NCBI GenBank assembly: GCA_004366385.1
Contig: SIRU01000032.1
Span: forward strand, 1 to 52,383
From: Actinomycetota bacterium
GTDB taxonomy: Bacteria; Actinomycetota; Thermoleophilia; Gaiellales; Gaiellaceae
DNA length: 52,383 nt
Direction of reading: 5' to 3'
Made by a program: the position numbers and the translations under genes. The notes beneath the pieces are model-generated. The model had not been told where the DNA came from. It made no database searches and worked only from the letters and a program-made list of their open reading frames with translations. The first letter of the stretch is position 1. The number at the start of each line of letters is the position of its first letter. Positions 1-52,383 of this stretch are shown one piece after another.

Positions 1-2085
1 GGCCGGAGAACGGATCTCGAGCCCGTGCAGACGCTGCTCGCGCGACCGGAGGTCGGGCTCGTGCCCATCGCCGGGCCGGGCGGCGCCGGGAAGAGCCGGC
101 TCGCGCTCGAGGTCGCGGGCGCCGCCGCAGTCGACCGGCCCGTGCACCTCGCCGGGCTCGCGCCGATCGCCGACCGCGAGCTCTTCCCCGCCGCCGTCGC
201 CCGGGTGGTCGGCGCGCGCGAGACCTCCGGCCGCTCGCTGCTCCAGAGCGTGGGCGACGCGCTCGCCGGGACCGGCGCTTTGCTCCTGCTCGACAACTTC
301 GAGCACCTTCCCGGCGCCGAGCACGACGTGCGCGAGCTGCTCGACGCGGCTCCCGACGTCACGATCCTGGTGACGAGCCGCGTGCCGCTCCGGCTCTCGG
401 CCGAGCACGTCGTGCCGCTCGCACCGCTGCCGATGGACGACGCGTCCGAGCTGTTCGCCGAGCTCGCGGCGGCGCGCGGCATCGTCCTGCGCGACGACGC
501 CTCCGGCTCGATCGCCGAGATCTGCCGCCGGCTCGACGGTCTCCCGCTGGCGATCGAGCTCGTCGCCTCCCGTCTCGTCGTCCTCCCGCCGGCAGAGGTG
601 CTGCGGGCGCTCGACGAGGGCCTCGCGCTCGAGATGGAGGGGCCGGTCGACCTGCCCGAGCGCCAGCGCACGCTCGGCGCCACGCTCGACTGGAGCTACG
701 AGCTCCTGAGCGACCGCCAGCGGGCGCTCCACGAGGCGCTCGCGATCTTCGCCGGGGGCGGCTCGCTCGCGGACGTCCGCGCGCTCGTCGGCCCAGGCCC
801 GGAGCTGCTCTCCGACCTGGAGGCGCTCGTCGCGTGGAGCCTCCTGCGAAGCGACGTCGCGGACGGGCAGGTCCGCGTGTCGATGCTGGAGACACTGCGC
901 GAGCACGCGCTCTCGCGACTCGAGGCCTCGGGACGGCTGGAGGAGGTGAGGCGGCGGCACGGCGAGCGCTTCCTCGGGCTGGCCACCGAGGCCGAGGAGG
1001 CGCTCGAGGGGCCGGGTCAGGCCGCGTGGCTGGAGCGGCTCGAGCTCGAGCTCGACAACGTTCGCGCCGCGCTCGACTGGGCGCTGGGGGCCGGCCGGGT
1101 CGAGGAGACGCTCCGGGCCGTCGCGGCGCTCGGCCGCTTCTGGCGTGCGCACGGCCACATCGCGGAGGCGCGGCGCCTGCTCGCGCGCGCGCTCGCCGCG
1201 GCCGACGACGTCCCGCCCGAGGTGCTCGCGAACGCGCTCTGGTGGTCGGCCAGGCAGGCCGCCGCCCAGGACGACATCGAGGCGGAGATCCCCGATCTGG
1301 AGGCCGCGCTCGCGATCTTCCGCGAGCTCGACCGGCCGCGCGAGACGGCGTTCGTCCTCGGCGAGCTCGGCTGGATCACGCTCCAACGCGGCGATCCCGA
1401 TCGAGCCGAGGAGCTGTGCTCGGAGGCGCTCTCGGTCGCGCGCGAGACCGGGGACGCGGCGGCGATCTCCGCGCAGCTCAACTACCTCGCGGACGTGTAC
1501 TCGGCCCGTGACGACCACCTCCGCGCGCTGGCCGCCCACGAGGAGGCGCTGGAGCTCCGGCGCACCCTCGACGACCCGCTCATGGTGGCCAACTCGACGT
1601 ACAACCTCGGGATCGCAGCGTTCGAGAACGGGGAGATCGAGCGAGCCCGCGCAGCGTTCGAGGAGACGCACGCGCTCGCTCTCGACCTCGGCGACATCAT
1701 CCACACCGCAGCCGCGGACTTCATGCTCGGCGAGCTCGACCTGCACGCCGGTGACGTCGAGTCGGCGGAGCGCAGGATCCTGCGCTGCCTCGACGTGTAC
1801 GGGGAGCTCGGGAGCGATCGCAGCCGAGCGGAGTGCCTCGTCGTGCTCGGGGGGAGCGCGGCGGCCCGGGGCCGCCTCGACGATGCCGCACGGCTCTTCG
1901 GCGCAGCAGGCGCGTTGCGCGCGGAGTCCTCGGTGAACCGCTTCGAGCGCCCGGTGCTGGAGCGCTTCCGGCCGGTCGTGGAGAGCGCTCTGGGCGCCGC
2001 CCGGACGGCCGAGCTCGAGCGCGAGGGTGCCCGCCTCGGCGCGGACGCGCTGGTCGCGGTTGTCGCGGGTGCGAAGCCGCACTAG
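1..2085 (+). CDS. NTPase-TPR regulatory protein, 5' end cut off by window edge
   Basis: The reading frame is open from the first base, so the true start lies upstream; 694 residues are visible. Seen: a P-loop GPGGAGKS at about residue 25, a Walker B strand LLLLDNFEH near residue 98, a sensor-like VTSRVPLRL segment, the GLPLAIEL motif of NB-ARC/AfsR-type STAND ATPases, and a long Ala/Leu/Glu-rich helical C-terminal half typical of TPR repeats. In this family the missing N-terminus usually carries a nucleotide cyclase or DNA-binding domain. It probably acts as a cytoplasmic signalling switch, but ligand and target cannot be read. The internal GTG at 25 lies inside the ATPase domain and is not the natural start. 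Confidence 0.85.
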   Translation, partial: GRRTDLEPVQTLLARPEVGLVPIAGPGGAGKSRLALEVAGAAAVDRPVHLAGLAPIADRELFPAAVARVVGARETSGRSLLQSVGDALAGTGALLLLDNFEHLPGAEHDVRELLDAAPDVTILVTSRVPLRLSAEHVVPLAPLPMDDASELFAELAAARGIVLRDDASGSIAEICRRLDGLPLAIELVASRLVVLPPAEVLRALDEGLALEMEGPVDLPERQRTLGATLDWSYELLSDRQRALHEALAIFAGGGSLADVRALVGPGPELLSDLEALVAWSLLRSDVADGQVRVSMLETLREHALSRLEASGRLEEVRRRHGERFLGLATEAEEALEGPGQAAWLERLELELDNVRAALDWALGAGRVEETLRAVAALGRFWRAHGHIAEARRLLARALAAADDVPPEVLANALWWSARQAAAQDDIEAEIPDLEAALAIFRELDRPRETAFVLGELGWITLQRGDPDRAEELCSEALSVARETGDAAAISAQLNYLADVYSARDDHLRALAAHEEALELRRTLDDPLMVANSTYNLGIAAFENGEIERARAAFEETHALALDLGDIIHTAAADFMLGELDLHAGDVESAERRILRCLDVYGELGSDRSRAECLVVLGGSAAARGRLDDAARLFGAAGALRAESSVNRFERPVLERFRPVVESALGAARTAELEREGARLGADALVAVVAGAKPH

Positions 2086-2119
2086 TGTTGCCGCCACAGT
2101 CGATCTGAGAGGAGGGGCG

Positions 2120-2380
2120 ATGACTCAGGGCTTCGACGAGGAGTACGAGGAGCTGGGGCAGATCAACCTGCGCGAGCCGGGACGCTCGTACGAGGGGCGG
2201 TCGGACCGGAAGGATCACAGCGACTGGCGCGACCTCCATCTGGCCGTTCAGCGGGCTGCGAAAGCCGCGGCCGCGGAGCTCGAGCCCGGCGAGGAGCCGT
2301 GGTTCGAGGTCTCGCGGATCCGGGTGAAGATCGGAAACCCGAACGTCAAGATCTACAGCGTCCTGCTCACCAGGAGCTGA
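2120..2380 (+). CDS. small conserved-type hypothetical protein (86 aa)
   Basis: The ATG at 2120 follows a strong ribosome binding site (GAGGAGGGG, 2109-2117). This start is preferred to an in-frame ATG upstream at 2027, which would overlap the preceding gene. The product is charged, with acidic ends around a basic middle, and carries a central helix rich in Ala (LAVQRAAKAAAAEL). It ends in a beta-like segment (FEVSRIRVKIGNPNVKIYSVLL). There is no signal peptide, membrane segment or recognised domain. It sits 34 bases after the NTPase-TPR gene on the same strand and may be cotranscribed. No function is assigned. Confidence 0.75.
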   Translation: MTQGFDEEYEELGQINLREPGRSYEGRSDRKDHSDWRDLHLAVQRAAKAAAAELEPGEEPWFEVSRIRVKIGNPNVKIYSVLLTRS

Positions 2381-2505
2381 GCGCCGCACTCAGAGGTCGT
2401 CGCGAGCAGGCGGCTTCGGCCGTTGCTCGTTCATCGCGCTGAGCCCGCCGAGCCCCGGCGCGGTGGCACCGCCGACGCGACCCGCGTAGGCCGCGCCGGC
2501 GACGC

Positions 2506-2850
2506 TCAGGCCACCCAGCTCGCGACGCCGGCCGGGAGCGACAGCATCCCGATCCGGTCGATCGTGTCCGGGTCGGCCGCGTACAGGTTGTGGAGCGGGA
2601 TCACCTTCATCTCAGGCCTCCCGGCGAGCGCGAGCGTGTGCGCGGCCGGAAGCAGCCGGTTCTCGAGAAAGCCCTGGAGAGCCTGCTCCGTTCGCCACAC
2701 GTCGCACACCTCGAGCCCCTCGTCGGTGAACGCTGCGAGGTGGAGCACGGCGCCCGCGGCAGGGCTCGCATCGAGCTCGAGCCGCTCCATCAGGGCGTCG
2801 TACTGGCCCGGGGTGATCCCATCCCAGCGCATCAGCATCGCGACAGCCAT
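2506..2850 (-). CDS. hypothetical protein, possible dimeric alpha/beta-barrel fold
   Basis: A 114-residue product. AAGGAGG at 2857-2863 places the start at the ATG of 2850; the ATG six bases upstream is too close to that site. The sequence (AMLMRWDGITPGQYDALMERL, then a Leu/Ala-rich strand, FTDEGLEVCDVWRTEQALQGFLENRL) resembles small ABM/ferredoxin-like barrel proteins often annotated as hypothetical in actinobacteria. There is no catalytic motif, so no function is claimed. It is convergent with the preceding plus-strand gene; the 125 bases between them hold nothing recognisable. Confidence 0.7.
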   Translation of the reverse strand: MAVAMLMRWDGITPGQYDALMERLELDASPAAGAVLHLAAFTDEGLEVCDVWRTEQALQGFLENRLLPAAHTLALAGRPEMKVIPLHNLYAADPDTIDRIGMLSLPAGVASWVA

Positions 2851-2942
2851 CCCCATCCTCCTTCCCCGTCGTCGCACCAGGGATTTCCCGCTCTCAGCCT
2901 ACGCGGGCGGAGGGGCGTTGACAACGGGCAGCGGACGCCTAC

Positions 2943-2964
2943 GGGGCGAGGCGAGCCTCGCCCC
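2943..2964 (-). terminator. perfect hairpin at the ftsY stop codon (repeat family B, copy 1)
   Basis: Ten-base arms GGGGCGAGGC and GCCTCGCCCC flank a two-base centre. Read on the minus strand, the stem starts at the last base of the ftsY TAG stop codon. There is no U-run, but position and stability suit a GC-rich terminator. Nearly the same sequence recurs at the degV and gpsA stop codons, so it is also a dispersed repeat. Confidence 0.6.
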
Positions 2965-3914
2965 TACGAAGCGCCGACGAGCGCGCGCGCGTAGTCGCGG
3001 GCGTCGAACGGGCGCAGGTCGCCCACGCCCTCCCCCACGCCCACGAGCTTCACCGGGAGCCCGAGCTCGAACGCGATCGCGATCGCGACCCCGCCGCGCG
3101 CGCTGCCGTCGAGCTTCGTGAGCGCGACCCCGGTCACGCCGACCGCGTCACCGAACAGCCGCGCCTGCTGGAGCGCGTTCTGGCCGGTCGTCGCGTCGAC
3201 GACGAGGAGCGTCTCGTGCGGCGCGCCCTCGACGCGGCCGGCGATGACGCGGCGGATCTTCTCGAGCTCGGCCATGAGATTCGCCTGGGTGTGCAGGCGG
3301 CCGGCGGTGTCGACGATCACGACGTCGCGGCCGCGGGCGCGGGCGGCCTCGAGCGCGTCGTACGCGACCGCCGCCGGGTCGGCGCCGCGCGGCGCGCCGA
3401 CGAAGTCCGCGCCCGCACGCTCGGCCCAGATCTCGAGCTGCTCCTCGGCAGCCGCGCGGAACGTGTCGGCCGCGCCGACGAGCACCGAGCGCCCGTGCTC
3501 GTGGAGCTTCCGAGCGAGCTTCCCGATGGTCGTCGTCTTGCCGGTGCCGTTGACGCCGACGACGAGGATCACGCTCGGCGAGCCGTCGAGCGCGAGCACG
3601 GGCGGGTCGCCGAAGAGCGCTTCGACCTCCTCCGCGAGGGCGTCTTCGAACGCGCCGAGCTCGCCGCGCGCCTCCAGGCTCTTCACGAGCTCGACCGTTG
3701 CGGGCACTCCGACGTCGCCGCGGATGAGCGCCTCCTCGAGCCGCTCCCACGCCTCGTCGTCCGCGGGATCGAAGGCCGCGGTCGCGATCTGCTCCGTGAG
3801 CGCGCGCCTGCTCTTCGCGAGCGAGTCGCGCATGCGGCCGAAGAAGCCCGTGCGCTCGGGCTCGTCGGCCGCGGTCGCCTCGTCACCGAGGAGCTCTGAC
3901 CACGTTCGGCTCAC
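2964..3914 (-). CDS. ftsY: signal recognition particle receptor FtsY
   Basis: Membrane-associated SRP GTPase that receives ribosome-nascent chain complexes carried by Ffh/4.5S RNA and hands them to SecYEG. Of 316 residues, the N domain occupies about 25-100 and the G domain follows: P-loop GVNGTGKTT (120-128), DTFRAAA (150-156), DTAGR (202-206), TKLDG (266-270) and the closing GVGEGVGDLRPFD. The acidic A domain before the NG core is very short (about 20 residues), as in many Gram-positives. The start is GTG, 22 bases after smc, so the two are probably cotranscribed in the classic rnc-smc-ftsY order. Ffh is not in the window. Confidence 0.97.
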   Translation of the reverse strand: MSRTWSELLGDEATAADEPERTGFFGRMRDSLAKSRRALTEQIATAAFDPADDEAWERLEEALIRGDVGVPATVELVKSLEARGELGAFEDALAEEVEALFGDPPVLALDGSPSVILVVGVNGTGKTTTIGKLARKLHEHGRSVLVGAADTFRAAAEEQLEIWAERAGADFVGAPRGADPAAVAYDALEAARARGRDVVIVDTAGRLHTQANLMAELEKIRRVIAGRVEGAPHETLLVVDATTGQNALQQARLFGDAVGVTGVALTKLDGSARGGVAIAIAFELGLPVKLVGVGEGVGDLRPFDARDYARALVGAS

Positions 3915-3936
3915 GCGGCGAGCTTACGCGGAGGTC

Positions 3937-6576
3937 TCAGGCGGCGGCGTGCTGCTCCGCCGCGCGCGGCAGGCGGCGGGAGACGACCTGCGAGACGCCG
4001 TCCGGCCCCATCGTCACGCCGTAGAGCACGTCGGCCGCCTCCATCGTCCGTTTCTGGTGCGTGACGACGACGAACTGTGCGCGGTCGGAGTAGCGCCGCA
4101 GCAGCTCGACGAAACGCGCGATGTTCGTGTCGTCGAGCGCGGCCTCGACCTCGTCGAGGAGGTAGAACGCGCACGGGCGCGCCAGGAAGAGCGCGAACAG
4201 GAACGAGATCGCGCCGAGCGCCTTCTCGCCGCCGGAGAGCAGCGACAGCCGCGTGATCCGCTTGCCGGCGGGCCGCAGCTCGACCTCGACGCCGGGCTCG
4301 CCCTCGTCGTCCTCGGACTCGACCAGGCGAAGGCGGCCCTCGCCGCCGGGGAAGAGCGTGGTCGCCACCTCGGCGAAGTGCTCGGCCACCGCCGAGAAGG
4401 TCTCCTCGAAGCGCCGCTCGACGGTCTCGGTGAGCTCGGCGCGCAGCCTCTCGAGCTCCCCGAGGCTGCGCTCGAGATCCTCGCGCTGCACCTGGAGATC
4501 CGTGAGCCGCTCCTTCTCCGTCTCGTACTCCTCGCGGGCCAGCGGGTTCACCTGCCCGAGCGTCGCGCGCCGCGTCTCGAGCCGCTCTGCCCGCCCCGCG
4601 AGCCCGTCGCGGTCGTCGCCCTCGGCGGGCTCGGCGCCCGCGGCCTCGAGGCGGCGGCGTGCGTCCCCGGCCTCGGCCTCGATCCGCGCGAGCTCGATCT
4701 CGGCGGCGGTCACGCGCTCGGACGCCTCGTCGAGCTCGCTTCGGAGCGCGACCTCGGCCGCGCCCAGCCGGCGCAGCTCCTCGCCGAGATCCTTGGACTG
4801 GAGCGCGCCCGCGTCGACTCGCGCGCGCAGAGGCGCGTCGAAGCGGCCGGCGGCGGCCTGCGCGGCGGCGAGCTCGTCCGTCAGCGTGCGCGACGCCGTC
4901 GCGATGCGGGAGAGGAGCTCGCGGTCGAGCGGCACCGCACGCGGGACGCTCCCGTACTCGGCGGCGGCCAGGCGGGCCGCATCCGCGGTCACGTCGGCCT
5001 CGCGGGCGGCCTCGGCGGCCGTGCGCTCCAGGTCCGCGGCTTCGGCGGCCACCTCGCGCCGCCGCGCCTCGAGCCCGAGCATGACCGCCTCCGCCGTCTC
5101 GCCGGCGAACCAGAGCTCGCGCCTCGCAGGGTCGTAGCCAAAGCCCTCCTTCGTCACCGACGGCACGGTCACGTCCAGGAGCTCCTCGCGGGAGACGACG
5201 GGGAGCTCGCCGACGAGCGCCTGCGGGTCTCCGCCCGCGAGGACGGTGAGGCTGCCGAGGCCCTCCGAGCGCGCTCGCTCGAGCAGCTCGAGTGCCGAGC
5301 GCGGGTCGTCCGCGAGCACCGCGGAGGCGCGACCGCGCAGCGCGGCGGCGACCGCACGCTCCGAGCCGGGCTCCACGTCGAGGGCGCCGAGCGCGAGCCG
5401 CGCGCCGCCCTCCGCGAGCGCCCGGGCGGCGGGCGGCAGGCCTTCCTGCTCCGCGAGCACGCGCTCGACCGAGCGCAGCCGCTCTCCGGCGAGCCGGGCC
5501 TGTTCGGCCAGAGCGTCCCGCTCGGCGGCGGCCCGGCGCGCCGCGGCCGCCGTCTCGATCGCCTCCCGCTCGAGCCGCGCCAGATCCCCCGGCTCGCCGG
5601 CGGCGGGCTGGAGCACCGCGAGCTCGGCCTCGAGCCGGTCGCGCAGGGCCGTGGCCGACTCGGCCCGGAGCGCGAGCCGCTCGCTGCCGCCCTGGAGCCG
5701 GTAGAGGGCGGCGACCGCGGCCTCCCGCTTCCCGGCCGCGTCCGAGAGCTCGTCCTCCGCCCGCGCGCGGTCGGCGAGCAGGGCTTCCAGCCTCGACTGC
5801 GCACCGCGTCGCGCGAGCGCGGCCGCGTCGCGCCGCTCCTCGACCTCCGCGCCCTTGCGCTCGCCCTCGCCGAGGTCGAGCTGCGCGATCCGCGCGTGCA
5901 GCGACGCGATCTCGCCGGCGAGCTTCTCCGCCCTCTCGGCCGCCGTCGCCTGGAGCGCGAGCGGCCGCAGGCGCTTCTTGACCTCGGCCTCGACGTCGCG
6001 CGCCCGCTCGACCTGGGTCGCGACGCGCGCGAGCTTGAGCTCCGCACGATGCCGGCGCCGCTTGAACTTCCCGAGCCCGGCGGCCTCCTCCACGAGCGCG
6101 CGCCGGTCTTCCGGCTTCGACGCGAGCACCGCCTCGACCTTGCCCTGGCCGACGATCGAGTGCATCGCGGAGCCGAGCCCGACGTCCGCGAGCAGCTCGA
6201 CGAGGTCGGTCCGGCGCACCGCCGCGCGGTTGACGAGGTACTGGCCCTCCGCACCGCGCACGAGCCGCCGCGCGATCGAGACCTCGCTGAAGTCGAGCTC
6301 CGGCCAGGCGCCGTCCTCGTTGTCGAAGACGAGCTCGACCTCGCAGTGCTGCGACGGCTTGCGGTCGCCTCCGCCGGCGAAGAGGACGTCGTCGGGCTTC
6401 TCCGCGCGCAGCTCGGACGGGGTCAGCGAGCCGGACGCCCACACGACCGCGTCGGCGATGTTCGACTTGCCGGACCCGTTCGGGCCGACGACGACCGCGA
6501 CCCCCCGCTCGAGCGCGATCTCGAGCGGGTCTGGGAACGACTTGAAGCCCCGGATGCGGATCGTCTTCAGGTGCAC
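3937..6576 (-). CDS. smc: chromosome segregation ATPase SMC, with short arms
   Basis: Core subunit of the SMC-ScpAB condensin, which extrudes DNA loops and helps sister chromosomes separate. Seen: N-terminal head with Walker A GPNGSGKSN (31-39) and Q-loop region; coiled coil about 180-378; hinge about 380-505; coiled coil about 505-720; C-terminal head with signature LSGGEKALGAI (778-790), Walker B FYLLDEVEAALDD (804-816) and switch His in VVTHQKRTM. The conserved NPLAREEYE is at 677-685. All ATPase parts are intact, yet the length is 879 residues against roughly 1,150-1,200 for most bacterial SMCs; the loss is in the arms. GTG start. Partners scpA and scpB are at the far right of the window. 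Confidence 0.97.
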   Translation of the reverse strand: MHLKTIRIRGFKSFPDPLEIALERGVAVVVGPNGSGKSNIADAVVWASGSLTPSELRAEKPDDVLFAGGGDRKPSQHCEVELVFDNEDGAWPELDFSEVSIARRLVRGAEGQYLVNRAAVRRTDLVELLADVGLGSAMHSIVGQGKVEAVLASKPEDRRALVEEAAGLGKFKRRRHRAELKLARVATQVERARDVEAEVKKRLRPLALQATAAERAEKLAGEIASLHARIAQLDLGEGERKGAEVEERRDAAALARRGAQSRLEALLADRARAEDELSDAAGKREAAVAALYRLQGGSERLALRAESATALRDRLEAELAVLQPAAGEPGDLARLEREAIETAAAARRAAAERDALAEQARLAGERLRSVERVLAEQEGLPPAARALAEGGARLALGALDVEPGSERAVAAALRGRASAVLADDPRSALELLERARSEGLGSLTVLAGGDPQALVGELPVVSREELLDVTVPSVTKEGFGYDPARRELWFAGETAEAVMLGLEARRREVAAEAADLERTAAEAAREADVTADAARLAAAEYGSVPRAVPLDRELLSRIATASRTLTDELAAAQAAAGRFDAPLRARVDAGALQSKDLGEELRRLGAAEVALRSELDEASERVTAAEIELARIEAEAGDARRRLEAAGAEPAEGDDRDGLAGRAERLETRRATLGQVNPLAREEYETEKERLTDLQVQREDLERSLGELERLRAELTETVERRFEETFSAVAEHFAEVATTLFPGGEGRLRLVESEDDEGEPGVEVELRPAGKRITRLSLLSGGEKALGAISFLFALFLARPCAFYLLDEVEAALDDTNIARFVELLRRYSDRAQFVVVTHQKRTMEAADVLYGVTMGPDGVSQVVSRRLPRAAEQHAAA

Positions 6577-6631
6577 GGCGGCATTCTCACGATCGGCGCG
6601 GACGTGGTGGGGTCGCGCGCCGCGACGCTCG

Positions 6632-7294
6632 TCAGAGCTGCTCGGGGACGACGCCGAGCTCGTCGAGCGCCTGCCGCGCGGCCTCCTGCTCGGCCGCCTT
6701 CTTCGTCGAGCCGCGGCCGACGCCGAGCTGAACGCCCGCGACGTGCGCCGCGCAGACGAACCGGCGGTCGTGCGGCGGCCCTTCGACCTCGAGCACCGTG
6801 TAGTGCACCTGCCGCCCGGAGCGCGCGAGCGCCTCCTGGAGCTCCGTCTTGTAGTCGACGTGGCTCGAGCGGGCGTACTCGATCAGCTCGTCGAACGCGG
6901 CCACGATCGCGGGCTCGATCGGCTCGAACCCGCGCTCGAGGTAGAGCGCGGCGATCGCGGCCTCGAGCACCGCGGCGAGCACGTTCCGGCTCCGAGAGAT
7001 CCGCTGGAGCTCGTCCGCGGGGACGTCGCCCGCGTACTCGAGCAGGCGCTTGCCGAGCCCGAGCTCCTTCGCGACCACGGCGCAGCTCTGGCGGGAGACG
7101 ACGTGCGCGCGGATCTTCGCCAGGCGGCCCTCCGACGCCTCGGGAAAGCGGTCGAAGACCGCGCGCGCGATCGCGAGCTCGAGGACCGAGTCCCCGAGGA
7201 ACTCCAGCCGCTCGTACGACTCCGCGCGATCCCCGGCCCAGGAGGCGTGCGTGAAGACCTGCTCGACCCGCGCCTCCGGCAGCCCGGCGATCAG
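6632..7294 (-). CDS. rnc: ribonuclease III; start codon unusual (CTG proposed)
   Basis: Double-strand-specific endoribonuclease for rRNA and mRNA processing. The catalytic signature ERLEFLGDS is encoded near 7190-7213, and the C-terminal dsRNA-binding domain (YKTELQEALARSG ... GRGSTKKAAEQEAARQAL) is complete. The recognisable protein reaches back through FTHASW at about 7238-7255 toward the acpP stop codon at 7336. No ATG, GTG or TTG occurs on this strand in any frame between 7241 and 7350. The in-frame candidates are CTG at 7294 (giving 220 aa, normal length) and CTG at 7282. A GTG at 7078 would delete the catalytic domain. The end of acpP contains an AGGAG that may serve translation. mutM, often found between rnc and smc in actinobacteria, is absent. 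Confidence 0.9.
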   Translation of the reverse strand: MIAGLPEARVEQVFTHASWAGDRAESYERLEFLGDSVLELAIARAVFDRFPEASEGRLAKIRAHVVSRQSCAVVAKELGLGKRLLEYAGDVPADELQRISRSRNVLAAVLEAAIAALYLERGFEPIEPAIVAAFDELIEYARSSHVDYKTELQEALARSGRQVHYTVLEVEGPPHDRRFVCAAHVAGVQLGVGRGSTKKAAEQEAARQALDELGVVPEQL

Positions 7295-7335
7295 CCGGCC
7301 GAGCTCGTGCGTGCCGCTCCCGTCGCCGAGCGCCG

Positions 7336-7584
7336 CTACTCCTGGTGGGCGATGACGTAGTCGATCGCCTTGCCGACGGTCGTGAGCTCGCGGGCGTCGT
7401 CGTCCGGGATCTTGAGCCCGAACTGGTCCTCGAGATCCATGACGACCTCGACGAGATCGAGCGAGTCGGCGCCGAGATCCTCCTCGAACGATGCGTCCTC
7501 CGTGATCTCGCCCTCCTCGATGCCGAGCTTCTCGGAGAGCGCGCCCTTCACCTGCTCGAGAATCTCCTCACGCGAGTGTGCCAC
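7336..7584 (-). CDS. acpP: acyl carrier protein AcpP
   Basis: Carries growing acyl chains on a 4'-phosphopantetheine arm for fatty acid synthesis and supplies PlsX. It has 82 residues, is highly acidic, and contains the attachment motif GADSLDLVE, whose Ser receives the cofactor. The GTG start at 7584 follows a GAGG-type site that overlaps the plsX stop codon nine bases upstream, indicating translational coupling. The 3' end (CACCAGGAGTAG on the minus strand) runs into the rnc N-terminus. Confidence 0.97.
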   Translation of the reverse strand: MAHSREEILEQVKGALSEKLGIEEGEITEDASFEEDLGADSLDLVEVVMDLEDQFGLKIPDDDARELTTVGKAIDYVIAHQE

Positions 7585-7593
7585 TTGGAAACC

Positions 7594-8598
7594 TCACTTC
7601 TGTGCAGTCGGGGTCGTGGAGCGCGCCGATGCTAACACGCCCGCCTGCAGCCGCTCTCCGACACGCGCGACCACGTCGTGCTCCACTCCCCGGGCTGCGA
7701 GACGGATCGCGTTCGCGATCGCCACGCGCGTACTCGACCCGTGCGCGATGACCACGAGCCCGCGGAGCCCGAGCAGGTACGCGCCGCCGTAGGTCTCCGG
7801 GTCGAGACGCTCGCGCACGCGCTTCGCAGCCGGGCGGATGAGGAGCCCGCCGAGCCGGCCGCGGGCCGACGACCCGAGCTCCGCGCGCAGCGACTCGAGG
7901 ATGGTGCGGATCGTCCCCTCGAGCGCCTTCAGGGCCGCGTTCCCGGTGACGCCGTCGCACACGACCACGTCGGCCTCGCCCTCGAGCAGCGTCCGCGCCT
8001 CCGTGTTCCCCGCGAACCGGAGCCCGCTCGCGCGCAGGAGCTCGTTCGCCTCCAGGGTGAGGGCGTCGCCTTTCTCGTCCTCCTCGCCGATGGAGAGCAG
8101 CCGCACCTCCGGGTCGACGACTCCGAGGATCTCGTGCGCGAAGACCGAGCCCATGTGCGCGAACTGGAGGAGGTGCTCCGGGCGGGCGTCCGCGTTGGCG
8201 CCGCTGTCGATGAGCACGCTCGGGCCGCGGCGGGCCGGGAGCACGACCGCGATCCCGGGCCGGTGCACGCCCTCGAGCCTCCGAACGTGGAACAGGGAGG
8301 CAGCCAGCATCGCGCCGGTGGAGCCGGCCGAGACGACCGCGTCGGCCTCGCCGTCGGCCACCGCGCGCACCGCGCGGACGAGCGACGAGTCGGGCTTCGC
8401 GCGCACCGCCTCCGCCGCGTGCTCGTCCATCCCCACGACCTCGGTCGTCCTCACGAGCGGGAGCCCGAGCGTGTCGAGCCCGGCGGGCCCGAAGAGGATC
8501 GGCTGGACAGCCGGAGCTGCCGCCAGGGCAGCGCCGGCGACGATCTCCTCGGGAGCGCGGTCGCCACCGAGAGCGTCGACCGCAACCCTGACTGTCAC
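7594..8598 (-). CDS. plsX: phosphate acyltransferase PlsX
   Basis: Converts acyl-ACP and phosphate to acyl-phosphate, the donor for PlsY in phosphatidic acid synthesis. It has 334 residues, the usual length, with the family signatures AVDALGGDRAPEEIVAG at the N-terminus, SAGSTGAMLAAS, LIDSGANADARPEHLLQFA, and DGVTGNAALKALEG near residue 225. It lies 10 bases after rpmF and 9 before acpP, the standard rpmF-plsX-acpP arrangement. GTG start. Acyl-phosphate could also be made by the FakA-FakB pair encoded at 16.5-19.4 kb, so both sources of this intermediate are present. Confidence 0.97.
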   Translation of the reverse strand: MTVRVAVDALGGDRAPEEIVAGAALAAAPAVQPILFGPAGLDTLGLPLVRTTEVVGMDEHAAEAVRAKPDSSLVRAVRAVADGEADAVVSAGSTGAMLAASLFHVRRLEGVHRPGIAVVLPARRGPSVLIDSGANADARPEHLLQFAHMGSVFAHEILGVVDPEVRLLSIGEEDEKGDALTLEANELLRASGLRFAGNTEARTLLEGEADVVVCDGVTGNAALKALEGTIRTILESLRAELGSSARGRLGGLLIRPAAKRVRERLDPETYGGAYLLGLRGLVVIAHGSSTRVAIANAIRLAARGVEHDVVARVGERLQAGVLASARSTTPTAQK

Positions 8599-8608
8599 CG
8601 CGGCGGCG

Positions 8609-8797
8609 CTACGGAGCCTGGATCCGGATCGGCTCGACGTCCCGGCCCTTGTACGTCTTGCAGTTCGGGCACACCCGGTGCGGGCGCTTCGGCTGCCTGC
8701 ACGTCGGGCACAGCTGGACGCGCGGGATCGTGATCCCGTGCTGCGCGCGGCGCTTGTCGCGCCTCGCCTTCGACGTCTTTCGCTTCGGGACGGCCAT
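8609..8797 (-). CDS. rpmF: 50S ribosomal protein L32
   Basis: A 62-residue protein beginning MAVPKRKTSKARRDKRRAQH, the canonical L32 N-terminus, followed by a four-cysteine zinc ribbon (CPTCRQ and CPNCKT). The ATG at 8797 is the natural start; the frame stays open upstream only as noise. It is followed by plsX after 10 bases. Its usual upstream partner yceD (DUF177) is on the same strand but separated here by the plus-strand gene at 8910-9704. Confidence 0.97.
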   Translation of the reverse strand: MAVPKRKTSKARRDKRRAQHGITIPRVQLCPTCRQPKRPHRVCPNCKTYKGRDVEPIRIQAP

Positions 8798-8909
8798 GAG
8801 ACGGCTGCGGAGTATAGCGGGAGGGTCTCGTAAGCCTTTCGTTAGCGCCCGTTCGCGCCTGGACGACGCGGGGTAGCGGTCCCGGGATCCCTCGAGGAAG
8901 GAGCAACCG

Positions 8910-9704
8910 ATGAGGAACCACGCCTCCAGACCGGCCGTCGGGCGGGCGCACGTAGCGCTCCTCGCCGCCGCGGGCGCCGTCGCCGCGCTCGGCGCGGCCT
9001 TCGCCGCGGCGCTCGCGGGCGACTCGCACGCGCAGACCGCCGCACCGGTCAACACCGTGCCCCCGGCGGCCACGGGCCAGGCAGCCACGGGCACGCGGCT
9101 GCAGGCGAGCGCTGGGACGTGGACCGGCACGCCGCCGCTCGAGCTCGCGTTCCTGTGGCTCCGCTGCAACCCGGCCGGCGAGTCGTGCGCCGAGATCCCG
9201 GCCGCGAACGCCGACACCTACGTCGCACAGGCCGCAGACGTCGGCCAGACGCTTCGCGTGCGCGTGACCGCACGAAACGACGCCGGCTCTCAGGCGGCGA
9301 CCTCGCCTCAGACCGCGGTCGTCCAGCAGGGGCCCGAGTCCGTCGCCGTGACGGCGATCCCGCGCGACGAGCGGCTCGTCGTCTCGCAGGTCCGCTTCCT
9401 CCCGAGCGTCGTCACGAGCCGGAGCCAGCCGCTGCAGGCGCAGGTGCGGATCCGGGACACGCGCGGCCTCCTCGTGCAGGGCGCGAGGGTCTTCATGCGC
9501 GCGACGCCGCGGGTGACGAGCGGAGACACGCAGGCGACGGGGGCCGACGGGTGGGCGACGCTGACGCTGACCCCGAACGTCAACTTCCGGGTGCGGACGG
9601 GCTACAACGTCCAGTTCTTCATCCAGGCGTTCCGCGAGGGCGACCCTGCGCTCGCCGGTATCGCGGGCTATCGCCTCGTCCAGGTGCGCACGAACAGCGG
9701 GTAG
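8910..9704 (+). CDS. secreted protein with Ig-like/adhesion-type repeat
   Basis: 264 residues. An N-terminal signal peptide (basic MRNHASRPAVGRAH, hydrophobic Ala/Leu core, cleavage near SHAQT) directs export. Residues about 45-135 carry the actinobacterial surface-repeat pattern: a G-x-W strand (ASAGTWTGTPP), a W-x-RC core with a second Cys (CNPAGESC), then DVGQTLRVRVTARNDAGS. The second half is a beta-rich domain with DTRGLLVQGARV and GADGWATLTLTP, resembling carboxypeptidase-regulatory or bacterial Ig-like folds. The start has a good AAGGAG site 7 bases upstream. Probably wall-associated or extracellular; ligand unknown. It is inserted between rpmF and yceD, on the opposite strand. Confidence 0.75.
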   Translation: MRNHASRPAVGRAHVALLAAAGAVAALGAAFAAALAGDSHAQTAAPVNTVPPAATGQAATGTRLQASAGTWTGTPPLELAFLWLRCNPAGESCAEIPAANADTYVAQAADVGQTLRVRVTARNDAGSQAATSPQTAVVQQGPESVAVTAIPRDERLVVSQVRFLPSVVTSRSQPLQAQVRIRDTRGLLVQGARVFMRATPRVTSGDTQATGADGWATLTLTPNVNFRVRTGYNVQFFIQAFREGDPALAGIAGYRLVQVRTNSG

Positions 9705-9737
9705 GCGGGAGAGGGCCGGCACCGAGCCGGGCCGCGC

Positions 9738-10247
9738 TCAGAGCTGATCGCGCAGGCTCTCGAGCGCGGCCCAGCGCGGGTCGAGCTCCCGGTCCGCGTG
9801 CTCGTGCGGCTCGACGTTCAGGTCCTTGCCGCACACGGCGCACAGCCCGGCGCAGTCTTCCCGGCACAGGATCTGGTCCGGGACGGCGAGCGCGATCGCG
9901 TCGCGCGCCCAGTCGCCGACCCGCAGCTCGTCGTCGACCACGTAGTCCGAGCGGAGCTCGTCGGCGGGCGGCGCGGCGGGGTCGTGGAGCTCGCGCGCCC
10001 GCGCGTCGACCTCGACCTCCGCGTAGCCGAGGCAGCGCATGCACGGGCCCGTCAGATGCGCGTGCAGGCGCAGGTCGAAGACGGTCGCGCCGGAGGCCTG
10101 CGTGATCTCGACGTCGACGGGCACGACCTCGGGGTGGGCCTCGTAGCGCTGGCCGCCCAGCAGGAACGGGTCGGGGCCGACCTCGACGCGCTCGTGACGG
10201 ACCTCGCCGGGGCGAAGGCGGAGACGGCGGAGGTCGAGGACGGCCAC
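9738..10247 (-). CDS. yceD: DUF177/YceD family protein
   Basis: A 169-residue member of the YceD (23S rRNA accumulation) family, which in many bacteria sits directly upstream of rpmF and in plants is needed for 23S rRNA accumulation. Seen: paired cysteines CMRC (69-72) and CREDCAGLCAVCG (128-140), likely a zinc site, and the LTGPCMRCL motif typical of the family. GTG start. Here the rpmF gene is about 940 bases downstream, beyond an opposite-strand secreted-protein gene, so any rpmF coupling is broken or depends on read-through. Confidence 0.9.
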   Translation of the reverse strand: MAVLDLRRLRLRPGEVRHERVEVGPDPFLLGGQRYEAHPEVVPVDVEITQASGATVFDLRLHAHLTGPCMRCLGYAEVEVDARARELHDPAAPPADELRSDYVVDDELRVGDWARDAIALAVPDQILCREDCAGLCAVCGKDLNVEPHEHADRELDPRWAALESLRDQL

Positions 10248-10327
10248 GGTCGGAGCGTAGCGCCGGGACGCGTGCGCGGCCGTTCCGACTCGATTAGCGC
10301 CCGTGCTCGCCTGGTACTCTATCGATC

Positions 10328-11266
10328 ATGGAACCTGATCGTTGGCTCGGCCTCGACCTCCGCCATCTCGTCGCGCTCAAGGCGATCGCGGACGAGGGCT
10401 CGTTCGGCCGCGCAGCCGAGAAGCTCGGCTACACGCAGTCGGCCGTCTCGCAGCAGATCGCGGCGCTCGAGCGCATCGTCGGGCTGCGCCTCGTGGAGCG
10501 CCCGGGCGGCCCGCGCCCCGTCTCCCTCACGGAGGCGGGCGAGATCCTGCTGCGGCACGCGGACGCGATCCAGGCACGCCTGCTCGCGGCGAAGGCCGAC
10601 ATGAAGGCGCTCGAGGCGGGCGACGCGGGACGGCTGCGCGTCGGCACGTTTCAGAGCGTCGGCGTCCGCATCCTGCCTACGCTGCTCCGCCGCTTCTCGG
10701 AGGCACACCCCGCCGTCGAGGTGCTCCTGCGCGAGTCGTCGGACGAGAGCGAGCTGCTGGAGATGGTCGAGCGCGGTGAGCTCGACCTCACCTTCTGGAC
10801 GCTCCCGACGCCGCCCGGCCCCTACGAGTCGGTCGAGCTGCTGCACGACCCGTACGTGCTCGTCGTCCCCGCCGGCTCGCCGCTCGGAAGCCTCAAGCGC
10901 ACGCCGACGCTGAAGGAGATCGGCCTCCAGCCGATCATCGGGTTCAACAAGTGCAGCGCGATGGACGAGGTCGAGGCGCGCCTCGCGAGCACCGGCCGCG
11001 CGCCGAACATCGTCTTTCGCTCCGACAACAACGGCACCGTGCAGGGCCTCGTCGGCGCGGGCGTGGGCATCACGGTCGCGCCGCTCCTGACCGTCGACGA
11101 GGACGACCCGAGCGTCGAGGTGATCGACCTCCAGGGCCGGATCGACCCGCGGGTCATCGGCCTCGTGTGGCACGCGGACCGGCACCGGAGCCCGGCCGCG
11201 GAGGCGTTCGTCGAGTCGACGGTCGACATCTGCCGCAACCTCCCGGCCGAGACGGCCGCGGCCTAG
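10328..11266 (+). CDS. LysR-family transcriptional regulator
   Basis: 312 residues. The N-terminal winged helix-turn-helix (LRHLVALKAIADEGSFGRAAEKLGYTQSAVSQQIAALE, about 10-48) is textbook LysR, followed by a linker helix and a periplasmic-binding-like effector domain (LRVGTFQSVGVRILPTLLRRF from about 102). The ligand is not predictable. It is transcribed divergently from yceD with 80 bases between. LysR proteins usually act on a divergent neighbour, so yceD is a formal candidate target, though it may equally act elsewhere. Confidence 0.93.
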   Translation: MEPDRWLGLDLRHLVALKAIADEGSFGRAAEKLGYTQSAVSQQIAALERIVGLRLVERPGGPRPVSLTEAGEILLRHADAIQARLLAAKADMKALEAGDAGRLRVGTFQSVGVRILPTLLRRFSEAHPAVEVLLRESSDESELLEMVERGELDLTFWTLPTPPGPYESVELLHDPYVLVVPAGSPLGSLKRTPTLKEIGLQPIIGFNKCSAMDEVEARLASTGRAPNIVFRSDNNGTVQGLVGAGVGITVAPLLTVDEDDPSVEVIDLQGRIDPRVIGLVWHADRHRSPAAEAFVESTVDICRNLPAETAAA

Positions 11267-11281
11267 GGAGAACGGCGAGGC

Positions 11282-11305
11282 GCGCCGCGCCCTACGACGC
11301 GGCGC
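11282..11305. terminator. bidirectional hairpin between convergent genes
   Basis: Eight-base perfect arms GCGCCGCG and CGCGGCGC around an eight-base loop lie between the LysR stop codon and the stop codon of the SepIVA-like gene. The position suits termination of both. There is no T-run on either side. Confidence 0.5.
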
Positions 11306-11821
11306 CTACGCGAAGCGGTCGACGTCCTCGGGCTCCATCGGCTCCGAGGGGCCGACGCCCGCGACGACCGTCTCCTGGGAACGCTCGTGGAGCCGCTCGC
11401 GGCCGCGCTTCACCGCGCCGAGGAACTTGTCCAGGTTGACCTCGAGTGTCGAGAGGATCGAGTCCGCCCAGTCCTCCATCTCGAGCCGGGTCTCGCGCGC
11501 GGAGCGACGAGCCTCGTCGACGACGTCCTCCGCCTGGCGCTCGGCGAGCTTGACGATCTCGGTCTGCGACGCCTCCCGGATCGCCTGCTCACGCGCCTCC
11601 TGGATGATCCGGTCGCACTCGCGCTTCGCCTCCGCGAGCATCTCCTGGCGCTCCTTCACGATCCAGCGCGCCTGCTTGATCTCCTCGGGGATGGTGGCGC
11701 GCATCTGGTCGAGGATCTCGTAGATCTCCTCGCGGTCGAGGCGCACCTGGTCGGTCAGCGGCACCGCCTTGGCGTTGTGCACGAGGTCGTCGAGCTTGTC
11801 GATGAGAACGAGTACGTCCAT
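11306..11821 (-). CDS. SepIVA-like DivIVA-domain coiled-coil protein
   Basis: 171 residues, almost entirely helical and charged. The N-terminus (LIDKLDDLVHNAKAVPLTDQVRLDREEIYEILDQMRATIPEEI) matches the pattern of mycobacterial SepIVA (Rv2927c/MSMEG_2416), with its conserved small-helix, VPLT and DQMRAxIP segments, and is followed by a long coiled coil. SepIVA is a septation and elongation regulator in mycobacteria and also sits next to a DUF177 gene. The mycobacterial protein is about 245 residues, so the coiled coil is shorter here. Such proteins are often misannotated as ATP synthase subunit B. It is downstream of coaD on the same strand with a 12-base gap, suggesting cotranscription. Confidence 0.8.
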   Translation of the reverse strand: MDVLVLIDKLDDLVHNAKAVPLTDQVRLDREEIYEILDQMRATIPEEIKQARWIVKERQEMLAEAKRECDRIIQEAREQAIREASQTEIVKLAERQAEDVVDEARRSARETRLEMEDWADSILSTLEVNLDKFLGAVKRGRERLHERSQETVVAGVGPSEPMEPEDVDRFA

Positions 11822-11833
11822 GGGCGGGAAAGT

Positions 11834-12349
11834 CTACTCGTGGGGTGGGACGGGAGCCCCCGGCTTGCCGTCCGGGTACAGCTCGCGAAAGCGCTCCGCG
11901 ACGGCCTTCGGCACGAGCTCGTCCACCCCGCCGCCGAACGACGCGATCTCCTTCACGCCGCTCGAGGAGACGAAGCTGTAGAGCGGGCTCGCCATGACGT
12001 AGAGCGTCTCGATGTCGGGGGCGAGCTGGCGGTTCAGGTGGTTCATCTGGAACTCCCACTCGAAGTCCGAGATCACGCGCAGGCCCTTCACCATCGTCCT
12101 CGCGTCGTGCTTGCGCGCGAAGTCGACGACGAGCTCGGCGAAGACGTCGACGACGACGTTCTCGCAGCCCGCGAGCGCCGCCTCCAGGAACGCGACGCGC
12201 TCCTCGACGGTGAACAGCGTCTCCTTGTGCTGCGGGTCGCGCACGACGCCGACGACGACGCGGTCGAAGATGCCCGCGGCGCGGCGGATGATGTCGACGT
12301 GACCGTTGGTCACGGGGTCGTACGACCCTGGGCAGATGGCGGTGATCAT
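11834..12349 (-). CDS. coaD: phosphopantetheine adenylyltransferase CoaD
   Basis: Transfers AMP from ATP to 4'-phosphopantetheine to make dephospho-CoA. The 171 residues begin MITAICPGSYDPVTNGHVDIIRRA, including the TNGH nucleotidyltransferase motif, and contain KGLRVISDFEWEFQMNHLNRQL and the C-terminal SFVSSSGVKEIA motif. The ATG at 12349 overlaps the rsmD stop as ATGA, so the two are translationally coupled, as in mycobacteria. Confidence 0.97.
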   Translation of the reverse strand: MITAICPGSYDPVTNGHVDIIRRAAGIFDRVVVGVVRDPQHKETLFTVEERVAFLEAALAGCENVVVDVFAELVVDFARKHDARTMVKGLRVISDFEWEFQMNHLNRQLAPDIETLYVMASPLYSFVSSSGVKEIASFGGGVDELVPKAVAERFRELYPDGKPGAPVPPHE

Positions 12350-12879
12350 TGCGAGAAGACCGTGATGCGTGCGGAACCGTAGCGACGGCTCGTGACGAGG
12401 GCGAGGGGAAGCTCCGGCTCGACGCGCTGCTCCGTCTCGATCACGGCGAGTCCGTCCTCTCCGAGGAGCGCCGGGAGGAGCTCCGCGAGGACGGCCTCGT
12501 GCCGCTCCCACTCGTCGTACGGGGCGTCCACGAGGACGAGGTCGAACCGGTGCCCGCGGGCCACCTCCTCACGCAGCGCCCGCTCGGCGTCCCGGCAGAG
12601 CACGACCGCGCCGGTAAGGCGCAGCTTCTCGAGGTTCTCCTTGATCACCCGGCAGGCGGCGCGGTCGCGCTCGACGAACGTGCAGCGGGCCGCGCCGCGC
12701 GAGAGGGCCTCGAGCCCCAGCGCGCCCGAGCCGGCGAAGACGTCGAGCACGCTCGCGCCGTCGACCGGGCCGACGATGTTGAAGACGGCCTCGCGCACGC
12801 GGTCGCTCGTCGGACGGGTGACGACGCCCTTCGGCGCCGCGATCCGGTGACCCTTCCGAGAGCCCGCGACGATCCTCAT
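12346..12879 (-). CDS. rsmD: 16S rRNA (guanine966-N2)-methyltransferase RsmD
   Basis: SAM-dependent methylation of G966 of 16S rRNA. Of 177 residues, the N-terminus RIVAGSRKGHRI and TRPTSDRVREAVFNI are diagnostic of RsmD, the SAM-binding loop DVFAGSGALGLEALSRG is at 46-62, and the catalytic motif IV reads DAPY (118-121) where most RsmD enzymes have DPPY/F. The stop overlaps the coaD start by four bases, and its own ATG overlaps the stop codon of the upstream VapC-like gene (ATGA). It is therefore read as part of a vapB-vapC-rsmD-coaD unit. Confidence 0.95.
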   Translation of the reverse strand: MRIVAGSRKGHRIAAPKGVVTRPTSDRVREAVFNIVGPVDGASVLDVFAGSGALGLEALSRGAARCTFVERDRAACRVIKENLEKLRLTGAVVLCRDAERALREEVARGHRFDLVLVDAPYDEWERHEAVLAELLPALLGEDGLAVIETEQRVEPELPLALVTSRRYGSARITVFSQ

Positions 12880-13277
12880 TCCGCGCCGGGCGCGGCGACC
12901 CGAAGCCCGAGCGCAGCTGCGGCGCGGCCGAGCTGGCGGTCGTACACGTACATGATCTCGGGCTCCACGGTCACGGCAGTCGCGAGGTGAATCGCGTCGA
13001 GAGGACGCAGCACGTCGGAAGCCAGCGCCGCCGCCGAGCGGAGGATCGCGGCGTCGACGTCGATCACCAGGCAGCCTGCGAGGACGTCAGCCTCGATGTC
13101 GTCTTCGAGCCCGCCCATCCGGACGGTCCGCGAGACCTCGACGACGGCCACTCCGCTGGTGGCGACGCGAGCGCGCATGGGGATCGCCGCCGCGAGCGCC
13201 GCGCTCTCCGGCTCGCGAACGATCAGCTTCACGAGCGCCGACGAGTCGGCATAGACCAGCGCCTCAGCGCTCGCCAC
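12876..13277 (-). CDS. VapC-type PIN-domain ribonuclease toxin
   Basis: 133 residues with the four conserved PIN acidic positions: D11 (YADSSALVK), E47 (VVEVSR), D94 (LDAIHLA) and D113 (YDRQL). PIN toxins of this class cleave RNA, often tRNA or rRNA, when not bound by their antitoxin. The GTG start at 13277 lies 14 bases inside the antitoxin gene, and the stop overlaps the rsmD start. Catalytic residues look intact, so it is probably functional. Confidence 0.88.
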   Translation of the reverse strand: MASAEALVYADSSALVKLIVREPESAALAAAIPMRARVATSGVAVVEVSRTVRMGGLEDDIEADVLAGCLVIDVDAAILRSAAALASDVLRPLDAIHLATAVTVEPEIMYVYDRQLGRAAAALGLRVAAPGAE

Positions 13278-13530
13278 GGCCCTCTTGCAGGATCTCCGAC
13301 GCGGTTCTCGAGCCCTTGACCTCGAGCAGGCGCTCGGGCGGGCGGAACGGGCGACCCGGCGTGGCCTTGCCCTCGGCGATCAGCTGCTCGATGCGGCTGC
13401 GGCGGTACGGCGTGATGACCGCCACGGGCTCGCCGTCGTGCGTGACCTCGATCGTCTCGCCCCCTCGGACGCGGCGGATCGCCTGCGGGAGCTTGTCGCG
13501 GAGCTCGCGGATGCCCATGCGTGTGGCCAT
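13264..13530 (-). CDS. Phd/VapB-type antitoxin
   Basis: 88 residues. The N-terminal half (MGIRELRDKLPQAIRRVRGG, then ETIEVTHDGEPVAVITPY) is the standard Phd/YefM DNA-binding fold, with a flexible basic C-terminal tail that would wrap the toxin. ATG at 13530; an in-frame ATG at 13518 is equally possible, since neither has a good ribosome binding site. It is immediately upstream of and overlaps the PIN toxin gene. Such antitoxins usually repress their own promoter. Confidence 0.85.
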   Translation of the reverse strand: MATRMGIRELRDKLPQAIRRVRGGETIEVTHDGEPVAVITPYRRSRIEQLIAEGKATPGRPFRPPERLLEVKGSRTASEILQEGRGER

Positions 13531-13576
13531 ATGTGCCCACACGGTAGCTCGGACGTGCGACTGAGGCAAGCCGCCG

Positions 13577-14080
13577 TCAGAGCTCGACGACGAGCTCGTG
13601 CGCCCCGTCGGCGAACGAGGAGCGCGCGACGCGGCCGACGCGGCGCAGGAGCGCGAGCGCGGCGTCGTTCCCGGCGACGACGTATGCGGTGAAGCGCTCG
13701 ATCCCGTCCCGCCGCGCGAGCGACGCGAGCTCGCGCAGGAGGCGGCTCCCGACGCCGGCGCCCTGGCACGGGTCGACGACCTCGAAGGCGACCTCGGCGC
13801 TGCGCGGGTCCTCGTCACTGCGGACGAAGCGCGCGATCCCGACCACCTCGCCGGTGACGAGGTCGATCGCACCGACCGCCTGGCGCCCGTCGCGGCCCAC
13901 GTCGGCGAGCGCTGCAACCTCGGCGTCGGGCAACCGGGGCTTCGGGCCGTGGAAGCGCAGGCGCCGCGACTGCCCCGAAAGGCCCTCGAAGACCTCGACG
14001 ACCGCCGCACGGTCGCCCGCGTGAAGGCGGCCGACGGTGACGAGGCCGCGCGTGCAGCCCGGCTGAGCGTTCCCGTTCAC
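13577..14080 (-). CDS. GNAT-family N-acetyltransferase
   Basis: About 167 residues if the GTG at 14080 is used; the frame is open further upstream but that part reads as non-coding Arg/Ser-rich sequence. Seen: the acetyl-CoA loop QGAGVGSRLLREL, an AEVAFEVVDPCQG strand, and the AYVVAGNDAALALLRRVG helix near the C-terminus. The SRRLRFHGPKPRL segment resembles the acetyltransferase domain of Pat-type protein lysine acetyltransferases, but no regulatory domain is attached. The substrate is unknown. It ends about 46 bases upstream of the toxin-antitoxin pair. Confidence 0.82.
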   Translation of the reverse strand: MNGNAQPGCTRGLVTVGRLHAGDRAAVVEVFEGLSGQSRRLRFHGPKPRLPDAEVAALADVGRDGRQAVGAIDLVTGEVVGIARFVRSDEDPRSAEVAFEVVDPCQGAGVGSRLLRELASLARRDGIERFTAYVVAGNDAALALLRRVGRVARSSFADGAHELVVEL

Positions 14081-14156
14081 GCCGCGAAGCGTTGCGTGCC
14101 GACGCCGTGCGCGCAGTGAGGCAGACGCGAGACGGGCGGTACGGTTCTCCGTACTC

Positions 14157-16262
14157 CTACGACTCGCCGAGGTGCTCGGCCTCGCCGAGGACGCGGTCGA
14201 CCGCGTCCGCGAGCAGGCCCTCCTCCTCGAGGCCGCGGGCGATTTCGCGCACCCGCTCGAGCAGGTCACGATCCCGGCGCAGCCGCACGAAGCGCAGGTC
14301 GGAGAGCCCGGACTGGCGAGCGCCGAGGAGCTGCCCCTCGCCGCGGATCTCGAGGTCGCGCTCGGCGAGCTCGAAGCCGTCCGTCGTCGCGACCATCGCC
14401 TCCAGCCGCTCGCTCGCAACCTCGGTGATCTCCTCACGCGGACGGGAGACGAGGAGGCAGTACGACTGTTCGGCGCCGCGGCCGACGCGCCCGCGCAGCT
14501 GGTGGAGTTGCGCGAGGCCGAAGCGGTCGGCCTCCTGCACGATCATGATCGTCGCGTTCGGGACGTCGACGCCGACCTCGATCACGGTCGTGGCGACGAG
14601 GACGTCGAGCTCACGCGCCTTGAACTGCGCCATCACCGCGCGCCGGTCGGCCGGTCGCAGGCGCCCGTGCAGACAGCCGACGCGGTAGCCGCGGAGCTCG
14701 CCGGTGCGCAGCCGCTCGGCCTCCGCCTCGGCCGCGCGCGCGACCTTCGTCGGCGACTCCTCGATCAGGGGGCACACGACGTAGGCCTGACGGCCGTCGT
14801 CGAGGTGCCGCTTCAGGCGGGTGTAGGCCTCCGAGCTCCGCTCCTCCGTGACCCACGCCGTGACGATCGGCTTGCGGTCGGCGGGAGGGAGCGCGAGCTC
14901 GCTCACGTCGAGGTCGCCGAAGACGGTGAGCGCGAGCGTGCGCGGGATCGGGGTCGCGGTCAGGTGGAGGACGTGCGGGCTGCGGCCTTCCACGAGGGCG
15001 CTCCGCTGGGCGACGCCGAAGCGGTGCTGCTCGTCCACGACCGCGACGGCGAGATCGTGGAAGTCGACCTCCTCCTGGATGAGCGCGTGCGTGCCGACGA
15101 CGACGTGCGCGTCGCCGGATGCGATCAGCTGCCGCGCGGCCGCGTGCTCCTTCGCACGGATCGAGCTCGTGAGGAGGGAGACGCGCACGCCGAGCGGCGC
15201 GCAGAGCTCGTCGAGGGTGAGGAAGTGCTGCTCCGCGAGCGTCTCGGTCGGGGCCATGAGCGCGCCCTGCCGCCCGGCCTCGACGGCGCGCAGAAGGGCG
15301 TACAGCGCGACCACCGTCTTCCCCGAGCCGACGTCTCCCTGGAGCAGGCGCTGCATCGGCGTCGAGCGCGCGAGGTCGCCGTCGATCTCCGCGATCGCGC
15401 GCTCCTGGTGCGGCGTCAGCGTGAAGGGGAGCGAGGCGCGATAGCGCTCGATCAGCTCTCCCGGCTCGGGCAGCGGCTGCGCCGAGGCCTGCGCGCGGGC
15501 GGCGGCGGTGCGGGCGAGGGCGAGCTGGAGGGTCAGGAGCTCGTCGAAGGCGAGGCGCCGGCGGCCCGTCTCGGCCTCGGCGAGGGCATGCGGGCGATGG
15601 ATCGCGGCGAGCGCGTCGGCGCGGAGCGGAAGGCGCTCGGAAGAGAGCAGCGTCGCGGGAAGCGGCTCGCCGGCGTCACGGACGAGCGCGAGCGCCTGCG
15701 CGCGCAGCTCGCGGAGCCTCTTCTGCGCGACGTCCTCTCCGGCGGGATAGACGGGCGCAAAGTCGGCGGTCTCGGCCTCGCCCTCGAGGTCGTACGAGCC
15801 GACCGCGAACCCATACCGGTTCGGGCGACCCCGCAGGCGGACGCGCGCGCCCGGCGTGAGCCGCGACTCGAGCCACGGCTGGTTGAACCACGTCGCGTCG
15901 ATCGAGCCTGTCTCGTCCGCGACCGTCGCCGTCAGGATCCTCAGCCGGCCGCGGCGGCGGCTGCGGGTGCGCCTCACCTCGACCTCGATCACCGCCTCGT
16001 CCTCGCCGAAGAGCTCGCTCACGCGCTTCGCCGGGACCGGCTCCTCGTAGCGGCGCGGCCGTTGCCAGAGGAGGTCGCCGACCCGTTCGAGGCCGATGCG
16101 GCGGAGCCGGCGCGCCATCGTCGGCCCGACGCCGTCGAGCGTCTCGAGCGGGGCGTCCAGGCGCTGCGGCCGGGGCACGCTGGGAGGGCGCGGCCAGGCA
16201 TCCGGCGCGTCGACGCCGCGGAAGCCGAACGGCAGCCGAAGGCGGGCACTCGTCCTGGGCAC
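14157..16262 (-). CDS. recG: ATP-dependent DNA helicase RecG
   Basis: Superfamily-2 helicase that remodels stalled replication forks and Holliday junctions. 701 residues, normal length. N-terminal wedge/OB domain (DGVGPTMARRLRRIGLERVGDLLWQRPRRYE), Walker A GDVGSGKTVVA, DEQH box (VVDEQHRFGVAQR), TATPIPRTLA motif III, and the conserved C-terminal QLHQLRGRVGRG and LEIRGEGQLLGARQSG. The start is a GTG at 16262 with no obvious ribosome binding site. It lies between asp23-fakA and rsmD-coaD as in mycobacteria and Bacillus. Confidence 0.97.
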   Translation of the reverse strand: MPRTSARLRLPFGFRGVDAPDAWPRPPSVPRPQRLDAPLETLDGVGPTMARRLRRIGLERVGDLLWQRPRRYEEPVPAKRVSELFGEDEAVIEVEVRRTRSRRRGRLRILTATVADETGSIDATWFNQPWLESRLTPGARVRLRGRPNRYGFAVGSYDLEGEAETADFAPVYPAGEDVAQKRLRELRAQALALVRDAGEPLPATLLSSERLPLRADALAAIHRPHALAEAETGRRRLAFDELLTLQLALARTAAARAQASAQPLPEPGELIERYRASLPFTLTPHQERAIAEIDGDLARSTPMQRLLQGDVGSGKTVVALYALLRAVEAGRQGALMAPTETLAEQHFLTLDELCAPLGVRVSLLTSSIRAKEHAAARQLIASGDAHVVVGTHALIQEEVDFHDLAVAVVDEQHRFGVAQRSALVEGRSPHVLHLTATPIPRTLALTVFGDLDVSELALPPADRKPIVTAWVTEERSSEAYTRLKRHLDDGRQAYVVCPLIEESPTKVARAAEAEAERLRTGELRGYRVGCLHGRLRPADRRAVMAQFKARELDVLVATTVIEVGVDVPNATIMIVQEADRFGLAQLHQLRGRVGRGAEQSYCLLVSRPREEITEVASERLEAMVATTDGFELAERDLEIRGEGQLLGARQSGLSDLRFVRLRRDRDLLERVREIARGLEEEGLLADAVDRVLGEAEHLGES

Positions 16263-16342
16263 GAGGTCACTATAGGTCCCAGTGCTGCCGTGGCCGCCGC
16301 GGCGCGCCTGGCAGCACGGCCGTAGCCCGAGTGGATCGCCCG

Positions 16343-16441
16343 ATGTGGCCTCCTCACCGAAATTCGGTGTCAGACACCGTGTCTACCGGCTGTCGCCTGG
16401 CCGGCGCTGTAAGCGGGTGGTTTGATCGGCGCTAGGCATCT
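16343..16441. repeat. dispersed element, family A copy 1, with CGGTGTCAGACACCG palindrome
   Basis: Centred on a perfect 7+1+7 palindrome at 16365-16379. It shares with the copy at 36597-36697 the block ATGTGG exactly 22 bases upstream, TGTCTA immediately downstream, and CTAGGCATCT 53 bases further on. It lies in the 255-base space between recG and degV, which holds no gene. The palindrome alone also occurs at 22795-22809. Confidence 0.7.
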
Positions 16442-16497
16442 GCCGTGCGCGAGGGCACCGTCCTCGGAGGACACGTCGCCTCCTGCCGGCAGGCCGA

Positions 16498-16517
16498 GGG
16501 CGAGGCGAGCCTCGCCC
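16498..16517 (-). terminator. hairpin at the degV stop codon (repeat family B, copy 2)
   Basis: Nine-base arms GGGCGAGGC and GCCTCGCCC around a two-base centre abut the degV TAG stop. It is identical over 20 bases to the hairpin at the ftsY stop. A probable terminator that belongs to a dispersed repeat. Confidence 0.6.
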
Positions 16518-17378
16518 CTACTCGTCGTGGAACCAGAAGAAGCCGACCGCGCCCGGGCCGGCGTGCGTGGAGACGACCGCGCCGAGGTTGGCCGTGAACT
16601 CGATCTCCGCCTTCGGGCGCACGCGCCACACGAGCTCGGAGAGCGTCCCCACCCAGTCCTCCGCGTCGGCGTGCGCGATCGCGACCCGGAGCCCCGCCTT
16701 GTCCTCGGTCGCGTCCGCGAAGCGCCGCTCGAACTCCGCGATCGCCTTCTGCCGGCCCCGGACACGCGCGACCGCCACCACCTCCCCGTCGTCCACACTG
16801 AGGATCGGCCGCACGTTGAGGAGCGACCCCGCGAGCGCCGCCGCGCGCCCGATACGCCCGCCCTTCTGCAGGTACTCGAGCGTCTCGACCGTGAAGACGA
16901 CGCCCGACTCGCGGTGGAAGCGCGCGACGAGCTCGTCGATCTCCTCGTCGGTCGTGCCGCGCGCCAGCCGCCGCTGGATCGCGTGCGCGAGCAGCGCGAT
17001 CGCGAGCGACGCGGTGAGCGAGTCGACGAGCCGCACCTTGTCGCCGCCCAGCTCCCCGGCCGCCAGCTCCGCGCTGCCGTACGTCCCGGAGACCTTCGAC
17101 GAGACGTGCACGGAGAAGATGCGCTCGTACGCGGCCAGCTCCTCGTACACGGTGAGGAAGTCCTGCGGCGTCGGCTGCGAAGTCGCAGGCAGCACCTCGG
17201 AGGCCCGCAGCTTCTCGAAGAACGCCGCCGGGCCGAGCTCGACGTAGTCCTTGAACGTCTCGTCGCCGAAGCGCACGTACAGCGGGACGAAGCGCATGTT
17301 CGGGAAGCGCTGCGGCGCCTCGGGGTAGTCCGAGGTCGAGTCCAGCACGATCGCCGTGTTCTCCCTGGTCAGGTTCAA
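16518..17378 (-). CDS. fakB: DegV family fatty-acid-binding protein (FakB)
   Basis: DegV proteins bind a fatty acid and present its carboxylate to FakA for phosphorylation. 286 residues with the N-terminal DSTSDYP motif, the lipid-site motif HVSSKVSGTYGSA, LEYLQKGGRIG near residue 170, and a closing HAGPGAVGFFW. The TTG start at 17378 is supported by a strong AAGGAG at 17385-17390 with six-base spacing, and overlaps the response-regulator stop as TTGA. Being next to fakA makes a FakB role likely; which fatty acid is bound cannot be told. Confidence 0.9.
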   Translation of the reverse strand: MNLTRENTAIVLDSTSDYPEAPQRFPNMRFVPLYVRFGDETFKDYVELGPAAFFEKLRASEVLPATSQPTPQDFLTVYEELAAYERIFSVHVSSKVSGTYGSAELAAGELGGDKVRLVDSLTASLAIALLAHAIQRRLARGTTDEEIDELVARFHRESGVVFTVETLEYLQKGGRIGRAAALAGSLLNVRPILSVDDGEVVAVARVRGRQKAIAEFERRFADATEDKAGLRVAIAHADAEDWVGTLSELVWRVRPKAEIEFTANLGAVVSTHAGPGAVGFFWFHDE

Positions 17379-17752
17379 GCCCCTCTCCTTCCCGCCGCCG
17401 CGCGCACCGCGCCGGCGAGCGTGTCGACTCCCTCGTCCTTCCGGATCAGATCCACATTCGCCCGCAGCGCCGCATCCCGCTCCTCGTCGCCGGCCGACGC
17501 GCTGAGGAAGACGATCGCGGTCGCCGGGCTCCGCTCGCGGATCATCGACGCAGCCTCGGCGCCGTCGTGATCGGGCAGGCGGTAGTCGAGGATCGCGACG
17601 TCGGCTGCGTGCTCGGCCGCCGCACCCGGCGCCGCCGCCGCGGTCGCGACCGCGCCCACGATCTCGATCCCGTCGTGGCGCCCGAGCAGGAACACGAGCG
17701 ACTCGCGGTACACGTCGTTGTCCTCCACGAGCAGCACCCGGATCGGCTCCAC
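17375..17752 (-). CDS. single-domain response regulator (receiver only)
   Basis: A 125-residue CheY-like receiver with every phosphorylation residue present: acidic pair E10-D11, acceptor D56 (ILDYRLPD), S84 (FLSAS) and K105 (IRKDEG). The sequence is closest in style to NarL/FixJ receivers, but there is no DNA-binding or other output domain. GTG start, six bases after the fakA stop; its own stop overlaps the degV TTG start. No histidine kinase is nearby. Being locked between the two fatty-acid-kinase subunits suggests a regulatory link to them, which is inference. Confidence 0.9.
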   Translation of the reverse strand: MEPIRVLLVEDNDVYRESLVFLLGRHDGIEIVGAVATAAAAPGAAAEHAADVAILDYRLPDHDGAEAASMIRERSPATAIVFLSASAGDEERDAALRANVDLIRKDEGVDTLAGAVRAAAGRRGA

Positions 17753-17758
17753 CGACCG

Positions 17759-19360
17759 CTACTCCGCCACGACGAGCAGCGGGTAGTGGGGCTGGCCGCC
17801 GTCGTGCACCTCGACGTCGACCTCCGGATGCGCCTCGTTCACCGCCGCGAGCAGCTCCTCGACCGGCGGCGCGCCCTCGCCGGTGAGGATCCCGAGCCAG
17901 CCGCGGTCGCCGTCGAGCACGCGCCCGACGACCTCGAGCGCGACCGCGTGCAGGTCCGCGTCCGCCGCGACCGCGGCGTCGTCGACGAGCCCGAGGTACA
18001 TCCCCTTCGCGATCGTGACGCCGTCGAGCTCCGCGTCGCGCGAGGCGACCGTGACCTCGCCGGTGCGCACCGACTCGAGCGCGTCACGCATCTCCTCCTC
18101 GTTCTCGTCGGGCGAGTTGGTCGCGATGTAGCGGCCGATGGCGGCGAGCCCCGCCTGCACCGAGCGGGACGGGATCACGCGCACCGGCTTCGAGGCGAGC
18201 TCGGCGGCCTGCTCGGCGGTGAGGACGACGTTGGAGTTGTTCGGGAGGACGAGGACCTCGTCCGCGGGCACCGCCTCGATCGCGTCGACGATCTCCGCGG
18301 TGGAGGGGTTCATCGTCTGGCCGCCCTCGATGACCTTCGTCGCGCCGAGGCTCTCGAAGAGGCGGCGGTTGCCCTGGCCGGGGCAGACCGCGACGAGACC
18401 GGTCTCGAGCGTCGGCAGGGTCGAGGCGCCCGCAGTCGGAGACTCCGTCAGGCGCTCCTCGCGCTGCACGACCTGCATGTGCATGTTCGCGATCTCGACG
18501 CCCTCGACGACGCCCATCGCCGTCCCGGCGGAGAGCGCGACGCCCGGCTCGTCCGTGTGCACGTGCACCTTCAGCGCCGACTCGTCGCCGACGACGAGCA
18601 GCGAGTCGCCGATCTTCTCGAGCGTGCTCTCGAGGCCGGCGAGGTCGAGCCCCTCGCCCTCGACGACGAACACCGTGCAGTAGCGGTACTTCGAGAGCTC
18701 CTGGTGGATCGCGTCGAAACCGAGCGCCTCGCCCTCGACCGGCGCGTCGGGAAGCGGCTCGCCGGCGAGCTCGAGCGCGATCCCACGCGTGATCTCGATC
18801 AGGCCGGCGCCGCCCGCGTCCACGACACCCGCGTCGCGCAGCACGTCGAGCATCTCCGGCGTGCGCGAGAGCGCGTCCTCGCCCCGCGCGAGCACCGCCT
18901 TCATCAGCTCGTGCGGCTCGAGCTTGCGGTTCTCCTTCCGCTCGCCCTCCTCCGCCATCTCGCGGATGACGGTCAGCATCGTCCCCTCGACCGGCCGCTT
19001 CACCGCGCGGTACGCGGCGTCGCTCGCGCCGCGGAACGCGCGCCGCAGGCGCGGCGTGCTCGCGTCGTCGAAGCGGCCGAGCACGTCCGCAAACCCGCGC
19101 ACGATCTGGGAGAAGATCACGCCCGAGTTCCCGCGCGCGCCCATGAGCGCCGCGCGCGAGAGCTCCCTCGCGACCTCCTCACTGCCGTTGGCCGTCGACG
19201 CGTCGAGCGCCTCGACGACGGAGCGCAGCGTGAGCGTCAGGTTCGTCCCCGTGTCGCCGTCGGGCACCGGGTAGACGTTGAGGTCGTCGATGCGGCCGCG
19301 GTGCGCCTCGAGGTTCTGGAGCGCGGCCCGCGCGAGCCGCTGGACGATCGCGAGCTCCAT
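17759..19360 (-). CDS. fakA: fatty acid kinase catalytic subunit FakA (DhaL/YloV family)
   Basis: With DegV-type FakB it makes acyl-phosphate from exogenous or recycled fatty acid and ATP. 533 residues from the ATG at 19360. The DhaL nucleotide domain carries the Mg-ATP motif NVYPVPDGDTGTN (28-40) and GARGNSGVIFSQIVRG. A middle domain contains KVHVHTDEPG, and the C-terminal FakB-interacting region has LPNNSNVVLTAEQAA and VIPSRSVQAGLAAI, as in YloV proteins. The start overlaps the asp23 stop by one base (TGATG). The order rpmB-asp23-fakA is conserved across Gram-positive bacteria. Confidence 0.95.
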   Translation of the reverse strand: MELAIVQRLARAALQNLEAHRGRIDDLNVYPVPDGDTGTNLTLTLRSVVEALDASTANGSEEVARELSRAALMGARGNSGVIFSQIVRGFADVLGRFDDASTPRLRRAFRGASDAAYRAVKRPVEGTMLTVIREMAEEGERKENRKLEPHELMKAVLARGEDALSRTPEMLDVLRDAGVVDAGGAGLIEITRGIALELAGEPLPDAPVEGEALGFDAIHQELSKYRYCTVFVVEGEGLDLAGLESTLEKIGDSLLVVGDESALKVHVHTDEPGVALSAGTAMGVVEGVEIANMHMQVVQREERLTESPTAGASTLPTLETGLVAVCPGQGNRRLFESLGATKVIEGGQTMNPSTAEIVDAIEAVPADEVLVLPNNSNVVLTAEQAAELASKPVRVIPSRSVQAGLAAIGRYIATNSPDENEEEMRDALESVRTGEVTVASRDAELDGVTIAKGMYLGLVDDAAVAADADLHAVALEVVGRVLDGDRGWLGILTGEGAPPVEELLAAVNEAHPEVDVEVHDGGQPHYPLLVVAE

Positions 19361-19713
19361 CAGCGGCCCCGCACGCCCTCGATGTGCACCTCGAGCGAGG
19401 CGACCGGGATCCCGACCATGCGCTCGACCTCGTACAGGACGCGGGAGCGGACGGCGGTGGCGACCTCGGCGAGCTTGAGCCCGTTCTCGATCACGACGCG
19501 GAGCTCGATCTCGAGCCCGTCGGCGCGCCGGGCGACGTCCACACCCTTCTTGATCCCCCACGGGACGAGGCGCGACCAGCGGCTGCGGCCCGCGAGCGCG
19601 ACGACGCCGTAGCTCTCGGCCGCCGCGTGGCCGACGATCTGCGCGATCGCCTCGTTCGAGATCGCGATGCGCCCGAGCGGAGACGGCGTCACGTCGTAGT
19701 GCTCGCGTTCCAC
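19360..19713 (-). CDS. Asp23/Gls24 family envelope stress protein
   Basis: 117 residues with the family pattern PLGRIAISNEAIAQIVGHAAAESYGVVAL, then an alternating beta/alpha body (LEIELRVVIENGLKLAEVATAVRSRVLYEVERMVG) ending VEVHIEGV-like. In Staphylococcus Asp23 is membrane-tethered and linked to cell-wall stress; the YloU paralogue always accompanies fakA. It is translationally coupled to fakA (TGATG). GTG start. Confidence 0.93.
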   Translation of the reverse strand: MEREHYDVTPSPLGRIAISNEAIAQIVGHAAAESYGVVALAGRSRWSRLVPWGIKKGVDVARRADGLEIELRVVIENGLKLAEVATAVRSRVLYEVERMVGIPVASLEVHIEGVRGR

Positions 19714-19749
19714 GCCCGCGAGCTTAATCCGTCACCGACCCGGCCGTAG

Positions 19750-19769
19750 GCGCCGGGCAGGTCCGGCGC
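19750..19769 (-). terminator. hairpin downstream of rpmB
   Basis: Seven-base arms GCGCCGG and CCGGCGC with a six-base loop lie six bases past the rpmB stop and before the asp23 start. A likely rpmB terminator or attenuator. No T-run. Confidence 0.45.
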
Positions 19770-19774
19770 TCGCG

Positions 19775-19966
19775 CTACAGCGCTTTCTGAACCTTGTTGG
19801 CCTTCAGGCAGCGCGTGCAGACGTACGCGCGCTGGGCACGGCCGTCCAGGAGGACGCGGACGCGCTGGAGGTTCGGGTTGAAGCGGCGCTTCGTGGCGAT
19901 CATGGAGTGGCTGCGGCTGTTGCCGAAGCCGGGCTTCTTCCCGCAGATGGCGCAGACCTTGGACAT
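19775..19966 (-). CDS. rpmB: 50S ribosomal protein L28
   Basis: 63 residues, MSKVCAICGKKPGFGNSRSHS start, with two Cys pairs (C5/C8 and C50/C53) forming the zinc-binding version of L28, and the basic KRRFNPNLQRVRV segment. The ATG at 19966 is the usual start; an in-frame ATG at 19978 would add MPSR. It lies between the riboflavin genes and asp23-fakA, with hairpins on both sides suggesting its own transcript. Confidence 0.97.
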   Translation of the reverse strand: MSKVCAICGKKPGFGNSRSHSMIATKRRFNPNLQRVRVLLDGRAQRAYVCTRCLKANKVQKAL

Positions 19967-19997
19967 GCGGCTGGGCATGGTACCGATCCGCGGCAAC

Positions 19998-20023
19998 CCG
20001 CGGCCGGGCACGCCCGGCCGCGG
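19998..20023 (-). terminator. strong hairpin ending the riboflavin operon
   Basis: A perfect 12-base stem (left arm CCGCGGCCGGGC) with a two-base loop lies just past the ribH stop codon and before rpmB. All G/C with no T-run. It would separate the rib transcript from rpmB. Confidence 0.6.
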
Positions 20024-20032
20024 ATGGGATCG

Positions 20033-20791
20033 CTATCTGGCGGCCGCGGCGCGCAGGTGCGAGAAGACGTCCGCCATCTCGAGCGCGCTCCGCACCGCCT
20101 CCGCGCCCTTCTCGATCCTCGGGTCCGCCTGCTCGACGCGGTCGAGCGTGAGCACGCCGAAGGAGCAGGGAACGCCGGTCTCGAGCGCGGCGAGCTGGAT
20201 CCCGCTCGCGGCCTCGCTCGCCACGTAGTCGAAGTGCGGCGTGTCGCCGCGGATGACGCAGCCGAGCGCGACGATGCACGCGAAGCGGCGCGTCTTGGCG
20301 AGCGCGGTGGCGGCGACCGGCAGCTCGAACGCCCCGGGCACGACCATGATCGTGATCGCGTCGCGGCGGACACCCGCGTTCTCGAGCTCCTGGAGCGCGC
20401 TCTCGAGGAGCCGAGTCGTCACGCTCCCGTTGAAGCGCGAGACGACCACGCCGACCGCTCGGCGCCCTCCGTCCGGCACGCCCTCGAGCACCGCGTAGCC
20501 CTCGGGGATCTCGAGCTCGCCTGCCGCGTGCTCGGTGGAGGGCTCGAGCGTCAGCGCAGGGCCGTCGTCCTCGGGGAGCTCGTCGGGCGCGTCCTCGACC
20601 TCCGGCTCCGGCTCGGCGACCTCGGGCTCGAGCTCGGGCGCCGCGACCGCCTCGGGCTCCGCCGCCGGCGAGGCCCACGGCTCGGCGCCCTCCCCGGCCG
20701 GGGCGTCCGGCTCTGGCTCCGACTCGGCGGGGCGGTGCGGCCAGCTCGAGAGAACGTTCTCGCTCGACTCGTCGATGTCCGGGTTGCTCAC
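20033..20791 (-). CDS. ribH: lumazine synthase RibH with a long acidic N-terminal extension
   Basis: Condenses 5-amino-6-ribitylaminouracil with 3,4-dihydroxybutanone phosphate to lumazine. The catalytic core (about 110-252) has SRFN (118-121), VPGAFELPVAA, and GCVIRGDTPHFDYVASEA with the catalytic His. Core length is normal. It is preceded by about 105 residues rich in Glu, Pro and Ala and free of recognised domains. The extension is probably real: its GTG start at 20791 overlaps the ribBA stop as GTGA, the coupling seen between many genes here, and no other junction-compatible start exists. Confidence 0.95.
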   Translation of the reverse strand: MSNPDIDESSENVLSSWPHRPAESEPEPDAPAGEGAEPWASPAAEPEAVAAPELEPEVAEPEPEVEDAPDELPEDDGPALTLEPSTEHAAGELEIPEGYAVLEGVPDGGRRAVGVVVSRFNGSVTTRLLESALQELENAGVRRDAITIMVVPGAFELPVAATALAKTRRFACIVALGCVIRGDTPHFDYVASEAASGIQLAALETGVPCSFGVLTLDRVEQADPRIEKGAEAVRSALEMADVFSHLRAAAAR

Positions 20792-22062
20792 TGGTTCTCC
20801 GTCTCGGGCTCCGGCTCGAGCCGGACGCCCTGGTGATGCAGCTTCGTGATCGTGTGCCCAAGCTTCTCACGCTTGGCGGCCAGATAGCGCTCGTTCTCCG
20901 GTTGCGGCTCGACCTCGATCGGCACCTGCTCGACCACCGTCAGCCCGAAGCCGTCGAGGCCGGAGAGCTTCGACGGGTTGTTCGTGAGGATGCGGATGGT
21001 CGTGAGGCCGAGGTCGGCGAGGATCTGGTTCCCGATCCCCCACTCGCGCGCGTCGGCCGGGAAGCCGAGCTCGAGGTTCGCCTCCACCGTGTCGAGCCCG
21101 TTCGCCTGGAGCTCGTACGCGCGCAGCTTGTTCAGGAGCCCGATCCCGCGCCCCTCCTGCGCCATGTACAGCAGGACACCGCTCCCTTCCGCCTCGATCC
21201 GCCGGAGCGACAGCGCGAGCTGTTCGCCGCAATCGCAGAGGAGCGAGTGGAAGACGTCGCCGGTGAGGCACTCGGAGTGGACGCGGACGAGGACGTTCTC
21301 CCGGCCGTCGACGTCGCCCTTCACGAGCGCGATGTGCCGCTTGTCGGGGTCGAGGAGCTCGCGGTAGGCGATCGCCTGGAACGCGCCGTGCTCCGTCGGA
21401 AGCCGCACCGAGACGACGCGCTCGACCAGCTTCTCGCGGCGGCGCCGGTACTCGATGAGGTCGGCGACCGTGATCATGCGGAGCCCGTGCCGCGCCGTGA
21501 ACTCGGCCAGCTCGGGCACGCGGGCCATCGTCCCGTCCTCGTTCATGATCTCGCAGACGACGCCCGCCGGGTTCAGCCCTGCGAGCTTCGCGAGGTCGAC
21601 CGCGGCCTCGGTCTGGCCGGCGCGCTGGAGCACGCCGCCCGGCTTCGCGCGGAGCGGGAAGACGTGGCCGGGCTGGACGAGGTCGTGCGGCGTCGAGCCC
21701 GGGTCGATGGCGACCTGGATCGTGCGCGCGCGGTCAGCGGCGGAGATCCCGGTGGACACGCCCTCGCGCGCCTCGATCGAGACCGTGAACGCGGTGCCGA
21801 GCGGCGTCTCGTTGCGGTCCGTCATCGGGCGCAGATCGAGCTCGTCGCAGCGGTCGGGCGTGAGGCAGAGGCAGATGAGCCCGCGCGCGTGCGTCGCCAT
21901 GAAGTTGATCGCCTCGGGGGTGACGAACTGGGCGGCGATGGTGAGGTCGCCCTCGTTCTCGCGGTCCGCGTCGTCGACGACGATCACGAGCTTCCCGGAC
22001 CGGAAGTCCTCGATCGCCGCGTCGATGTCGCTGAACGGGCTCGCCTGCACGTCCACGCTCAC
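20788..22062 (-). CDS. ribBA: bifunctional DHBP synthase / GTP cyclohydrolase II RibBA
   Basis: Supplies both riboflavin precursors. The N-terminal domain (about 1-205) makes dihydroxybutanone phosphate and shows DDADRENEGDL and the HTPEGV-equivalent GISAADRARTI region. The C-terminal domain opens GTP and shows the zinc motif ECLTGDVFHSLLCDCGEQL, QEGRGIGLLNKLRAYELQ, and LTNNPSKLSGLDGFGL. 424 residues, normal for the fusion. GTG start one base after the ribE stop; its stop overlaps the ribH start. Confidence 0.97.
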   Translation of the reverse strand: MSVDVQASPFSDIDAAIEDFRSGKLVIVVDDADRENEGDLTIAAQFVTPEAINFMATHARGLICLCLTPDRCDELDLRPMTDRNETPLGTAFTVSIEAREGVSTGISAADRARTIQVAIDPGSTPHDLVQPGHVFPLRAKPGGVLQRAGQTEAAVDLAKLAGLNPAGVVCEIMNEDGTMARVPELAEFTARHGLRMITVADLIEYRRRREKLVERVVSVRLPTEHGAFQAIAYRELLDPDKRHIALVKGDVDGRENVLVRVHSECLTGDVFHSLLCDCGEQLALSLRRIEAEGSGVLLYMAQEGRGIGLLNKLRAYELQANGLDTVEANLELGFPADAREWGIGNQILADLGLTTIRILTNNPSKLSGLDGFGLTVVEQVPIEVEPQPENERYLAAKREKLGHTITKLHHQGVRLEPEPETENQ

Positions 22063-22063
22063 G

Positions 22064-22663
22064 TCAGGATCGTAGCTTCGGGTCGAGCAGCCGCTCGACG
22101 TACTTCGCGAGCACGTCGACCTCGAGGTTCACGTGCTTGCCGGGGAGGAGCGCGGCGAGCGTCGTCCGCTCGAGCGTGTGCGGGACGAGCGCGACCGCGA
22201 ACGCGTCGTCGGCGAGCTCGGCGACGGTGAGCGAGACGCCGTCGACCGCGACGGAGCCCTTCTCGACGAGGTAGCCGAGAATCCCGGGGGGTGTCTCGAC
22301 GAAGACGCGCAGGCCCTCGCCCTCCGCCTCGACGGACTGGATGCGGCCGACGGCGTCGACGTGGCCCTGGACGTAGTGGCCGCCGAGCGGCTCGCCGGCG
22401 CGCAGCGCAGGCTCGAGGTTGACCGCGTCGCCCTCTCGCAGCGCGCCGAGGGTCGTGCGTGCGAGGGTCTCGGGGACGGCGTGGAGGTGCACCCGGGTGC
22501 CGTCGACCGTCTCGGCGGTGAGGCAGACGCCGTCGACCGCGAGCGAGTCGCCCGGCTCGAGAGCTGCTGCCGTCTCCGGCGCCTCGACCGCGAGCGCGAG
22601 CCCGCCGCCGCGCTCGTCAGCGGCGACCACGCGCCCGAGCTCCCGCACGATCCCGGTGAACAC
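22064..22663 (-). CDS. ribE: riboflavin synthase alpha subunit
   Basis: Dismutates two lumazines to riboflavin. 199 residues from the GTG at 22663, giving the universal MFTGIVRELG-type N-terminus. The two tandem lumazine-binding barrels are visible: LAVDGVCLTAETVDG ... LGGHYVQGHVDAVG in the first, VAVDGVSLTVAELADDAF ... VNLEVDVLAKYVERLL in the second. It is followed after one base by ribBA. About 205 bases containing a palindromic repeat separate it from ribD. Confidence 0.97.
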   Translation of the reverse strand: MFTGIVRELGRVVAADERGGGLALAVEAPETAAALEPGDSLAVDGVCLTAETVDGTRVHLHAVPETLARTTLGALREGDAVNLEPALRAGEPLGGHYVQGHVDAVGRIQSVEAEGEGLRVFVETPPGILGYLVEKGSVAVDGVSLTVAELADDAFAVALVPHTLERTTLAALLPGKHVNLEVDVLAKYVERLLDPKLRS

Positions 22664-22794
22664 GGGCCAACGGTACTGCCTCGGACGTGTCTCGTCGGGA
22701 CGTGGCCCGGATCCAGCACGCCGTGGTCGTGTCTCGAGTGCCTGAGGCTCCTGAACAAGCGGAGCCCGGCACGCGACCCGCAGTTCATAAAGAC

Positions 22795-22809
22795 CGGTGT
22801 CTGACACCG
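22795..22809. repeat. family A palindrome, copy 2 (minus orientation)
   Basis: CGGTGTCTGACACCG, the exact reverse complement of the palindromes at 16365 and 36619. It lies in the ribD-ribE intergenic space. The flanks show only partial similarity to the two longer copies (CGAAA-like bases on one side, GTCT on the other). The rest of 22664-22868 holds no gene and no recognised riboswitch. Confidence 0.65.
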
Positions 22810-22868
22810 AGTTTCACCTTTCGGACATGGCCGCGTGACTGTCCGGGGGACTACATCGGCGGGATCGT

Positions 22869-23831
22869 CTACGGCTCGTGGACGTAGCCCTGGATGAGGA
22901 CGTCCTCGCCGATCGAGCGCGCTTCGAACCTGGTCAGGTCCACCTTCCCCGGGAGCCCCGCGAGCATCCCGGGGCCGTCGCCGGAGAGCTTCGGGGCAAC
23001 GAAGACGAGGAGCTTGTCGACGAGGTCCTGCTCGAGGAACGCGGCCGCGAGCGTCGGGCCACCCTCGAGCAGGAGCGACTGGACGCCGTCGGCCGCGAGC
23101 GCCTCCAGCTCCTCGCGCAGCGGGCCCGAGCGGAGCTCGAGCTCGGAGCCCTCGGGCAGCGGGCCGCGGCCAAACGCGAGCCGGCGCGGCTGGCCGCGCG
23201 GGGTCGGCACGTCGCGAGCATCGAGGCGCGGGTCGTCCCAGCGCACGGTTCCCATCCCGACTGCCACGGCGTCCGACGCTGCGCGCAGCACGTGCACGAG
23301 CCGCCGCGATGCCTCGCCCGTCACCCAGCGCTCCCCTGGGACGCGCACGCGGCCGTCGAGCGTGACCGCGACCTTGTAGGTGACGAATGGGCGGCCGAGC
23401 GTGACCCACGTGCGCCACTCCTCGAGCTGCTGGCGCGCGCGGAACGCCTCCTCGCCCTCCGCGAGCTCGACGTCGACGCCGGCCGCGCGGAGCTTCTCCA
23501 GCCCGCCGCCCTCGACCTTCGGGTTCGGGTCGAGCTGCCCTGCGACGACCCGCGCGATCCCGGCTTCGAGCACGGCGTCGACGCACGGCGGCGTCGTGCC
23601 GTGGTGCGCGCACGGCTCCATCGTCACGTAGAGCGTCCCGCCGCGCGCGCGCTCGGCCGCGGCGTCGAGCGCCACGCGCTCGCCGTGCCGCCCGCCGGCC
23701 TCGGTCGCGCCCTCCCCCACGACGTCGCCGCCCGCGACGACGACCGCACCGACCGTCGGCTTCGGGTATGCGCGCCCGAGTGCGTCGCCGGCAAGCGCGA
23801 GCGCGCGCTCGAAGAAGGCCGTGTCGTCCAC
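22869..23831 (-). CDS. ribD: bifunctional pyrimidine deaminase/reductase RibD
   Basis: Second and third steps of riboflavin synthesis. The deaminase domain (1 to about 145) has the zinc-binding MEPCAHHGTTPPC and DPNPKVEGGG; the first zinc/catalytic motif reads HGE rather than the common HAE, keeping both His and Glu. The reductase domain follows with TYKVAVTLDGRV, GMGTVRWDDPRLDAR, and SLLLEGGPTLAAAFL. 320 residues, slightly short. GTG start. First gene of the rib cluster, with only 32 bases to the divergent phosphotransferase gene and no room for an FMN riboswitch. Confidence 0.95.
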   Translation of the reverse strand: MDDTAFFERALALAGDALGRAYPKPTVGAVVVAGGDVVGEGATEAGGRHGERVALDAAAERARGGTLYVTMEPCAHHGTTPPCVDAVLEAGIARVVAGQLDPNPKVEGGGLEKLRAAGVDVELAEGEEAFRARQQLEEWRTWVTLGRPFVTYKVAVTLDGRVRVPGERWVTGEASRRLVHVLRAASDAVAVGMGTVRWDDPRLDARDVPTPRGQPRRLAFGRGPLPEGSELELRSGPLREELEALAADGVQSLLLEGGPTLAAAFLEQDLVDKLLVFVAPKLSGDGPGMLAGLPGKVDLTRFEARSIGEDVLIQGYVHEP

Positions 23832-23863
23832 GCCGCGATCGTAGAGCGGCGTAGGCTCGCGCG

Positions 23864-24685
23864 ATGCGGATTCCGGACGCGCTCGCCGTGACGTGGGCGC
23901 ACGAGCCGGAGTGGCTCGCGGCGCTGCCGGGGCTCCTCGAAGAGCTCGCGGACGTGTGGGGGCTCGCTCTCGAGGAGCCGGTGGACACGCCGCACTCGCT
24001 CGTCATCCCGGCGGGCGACGCGGTGTTGAAGCTGAACGCGCCGTCGCACGTCGAGGCCGACACGGAGGCGGACGCGCTCGCCCGCTGGGGCGGCGAGGGC
24101 GCGGTGCGGCTGCTCGCGCGCGACGACGAGCGGCGCGCGCTGCTGGTCGAGCGCTGCGTGCCCGGGACGCGGCTCTGGGATGCGGGACTCGACGAGGCGG
24201 AGGTGATCGCGGCGCTGCTGCCGCGCCTCCAGGTCGAGTTGCGCGAACCGCACCCGTTCACGCGCCTCGCAGACGAGGCCGACCGGTGGGCCGAGGACGT
24301 CCCACGGTGGTACGAAGCATCCGGGCGCCCGTTCGAGCGGGTGCTCGTCGACCTCGCGGTCGACACGTACCGGACGGTCGACCGCTCGGCGTCGTGGCTC
24401 GTCAACCAGGACCTCCACGGGGGCAACGTCCTCGCGGCCGAGCGCGAGCCGTGGCTGGTCATCGACCCGAAGCCGCTCGCCGGGGAGCGCGAGCTGGAGG
24501 CGAGCGGCCTGCTCCGCAACGCAGACGACGTGTCGCGCTGGCTCGACATGCTCGCCGGGCTCGGCCTCGATCGCGAGCGCGCCCGCGCCTGGGGCGTCGC
24601 GCACAACCTCGCGTGGGCGTGGGACGAGGTTCGCCACGACTGGCACGAGAACCACGTCGCGGAGGCGCGGCGCATCTTCGGCTGA
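23864..24685 (+). CDS. APH(6)/hydroxyurea-type phosphotransferase
   Basis: 273 residues of the aminoglycoside/hydroxyurea antibiotic-resistance kinase family. Seen: N-terminal lobe with a VLKLNAPSH lysine strand, the catalytic loop LVNQDLHGGNVL, and the metal-binding VIDPKPLAGERELE. These proteins are often annotated as streptomycin 6-phosphotransferases, but most chromosomal members have no shown resistance role, so the substrate is left open. It is divergent from ribD, with start codons 32 bases apart and likely shared promoter space. Confidence 0.85.
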   Translation: MRIPDALAVTWAHEPEWLAALPGLLEELADVWGLALEEPVDTPHSLVIPAGDAVLKLNAPSHVEADTEADALARWGGEGAVRLLARDDERRALLVERCVPGTRLWDAGLDEAEVIAALLPRLQVELREPHPFTRLADEADRWAEDVPRWYEASGRPFERVLVDLAVDTYRTVDRSASWLVNQDLHGGNVLAAEREPWLVIDPKPLAGERELEASGLLRNADDVSRWLDMLAGLGLDRERARAWGVAHNLAWAWDEVRHDWHENHVAEARRIFG

Positions 24686-24745
24686 GACCCGTCCGCTACG
24701 GACCTGGCCGCCGGGACCCACGCGCGCAGATGACAGCGCCCGACC

Positions 24746-24861
24746 AGTTGTGGCACGTTCTTCGCAATGTGCGGGCGTCCGACCCGCACGGTGCGACAAA
24801 GGGTCAGACCCGGGACACGTCCGCTACGGACGGGTCGAAGCGCAACAAGAGTGCGACAACT
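24746..24861. repeat. small element with imperfect terminal inverted repeats
   Basis: AGTTGTGGCAC (24746-24756) and the inverted GTGCGACAACT (24851-24861) match at 10 of 11 positions. Between them lie the palindrome GGGTCAGACCC (24801-24811) and CGTCCGCTACGGAC (24818-24831), the latter repeated from 24690-24703. The 197-base space between the phosphotransferase and rsmB holds no gene. It resembles a degenerate non-autonomous insertion, but no target duplication is evident. Confidence 0.4.
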
Positions 24862-24882
24862 CGTCCACAGGCAAGGCCGGGG

Positions 24883-26121
24883 TCAGACGCGCAGTCGCGC
24901 GACGAAGAAGCCGGAGGTGCCGTGGACGTGCGGCAGCGTCTGGAGGAGCTCGGGGCGGGTGGCGTGGCGGAACGCCGGCCACTCGTCGCCGAGCGTCGCG
25001 TCCACCTCGAGCCCGGACGCGTCCACGACCGCCTCCGCCTCGTCCGCGTTCACCGTGCACACCGAGTAGACGACGACACCGCCGGGCTTCACGCGCGCCG
25101 CAGCCGCGTGCAGCAGCTCGCGCTGGAGCTCCGGCAGAGGCTCTGCGCGCCATCGCAGATCGGGCCGCGCGTTCAGCACGCCGAGGCCGGAGCAGGGCGC
25201 GTCCACGAGCGCGCGGTCGAACCCCGTCAGCTCGGACGGAAGGTCGCGCCCGTCCGCGACGACGACGCGCACGTTCTCAGCGCCGAGCCGCCGCACGTTC
25301 TCCTCCAGCTCCCGCGCCCGCGCCTCGTCCACCTCCACCGCGACGACCTCGGCCGCGAGCATCGTCGCCTTCCCGCCCGGCGCGGCGCACAGGTCGAGCA
25401 CGCGCTCGCCCTCACGCGCGCCGACCGCCAGCCCCGCGAGCTGCGACCCCCGGCTCTGCGGCCAGATCCGGCCCTCCGCGAGCGCCTTCTCGTCCACGCG
25501 CGAGACCCGCCACGCACCCGGCACGTCCGTCGGCTCGCCGTCGATCTCGCCGCGCACGAGTCGCACGACGAGCTCGCCCGGCTCGTTCTGCGCCCGCATG
25601 AGCGCGAGCGCTCCCTGCGCCCCGAGGTCACGCCACCAGACCTCCGCCACCCAGTCCGGGTACGAGTGCTTGAGGGCCGCCGCGCGCGCCGTGCCCTCCG
25701 GTAGCGAGTCGAGCAGCGGCCCGATCCCGTCCGCGAGCCGCCGCAGCACCGCGTTCGTGAACGCGACCGCCCGCTGGAGCCCGGCCGCGCGCACGAGCTC
25801 GACCGACTCGTTCACCGCCGCGTAGCGCGGGACCCCGTCGACGTAGCCGAGCTGGTACGCCCCGAGCCGCAGCGCGGCCCGCACCGGCGGGTCGAGCCGG
25901 TGGACGCGGCGTCGGCCGAGCGTCTCGATCGCGTGGTCGAGCGTCCGCACGCGCTGAACCGCGCCGAACGCCAGCCGCCGCGCGAGCGCGCGGTCGCGCT
26001 CGTCCAGCCCATCTGCAGCCGTCCGGAAGACCCTGTCCGCGTACGCGTCCTGCTCGAACACGCGGAGGAGGACATCGTAGGCCGCCCGCCGCGCCGGGCT
26101 TATCTGAGCCCGCGCAGCCAC
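24883..26121 (-). CDS. rsmB: 16S rRNA (cytosine967-C5)-methyltransferase RsmB
   Basis: 412 residues. The NusB-like N-terminal RNA-binding domain (SPARRAAYDVLLRVFEQDAYADRVF) is followed by a Rossmann methyltransferase with SAM loop LDLCAAPGGKATMLA and the two m5C-MTase cysteines in VDAPCSGLGVL and YSVCTVNADE. GTG start at 26121, 22 bases inside fmt, so translation is coupled. Its stop codon lies within a GGGGTCAGAC sequence resembling the palindrome 70 bases downstream. Conserved priA-def-fmt-rsmB order. Confidence 0.96.
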   Translation of the reverse strand: MAARAQISPARRAAYDVLLRVFEQDAYADRVFRTAADGLDERDRALARRLAFGAVQRVRTLDHAIETLGRRRVHRLDPPVRAALRLGAYQLGYVDGVPRYAAVNESVELVRAAGLQRAVAFTNAVLRRLADGIGPLLDSLPEGTARAAALKHSYPDWVAEVWWRDLGAQGALALMRAQNEPGELVVRLVRGEIDGEPTDVPGAWRVSRVDEKALAEGRIWPQSRGSQLAGLAVGAREGERVLDLCAAPGGKATMLAAEVVAVEVDEARARELEENVRRLGAENVRVVVADGRDLPSELTGFDRALVDAPCSGLGVLNARPDLRWRAEPLPELQRELLHAAAARVKPGGVVVYSVCTVNADEAEAVVDASGLEVDATLGDEWPAFRHATRPELLQTLPHVHGTSGFFVARLRV

Positions 26122-26906
26122 GCGTCGTACTCCATGCGGCGGCCGCCCTCGGGCTGCACCTCCAGCGGCTCGAACCCGCCGTCCTCGCCGACCCGGGCGC
26201 GCCAGACCGTCACGCGGCGGCCGTGCAGCTCGGCGCGCGCGCCGATGTGCGGCGAGAGCGCCCGAACCGTGTCGACGAGCTCGCGCGCCGGCCGCTCGAG
26301 GCCGAGGATGCGGTCGTCGGGCTCGATCTTGTGCGCGTACGTGACCCCCTCCTCGGGCTGTGGGCGGAGCTCGAGCACGTCGGCCGCGAGCACCTCGTCG
26401 AGCAGCTCGACCGCCAGGGGCGCCGCCTTCGCGTACACCGCGCCCGCGTCGTCGTCCTCCTCGATCAGAAACGGGGCCTGCGCCGCAATCGGGCCCGCGT
26501 CGAGCTCCTTCACCAGCTCGATCACCGTGACGCCGGTCTCGACCTCGCCGGCCATGATTGCGCGCTCGACCGGCGCCGCGCCGCGCCAGCGCGGGAGCAG
26601 CGACGGGTGCACGTTGAGCCAGAGGTACTCCGCGAGCAGTGCCTCGGGGACGATCCGGCCGTACGCCACCGCGACGACCCTCGGCGCGCCGAGCTCGAGC
26701 CCGGGCCCGAGCTTCTCCGGCTGGAGCACCGGGATCCCGAGCCGCTCGGCTGCCTTCTTCGCGGGGGGCGCGGTGAGCTTCCGCCCGCGGCCGGCGGGCG
26801 CGTCCGGGCGCGTGAGCAGCGCGGAGATCTCGTGCCGCCCGGCGAGGCGCTCCAGGACGTCCGCACCGAACGGCGAGGTGGCGGCGACCGCGACGCGTCG
26901 GTTCAA
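26100..26906 (-). CDS. fmt: methionyl-tRNA formyltransferase
   Basis: Formylates the initiator Met-tRNA. 268 residues; the catalytic domain is complete with LNVHPSLLPRWRGAAPV (Asn and His of the N-H-D triad) and ELDAGPIAAQ (Asp). The C-terminal OB-like tRNA-binding domain is shorter than in the 315-residue E. coli enzyme, but VTVWRARV remains. The TTG start at 26906 overlaps the def stop as TTGA. Confidence 0.95.
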   Translation of the reverse strand: MNRRVAVAATSPFGADVLERLAGRHEISALLTRPDAPAGRGRKLTAPPAKKAAERLGIPVLQPEKLGPGLELGAPRVVAVAYGRIVPEALLAEYLWLNVHPSLLPRWRGAAPVERAIMAGEVETGVTVIELVKELDAGPIAAQAPFLIEEDDDAGAVYAKAAPLAVELLDEVLAADVLELRPQPEEGVTYAHKIEPDDRILGLERPARELVDTVRALSPHIGARAELHGRRVTVWRARVGEDGGFEPLEVQPEGGRRMEYDAWLRGLR

Positions 26907-27490
26907 CCGCGGAGCCCGAGCACGGGCTGCGGGCGGAGCGTCGCGAGCGCGGCGCGGCGCGCCTCGTCGTCGGTGCGGTCGAGGATGAGGACGCCGTCCA
27001 AGTGATCGAGCTCGTGCTGGACGATGCGCGCAGACGGCAGCTCGAGCTCGAGCTCGACGCGCTCGCCGTCGCCGTCGAGCCCCTCGATCGTGACGCGTGC
27101 CGGCCGCTCGACCGGCACGAGCACGCCCTGGAGCGAGAGGCAGCCCTCGTCGTCCGCCTCCGTCTCGTCCGAGCGCTTCGTGATCACCGGGTTGACGAGA
27201 ACGCGGTCCTCGCCGTCGTGCACGAAGACGAAGAGCCGCCGCAGGACGCCGACCTGCGTCGCCGCGAGCCCGACTCCCTGCGCCTCGTGCATGAGCGCGG
27301 TCATCCGCTCCGCGAGCCGGCGCAGGTCGTCGTCGACCTCCTCGACCTGGCGCGCCTTCATTCGCAGCGCCGGGTCCGGGTACTGGCGGATGCGCGCGAG
27401 CGCGATCCGCCGGCGCGCCTCGAGCTCGAGCTCCTCGTCGTGCGAGTGCTCGTCCTCCTCATGCTCGTGCTCGTGGTCGTGCTCGGCCAT
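26903..27490 (-). CDS. def: peptide deformylase with His/Glu-rich N-terminal extension
   Basis: Removes the formyl group from nascent proteins using an active-site metal. All three family motifs are present: GVGLAATQVG (72-81), EGCLSL (115-120, metal ligand Cys) and QHELDHLDG (158-166, two His ligands and the catalytic Glu). The first about 20 residues, with six His among Asp/Glu, precede the usual start (IRQYPDPALR at about 34) and look metal-binding. The ATG at 27490 is the only ordinary start that includes the conserved core. It lies 24 bases after priA and overlaps fmt. Confidence 0.95.
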   Translation of the reverse strand: MAEHDHEHEHEEDEHSHDEELELEARRRIALARIRQYPDPALRMKARQVEEVDDDLRRLAERMTALMHEAQGVGLAATQVGVLRRLFVFVHDGEDRVLVNPVITKRSDETEADDEGCLSLQGVLVPVERPARVTIEGLDGDGERVELELELPSARIVQHELDHLDGVLILDRTDDEARRAALATLRPQPVLGLRG

Positions 27491-27514
27491 GCGCGGCGAG
27501 TGTAGACGAGGCCG

Positions 27515-29443
27515 CTAGAGGGATTGCGGGTCGACGTCGACGACCGCGGAGAGCGAGTCGCGGCGCATCGCCGGGGCGGCTGCGGCGAGCAGGGCGGCGG
27601 CGCGGCGGGCGAGCGCGCGCGGCGACTCCGTCTTCGCGACGAGCTGCGCGCGGTGGCGGCCGCGGAGGCGGAGGAGGGGCGCCGGGCCGAGGATCCGTGC
27701 GCCCGTCGCGCGCAGCCCTTCGCGCAGCTCCTCGAGGACGCGGCGCGGCCCGGACGGCTCCGGCCCGGAGACGACGATCGAGACGAGATGCGCGAAGGGC
27801 GGGTACGCGAGCTCCTCGCGCCGCCGGAGCTCGAGGGCAAGGAACCCCGCGACGTCGTGGCGCGCTGCATACGCGAGCGGGGTCGCGTCCGGCTGAAAGG
27901 TCTGGACGAGCACCTTTCCCGGGGCATCGCGCCCGCTCCGTCCGGCGAGCTGGGTCACGAGCTGGAACGTGCGCTCCTCGGCACGGAAGTCGGGGAACGC
28001 GAGGCCGGTGTCGGCGTCGACGACGGCGGCGACCGCGACCCCTGGGAAGTGGTGGCCCTTCGCGACCATCTGCGTCCCGATCAACGCGGCGGCCTGCGCG
28101 GTCGAGAAGCGCTGGAGCGCCTCGCGCAGCGCACCCGCCTTCGCGGCCGTGTCCGCGTCGAGCCTGATCCGCTCGAGACCGGGCAGGCGCTTCTCCAGCT
28201 CGGTCTCGAGGCGCTGCGTGCCCGCCCCCACGCGCGCGAGCTCCACCGAGCCGCACTCGGGACAGCTCGGCGGCAGCTGCTCGGTGAAGCCGCAGTGGTG
28301 GCAGTGCAGGCGCTCGTCGCGGTGGAGCGTGAGCGTGACATCGCAGCTTCGGCACCGGCGCGATACGCCACACGCGCGGCAGTGGATCGCGCCCGAGACG
28401 CCGCGGCGGTTGAGGAGGAGGATCGCACGGCCGCCGCTCTCCTCGACCGCGGCGAGCTCGGCGAGGAGCGGCGCCGAGAGCGGGTAGCCGGCCTCGCGAC
28501 GGAGGTCGACGATGCGGACGGTCGGCATCGGCGCGCCGATCCGCGACGGGAGCGCGAGCCGCTCCAGCCGCGCCCAGCTCTCCACCCGCGGAGTGGCGCT
28601 CCCGTACACGGCGACCGCGCCCTCGAGCGCGGCCCGCTTCGCGGCGACCGTGCGGGCGTCGTAGCGCGGGTCGGACTCCTGCTTGAACGAGGCGTCGTGC
28701 TCCTCGTCGACGACGATCAGCCCGAGCTCGGGCACGGGCGCGAAGACCGCCGAGCGCGCCCCGACGACGATGCGCGCCTCGCCGCACGCGATCCGCTCCC
28801 GCTCGTCGCGGCGCTCGGCCTCGGTGAGCGCGGAGTGCAGCACCGCCACGCCGTCGCCGAAGCGCGCGGCGAAGCGGCCGACGGTCTGCGGCGTGAGCGC
28901 GATCTCCGGGACGAGCACGATCGCGCCGCGGCCGCGTTCGAGCGCAGCCGCGCACGCGCGGAGGTAGACCTCGGTCTTGCCGCTCCCGGTCGGGCCGTGC
29001 AGGAGGACGTGGCCGCCGCCCTCGTCGAGCGCGCGAACGATGCGGTCGACGGCCGCGTGCTGCGCGTCGGTGAGCTCGGCGGGCGCCGCCTCGCCGGGGA
29101 GCCCGTCGCGTGCGGCGGGCGCGCGGCGCTCTCCTCTCCGCGCGCGCGCATGCGGCGCGGCGAGCGCGAGCGCGCGGGCCGGCGTCGAGCCGTAGTACTC
29201 CGCGAGCCAGAGCGCGAGCTCCACGAGCGCCGCCGGGACGCGGTCGACGACCGGACCTGCGGCGGCGGGCTCGACCCCCTCGGGCGCCTCCACGCCCACA
29301 TCGACGACGACCCCACGCAGCTTCCTGCCCCCGAGCCCGACCGAGACGACCGCCCCGCGGCCGACGTCGTCCGGGACCTCGTACGTGAACGGCCGCGCGA
29401 GCGCCCGGGCGGTGACGAGGGGGTAGATCTCCGCGAGCGGCAT
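27515..29443 (-). CDS. priA: primosomal protein N' (replication restart helicase PriA)
   Basis: Restarts collapsed replication forks by loading the replicative helicase. 642 residues from the ATG at 29443 (MPLAEIYPLV); the frame extends 17 codons further, but that part does not look coding. Seen: N-terminal 3'-DNA-binding domain, Walker A GPTGSGKTEVYLR, DEEHD box (VVDEEHDASFKQ), the eight-cysteine zinc region (CRACGVSRRCRSC, CHHC, CPEC), GTQMVAKGHHFPGV and QLAGRSGRD. Slightly shorter than E. coli PriA (732). First gene of priA-def-fmt-rsmB. Confidence 0.96.
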   Translation of the reverse strand: MPLAEIYPLVTARALARPFTYEVPDDVGRGAVVSVGLGGRKLRGVVVDVGVEAPEGVEPAAAGPVVDRVPAALVELALWLAEYYGSTPARALALAAPHARARRGERRAPAARDGLPGEAAPAELTDAQHAAVDRIVRALDEGGGHVLLHGPTGSGKTEVYLRACAAALERGRGAIVLVPEIALTPQTVGRFAARFGDGVAVLHSALTEAERRDERERIACGEARIVVGARSAVFAPVPELGLIVVDEEHDASFKQESDPRYDARTVAAKRAALEGAVAVYGSATPRVESWARLERLALPSRIGAPMPTVRIVDLRREAGYPLSAPLLAELAAVEESGGRAILLLNRRGVSGAIHCRACGVSRRCRSCDVTLTLHRDERLHCHHCGFTEQLPPSCPECGSVELARVGAGTQRLETELEKRLPGLERIRLDADTAAKAGALREALQRFSTAQAAALIGTQMVAKGHHFPGVAVAAVVDADTGLAFPDFRAEERTFQLVTQLAGRSGRDAPGKVLVQTFQPDATPLAYAARHDVAGFLALELRRREELAYPPFAHLVSIVVSGPEPSGPRRVLEELREGLRATGARILGPAPLLRLRGRHRAQLVAKTESPRALARRAAALLAAAAPAMRRDSLSAVVDVDPQSL

Positions 29444-29489
29444 CGCCGACGAGCGTATCCGCGCCCTCGGAAGCGCCCGGTCGGACGAC

Positions 29490-29514
29490 CCCAAGTTACA
29501 CGTTGTAACTTGGG
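29490..29514. promoter_or_regulatory. perfect 11-base-arm palindrome, unknown operator, site 1
   Basis: Arms CCCAAGTTACA and TGTAACTTGGG are separated by CGT. It lies in the 190-base divergent region between priA and the iron importer, 47 bases upstream of the priA start. AT-rich in a very GC-rich context and between divergent genes, so a regulator site is more likely than a terminator. The protein that binds is not known. Confidence 0.5.
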
Positions 29515-29562
29515 ACCCCCGCCCTACCCGGCCCGCTCTGCAACGGGCGTTCCAGGCACTTG

Positions 29563-29577
29563 GTTACACGTTGTAAC
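29563..29577. promoter_or_regulatory. palindrome GTTACA-CGT-TGTAAC, unknown operator, site 2
   Basis: It repeats the core of the site at 29490-29514, including the CGT centre and the following CTTGG, exactly 68 bases away. It is 57 bases upstream of the ATPase start. The duplication with preserved centre argues for a specific DNA-binding protein. Confidence 0.45.
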
Positions 29578-29616
29578 TTGGCGCGAGCGTCCCGCCTGGA
29601 CGCGTGCTCGAGCGGG

Positions 29617-29634
29617 TGTAAGGTTCCCCTTACA
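29617..29634. promoter_or_regulatory. predicted metal-regulator operator 1 (TGTAAGG-N4-CCTTACA)
   Basis: A perfect 7+4+7 palindrome ending on the A of the ATPase ATG. The arms recur exactly at 30665-30682. The TAAGG/CCTTA form resembles the TTAGG/CCTAA halves of DtxR/IdeR boxes, and a DtxR-family gene lies at 34.6 kb. Regulation by that protein is inferred. Confidence 0.6.
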
Positions 29635-30653
29635 TGGGCTGTTCGATGATCCGGCTCGAGGGCGTCACGAAGCGGTTCGGCACCGTCACGGCCGTCGACG
29701 AGGCGCACCTCTGCGTCGACCGCGGCGAGATCGTCGCGCTCCTCGGCCCGTCCGGCTGCGGGAAGACGACGCTGCTCCGGCTCGTCGCCGGGTTCGAGCG
29801 GCCGGACGGGGGCGCTGTCGAGGTCGCGGGCCGCACGTGCAGCGGCCCGGGCACCTGGATCGCCCCGGAGGAGCGCCGCGTCGGGATGGTCTTCCAGGAC
29901 TACGCGCTCTTCCCGCACCTGACCGTCGCCGAGAACGTCGGCTTCGGCGTCCCGCGCCGCGAGCGCGCCACCCGCGTCGCGGAGCTCCTCGAGATCGTCG
30001 GCCTGACGGAGCAGCGCCGCCGCTACCCGCACGAGCTCTCCGGCGGCCAGCAGCAACGCGTCGCCCTCGCCCGCGCCCTCGCCCCCAGCCCCGAGCTCGT
30101 CCTCCTCGACGAGCCGTGGTCGAACGTCGACCCGTTCCTCCGCGAGACGCTCCGCGCGGAGGTGGCAGAGATCTTCCGCCCGCTCGGCGTGACCGTCGTC
30201 CTCGTGACGCACGACCGCGAGGAGGCGTTCTCGCTCGCCGACCGCATCGCGCTCATGCGCAACGGCACGATCCTCCAGGAAGGCACGCCCGAGGAGCTCT
30301 ACTTCTCGCCCGCCTCGCGCTGGGCCGCCGAGTTCGTCGGCGCGGCGAACGTCCTCTCAGGCCCTGTCGTCGGCGGCCTGGTCGAGACACCGCTCGGCAC
30401 GTTCCCCGCGAACGGCAGCTCCACGCACGCGGATGCGAGCGTCCTCGTCCGCCCCGAGCTGCTCGAGCTCGAGCCCGACCCCGCCGGCCCGGCCGAGGTG
30501 GTCGCGCGCGAGTTCCGCGGCCACGACGTCCTCTACCGCGTCCTCCTCGAAGGAGTCGAGCTCGTCTCGCAGCGCCCCTCGACCGAGGTCGTCCCGCTCG
30601 GCTCCCGCGTCTCCATCCGCCTGCACAACGGGCGGGTTCCCGTTGTCGACTGA
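29634..30653 (+). CDS. fbpC: Fe(III)-type ABC importer ATP-binding protein (FbpC-like)
   Basis: Drives import of the ligand delivered by the adjacent binding protein. 339 residues: Walker A GPSGCGKTT (38-46), Q-loop FQDYALFPHLTV, signature LSGGQQQRVALARAL (135-149), Walker B LVLLDEPWSNVD, switch His VTHDREEA, then a C-terminal TOBE domain (LVRPELLELEPD). This layout is typical of FbpC/PotA/CysA importers. The ATG at 29634 sits in the operator; an in-frame ATG at 29646 (MIRLEGV) matches the family N-terminus equally well. Neither has a clear ribosome binding site. Confidence 0.93.
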   Translation: MGCSMIRLEGVTKRFGTVTAVDEAHLCVDRGEIVALLGPSGCGKTTLLRLVAGFERPDGGAVEVAGRTCSGPGTWIAPEERRVGMVFQDYALFPHLTVAENVGFGVPRRERATRVAELLEIVGLTEQRRRYPHELSGGQQQRVALARALAPSPELVLLDEPWSNVDPFLRETLRAEVAEIFRPLGVTVVLVTHDREEAFSLADRIALMRNGTILQEGTPEELYFSPASRWAAEFVGAANVLSGPVVGGLVETPLGTFPANGSSTHADASVLVRPELLELEPDPAGPAEVVAREFRGHDVLYRVLLEGVELVSQRPSTEVVPLGSRVSIRLHNGRVPVVD

Positions 30654-30664
30654 TCCGCAGTCCG

Positions 30665-30682
30665 TGTAAGGTCTGCCTTACA
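30665..30682. promoter_or_regulatory. predicted metal-regulator operator 2 (TGTAAGG-N4-CCTTACA)
   Basis: Same arms and spacing as the site at 29617-29634; only the four central bases differ. A further CTTACA half-site is at 30700-30705, just before the binding-protein ribosome binding site. Placed to control the binding-protein gene separately from the ATPase gene. Confidence 0.6.
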
Positions 30683-30722
30683 CCGCGGCTGAGGTGTGTC
30701 TTACATCAGGAGGGAACGGAGA

Positions 30723-31745
30723 ATGAGGAAGCTGACAGTCGCCGCGCTCGCGGCAGTCATCACCGCGCTGACGGTCGTCGCCGGCGCCGCCACGGCCCCG
30801 GAGCAGACGACCTCGCTGACGATCTACTCGGGCCGCGACCGCGTGCTCGTCGAGCCGGTGCTCGACCGGTTCGAGCAGGAGACGGGGATCGACGTGAACG
30901 TCCGCTACGCGTCCTCGACCGCGCTCGCGACGGCGCTCGTCGAGGAGGGGCGGAACAGCCCCGCCGACGTCTTCTGGTCGACCGAGCCAGGGACGCTCGG
31001 CCTCGTCGCCGCCCGCGGCCTGCTGAAGCCGCTGCCGCAGGCGACGATGAACAAGGCGCCCGCGCGCTTCTCGACGCGGAGCAAGCGCTGGGTCGGGACG
31101 AGCGCCCGCTCGCGCGTCCTCGTCTACAACACGCAACTGCTCGAGCAGTCGCAGCTCCCGCGCACGATCTGGGGCCTGACGAACTCGCGCTGGAAGGGGA
31201 AGATCGGCATCGCGCCGACCAACGGCTCGTTCCAGGCCTTCCTCGGCGCGGCGATCCACCTGCACGGGGAAGCGCGCATGCGCACGTGGCTCCGCGGCAT
31301 CCGCAACAACGAGCCGAGGACGTACCCGAACAACACGACGACCGTGCAAGCGGTCGCACGCGGCGACGTCGCCGTCGGCCTCGTGAACCACTACTACCTC
31401 TACAACGTGCTCGCGGACACACCGGGGCTGCCGATCAGGAACCACTGGTTCCAGTCGGGCGACCCCGGCTCGCTCGTGCTCGCCGCGGGCGTCGGCATCG
31501 TGAGCTCGACGAAGAAGCACGCAGCCGCACAGCGGTTCGTCGAGTTCCTGCACTCGAAGTGGGCGCAGCGCTTCATCGCGCGCGGGCCGGGCGCGGCCGA
31601 GTACCCGGTGGTCAGGGGCGTGCCGATCCGGCCCGGCCTCCGGCCGCTCGCGCAGGTGAAGGGGCCGAAGTACAGCCTCGGGCGGCTCTCCGTGGACCTG
31701 CCGAAGGCCGTGCGGCTCCTGCTCGAGGTGGGCTTGCTCAAGTGA
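30723..31745 (+). CDS. fbpA: Fe(III) ABC transporter substrate-binding protein (FbpA-like)
   Basis: Extracytoplasmic ligand-binding protein. 340 residues from the ATG at 30723, preceded by GGAGGG at 30709-30714; an upstream in-frame ATG at 30696 overlaps the operator half-site region and is less likely. A signal peptide MRKLTVAALAAVITALTVVA is followed by LTIYSGRDRVLVEPVLDRFEQETGIDV, the typical start of class-II iron-binding proteins. The paired tyrosines at 224-225 (NHYYLYN) correspond to the Fe(III)-coordinating Tyr pair of FbpA. No lipobox is visible, so how it is kept at the membrane is unclear. Confidence 0.93.
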   Translation: MRKLTVAALAAVITALTVVAGAATAPEQTTSLTIYSGRDRVLVEPVLDRFEQETGIDVNVRYASSTALATALVEEGRNSPADVFWSTEPGTLGLVAARGLLKPLPQATMNKAPARFSTRSKRWVGTSARSRVLVYNTQLLEQSQLPRTIWGLTNSRWKGKIGIAPTNGSFQAFLGAAIHLHGEARMRTWLRGIRNNEPRTYPNNTTTVQAVARGDVAVGLVNHYYLYNVLADTPGLPIRNHWFQSGDPGSLVLAAGVGIVSSTKKHAAAQRFVEFLHSKWAQRFIARGPGAAEYPVVRGVPIRPGLRPLAQVKGPKYSLGRLSVDLPKAVRLLLEVGLLK

Positions 31746-31769
31746 GCCGGATCGCGTGAGCCAGATCAC

Positions 31770-33383
31770 GTGAGCAACGGCGCGGCGGCCGCGGTCTCGT
31801 CGCCGCGCCGCCGCGCGCCGCTCCCGCTCGTCCTCGCCGCGGGGCTCGTCGCGGCGGCGGCGGCGGTCCCGATCGCGTACCTCGTCGTGCGAGCGCTCTC
31901 CGCGGACGAGGCGGGGCGCGCGCTCGTCTCGCTCGACCTGACCGTGGAGCTCGTCGTGAACACGGCACTGCTCGCGGTGGGCGTCGTGGCGGCGGCGCTC
32001 GTCGTGGGAGTGCCGCTCGCATGGCTTGTCGTCCGCACCGACCTCCCCGGCCGGCGGCTGTGGGGGCTCGCGGCCTCGCTCCCGCTCGTGATCCCGAGCT
32101 TCGTGGCCGCGCTCGCGCTGCTCGGCGCGCTCGCTCCTCGCGGCCTGCTCCAGCAGCTGCTCGAGCCGCTCGGGGTCGAGGAGCTGCCGGAGGTGACCGG
32201 GTATTGGGGCGCACTGCTCGCGCTCACGCTCTCGACCTACCCGTACGTCTTCCTGCTCGCGGCAGCCGGTCTGCGCGGGATCGACCCGTCCGCGGAGGAG
32301 GCCGCACGCTCGCTCGGCTCCGGCCGCGCGGCGGTCTTCTTCCGCGTGACGCTGCCCGCGCTGCGGCCATCGCTCGCGGCCGCGTCGCTGCTCGTCTCGC
32401 TGTACGTGCTCTCGGACTTCGGAGCCGTCTCGCTGATGGGCTACGACACGCTGACGACCGGGATCTACACGCGCTACGAGGCGCTGCTCGCGCTCGACGC
32501 GGCGGCGATCCTCGCACTCGTGCTCGTCGCGCTCGCGGTCGTGATCGTGCTGCTCGCGACCCGCTTCGGCGCGCGCGGGACGATCTACCGCTCGACGCCG
32601 GGCGCGGGCCGGCAGGCCGAGGTCGTCCCGCTCGGCCGCTGGCGCTGGCCGGCGCTCGCGTTCTGCACGAGCGTGCTCGGGCTCTTCCTCGTGCTGCCGC
32701 TCGGGGTGCTCGTGTGGTGGTCGGTGCAGGCGGACCCGATCACGGGCCGCGCGGGGATCGCGTGGGACGCGGCGCTGAACTCGGCGCTGGCTGCGGGAGT
32801 CTCGGCAGCGGTCGGCGCGCTGGTCGTGCTGCCGGCGGCGCTCCTCGCGTGGCGCTACCCGTCGCGGATCGCGCGCTTCCTGGAGCGGCTGACGCTCTCG
32901 CCGAGCGCGCTCCCCGGGATCGCAGTCGCGCTCGCGCTCGTCTTCTTCGGCGCGCGGGTCGGCGGGGTCGTGTACCAGAGCCTCGGGCTGCTGATCTTCG
33001 CCTACGTGCTGCGCTTCATGCCGTACTCGCTCGCCTCCACGCGAGCGTCGCTCGACGCCGTGAGCCCGCGCCTGGAGGAGGCCGCGCGCGGCCTCGGCCG
33101 CAAGCCGCTCGGCGCGACGGTCTCGGTCGTGCTCCCGCTCGCGCGGACGGGGATCCTCGCCGGCGCCGCGCTCGTGTTCCTGAGCGCCGTGAAGGAGCTC
33201 CCCGCGACGCTCCTCCTCCGCCCCATCGGCTTCGACACCCTCGCGACGAGGATCTGGGAGGGCACCGCGCTCGGCGCCTACGCGCAGGTCGCGCCGTCCG
33301 CGCTGCTGCTCGTCGCGATCGCCGCCCCGCTCGTCTACCTCCTCTCCTGGCGCAACGCCTGGGAGCTCGGAGCAGCGGACTAA
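31770..33383 (+). CDS. fbpB: Fe(III)-type ABC importer permease (FbpB-like, fused two-domain)
   Basis: 537 residues with about twelve hydrophobic segments in two homologous halves. Each half has an EAA loop that docks onto the ATPase: EEAARSLGSGRAAVFFRVTLPAL and EEAARGLGRKPLGATVSVVLPLA. This duplicated form is characteristic of FbpB. GTG start, 24 bases after the binding-protein gene. Order ATPase, binding protein, permease rather than the common A-B-C. Confidence 0.94.
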   Translation: MSNGAAAAVSSPRRRAPLPLVLAAGLVAAAAAVPIAYLVVRALSADEAGRALVSLDLTVELVVNTALLAVGVVAAALVVGVPLAWLVVRTDLPGRRLWGLAASLPLVIPSFVAALALLGALAPRGLLQQLLEPLGVEELPEVTGYWGALLALTLSTYPYVFLLAAAGLRGIDPSAEEAARSLGSGRAAVFFRVTLPALRPSLAAASLLVSLYVLSDFGAVSLMGYDTLTTGIYTRYEALLALDAAAILALVLVALAVVIVLLATRFGARGTIYRSTPGAGRQAEVVPLGRWRWPALAFCTSVLGLFLVLPLGVLVWWSVQADPITGRAGIAWDAALNSALAAGVSAAVGALVVLPAALLAWRYPSRIARFLERLTLSPSALPGIAVALALVFFGARVGGVVYQSLGLLIFAYVLRFMPYSLASTRASLDAVSPRLEEAARGLGRKPLGATVSVVLPLARTGILAGAALVFLSAVKELPATLLLRPIGFDTLATRIWEGTALGAYAQVAPSALLLVAIAAPLVYLLSWRNAWELGAAD

Positions 33384-33425
33384 AGATTCGGACCGCCGCG
33401 CGCCTCTCTGCTAGGAGTTCAGAGC

Positions 33426-33899
33426 GTGAGCGCCGAGGAGATCGAGCGTGTCTACCGGGAGCGGTACGTCGGCTTCCGGAACGCGCTCGCCACCGTGACC
33501 GGAAGCCGCGAGGCGGCGCGCGACGCGGTGCAGGAGGCGTTCGCGCGGGCGCTTCGGCACAAGGAGGACTTCCGCGGCGACGCGCCGCTCGAGGCGTGGA
33601 TCTTCAAGATCGCGCTGCGAACGGCGCTCGAGTCGCGCCGGAACGGCCGCGAGATCCGGCTCGAGGACGCCGTCGAACCTGAGCTGCCTGAGCCCGAGCG
33701 CGACCCCGAGCTCGCCGCCGCGCTCCGCGCGCTCCCCCCGCGGCGGCGACTGATCGTCTTCCTGCGCTACTTCGCCGACCTCTCGTACGCCGAGATTGCG
33801 GCGGTCTGTGAGATCAGCGAGGGCACGGTGGCCGCCTCGCTCGCACAAGCACGCGCCACGCTGGGAGAGGCGCTTCGACAGAACGAGGTGACGCGATGA
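33426..33899 (+). CDS. ECF-family RNA polymerase sigma factor
   Basis: 157 residues: sigma region 2 (SREAARDAVQEAFARALRHKEDFRG, LEAWIFKIALRTALESRR) and region 4 with a helix-turn-helix (LPPRRRLIVFLRYFADLSYAEIAAVCEISEGTVAASLAQARATL). No extra domains. GTG start with AGGAG at 33412-33416. It overlaps the next gene as ATGA, which is the usual sigma/anti-sigma pairing. It begins 42 bases after the iron permease gene, so read-through from the importer operon is plausible. Confidence 0.93.
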   Translation: MSAEEIERVYRERYVGFRNALATVTGSREAARDAVQEAFARALRHKEDFRGDAPLEAWIFKIALRTALESRRNGREIRLEDAVEPELPEPERDPELAAALRALPPRRRLIVFLRYFADLSYAEIAAVCEISEGTVAASLAQARATLGEALRQNEVTR

Positions 33900-34624
33900 G
33901 CGACGTTCCGAACGATGTGCTCACCGTGCGCCTGGCGGCGCTTGCCGATGCCTCGGACGACTCGGACTGGGCCGACGTCCGGCGCCGCGCCGGTGTCTCC
34001 GGCCGAGGACGGCGGACGGCATCTGCCCTTCGCGCCGTGGCGGTCGTGCTCGCGCTCGTCATTCTCTCGACCGCTGTGGTTGCGCGGGTGACCGCCGATG
34101 AGCCCCCGCGCACTGCGTACACGCCGCTCGAGTTCCCCGGTCTCCGTGCGTATCCGATGGACACCCTCGATGACGTGCGCACACACGCTGACGCGATCGT
34201 GCTCGCGACCGTCCTGTCTGAGGCCCCGCACGAGAGCCGCGAGGCGTTCTACGGAGAGGAAGGCTTGGTTGGTCGGCGCATCACGATCCGCATCGATCGA
34301 AGCCTCTGGCAGAAAGAGAACGCTCCCTCGCCGCCACGCACCTTCGACACCGCCGGCGGCTCGTGGTTCTATCGACAAGGGGTTCGCGAGCCGCTGTTCA
34401 AGTTCGGCGAAGTCGGAGAGCAGTACGTGTTCGTGCTTGCGAAGAACACCTCGGACACGAACAACAACAGCTATGAGTGGGTGCACGAAGGAACGCTCGG
34501 GGCGCCGCTCATAGGCGGTCGCACGCCCACGGACATCGAGAGCGAGAAGCCGTACTTCCAGGCGATTCGCGGCAAGACGCCCGACGAGCTCGAGCGGCTC
34601 TTCGACACGACCCTGGGCCGCTGA
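33896..34624 (+). CDS. single-pass membrane protein, putative anti-sigma partner
   Basis: 242 residues. An N-terminal cytoplasmic part (LAALADASDDSDWADVRRRAG) is followed by one membrane helix (about 44-66) and an external domain with FPGLRAYPMDTLDDVRTHADAIVLATVLSEAPH. No HxxxCxxC zinc anti-sigma motif is seen, and the cytoplasmic part is short. Its role as anti-sigma is inferred from the 4-base overlap with the sigma gene and the topology. The external domain resembles no family I can name. Confidence 0.7.
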   Translation: MSDVPNDVLTVRLAALADASDDSDWADVRRRAGVSGRGRRTASALRAVAVVLALVILSTAVVARVTADEPPRTAYTPLEFPGLRAYPMDTLDDVRTHADAIVLATVLSEAPHESREAFYGEEGLVGRRITIRIDRSLWQKENAPSPPRTFDTAGGSWFYRQGVREPLFKFGEVGEQYVFVLAKNTSDTNNNSYEWVHEGTLGAPLIGGRTPTDIESEKPYFQAIRGKTPDELERLFDTTLGR

Positions 34625-34647
34625 ACCGCGCCGACTAGGATCCAGGC

Positions 34648-35334
34648 ATGGCCCAGACCCACGGCCACTCGGTCGACGAGTACCTGGAGACGATCTACTT
34701 CCTCGCGTTCCCGATCGGGGAGTACCGGCCCGCGACCGGGTCGACCGCGATCGCGTCGCGGGTTGCGGAGATGCTCGGGGTGTCGCGCGCGTCGGCCGGG
34801 GAGATGCTGAAGCGGCTCGAGGCCGACGGGCTCGTCGAGCGCGGCGACCAGAAGGAGGCGATCCTCACCGAGGCGGGCGCCGAGCGCGCGAAGCGGGTCG
34901 TGCGCAAGCACCGGATCATCGAGCGCTTCCTCACCGACTTCATGGGCTACACCGCCGCCGAGTCGCACGTGCACGCCGACGAGCTCGGGGACACGTTCAC
35001 GGACGAGATGATCGAGCGCATCAACGAGCGCCTCGGGCATCCCGACCGCTGCCCGCACGGGTGGCCGGTCGAGCCGGAGATGGAACAGGCCGAGAACGCA
35101 GTCCTCGTCTCGCTAGCGGAGCTCGAGCGGGGCACCGACGCCGAGATCGTCCGCCTCGCCGAGCACGACGGCGACCTCCTGCACTGGTTCTACGACCAGG
35201 GCCTCGTCCCCGGCACCCGCGTCTCGGTCACCGGCGCGCAGCCCGCCGCCGGCCAGCTCACCGTCGCCGTCTCGAGCGGCGAGCGAGCACTCTCCGAGAA
35301 GGCCGCCGACAGCGTCTACGTCCGCGCCGCGTAG
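34648..35334 (+). CDS. DtxR-family metal-dependent transcriptional regulator
   Basis: 228 residues: winged helix (about 8-70, with STAIASRVAEMLGVSRASAGEMLKRLEADGLVERG), dimerisation and metal domain (KHRIIERFLTDFMGY and HVHADELGDTFTDEM), and a C-terminal FeoA/SH3-like domain (GTRVSVTGAQPAAGQLTVAV). Family members repress iron or manganese uptake genes when metal is bound. H88 and an N-terminal Glu ligand are present, but where MntR has the E-x-x-E-H ligand run this protein reads D-E-L-G-D, so the site differs. A likely regulator of the TGTAAGG-N4-CCTTACA sites upstream of the importer. Confidence 0.9.
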   Translation: MAQTHGHSVDEYLETIYFLAFPIGEYRPATGSTAIASRVAEMLGVSRASAGEMLKRLEADGLVERGDQKEAILTEAGAERAKRVVRKHRIIERFLTDFMGYTAAESHVHADELGDTFTDEMIERINERLGHPDRCPHGWPVEPEMEQAENAVLVSLAELERGTDAEIVRLAEHDGDLLHWFYDQGLVPGTRVSVTGAQPAAGQLTVAVSSGERALSEKAADSVYVRAA

Positions 35335-35453
35335 CAACAAATTCCTTACGGAACCTTCGACGGGCCTTCAGCCCTGCCTCATGCGGGGCTGCGACCATGG
35401 CAGCAGGTCTCCGGCCGGGTACATCCTCCCCACCCGTCACAACGGCCGGAACG

Positions 35454-35479
35454 CGAGGGCCCGCGCGAGCGGGCCCTCG
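35454..35479 (+). terminator. terminator hairpin after the DtxR-family gene
   Basis: A perfect 11-base stem (left arm CGAGGGCCCGC) closed by a GCGA tetraloop, 120 bases past the stop codon. GC-only, with GCGCGCTCTT after it. A probable end of the sigma-dtxR transcript. Confidence 0.6.
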
Positions 35480-35574
35480 GCGCGCTCTTAGACGATTCTT
35501 AGGGAAATCACACCTGCGTCTCACATGCTGCGGATTGGATGGAGGCGTACTCCCTCCACTTCGAAAGGCCCTCC

Positions 35575-35608
35575 AGCTGAAGACCCGCTCTGGCGCGGGT
35601 CTTCTGCT
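35575..35608 (+). terminator. terminator-like hairpin, possible end of a small RNA
   Basis: Stem AGC-T-GAAGACCCGC against GCGGGTCTTC-T-GCT with a six-base loop and one T-T mismatch. It lies 55 bases upstream of the exporter ATPase start, so it ends something transcribed from within the intergenic region, or is a leader attenuator. Confidence 0.5.
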
Positions 35609-35662
35609 GTAAGGGGTCGGGGAGCGGAGACGCGCGGGACCGGCGACAATCCCGCGGCCGCC

Positions 35663-36580
35663 GTGTCCTCTCTCGAGACCTCCCCGGTGATCGCCGCGCG
35701 CGACGTGACGAAGCGCTACGGCTCGACGACCGCGCTCGCGGGTCTGACCGCGGAGATCGGTGCCGGGATCACCGGGCTCCTCGGGTCGAACGGCGCCGGG
35801 AAGACGACGTTCATGTCGCTCGTCCTCGGGCTGCGCTCGCGCGACGGCGGCGAGCTGTCCGTGCTCGGCCACGACCCGGCGACCGCCGGGATCGAGATGC
35901 GCGCCCGTATCGGCTTCGCGCCCGAGCACCACGACCTCCCCGCGGAGCTCTCGGCGTCCGACTTCGTGCGCCACCTCGCGGAGATGCACCTGCTCCCGCG
36001 CAACGCGGCGGTGCAGCGCGCGAACGAGGCCCTCTGGCTCGTCGGCCTCGGCGAGGAGCGCTTCCGGCCGGTCGCGACGATGTCGACCGGGCAGCGGCAG
36101 CGCGCGAAGCTCGCGGCCGCGATCGCGCACGACCCCGAGCTCGTGCTGCTCGACGAGCCGACCGACGGCCTCGACCCCATCCAGCGCACGAGCATGCTCG
36201 ACCTCATCCGCCGCATCGGCACCGAGTTCGGGCTGCACATCGTCGTCTCGTCGCACCACCTGGAGGAGGTGGAGCGGATCTGCGACGCCGTCGTCATCGT
36301 CGAGGGCGGCGAGGTCGTGCGCGCAGGCTCGCTCGCGGACGTGCGCCGCGGGCCGGAGGGCCTCGTCGTGGAGGTGGACGAGCGCGCCGACGAGCTGGCA
36401 CGCGCGCTGGCCGCCGCGGGGTTCGAGGCGACGGTGGACGACGGCCGCGTGCTCGTCGACCCGGCGGACGGGCTGCACGACGCGGTGCGCGACGCGATCG
36501 CCGACCTCGGCGTCGGGCTCCGACGGCTCGGCCCGCGCGGCCGCACACTCGAGGACGTCTACCTGGGGGCCGGCTCGTGA
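35663..36580 (+). CDS. ABC exporter ATP-binding protein 1
   Basis: 305 residues from the GTG at 35663. Walker A GSNGAGKTTF, signature MSTGQRQRAKLAAAI, Walker B LVLLDEPTDGLDP, switch His VSSHHLEEVERI, and a C-terminal extension of about 90 residues typical of CcmA/NatA-type ABC-2 exporters. It lacks the family's usual ribosome binding site. First of four genes forming two ATPase-permease pairs; substrate unknown. Confidence 0.92.
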   Translation: MSSLETSPVIAARDVTKRYGSTTALAGLTAEIGAGITGLLGSNGAGKTTFMSLVLGLRSRDGGELSVLGHDPATAGIEMRARIGFAPEHHDLPAELSASDFVRHLAEMHLLPRNAAVQRANEALWLVGLGEERFRPVATMSTGQRQRAKLAAAIAHDPELVLLDEPTDGLDPIQRTSMLDLIRRIGTEFGLHIVVSSHHLEEVERICDAVVIVEGGEVVRAGSLADVRRGPEGLVVEVDERADELARALAAAGFEATVDDGRVLVDPADGLHDAVRDAIADLGVGLRRLGPRGRTLEDVYLGAGS

Positions 36581-36596
36581 GCGCGCCGACTCGGCA

Positions 36597-36697
36597 ATGT
36601 GGTCGCCTCGGCGAAAAACGGTGTCAGACACCGTGTCTAGCGGCCGTCCAGTTGCGACGGGCCGCGAGCTGGAGATTCGCACCGGGACTAGGCATCT
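36597..36697. repeat. dispersed element, family A copy 3, inside the exporter operon
   Basis: Palindrome CGGTGTCAGACACCG at 36619-36633 with the same flanking blocks as the copy at 16343: ATGTGG 22 bases upstream, TGTCTA directly after, CTAGGCATCT 55 bases downstream. It fills most of the gap between the first ATPase and its permease, whereas all other junctions in this operon overlap. Confidence 0.7.
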
Positions 36698-36767
36698 CGA
36701 GTGCGAGACGGCCATGGCTCGTGCCGACATGTTCGACCCGACCACAGCCGCCGCGGGCCCGGCGACG

Positions 36768-37643
36768 ATGAGCGACAGCGGCGCGCAGCTCTTCGACCTC
36801 GGCTACCGCTCGTACGACGGCGAGCGGCACCGGCCCGCGCGGGCGATCGCGACGCTCGCGACGTTCACGGCCCGGCGCGTGCTCGGCATGGGGCGCGGCG
36901 CGCGGCACAAAGTGCTTCCGTCGCTCGCGCTCGTGATCGCCTTCCTCCCGGCGCTGCTCTCGGTCGCGTTCGCGGTGCTGACCGACGACCTGCTCGAGGA
37001 GGACCTGATCTCGTACGGCGAGTACACGTTCTTCATCGGCGCCGCGCTCGCCCTCTTCGCCGCGCTCGTCGCGCCCGAGGCGCTGTGCCCGGACCGCCGC
37101 TCCGGGCTGCTCGGCCTCTACCTCGCAGGCCCGCTCGACCGGACCCGCTACGTCGCCGGGAAGGCCGCCGCCGTCTACGGCGTGATGCTGCTGATCGCCG
37201 TTGGCCCGCTCCTCTTCATGCTGCTCGCGTTCGTGCTCTCCGGCTACGGGCCGGCGACCTCGGAGATCCCCGAGCTGCTGCTGCGCATCCTCGCGTCCGG
37301 CGGCTCGACGGCGCTCCTCTACGCCTCGCTCTCGCTCGCCGTGTCCAGCTTCACGACGCGACGGGCGGCGGCAGCGGTCGCGACCATCCTGCTCCTCTAC
37401 GTGCCGATGGCGATCGCGCGCTCCGCGATCGAGAGCGCCGACGCGCCGACCGAGCTCGACCTCGTCAGCTTCCCGTTCGTCGCCTCCGAGCTCTCGGTGC
37501 GGATCTTCGGGGAGACGTCCGAGGACAGCGGCCCGATCAGCGAGCTCGCGACCGCGGCCATCGCGGGAGGCCTGCTCACGGCCAGCGCGGCCGCGCTCCT
37601 CCTCTGCTGGCTGCGCTACCGGCGCATCGAGGCGTTCCGGTGA
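36768..37643 (+). CDS. ABC-2-type exporter permease 1
   Basis: 291 residues, six hydrophobic segments. The ATG at 36768 gives MSDSGAQLFDLGYRSYDGERH, the standard N-terminus of this permease family (a conserved F-D-x-G-Y-R-x-Y-x-G), so two in-frame ATGs upstream (36714, 36729) are rejected; these lie next to the repeat. The segment LCPDRRSGLLGLYLAGPLDRTRYVAGK is also typical. It overlaps ATPase 2 as GTGA. Confidence 0.88.
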   Translation: MSDSGAQLFDLGYRSYDGERHRPARAIATLATFTARRVLGMGRGARHKVLPSLALVIAFLPALLSVAFAVLTDDLLEEDLISYGEYTFFIGAALALFAALVAPEALCPDRRSGLLGLYLAGPLDRTRYVAGKAAAVYGVMLLIAVGPLLFMLLAFVLSGYGPATSEIPELLLRILASGGSTALLYASLSLAVSSFTTRRAAAAVATILLLYVPMAIARSAIESADAPTELDLVSFPFVASELSVRIFGETSEDSGPISELATAAIAGGLLTASAAALLLCWLRYRRIEAFR

Positions 37644-38563
37644 GCGCCCAGCCGACCGTGGTCGCCGAGGGCGTGTCGAAGTGGTTCGGCCAGCTCGTCG
37701 CCGTCTCGGACGTGAGCTTCGACGTCGGCCCCGGCGTGACCGCGCTCCTCGGGCCGAACGGCGCGGGCAAGTCGACGATGTTCCGGATGCTGTGCGGGCT
37801 CGCGCAGCCGTCCAAGGGAACCGTGCGCGTGCTCGGGCGGGACCCGCGCCTGGACGTCGGGGTCACGCGCGCGATCGGGCTCGTTCCCCAGCAGGAGACG
37901 GTCTTCGAGCGGCTCACCGGGCGCGAGTTCGTGGCGCTGGCCGCGCGCCTCCACGGCCTCGGCGAGCCGGAGCGGGAGGCGGAGCGCGCGCTGGAGACGG
38001 TCGGGCTCGATCCGGCCGACCCGCGGCCGCTGCCCGCGTACTCGAAGGGGATGCGCCAGCGGGCGAAGGTCGCGCAGGCCATCGTCCACGACCCGCAGGT
38101 GCTCGTCCTCGACGAGCCGCTGACCGGGCTCGACCCGCGGCAGCGCGTCGACCTCGTCGCGCTCTTCCGCCGCCTCGGCGAGGAGGGCCGGTGCGTGATC
38201 GTGTCCAGCCACGTCCTCGCAGAGGTGGAGCGGCTCGGCTCGCGCGTCCTCGTCATGTCGCAGGGCCGGCTCGCGGCCGCGGGCGACTTCCACGACCTGC
38301 GCGCGCTGATGGACGACCGGCCGCTCCGCGTGCGCGTGCGAACCGACCGGCCGCGCGAGCTCGCCGGCGCGCTCCTCGAGCGGGGCGCGGTCCTCGGGCT
38401 GCGGCTCGACGGCGACGACTCGCTCGAGCTCGACACGGCGGACGCGCGCGCGCTCGCCCGCGCGCTCGCCCCCGTCGCCCGCGATCGCGGCGCGCGGCTG
38501 CTGGAGGTGCGCCAGCTCGACGCCGACCTCGAGGGCGTCTTCCGCTACGTGGTGGAGCAGTGA
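37640..38563 (+). CDS. ABC exporter ATP-binding protein 2
   Basis: 307 residues, GTG start overlapping the previous stop. Walker A GPNGAGKSTM, Q-loop VPQQETVFERLTG, signature YSKGMRQRAKVAQAI, Walker B VLVLDEPLTGLDP, switch His VSSHVLAEVERL. A NatA-like C-terminal domain closes with LEGVFRYVVEQ. It overlaps permease 2 as GTGA. It is a clear paralogue of ATPase 1. Confidence 0.93.
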   Translation: MSAQPTVVAEGVSKWFGQLVAVSDVSFDVGPGVTALLGPNGAGKSTMFRMLCGLAQPSKGTVRVLGRDPRLDVGVTRAIGLVPQQETVFERLTGREFVALAARLHGLGEPEREAERALETVGLDPADPRPLPAYSKGMRQRAKVAQAIVHDPQVLVLDEPLTGLDPRQRVDLVALFRRLGEEGRCVIVSSHVLAEVERLGSRVLVMSQGRLAAAGDFHDLRALMDDRPLRVRVRTDRPRELAGALLERGAVLGLRLDGDDSLELDTADARALARALAPVARDRGARLLEVRQLDADLEGVFRYVVEQ

Positions 38564-39306
38564 GCGCGGTCGCGTCCGGCGGGGCCCGCGCGCCGCGGAC
38601 GGCGACGACGCTCGCGGCGTACTACGGCCTGCTCCTGAAGACGCAGCTCTCGCCCGCGCGCGTGCTCGGGATCGCGGCGCTCGGCGCCGTGTCGATCCTG
38701 CTCGGGGTGCTGACGCGGTTCGACGCCGACTCGGCGCAGGCGTCGGCGGACGCGGTCGGCGCGTACGGGCTCGGGCTCGCGCTGCCTCTCGCGACGCTGT
38801 GGCTCGGGACCTTGGTGCTCGGCGACCTCGTCGAGGACCGCTTGCTCGTGTACCTGTGGCTGAAGCCGGTCGCGCGCTGGCAGCTCCCGCTCGCGGCGGT
38901 GCTGGCGACCGCGACGCTCGTCGTGCCGCTGATGGTGCTCCCGATCGCCGTGACGCCGCTCGTCGCGGGCGCGCCCGAGGTCGTGCCCGCGGCGTTCCTG
39001 GCGGCCGCGCTGGCCGCGCTCGCGTACTCCGGGATCTTCGTCGCCGCCGGTCTCTGGTTCCGGCGCGCGGCCTGGTGGGGGCTCGCGTTCGTGCTCCTGT
39101 GGGAGAACGCGCTCGCGTACCTCGCGGAGGGCTTCTCCCGCTTCACGGTCGTCGGCTGGGCGGGGGCCGTGCTCGAGGGCGCGTCGGACGTGAGCGCGCC
39201 GGTGGACGCGGGGAGCCTCGCCGCGGGCGTCGTCGTGCTCGTCGCGGTGGCCGTCGCGGGCTGGCTGGTCGCGGTCGTCCGCTACCGCCGCGGCGAGCTG
39301 GACTGA
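38560..39306 (+). CDS. ABC-2-type exporter permease 2
   Basis: 248 residues with about six membrane segments (ALGAVSILLGVL, LALPLATLWLGTLVLGDL, VVPLMVLPIAVTPLVA and others). The loop DLVEDRLLVYLWLKPVARWQLPLAA matches the substrate-facing loop of ABC-2 permeases. GTG start coupled to ATPase 2. Ends the four-gene unit, which may form one heteromeric exporter or two related ones. Confidence 0.88.
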   Translation: MSAVASGGARAPRTATTLAAYYGLLLKTQLSPARVLGIAALGAVSILLGVLTRFDADSAQASADAVGAYGLGLALPLATLWLGTLVLGDLVEDRLLVYLWLKPVARWQLPLAAVLATATLVVPLMVLPIAVTPLVAGAPEVVPAAFLAAALAALAYSGIFVAAGLWFRRAAWWGLAFVLLWENALAYLAEGFSRFTVVGWAGAVLEGASDVSAPVDAGSLAAGVVVLVAVAVAGWLVAVVRYRRGELD

Positions 39307-39313
39307 GCCCGCG

Positions 39314-39688
39314 TCAGAGGCACGGCGGCGGCGCGTACGAGTCGGGCGCCGGCTCGAAGGCGTAGCGGCGCCCGTCGTCCACGTCGAAGATCAGCCGCTC
39401 GTCCCGCTCGAGGAGCGTCATCAACCCGTGGAGCTCGTTCGAGCCCTCGGGCTGTGGTGGATCGACAACCCAGAAGCGACCGCCGAAGTACGACCACTCG
39501 ACCCCGCAGTGGCTCCAGATCGCGGCCCGGTAAGCCACACCTACCCGAGCGGACGCGCACGGCTCACCCTCGTGGGTGGGCGAGCAGATCTCCGCGCGTG
39601 GCGCGACCTCGGCCTCGCCGACGGCACAGCCCTGAGCGAACGCTGCAAGCAGAGCCAACGCGACGAGAGCCCTGATCACGCCGAGCAA
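39314..39688 (-). CDS. small secreted protein or lipoprotein
   Basis: About 124 residues (TTG at 39688, or GTG at 39679). A hydrophobic leader ending LLAAFAQGC has a lipobox-like AQGC, so a lipid-anchored form is possible. The mature part has WSHCGVEWSYFGGRFWVVDPP, a pattern I recognise from widespread uncharacterised actinobacterial exported proteins (HCG-x-x-W-x-x-F-x-GR-x-W), with several other cysteines that could form disulfides. It follows metK by 30 bases on the same strand. Function unknown. Confidence 0.72.
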   Translation of the reverse strand: MLGVIRALVALALLAAFAQGCAVGEAEVAPRAEICSPTHEGEPCASARVGVAYRAAIWSHCGVEWSYFGGRFWVVDPPQPEGSNELHGLMTLLERDERLIFDVDDGRRYAFEPAPDSYAPPPCL

Positions 39689-39718
39689 CGTAGCGTGCCG
39701 ACCCCTGCGACTGGAGGC

Positions 39719-40972
39719 CTAGGCGGGTGTCGTCTCGGAGACGAGCCCGGCGGCGGCTCGCAGCGCGTCCGCCTTGTCCGTTCGCTCCCAGGTGAAGTCG
39801 CGATCGTCGCGGCCGAAGTGACCGTACGCGGCCGTCTTCGCATAGATCGGGCGCAGGAGGTCGAGGTCGCGGATGATCGCGCCCGGGCGCAGGTCGAAGT
39901 GCTCCCACACGATCTCCTCGAGGCGCGCGATCTCGATCGTCTCCGTCCCGAAGCACTCGAGGTTCACGCTCATCGGGTGCGCGACGCCGATCGCGTACGC
40001 AACCTGGATCTGGCAGCGGTCGGCGAGGCCCGCGGCGACGACGTTCTTCGCCACGTGACGCGCGGCGTACGCGGCCGAGCGGTCGACCTTCGTCGGGTCC
40101 TTGCCCGAGAACGCGCCGCCCCCGTGTGGCGCTGCGCCGCCGTACGTGTCGACGACGATCTTGCGGCCGGTGAGCCCCGTGTCCCCCATCGGCCCGCCGA
40201 TCACGAACTTCCCGGTCGGGTTCACGTACAGGAAGTCCTTCGCGTTCAGGCGCGCGGGGTCGTAGAGGCCGCGGTGGTCCGCGTGCAGGATCGGTTCGAC
40301 GACGTGCTCGAGCAGGTCCGGCTTCATGAGGCTCTCGACGTCGAGCCCGTCGCGGTGCTGCGTGGAGATGAGCACGCGCTCGATCTCGACCGGCCGCTGT
40401 ATCCCGCGCTCGTCGACCTCGTAGCGCACCGTCACCTGGGACTTGCCGTCCGGGCGCAGGTACGGGAGGACATTGGCCTTGCGCACCTCCGCGAGGCGCT
40501 TCGTGAGCTTGTGCGCGAGGAGGATCGGGAGCGGCATCAGCTCCTCGGTCTCGCGCGTCGCGTAGCCGAACATCATCCCCTGGTCGCCGGCGCCGAGGAG
40601 GTCGAGCGGGTCGGTGTCGCCGTGCTGCGCCTCGTAGGACTCGTCCACGCCCTGCGCGATGTCCGCGGACTGCTCGTCGATCGCGACGACGACGCCGCAG
40701 GTCTCGAAGTCGAAGCCGTACTTCGCGCGCGTATAGCCGATCTCCGCGATCCGGTCGCGGACGACGGCACGGATGTCGACGTACGTGTCGGTCGTGATCT
40801 CGCCCGCGACGACGACGAGCCCGGTGGTGACGAGCGTCTCGCAGGCGACGCGGCCGTTGGGGTCGTCCTTCAGGATCGCGTCGAGGACGGAGTCGGAGAT
40901 CTGGTCCGCGACCTTGTCGGGATGACCTTCGGTGACCGACTCCGACGTGAACGAGAACGAGCGCGCTGCCAT
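39719..40972 (-). CDS. metK: S-adenosylmethionine synthetase
   Basis: Makes SAM from methionine and ATP. 417 residues from the ATG at 40972: the N-terminal [52 protein letters not shown], and the P-loop-like [19 protein letters not shown]. All catalytic segments are intact. The 252 bases upstream hold the gpsA hairpin and a stem (CTGTGC/GCACAG), but I see no SAM-I, SAM-II or SAM-IV riboswitch core. Confidence 0.97.
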
Positions 40973-41204
40973 GGGGCCGAAGGCTACACACCGGGCGCGC
41001 ACGGACTGGCGCTCGTCGGCCGTGGCTTCTCAGGCGGTGAAGCTGGGGCTGTGCGGCTCAGGCGGCAGCCTGCCCGCGCAGAAGTTGGCACAGAATCGTC
41101 ACCCAGGTGTGAGCGAATCCTCGATAGCGTGACGTCAGGGACACGGGAGTGCCCCTGGGGGCGGTTGGGGGTTTGCGCGCGGGCGGCTCCCCGCGTCTCA
41201 CCCC

Positions 41205-41225
41205 GGGCGAGGCGAGTCTCGCCTC
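41205..41225 (-). terminator. hairpin at the gpsA stop codon (repeat family B, copy 3)
   Basis: GGGCGAGGCGAGTCTCGCCTC differs from the ftsY and degV copies by two C-to-T changes, yet still pairs as GAGGCGAG/CTCGCCTC around one base. It ends at the gpsA TAG stop. A probable terminator. Confidence 0.55.
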
Positions 41226-42181
41226 TACTCCGTCGTCGGCGCGCGGCGCATCAGCTGCTCGACGAGGTCGGTCAGCAGCACGCCGTCGAGCACCGCACAC
41301 ACGCCCTCGGTGATCGGCATCTCGATCCCGAGCCGATGCGAGAGGTCGCGGAGGACAGGAGCGGTCGTCAACCCCTCCACGACCATCCCGATCGCGTCGC
41401 GCGCCTGCTCGGGCGAAGCGCCGCGCGCGATCAGCTCGCCGGCGCGCCGGTTCCGGCCCGAGGGCGCCCAGCACGTGACGATGAGGTCGCCCATCCCGGC
41501 CAGGCCCGCGAACGTGTCGGGCCGCGCGCCGGCGACCTCGGCCAGCCGCCGCATCTCTGCGAGACCCCGCGCCACGAGCGCCGCCTTCGCGTTGTCGCCG
41601 AGCCCGAGGCCGTCTGCGCCGCCGGCCGCGAGCGCGATCACGTTCTTCGCGGCCGCGCACAGCTCGACCCCGGCCACGTCGTCGTTGACGTACACGCGGA
41701 AGACCGACGAGTTGACCGCGACCTGCAGCCGCACCGCGAGCTCGAGCTCGTCGCTCGCCACCACCGCAGCTGCCGGAAGCCCTCGCACGATCTCCTCCGC
41801 GATGTTCGGCCCGGAGAGCACCGCGACCGGGCGGCTGCGAACGAGCGTCGAGAGCCGCTCGCCCGTCTCCGGGTCGAGGCCCTTCGTGAGACTGAGCACC
41901 GGCGCGCTCCCCGGGAGCGACGCGACCACCTCGCCGAACACACGGCTCGGCACCGCCACCACGACCACGTCCGCGTTCGCGACCGGCGCCTCTTCGATCG
42001 TCGCAGCCGCGATCCCATGCAGGCTCGTGCTCGTCACGTAGCGCGGGTTGCGCTTCGTCTCGCGGATCGCCGCCACCTGCTCGGGGTCACGCGCGGCGAG
42101 CGTGACGTCGTGCCCGTTGTCGCGGAGCAGCGTCGCGAACGCCGAGCCCCACGAGCCCGCGCCGACGACGACGGCCTTCAC
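41225..42181 (-). CDS. gpsA: glycerol-3-phosphate dehydrogenase [NAD(P)+]
   Basis: Makes sn-glycerol 3-phosphate for phospholipids. 318 residues: Rossmann motif VVGAGSWGSAFATLL, LSLTKGLDPETGERLS, SGPNIAEEIVRGLPAA, catalytic Lys in CAAAKNVIALAAG, GLAGMGDLIVTC and GRNRRAGELIARG. GTG start. It provides the acceptor used by PlsY and then PlsC (43.6 kb). The gap to der holds a palindrome. Confidence 0.97.
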   Translation of the reverse strand: MKAVVVGAGSWGSAFATLLRDNGHDVTLAARDPEQVAAIRETKRNPRYVTSTSLHGIAAATIEEAPVANADVVVVAVPSRVFGEVVASLPGSAPVLSLTKGLDPETGERLSTLVRSRPVAVLSGPNIAEEIVRGLPAAAVVASDELELAVRLQVAVNSSVFRVYVNDDVAGVELCAAAKNVIALAAGGADGLGLGDNAKAALVARGLAEMRRLAEVAGARPDTFAGLAGMGDLIVTCWAPSGRNRRAGELIARGASPEQARDAIGMVVEGLTTAPVLRDLSHRLGIEMPITEGVCAVLDGVLLTDLVEQLMRRAPTTE

Positions 42182-42212
42182 TCGCCGGCCCCGGCGACCG
42201 CGTGCCGTCGCA

Positions 42213-42247
42213 GTCGACTTTGTGGCTCAGAGCCACAAAGGGTCGAC
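42213..42247. repeat. long palindrome between der and gpsA
   Basis: Inner arms CTTTGTGGCT and AGCCACAAAG around CAG, with outer GTCGA and TCGAC framing the stem (two unpaired G on one side). It sits 28 bases past the der stop on the minus strand and upstream of the gpsA start at 42181. A possible attenuator or dispersed element; unusually A/T-rich arms for this genome. Confidence 0.55.
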
Positions 42248-42275
42248 GTCGCGCGCGCGACCGGCATCCGCGGGG

Positions 42276-43631
42276 TCACTCGCTCGTCACGAAGTCGATG
42301 GACACCGGCACCCCCTCGAGCCTGAAGCGTCTGCGGAGCTCGTTCTCGACCCAGTATCCGTAATCGCGCGTGACCAGGCGGCGGTCGTTCACGAAGAACC
42401 GGAAGCGCGGCGGGCGCGAGCTGACCTGCGTCCCGTACATGAGATTGAGCCGGCGGCCGCGGCGGCCAGGCGGCTGCCGCGCCTCGCGCAACTCGGCGAG
42501 CGCGCGGTTCAGCTCGGCCGTCGGGATGCGGCCCGCATAGCGCGTGAAGACGTCCTCGACCGTGTCCAGGAGGCGCTCGAGGCCGCGCCCCGTCACCGCC
42601 GAGACCGCGAGGATCGGCGGGCGCTGACGCAGGCGTCGCTCGAGCTGCGGACGCGCGTCCTCGATCCGGATCTCCGTGACGTCCCACTTCGAGAGCGCGA
42701 CGACGGTCGCGCAGCCGGCCTTTCGGGCCACGTCCGCGACAGCCAGGTCCTGGTCGACGACGCCCTCGGAGGCGTCGACGAGCACGATCGCGACGTCCGC
42801 GCGCTCCGCCGCCTCGAGGGCGCGGAGCTCCGAGTAGTACTCGATCCCCTGCCGGTGCCGCCGCTTCCGCCGCAGCCCCGCGGTGTCGACGAGCACGAAG
42901 GTGGTGTCGTCCCGCTCGAGCACCGTGTCGATCGTGTCGCGCGTCGTCCCCGGGACGTCCGAGACGATGACGCGCTCGCGGCCGACGAGCGCGTTCAGGA
43001 GCGACGACTTGCCGACGTTCGGACGGCCGAGGATCGCGACGCGGATCGCCTCCTGCCCCACCGGGACCTCGCCGCCGCCCGGGAGCCGCGAGACGACCTC
43101 GTCGAGCAACTCGCCGGTGCCGTGCCCGTGCAGCGCGGAGATCGGCACGGGATCGCCGAGGCCGAGGCGGTGGAACTCGAGCGCCTCCGCGTCCCGGCGA
43201 GGATCGTCGAGCTTGTTCGCGACCACGAGCACGTCTCGGCGCGACGCCCGCAGGATCCGCGCGAGGTCCTCGTCCCCCGGCGTCACGCCCGCGCGCGCGT
43301 CGACGACGAGGACGACGAGGTCGGCCTCCTCGATCGCCTGCTTCGCCTGCTCGACGATCTGCGGGCCGAACGGCCCGGTGTCCGCCTCGTCGACGCCGCC
43401 CGTGTCGATCAGCCGGAAGGTCGTGCCCGCCCACTCGCAGAGGAGCTCCTTGCGGTCGCGCGTGACCCCCGGCGTCTCGTGGACGACGGCCGCGCGCGTC
43501 TGCGACAGCCGGTTCACGAGCGTGGACTTGCCGACGTTCGGGTAGCCGACGATCGCGACCGTCCCCGCGATCTCGACCGGCGCGTCCGGAGCCGCCTCCG
43601 TCCCGGGCGTGGGCGTCCGGCGCGCCCTCAT
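42276..43631 (-). CDS. der: ribosome assembly GTPase Der (EngA)
   Basis: Double-GTPase needed for 50S assembly. 451 residues from the ATG at 43631. Domain 1: GYPNVGKST, DTGG, NKLD. Domain 2: GRPNVGKSS, DTAGLRRK, SKWD. C-terminal KH-like domain with RFFVNDRRLVTRDYGYWVENELRRRF. The ATG overlaps the plsC stop (ATGA). Part of the conserved cmk-plsC-der-gpsA order. Confidence 0.97.
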   Translation of the reverse strand: MRARRTPTPGTEAAPDAPVEIAGTVAIVGYPNVGKSTLVNRLSQTRAAVVHETPGVTRDRKELLCEWAGTTFRLIDTGGVDEADTGPFGPQIVEQAKQAIEEADLVVLVVDARAGVTPGDEDLARILRASRRDVLVVANKLDDPRRDAEALEFHRLGLGDPVPISALHGHGTGELLDEVVSRLPGGGEVPVGQEAIRVAILGRPNVGKSSLLNALVGRERVIVSDVPGTTRDTIDTVLERDDTTFVLVDTAGLRRKRRHRQGIEYYSELRALEAAERADVAIVLVDASEGVVDQDLAVADVARKAGCATVVALSKWDVTEIRIEDARPQLERRLRQRPPILAVSAVTGRGLERLLDTVEDVFTRYAGRIPTAELNRALAELREARQPPGRRGRRLNLMYGTQVSSRPPRFRFFVNDRRLVTRDYGYWVENELRRRFRLEGVPVSIDFVTSE

Positions 43632-44278
43632 CGCGGGGGTGTCGCGTGGCGCGGGCGGCCGAGCTGGTGCAGCTCCATGAGCCACTCCCACAGCTCGCGG
43701 ATCTTCCGCTCGACCTCGAGCGACGCCTCCTTGTAGCCGCGGCCCCCGCGCGGCAGCCCGTCGAACGTCAGGGGCTCGCCCCACGCCACCGAGACCGGCT
43801 TGAAGTTGCCGAGCCGCCACTCGTGGCTCCCGTAGATCGCGACCGGGATCAGCGGCGCGCTCTCGTTGATCGCCACCATCGCCGCGCCCGGCTGCACCGT
43901 CCCCGGGACACCGCTCCGCTGGCGCGTGCCCTCGGCGAACATTCCGAGCGCATGCCCGTCGCGCACGATCTGCCGCATCGTCCGCACCGCGTCGCGGTCG
44001 GACTCCCCGCGCCGCACCGGGAACGCGCCGAACGAGCGCATGAGCTGGCCGAGGCCGGGAACCCTGTGCGCCTCCACCTTCGCCATGAAGTAGAGCGTGC
44101 GCGGACAGGCCGAGCCGAGCACGGGCGGGTCGATCCAGCTGAAGTGGTTCGCGGCGACGACGAGCCCGCCGTCCAGCGGCACGCGCTCGGCGCCGTAGAC
44201 GCGGTGCGGCGCCACGAGCTTCGCCGCCGTGCCGATGGTCAGGCGGCCGACCGACCAGATCGCGTCCGTCCTGTTCAC
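43628..44278 (-). CDS. plsC: 1-acyl-sn-glycerol-3-phosphate acyltransferase
   Basis: Second acylation in phosphatidic acid synthesis. 216 residues with the four family blocks: catalytic HxxxxD in NHFSWID (H45, D50), FPVRRG, the substrate block FAEGTRQRSG, and IPVAIYG. It lacks a clear membrane helix, suggesting peripheral attachment. GTG start overlapping the cmk stop (GTGA); coupled to der downstream. Confidence 0.95.
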   Translation of the reverse strand: MNRTDAIWSVGRLTIGTAAKLVAPHRVYGAERVPLDGGLVVAANHFSWIDPPVLGSACPRTLYFMAKVEAHRVPGLGQLMRSFGAFPVRRGESDRDAVRTMRQIVRDGHALGMFAEGTRQRSGVPGTVQPGAAMVAINESAPLIPVAIYGSHEWRLGNFKPVSVAWGEPLTFDGLPRGGRGYKEASLEVERKIRELWEWLMELHQLGRPRHATPPR

Positions 44279-44922
44279 GCGGCTCTCGCCTCCACCAGCG
44301 CGGCCACGCGCGCGACGACTTCCTCGATGTCGAGGTCGGTGGTGTCGAGGATCACGGCGTCCTCGGCCGGCTGCGTGTTCACGGCGTCGCGCTCGTCGCG
44401 CTTCCGAAGGTCGGCGGCGAGCGCCTCGCCGGACACGCCCTCGCGCTCACCGGAGCGCCGGCGCGCGCGTTCCTCGGGGTCGGCGACGAGGAAGACCTTC
44501 ACCTCGGCGTCGGGCGCGACGACGGAGCCGATGTCACGGCCTTCGATCACCACGTCACCCTCGGAGCCGAGCGCGCGCTGGCGCTCGCGCATGAGCTCGC
44601 GCACGGCCGGGTGGCGCGCCACGACGGGCACGCTGCGGTCGATCTCGACCTCGCGGATCGCCGCGGAGACGTCCTCGCCGGCGATCTCGACGTGGCCGTC
44701 CTCGCCGAACGAGACGGGATGCGCGTGTGCCAGGCGCGCGAGCGCGTCGCCGTCCTCGAGCGGCACACCGTCGCGCAGGGCGAGCCAGGTGAGCGCGCGG
44801 TACATCGCGCCCGTGTCGAGGTAGCGGAAGCCGAGCCGCTCGGCGAGCGAGCGCGCCACCGTGCTCTTGCCCGAGCCCGCCGGTCCGTCGATGGCCACGA
44901 TCACGGCGCGATTCAACCTCAC
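44275..44922 (-). CDS. cmk: cytidylate kinase
   Basis: Phosphorylates CMP and dCMP. 215 residues: P-loop DGPAGSGKSTVARSLAERL, LDTGAMYRALT, the CMP-binding IEGRDIGSVVAPDAEVKVFL, and the lid ADPEERARRR. GTG start overlapping the aroA stop (GTGA). Member of the scp-aro-cmk-plsC-der-gpsA block. Confidence 0.97.
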   Translation of the reverse strand: MRLNRAVIVAIDGPAGSGKSTVARSLAERLGFRYLDTGAMYRALTWLALRDGVPLEDGDALARLAHAHPVSFGEDGHVEIAGEDVSAAIREVEIDRSVPVVARHPAVRELMRERQRALGSEGDVVIEGRDIGSVVAPDAEVKVFLVADPEERARRRSGEREGVSGEALAADLRKRDERDAVNTQPAEDAVILDTTDLDIEEVVARVAALVEARAA

Positions 44923-46199
44923 GCGGCCTCGAGCTGGGCGAGCAGCTCGAAGAAGCCCGGGAAGCTGACCTCGACCGCCTCGGCGCCGCGGAGCTCGACG
45001 CCCTCGATCGACGACATCCCCGCGACCGCCCCGAGCATCGCCAGCCGGTGGTCGCCGCGCACGTCGACGACGCCGCCACGCAGGCGGGCAGGGACGCCGC
45101 GCACGCGGAAGCCGTCGTCCGTCGCGCGGATGTGCGCGCCGAGGCGCCGGAGCTCCTCGACCACGCCCTCGATGCGGTCGGTCTCCTTCACGCGCAGCTC
45201 GCCGGCGCCGCGGACGACGCTGTCCCCGCGCGCGTGGCAGGCGGCGAGCGCGAACAGCGGGAGCTCATCCACGAGCCCGGGCACCTCGCCCGCCGTGATC
45301 GTCGTCCCGACGAGCTCGGACGCGCGCACCTCCACGTCCCCGGCCGGCTCGCCGCCGATCGCGCGGCGGTTGTAGACGGCGACCCGCGCGCCCATCCGCT
45401 CGAGCACGTCGAGCAGGCCGGTGCGGCGGGGATTCAGCCCGACGCCGTGCACGGTCACGGTCGAGCCGGGGATCGTGGCGGCGGCGACGAGCAGCGGAGC
45501 CGCCGAGGAGAAGTCGCCGGGGATCTCGAGCTCGCCGAGCGAGAGCCGCTCCGCGCGCGACACGGTCGCGCTGTTCGGTCGCCGGCGCACGGGCGCACCC
45601 GCGCGCTCGAGCAGCCGCTCGGTGTGGTCGCGCGTCGGCAACGGCTCGACGACCGTCGTCTCGCCCTCGGCGTACAGCCCGGCGAGCAGGATCGCGGACT
45701 TCACCTGCGCGGACGCGACCGGCAACTCGTAGTCGATCGCGTGCAGCTCTCCGCCCTCGACGACGAGCGGCGCGTGGCCGTCCGTCGTGTCGATCGTCGC
45801 GCCCATGCGGCGGAGCGGCTCGGCCACCCGTTCCATCGGCCGCGAGGAGAGCGACTCGTCGCCGGTCAGCTCGAAGCGCCCGTCCTGCCCGACGAGGATC
45901 CCGGGAAGAAGCCGCATGAGCGTGCCCGCGTTCCCGCAGTCGATCGCGCCGGCCGGTGCCACGAGCCCACGCAGGCCACGCCCACGGACCCGCAGCGTGT
46001 CCACGTCCTCGTCCACGACCTCGACGCCGAGCGCGCGCACGGCCTCGAGCGTGGACTCCGTGTCCGCAGAGCGCCCGAACCCGCGCACGACCGTCTCCCC
46101 GTCGCAGATCGCGCCGACGAGCACGGCGCGATGCGAGATGGACTTGTCACCCGGCACTGCCACGTGCCCGACGACCGCAGGCACCGGCTCGACGCGCAT
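44919..46199 (-). CDS. aroA: 3-phosphoshikimate 1-carboxyvinyltransferase (EPSP synthase)
   Basis: Sixth step of the shikimate pathway. 426 residues with PGDKSISHRAVLVGAI, the PEP loop GNAGTLMRLLPGI, SSRPMERVAEPLRRMGA, ASAQVKSAILLAGLYAEG, GDFSSAAPLLVAA, and RVKETDRI. The residues after the invariant NAGT are L-M-R-L rather than the A-M-R-P of E. coli, more like class II enzymes; sensitivity to inhibitors is not inferred. ATG start. It is divergent from trpS across 165 bases. Confidence 0.97.
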   Translation of the reverse strand: MRVEPVPAVVGHVAVPGDKSISHRAVLVGAICDGETVVRGFGRSADTESTLEAVRALGVEVVDEDVDTLRVRGRGLRGLVAPAGAIDCGNAGTLMRLLPGILVGQDGRFELTGDESLSSRPMERVAEPLRRMGATIDTTDGHAPLVVEGGELHAIDYELPVASAQVKSAILLAGLYAEGETTVVEPLPTRDHTERLLERAGAPVRRRPNSATVSRAERLSLGELEIPGDFSSAAPLLVAAATIPGSTVTVHGVGLNPRRTGLLDVLERMGARVAVYNRRAIGGEPAGDVEVRASELVGTTITAGEVPGLVDELPLFALAACHARGDSVVRGAGELRVKETDRIEGVVEELRRLGAHIRATDDGFRVRGVPARLRGGVVDVRGDHRLAMLGAVAGMSSIEGVELRGAEAVEVSFPGFFELLAQLEAA

Positions 46200-46364
46200 G
46201 GTCGGGTGAGTCTATCCTTGGCCGATCGTGACTCCCGCCCTCCGCAGCGAGCCCTGGTCGTGGCCGACGCGAGGCGGGAGCCTGCGCTCGCCCTGACCGG
46301 CGCTCGACTCTCGTCTCGCGACTCGAGGCCCCCGTTCACCGTTGCGAAAGGAGAGAATCGAGCG

Positions 46365-47351
46365 ATGAAGGTCTTCTCGGGAATCCAACCCACGGGCGAG
46401 CCGCACATCGGCAACTACTCGGGCGGCTTCCGCCAGTACGCGGCCACGCAGGAGCAGGGCGAGGCGTACTTCTGCATCGTCGACCTGCACGCGATCACGG
46501 TCGGGCACGACCCGAAGGAGCTGTACGACGGGACGCTCGACATCGGCGCCATGCTCTTCGCGACCGGGCTCGACCCGGAGCGCTCGACCGTCTTCGTGCA
46601 GAGCCACGTCACGGCGCACGCGGAGGCGGCGTGGCTGCTCGGCTCGGTCACGAGCTTCGGCGAGCTCCGCCGGATGACCCAGTTCAAGGAGAAGGCCGAC
46701 CAGCAGGAGTTCGTGTCGGCCGCGCTCTTCGGCTACCCCACGCTGATGGCCGGCGACATCCTGCTGTACCAGACCGACATCGTCCCGATCGGCGACGACC
46801 AGCGGCAGCACCTCGAGCTCACGCGCGACGTCGCCGAGCGCTTCAACCAGCGCTTCGGCGAGACGTTCCGGATTCCCGACGGCGTGTACCCCGAGGCCGG
46901 CGCGCGCGTGATGGACCTGCAGGAGCCGACGAAGAAGATGTCCAAGTCGTTCGGGACCGAGGCCGGGAAGGTGCTGCTGATGGACGACGCGGACACGATC
47001 CGGCGGAAGGTCAAGCGCGCCGTCGCCGACTCGGGACGCGAGGTGCGCCACGACCTCGACGAGAAGCCGGGGATCTCGAACCTCATCGAGCTGATGACGG
47101 TCGCGACCGGCGAGACGATCCAGGAGGTCGAGGCGCGCTTCGACGGGCACGGGTACGGCGACTTCAAGGAGGCGGTCGGCGAGGCGCTCGTCGCGCTGCT
47201 GACGCCGATCCAGGAGCGCTACCGCGAGCTGCGCTCGGATCCGGCCGAGCTCGGTCGGCTGCTTGCAATCGGCGCCGACAAGGCGCGCGAGGCGTCGGCG
47301 CCGACGCTCGAGGCGATGTACGAGCGGATGGGGTTCGCCCAGCCTTCGTGA
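46365..47351 (+). CDS. trpS: tryptophanyl-tRNA synthetase
   Basis: 328 residues, class I synthetase. HIGH motif as PHIGNY near the N-terminus (FSGIQPTGEPHIGNYSGG), KMSKS as KKMSKSFG, and the tryptophan-binding DIVPIGDDQRQHLELTRD. The ATG at 46365 follows GGAGAG at 46350-46355. The 165 bases upstream contain CTCCCGCC/GGCGGGAG complementary segments and a TATCCT box, but no T-box antiterminator (TGGNACCGCG) is seen. Its stop overlaps the next gene as GTGA. Confidence 0.97.
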   Translation: MKVFSGIQPTGEPHIGNYSGGFRQYAATQEQGEAYFCIVDLHAITVGHDPKELYDGTLDIGAMLFATGLDPERSTVFVQSHVTAHAEAAWLLGSVTSFGELRRMTQFKEKADQQEFVSAALFGYPTLMAGDILLYQTDIVPIGDDQRQHLELTRDVAERFNQRFGETFRIPDGVYPEAGARVMDLQEPTKKMSKSFGTEAGKVLLMDDADTIRRKVKRAVADSGREVRHDLDEKPGISNLIELMTVATGETIQEVEARFDGHGYGDFKEAVGEALVALLTPIQERYRELRSDPAELGRLLAIGADKAREASAPTLEAMYERMGFAQPS

Positions 47352-48406
47352 AGCGCACGCTCGTCGTCAGCGGGATCGTCTTCGCCTTCGTCGCCGCGGG
47401 CGGGATCCTCAACTACGCAGGCGCCTCCGCGGTCGCGGTGTTCCTGGTGACGGGCATCGCGCTCGGCGGCGTCGCGTGGACGATCGGCATCGCCACGGAG
47501 TCCGTCGGCGCCCGCTACGGCCCCGGCGTCACGGGCGCGCTGCAGTCAACGCTCGGCAACCTGCCCGAGCTCTTCATCGTGCTCTTCGCGCTGGCCGCAG
47601 GGGAGCTCGTGGTCGCGCAGTACTCGATTCTGGGCTCGATCTTCGCGAACGCCCTGCTCGTGCTCGGCCTGGCGATCACGGTTGGTGCGAGCCGAGCGCC
47701 GGGGAACGTGATGACGTTCTCGCGCCGGCTGCCCACGGACACCGCGACGCTCCTCATCCTCGCCGTCTTCATCATCTCGCTCCTCGGGATCTCGGATCAG
47801 CCCGGGGCGGCGGCACGGGAGAACGCCATGACCATCTCCGTCATCGGCGCGATCCTGCTCCTCGGGGTGTACGGGCTCTGGATCTGGGGCTACCTGCGCT
47901 CGGAGACGCGGGGCGAGCCGGCACTCGAGGAGCCGGCCGTCGAGAACGTGCTCCCGTTCCGGTTCTCGGTCGGGCTGCTGGCGGCATCCGGCGTCGCGGC
48001 GGCGTTCGTCTCCGAGTGGTTCGTGCACGCGATCGACCCCGCGGTCGAGGAGCTCGGGATCTCCAAGGCCTTCACCGGGCTCGTCATCGTCGCCATCGCC
48101 GGGAACGCAGTCGAGAACGTCGTCGCCATCCAGCTCGCCGCGAAGCGGAAGTACGACCTCGCGGTCTCGGTGGTCAAGAACTCGGTCGTCCAGATCGCGT
48201 GCTTCCTGTGGCCGATCCTCGTGCTCGCCTCGCTCCTGTTCACGGAGCAGCTGACGTTCGTCGTGCCGCCGCTCTTCGTCGGCGCCCTCCTGCTCATGGC
48301 GCTCGCGCTGTGGCAGATCACGGGCGACGGGGAGGCGACGACGTTCGAGGGAGCGTCGCTCGTCGCGCTCTACGTCGTCCTCGCGACGATCGTCTGGTTC
48401 GAGTAG
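47348..48406 (+). CDS. Ca2+/H+ antiporter-type cation exchanger (CaCA/CAX family)
   Basis: 352 residues with about eleven membrane segments. The two inverted alpha repeats each have the ion-binding core: STLGNLPELFIVLFAL and IAGNAVENVVAIQLA (GN-x-x-E). Short acidic linker between halves (EPALEEPAVEN), as in microbial CAX proteins. Likely exports Ca2+ for H+; ion specificity cannot be told. GTG start coupled to trpS by a four-base overlap, an unusual partner. Confidence 0.9.
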   Translation: MKRTLVVSGIVFAFVAAGGILNYAGASAVAVFLVTGIALGGVAWTIGIATESVGARYGPGVTGALQSTLGNLPELFIVLFALAAGELVVAQYSILGSIFANALLVLGLAITVGASRAPGNVMTFSRRLPTDTATLLILAVFIISLLGISDQPGAAARENAMTISVIGAILLLGVYGLWIWGYLRSETRGEPALEEPAVENVLPFRFSVGLLAASGVAAAFVSEWFVHAIDPAVEELGISKAFTGLVIVAIAGNAVENVVAIQLAAKRKYDLAVSVVKNSVVQIACFLWPILVLASLLFTEQLTFVVPPLFVGALLLMALALWQITGDGEATTFEGASLVALYVVLATIVWFE

Positions 48407-48460
48407 ACCGCGCGGGCGTCAGGGCGGGCTGCGCCTCGGAGGTGAACTCGGCCCGCGACC

Positions 48461-49183
48461 TCACGCTGCCGCATCTCGAGCGAGCCCGACGAGCTCGCGG
48501 AGGCGGCGCACCTCGTCTGCGGCGAGTGACCGACTCTCCCCCGGGGAGAGGTCGTCGACTCCGAGTCCCGCGTACCGGCTGCGGTGGAGACGGCGGACGG
48601 GATGTCTCACCGCCTCGCACATGCGCTTCACCTGATGCTTCCGGCCCTCGTGCAAGGTCAGCTCCAGCACCGAGGTCGGGCCTCCGCGACGAAGGACGCG
48701 CGCGTCCGCTGGAGCTGTGACCCCATCCTCGAGCTCGACGCCGGCGCGGAGCGCGCGCAGCGCCTCCTCCCCCGGCGAGCCCTCGACCTCCGCCTCGTAC
48801 ACCTTCGGCACGCCGTAGCGGGGGTGCGCCAGCCGGTGGGCGAGCGGGCCGTCGTTCGTAAGCAGGAGCGCTCCAGTCGTGTCCGCGTCCAGCCTCCCCA
48901 CCGGCACGACGCGGGCGGGATGCGACACGAGCCCGACGACCGTCGGGCGCCCCTGAGGGTCGCGCGCCGTCGTCACGACACCCGCCGGCTTGTGCAGGAG
49001 CACGTACGCGAGCGGCTGCCGCTCGACGCGCCGCCCGTCCACCTCGACGACGTCCCGCGCCCCGACGACCGTGCTCAGCTCTCCCGGCTCGCCGTTCACG
49101 CGCACGCGGCCGGCGCGGATGAGCTCGTCGGCGCCGCGCCGCGACGCGACCCCGGCTCGCGCGAGGAAGGCGTTGAGCCGCAC
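48461..49183 (-). CDS. rluB: ribosomal large-subunit pseudouridine synthase (RluB/RsuA family)
   Basis: 240 residues: S4 RNA-binding domain (LNAFLARAGVASRRGADELIRAGRVRVNG), then the catalytic GRLDADTTGALLLTNDG, whose first Asp attacks uridine, and HEGRKHQVKRMCEAVRHPV near the C-terminus. GTG start. RluB modifies 23S U2605 in E. coli; the site here is inferred from family and from the conserved scpA-scpB-rluB order, which two plus-strand genes interrupt in this window. Confidence 0.93.
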   Translation of the reverse strand: MRLNAFLARAGVASRRGADELIRAGRVRVNGEPGELSTVVGARDVVEVDGRRVERQPLAYVLLHKPAGVVTTARDPQGRPTVVGLVSHPARVVPVGRLDADTTGALLLTNDGPLAHRLAHPRYGVPKVYEAEVEGSPGEEALRALRAGVELEDGVTAPADARVLRRGGPTSVLELTLHEGRKHQVKRMCEAVRHPVRRLHRSRYAGLGVDDLSPGESRSLAADEVRRLRELVGLARDAAA

Positions 49184-49215
49184 CGGCGCATTGTCGCGTG
49201 GGTAGGGTGCGGCCC

Positions 49216-50427
49216 GTGACCGATCCCCGCCAGATCGAGGAGTGGACCGACAAGCTCGCGGAGCTCGCCGTCACCGGCGCCAACGTCCAACCGGGCCAGC
49301 TCGTCGCCGTGACGAGCTTCGTCGGCAAGGAGTACCTCGCGCGCAAGGTCGCGGCGGCCGCGTACCGGCGCGGAGCGAAGTACGTCGACGTCGTCACCTT
49401 CGACCAGTGGGTGAAGCGCGAGCGGCTGCTGCACGCGGCAGAGGACACGCTCGACTACATCCCGCCGTGGATGTCGCAGCGCCTGCTGCACCTCTCGGAG
49501 GTGCACGCGGCGCGCATCACGCTCTCCGGCCCGCATGCGCCGACGGCGCTCGAGGGCGTCGACCCGGCGCGCGCCGGGCGTGACCTGCTCCCGTACCTCC
49601 CCGAGACGGGCACGGTCGTGAACAGCATGACGACGAACTGGAACATCGTCCCGGCCCCGACCCCGGCATGGGCGGAGGCGGTGTACCCGGAACTCGACCC
49701 GCAGGCGGCGTACGAGAAGCTGTGGGAGGACGTGGCCCACATCTGCCGCCTCGACGCGACCGACCCCGGCGAGGCGTGGGTCGAGCGGGTCGCCGAGCTG
49801 AAGTCCAGCGCCGCGCGCCTGAACGACCGCGCGTTCGACGCGATCCGGCTGCACGGCCCGGGCACCGACCTCACGATCGGGCTCCTCCCATCCGCACGCT
49901 GGCAGGCCGGCGACATGAGCACCGTGGACGGGACGCGGCACTTCCCGAACATCCCGACCGAGGAGAACTTCACGACTCCCGACCCGGAGCGCGTCGACGG
50001 CTACGTGAGCGCGACGATGCCGCTCGAGCTCGCGGGCTCGGTGATCTCCGGGATCCGGGTCGAGTTCCAGGGCGGGCGCGCGACCGGGATCGACGCCGAC
50101 CGCGGCGCGGACGCGATCCGCGCGGCCGCGTCCTCGGACGAGGGCGCCTCGAGGCTCGGCGAGCTGGCGCTCGTCGACCGCGAGGGCCGTATCGGCCCGC
50201 TCGGGAGGGTTTTCTTCGACACGCTCATCGACGAGAACGCGGCCTCGCACATCGCGCTCGGCGGCGGCTACGACCACGCCGTCGTGGGCGAGGACGACAA
50301 GAAGCGCGTGAACAAGAGCCGCATCCATGTCGACTTCATGATCGGGAGCAACGCGCTCGCGGTCGACGGCATCACGCGCGACGGGGACGCGGTGCCGGTG
50401 CTCCGCGACGGCGCCTGGCAGATCTAG
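49216..50427 (+). CDS. M29-family metalloaminopeptidase
   Basis: 403 residues from the GTG at 49216 (MTDPRQIEEWTDKLAELAV, matching the family start; two upstream in-frame GTGs at 49198 and 49207 are less likely). All family metal-site segments are present: PTEENFTTPDPERVDG, SRLGELALVD, FDTLIDENAASHIALGGGY, and RIHVDFMIGS. These co-catalytic-metal exopeptidases remove N-terminal residues from peptides. Cytoplasmic, no signal. Divergent from rluB by 32 bases; followed by a small aspartic protease gene. Confidence 0.93.
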   Translation: MTDPRQIEEWTDKLAELAVTGANVQPGQLVAVTSFVGKEYLARKVAAAAYRRGAKYVDVVTFDQWVKRERLLHAAEDTLDYIPPWMSQRLLHLSEVHAARITLSGPHAPTALEGVDPARAGRDLLPYLPETGTVVNSMTTNWNIVPAPTPAWAEAVYPELDPQAAYEKLWEDVAHICRLDATDPGEAWVERVAELKSSAARLNDRAFDAIRLHGPGTDLTIGLLPSARWQAGDMSTVDGTRHFPNIPTEENFTTPDPERVDGYVSATMPLELAGSVISGIRVEFQGGRATGIDADRGADAIRAAASSDEGASRLGELALVDREGRIGPLGRVFFDTLIDENAASHIALGGGYDHAVVGEDDKKRVNKSRIHVDFMIGSNALAVDGITRDGDAVPVLRDGAWQI

Positions 50428-50481
50428 CCGCGTCCGGAACGGCCACTATCGCGCTCACTCGGTGCGGGGTATAAGGAGCGC

Positions 50482-50841
50482 ATGGGAACGTTCCAGGTGA
50501 CGATCGGCGTCGGTAACCAGACGCGCGAGCGCTTCGAGGAAGTCGAAGCGCTGGTCGACACCGGGGCGACCCACACGGTGCTTCCCCGGTCGCTCCTCTC
50601 GGAGCTGGGCATCGTCCCGCACACGCGAGCGCCGTTCGTGATCGCTGACGGCAGCCAGATCGAGCTCGAGATCGGCCGGGCCTGGGTTCGCATCGACGGG
50701 CAGGAGGAGCTCTCACTCGTCGTCTTCGGCGACACGGCGTTGCTCGGTGCCGTGACGCTCGAGGAGCTCCGGCTTGCTCCCGATCCCGTCTCGCAACGAC
50801 TGGTGCCCGTCCCCGCGCTGCTGATGCGCGTCGCCGCCTAA
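50482..50841 (+). CDS. small retropepsin-like aspartic protease (clan AA)
   Basis: 119 residues. The catalytic motif is LVDTGATHTVLP near residue 25, with a second hydrophobic-hydrophobic-Gly segment (AFLLGAVTLEEL-like, LLGAVTLEELRL) that would form the flap-side psi loop. Such single-domain proteins act as dimers. ATG with AAGGAG eight bases upstream. No signal peptide. It is 54 bases after the M29 aminopeptidase, so a shared peptide-turnover role is possible but unproven. Confidence 0.85.
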   Translation: MGTFQVTIGVGNQTRERFEEVEALVDTGATHTVLPRSLLSELGIVPHTRAPFVIADGSQIELEIGRAWVRIDGQEELSLVVFGDTALLGAVTLEELRLAPDPVSQRLVPVPALLMRVAA

Positions 50842-50855
50842 GGCGAGCCTGGCCG

Positions 50856-51458
50856 CTACGAGGCGCGGCTCTCGGCGACCTCGAGCAGCCGCGTGCGAAG
50901 CTCGGTCGCGTCCTCGCCGAGGTCGTCGAGTCGCGGCAGCGCCGCGAGCGACTCGAGGCCGAACACGCGCTCGAAGAGCGGCGTCGTCTTGTAGCGCACC
51001 GCGCCGCCCGGGCCGCTCTCGCGCCCGGCCTCCGAGATCAGCCCGCGCTCGACGAGGCTCGCGACGGCCGAGTCGGCCGCGACGCCGCGGATCCGCGCGA
51101 CCTCCGGCCGCGAGCACGGCCCGAGGTACGCGACGATCGCGAGGGTCTCCAGCGCCGCCGGGGACAGCCCGCGCTCGACCGGCCGCTCGAAGAGCCGCGA
51201 GCACGCGTCCGCCGCCTCACGGCTCGCGCGGAACGCGTAGCCGCCCGCGACCTCCTCGAGCACGATCCCGCTCCGAGGCTCGGAGAAACGCTCGCGCACG
51301 AGCCCGAGCGCCGTCTCGACGCGCTCCGGGTCGTCGTCCGCCGCCTCCGCGAGCTCCGCCACGGTCAGCGGCGCCGAGGCAACGACGAGCAGCGCCTCGA
51401 CCGTCCGGGCGAGCTTGTCGACGGGGTTGGCGGCGATCAGGCGGAGCGTCGAGTCCAC
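50856..51458 (-). CDS. scpB: segregation and condensation protein B
   Basis: 200 residues from the GTG at 51458, which has AAAGGA eight bases upstream. Tandem winged helices: VDKLARTVEALLVVASAPLTVAELAEA and LSPAALETLAIVAYLGPCSRPEVARIRGV, the second being the ScpB signature. It binds ScpA to bridge SMC heads. The start lies 22 bases inside scpA, so the two are coupled. It partners the short-armed SMC at 3.9-6.6 kb. Confidence 0.95.
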   Translation of the reverse strand: MDSTLRLIAANPVDKLARTVEALLVVASAPLTVAELAEAADDDPERVETALGLVRERFSEPRSGIVLEEVAGGYAFRASREAADACSRLFERPVERGLSPAALETLAIVAYLGPCSRPEVARIRGVAADSAVASLVERGLISEAGRESGPGGAVRYKTTPLFERVFGLESLAALPRLDDLGEDATELRTRLLEVAESRAS

Positions 51459-52198
51459 GTGTCGATCCTTTCTACGTCGGCCTTCGTGATCCTTATCGGG
51501 GCGAAGGGAGCGGCCTGGCTGATGGCCACCTCCCCCGCTTTGCGCAGCTCGAGCAGCGCGAGGAACGCGACCGCCTGCTCGACCCGCGAGAGCCCGTGCA
51601 CCTCGCTGTCGAAGTCGAAGCGCCGCCGCCGCGAGAGCAGCGCGCGGAACCGCTCGAGGAACTGGGCGACGGGCGGGAAGCGCAGCGCCATGTGGTTCAG
51701 GGAGACGCTCGGCGGCGGGGTCGCGAGCAGGCGGAGCGCGGCGCCGAGCGCTTCGGGGTCCTGCGGCGCGAGCCTCCGCTCCGGCTGCGGCGCGAGCGGG
51801 GCCGGGCCGAGCCGGAAGAAGCGGTCGCGCTCCGAGACGAGCCGCTCGGCGAGCCACGCGGCCGCCTCCTTCATGCGCCGGTACTCGGCGAGGCGCCGCG
51901 CAAGCTCCTCCGCGGCCTCCTCCGGCTCGAGCGCGTCCAGCTCCGCCGCCTCGTCGGGGAAGAGCGCGCGCGCCTTCAGCTCGAGGAGCGCGGAGATGAG
52001 GACGAGGAACTCGCCGCAGGCGTCCAGGTCGACCTCGTCGCGCTCGGCGAGCACCTCCAGGAACGCGAGCACCACTCCCGCGAGATCGACGTCGCGCGGC
52101 TCGAGGTCCTCGGAGAGGAGGAGCGTCAGGAGGAGGTCGAACGGGCCCTCGAACGCGTCGAGGTCGAGCGCGAGCTCCCGCACGGGCGTCGCAGGCAC
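51437..52198 (-). CDS. scpA: segregation and condensation protein A (kleisin)
   Basis: 253 residues with FEGPFDLLLTLLLSEDLEPRDVDLAGV at the N-terminus (SMC neck-binding), EFLVLISALLELKARALFP, and a C-terminal winged helix (SRVEQAVAFLALLELRKAGEVAISQAAPFAPI) that binds the SMC cap. GTG start. Only nine bases separate it from the gene at the window edge. Confidence 0.96.
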   Translation of the reverse strand: MPATPVRELALDLDAFEGPFDLLLTLLLSEDLEPRDVDLAGVVLAFLEVLAERDEVDLDACGEFLVLISALLELKARALFPDEAAELDALEPEEAAEELARRLAEYRRMKEAAAWLAERLVSERDRFFRLGPAPLAPQPERRLAPQDPEALGAALRLLATPPPSVSLNHMALRFPPVAQFLERFRALLSRRRRFDFDSEVHGLSRVEQAVAFLALLELRKAGEVAISQAAPFAPIRITKADVERIDTWTRRSA

Positions 52199-52207
52199 GG
52201 GCAGAGG

Positions 52208-52383
52208 CTAGTCGCGCAGTCGGAGGTCGTCGGCGAGCTGCTGCGCCTCGTCGAGCTCGAGCTCGCCCTCGATCCGATACGCGACGCCGCCCTCGTCCCA
52301 GAGCAGCACGTTCCGCGCGAGGCGCGCGCTGTCCTCGAGCATGTTCCCGTCGGCGTCGACGCGGAAGAGGAAGTGCGGCTTGC
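52208..52383 (-). CDS. C-terminal fragment, DUF4367/sigma-E-regulator-like exported protein
   Basis: 58 codons are visible, ending RIEGELELDEAQQLADDLRLRD; the rest lies beyond the right edge. The segment NVLLWDEGGVAYRIEGELELDEAQQLA matches the tail of DUF4367 or RseB-like outer-membrane-lipoprotein-sorting folds found in actinobacterial anti-sigma partners. Assignment rests on this tail only. It ends just upstream of scpA on the same strand. Confidence 0.55.
   Translation of the reverse strand, partial: KPHFLFRVDADGNMLEDSARLARNVLLWDEGGVAYRIEGELELDEAQQLADDLRLRD

Follow-up and report, generated by a model that had tools for sequence, protein, structure and literature searches.

Prokaryotic Smc arms cluster at natural lengths of 238, 341 and 515 amino acids, with minor modes at 163 and 423, and in Bacillus subtilis, whose own Smc arm measures 344, arms of 253–267 and of 321 and up are functional (Buermann et al. 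2017, PMC5344682). SMC heads with the hinge lost have been described in oceanic Actinobacteria from marine gene-catalogue sequences (2025, PMC12153180). Short natural arms and hinge-less actinobacterial SMCs are already in print in these two sources, and a search of one open-licence collection found no paper on nested arm duplication or on the SMC of Thermoleophilia or Gaiellales.

Here we describe an SMC in which both arms are short and the hinge is reduced, encoded in a window of 52,383 nucleotides (the whole stretch of DNA analysed). Its parts and its partners are as follows.

3937–6576 (−): smc, single-copy bacterial SMC (open frame, SMC_prok_B score, genome search)
6091–6576 (−): N-terminal head, residues 1–162, with Walker A at 31–38 (solved-head matches, motifs)
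5443–6090 (−): N arm, residues 163–378 (anchor alignment, AF2 model)
5443–5814 (−): N-arm module, residues 255–378, one copy here and two in long relatives (module HMMs)
5584–5613 (−): break in the N arm, residues 322–331 (AF2 secondary structure)
5101–5442 (−): reduced hinge, residues 379–492 (Pfam match, alignment, custom hinge HMM)
4414–5100 (−): C arm, residues 493–721 (anchor alignment, AF2 model)
4924–4950 (−): break in the C arm, residues 543–551 (AF2 secondary structure)
4612–5094 (−): C-arm module, residues 495–655, one copy here and two in long relatives (module HMMs)
3937–4413 (−): C-terminal head, residues 722–879, with signature and Walker B (solved-head matches, motifs)
51437–52198 (−): scpA, kleisin partner (PF02616)
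50856–51458 (−): scpB, kleisin partner, start placed by eye at GTG (PF04079)

A probable Smc-ScpAB system

The smc gene is a single open frame with a GTG start, which bears out the length of 879 residues first reported for its product, and is flanked by an rnc-like and an ftsY-like gene (both named by eye). The protein scores 626.3 bits against TIGR02168 SMC_prok_B, passing the equivalog cut-off of 567.35, and is the sole full SMC match in its own genome. Solved head structures of bacterial Smc proteins match both heads (best E 3.8e-102), and the split ABC head carries Walker A GPNGSGKS, signature LLSGGEK (779–785) and Walker B FYLLDE (804–809); all three are largely invariant among relatives, in agreement with the initial annotation, which had called the heads intact.

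The kleisin genes that had been placed at 50.9–52.2 kb are indeed there, at the opposite end of the contig from smc. Of 34 genomes, 32 gave a ScpA match (all but G069 and G016); ScpB turned up in all 30 and the ParB family in all 20. A parB is present as well. Beside scpB, a small open reading frame (50482–50841, +) carries a DTGA motif and looks by eye like a retropepsin-like aspartic protease. Most likely, the cell has no bacterial condensin ATPase besides the window SMC, which would serve as the Smc of Smc-ScpAB and has one arm module where the sister genus has two. It would act as a ParB-loaded Smc-ScpAB motor whose rod is about 30 nm rather than 47 nm, with dimer contact through the remaining hinge and arm–arm contact.

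All eight complete SMCs from its own genus are 879–890 aa long (11 genomes searched; in the others, two SMCs are cut by contig ends and one genome gave no smc match), and one of them sits on a single 2.62-Mb contig. An assembly or local deletion artefact in the window genome therefore has next to no probability; the initial annotation had named full-length relatives beside a deletion here as evidence against a natural short-arm variant, and the congeners, short throughout, speak for that variant. The SMC of G005 (L014:487-4125:-) was counted as 885 aa after trimming; there, smc and ftsY share one 1,213-aa open frame, which may reflect an SMC–FtsY fusion or the loss of a stop codon. An SMC in decay or under relaxed constraint, in cells where chromosome packing had become less important and the arms and hinge eroded without selection, would fit the wide variation in arm and hinge length, the shrinking hinges and an arm dN above that of the heads, but it is improbable given that dN stays below dS in all five smc regions (0.05–0.31 against 0.40–1.04 over heads, arms and hinge, comparing the window with six congeners). 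The heads are also highly conserved, frames remain open in all complete relatives, and ScpA, ScpB and ParB are all kept. Judged by these substitution rates, the window smc is under purifying selection.

Arms that differ by whole modules

Arms were measured between the conserved anchors EEAAG, GLPPAAR, ELWFAG and RFEETF in 45 aligned SMCs, with an uncertainty of perhaps ten residues for each value owing to anchor choice and non-coil breaks. The window SMC has arms of 216 (N) and 230 (C) residues, mean 223, compared with 340 and 367 (mean 353.5) between the same anchors in a Bacillus-type SMC from Metabacillus (1,188 aa); its arms reach about two thirds of normal length. These values are close to the coils of about 200 and 215 residues estimated earlier, and the matching lengths of the two arms uphold the earlier claim of a nearly equal loss on both sides of the hinge. 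The overall deficit, put at about 300 residues, comes to about 309, of which about 260 fall in the arms and about 50 in the hinge. In an AF2 model of moderate confidence (mean pLDDT 76.9, pTM 0.46), the arms are long helices. Setting the Metabacillus mean of 353.5 against the 344 published for B. subtilis places the published scale about 9.5 lower, assuming that the two Bacillus-type proteins are equal; on that scale the window mean is about 213, or roughly 30 nm if 344 residues span 47 nm.

Arm length varies widely among the relatives in family f1. This family is presumably Gaiellaceae, since its family-specific modules also occur in Candidatus Gaiellasilicea maunaloa (L081). Its SMCs range from 716 to 1,184 aa, with mean arms of about 172, 194–204, 219–232 or 342–361 residues; in three further families of the order, mean arms measure 354–392. 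Profile HMMs built from N and C arm segments of the short proteins give two contiguous matches in each arm in all ten long-armed SMCs of the family and one per arm in the other 29 of the 39 complete proteins (in L020 the single C copy is split over two matches, and L079 and L073 are the same contig). Among 116 other SMCs, none has a double match: 113 have no match and three have one C match. Long proteins are arranged as N1-N2-hinge-C1-C2, an order that lengthens the two strands of the antiparallel arm in step; compared with the window genus, the sister genus has about 122 more residues in its N arm and about 142 more in its C arm. The long arms of the family would derive from a single nested duplication, in which a hairpin segment of about 120 residues on the N side and about 140 on the C side was copied, and the window genus would be short by having lost the inner copy or by never having received it.

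In most long arms the two halves are more alike than heptad-preserving shuffles would be, and more clearly so in the C arm than in the N arm. Half-against-half Smith–Waterman alignment gave z scores of 1.4 to 10.8 (N) and 3.2 to 10.8 (C) in nine long proteins of the family, against −0.8 to 1.9 in nine long SMCs from other families of the order, and module duplication was not seen in three long SMCs of family f8 (−0.2 to 1.5). Self-BLAST of the long proteins showed no repeat, we think because BLAST purges matches inside the full self-match.

A reduced hinge, and relatives with none detected

The initial annotation also called the hinge intact, and here it is not borne out. Pfam SMC_hinge (PF06470) matches only residues 399–448, over profile positions 12–61 of 116, at 22.9 bits (cut-off 22.5), and a custom HMM built from 33 hinges matches over positions 25–76 of 155 at 20.4 bits, where the Metabacillus hinge scores 185.2. 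Aligned to a canonical hinge, the first subdomain and the end of the second are present; about half of the Pfam profile is matched and about 50 residues are missing. When the whole AF2 model was compared with known structures, the top matches covered heads and arms, and the hinge was not among them. The overall interpretation stands for natural short arms and matched loss and falls for the hinge, and the short form is one state within a variable family.

All Thermoleophilia hinges examined score at most 42 bits with the custom HMM, against 142 to 185 in four proteins of other groups (Corynebacterium gave 50 bits and a Coriobacteriia MAG 59). Because these hinges score far below canonical ones, the reduction in the window SMC is one of a divergent starting hinge. 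The hinge stretch spans 109–113 residues in the window genus and many relatives, 131–145 in others and 56–58 in four proteins of 716–722 aa; hinge length shrinks across the presumed Gaiellaceae (143, 113 and 57 residues).

Family f8 emerged from a class-wide Thermoleophilia sample (SMC match in 59 of 61 genomes), and a scan of the family itself matched 39 of 41 genomes. The loci fetched comprise 25 complete SMCs of 777–820 aa and three of 1,072–1,086 aa from other genera. The Pfam hinge is absent from all four short f8 SMCs and both Gaiellaceae SMCs of 716–718 aa that were scanned, and the custom HMM gives at most 0.7 bits in the five short f8 SMCs tested; the three long f8 proteins carry a stretch that aligns as a hinge. 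The two f8 and two Gaiellaceae proteins scanned against SMC_prok_B still pass its cut-off. The short f8 loci (L158-L161, L178-L202 and L092; 777–820 aa, no detectable hinge where tested) keep ScpA and ScpB. In the one AF2 model made, of the G099 SMC (mean pLDDT 72.5), the tip is all-helical and residues 143–612 are free of strands. In L178, the conserved residues 381–400 lie close to the tip and may provide a contact in place of the hinge. Two smc stretches contain one TAG within the match: in G128 C1 (L179) a 786-aa frame is nonetheless complete, and in G146 C202 (L205) the frame is broken.

Other unusual arms turned up beside these. A 977-aa SMC from an uncultured Bacilli MAG (L083:1238-4168:+), with mean arms of about 251 and a full hinge (155.9 bits), is a further, independent example of short arms and lies close to the reported mode of 238. 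Two f10 proteins, one from a Thermoleophilaceae MAG and three long f8 proteins (L163, L164, L085, L208-L210) have mean arms of 288–294 by our anchors, or about 279–284 on the published scale, so these six fall between the published modes and inside the length range that is non-functional in B. subtilis.

Evolutionary history and known systems

On the tree of heads, long proteins stand beside short ones: G071 with G052 and G042 (UFBoot 99), G053 with G069 (100) and the long sister genus, g23, with the short window genus (100). Monophyly of the long proteins by their heads is rejected (p-AU about 1e-56, cost 185 log units). Separate duplications in each lineage are likewise rejected (p-AU 0.0012, cost 65 log units). 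The inner module copies form one clade under a midpoint root (UFBoot 93 for whole modules, 94 for head-side halves), and the module of the window genus groups with the outer copy of its sister genus (UFBoot 97); the tree of hinge-side halves, from which 4 of 45 proteins were dropped for too few letters, gave no resolution. These trees favour one nested duplication followed by repeated loss or transfer, and we read them as pointing to a single duplication and then about four losses on the head tree, the window genus being one of them.

That the repeat is mere coiled-coil likeness is very improbable: four of the nine long proteins do have weak scores for the N halves (L062 at 1.4; L041, L064 and L065 at 2.5–2.6), but the half-against-half null was built from heptad-preserving shuffles, and the module HMMs match exactly twice per arm in every long protein of the family and never twice in the 116 other SMCs, whose arms are similar. 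Horizontal transfer is a more serious contender, if still somewhat unlikely. The family would have begun short-armed; after a single duplication of the module, recombination would have carried the inner cassette into a few genera, and the window genus would never have had it. Three basal lineages of the family are short-armed on the head tree, as this account would have it, and the hinge tree (built without the four proteins of 716–722 aa) conflicts in places with the head tree, as recombination would give. In that hinge tree the forms with short hinges fall into one group (UFBoot 83 including G059, 92 without), and the conflict concerns G059 and G073, as either parallel loss or recombination of the hinges could give. 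For the long proteins of G071 and G053, however, the hinges group with those of short relatives that are near them by heads too, as vertical descent predicts. Support is weak at the deep nodes of the family (UFBoot 63 and 64), so loss and transfer are not firmly separable.

The reasons for the length of SMC arms and the purpose of the hinge are still debated in the study of loop extrusion. Here, proteins that share about 70% identity in their N heads can be set apart by a single matched module in each arm, and these close relatives provide natural pairs for arm-length tests, and the half-hinge and hinge-less relatives offer the same comparison for the hinge. On the published scale, Thermoleophilia arms measure about 162, 185–194, 210–222, 279–284, 315 and 333–351 residues, including values that are non-functional in B. 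subtilis. We tentatively propose, as a possibility short of an even chance, that SMC arms need not follow the published periodic length rule and that the hinge is dispensable: Gaiellaceae arms would change by whole nested hairpin modules on both sides, and the hinge would have been cut back step by step until two lineages lacked it, so that other contacts would have to hold the two arms together.

Among known systems, Rad50/SbcC is likewise a coiled-coil ATPase with weak similarity in the head, but the window SMC lacks a CxxC zinc hook at the arm tip (its only cysteines are Cys78 and Cys802). It agrees with the B. subtilis type of Smc-ScpAB in head sequence and motifs, in its ScpA, ScpB and ParB partners and in the SMC_prok_B equivalog, and differs in arms about 130 residues shorter each and a hinge with about 50 fewer residues. 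Short arms are shared with the engineered mini-Smc proteins and natural modes of PMC5344682, whereas the window SMC, near 213 on that scale, lies off the modes and outside the functional B. subtilis lengths; the part of that paper available to us mentions neither the lineage nor module duplication. Compared with the hinge-less marine sequences, as far as the available part of PMC12153180 describes them, the present cases come from two Thermoleophilia lineages, in genome context and with ScpA and ScpB, and they include intermediate half-hinges, that of the window SMC among them.
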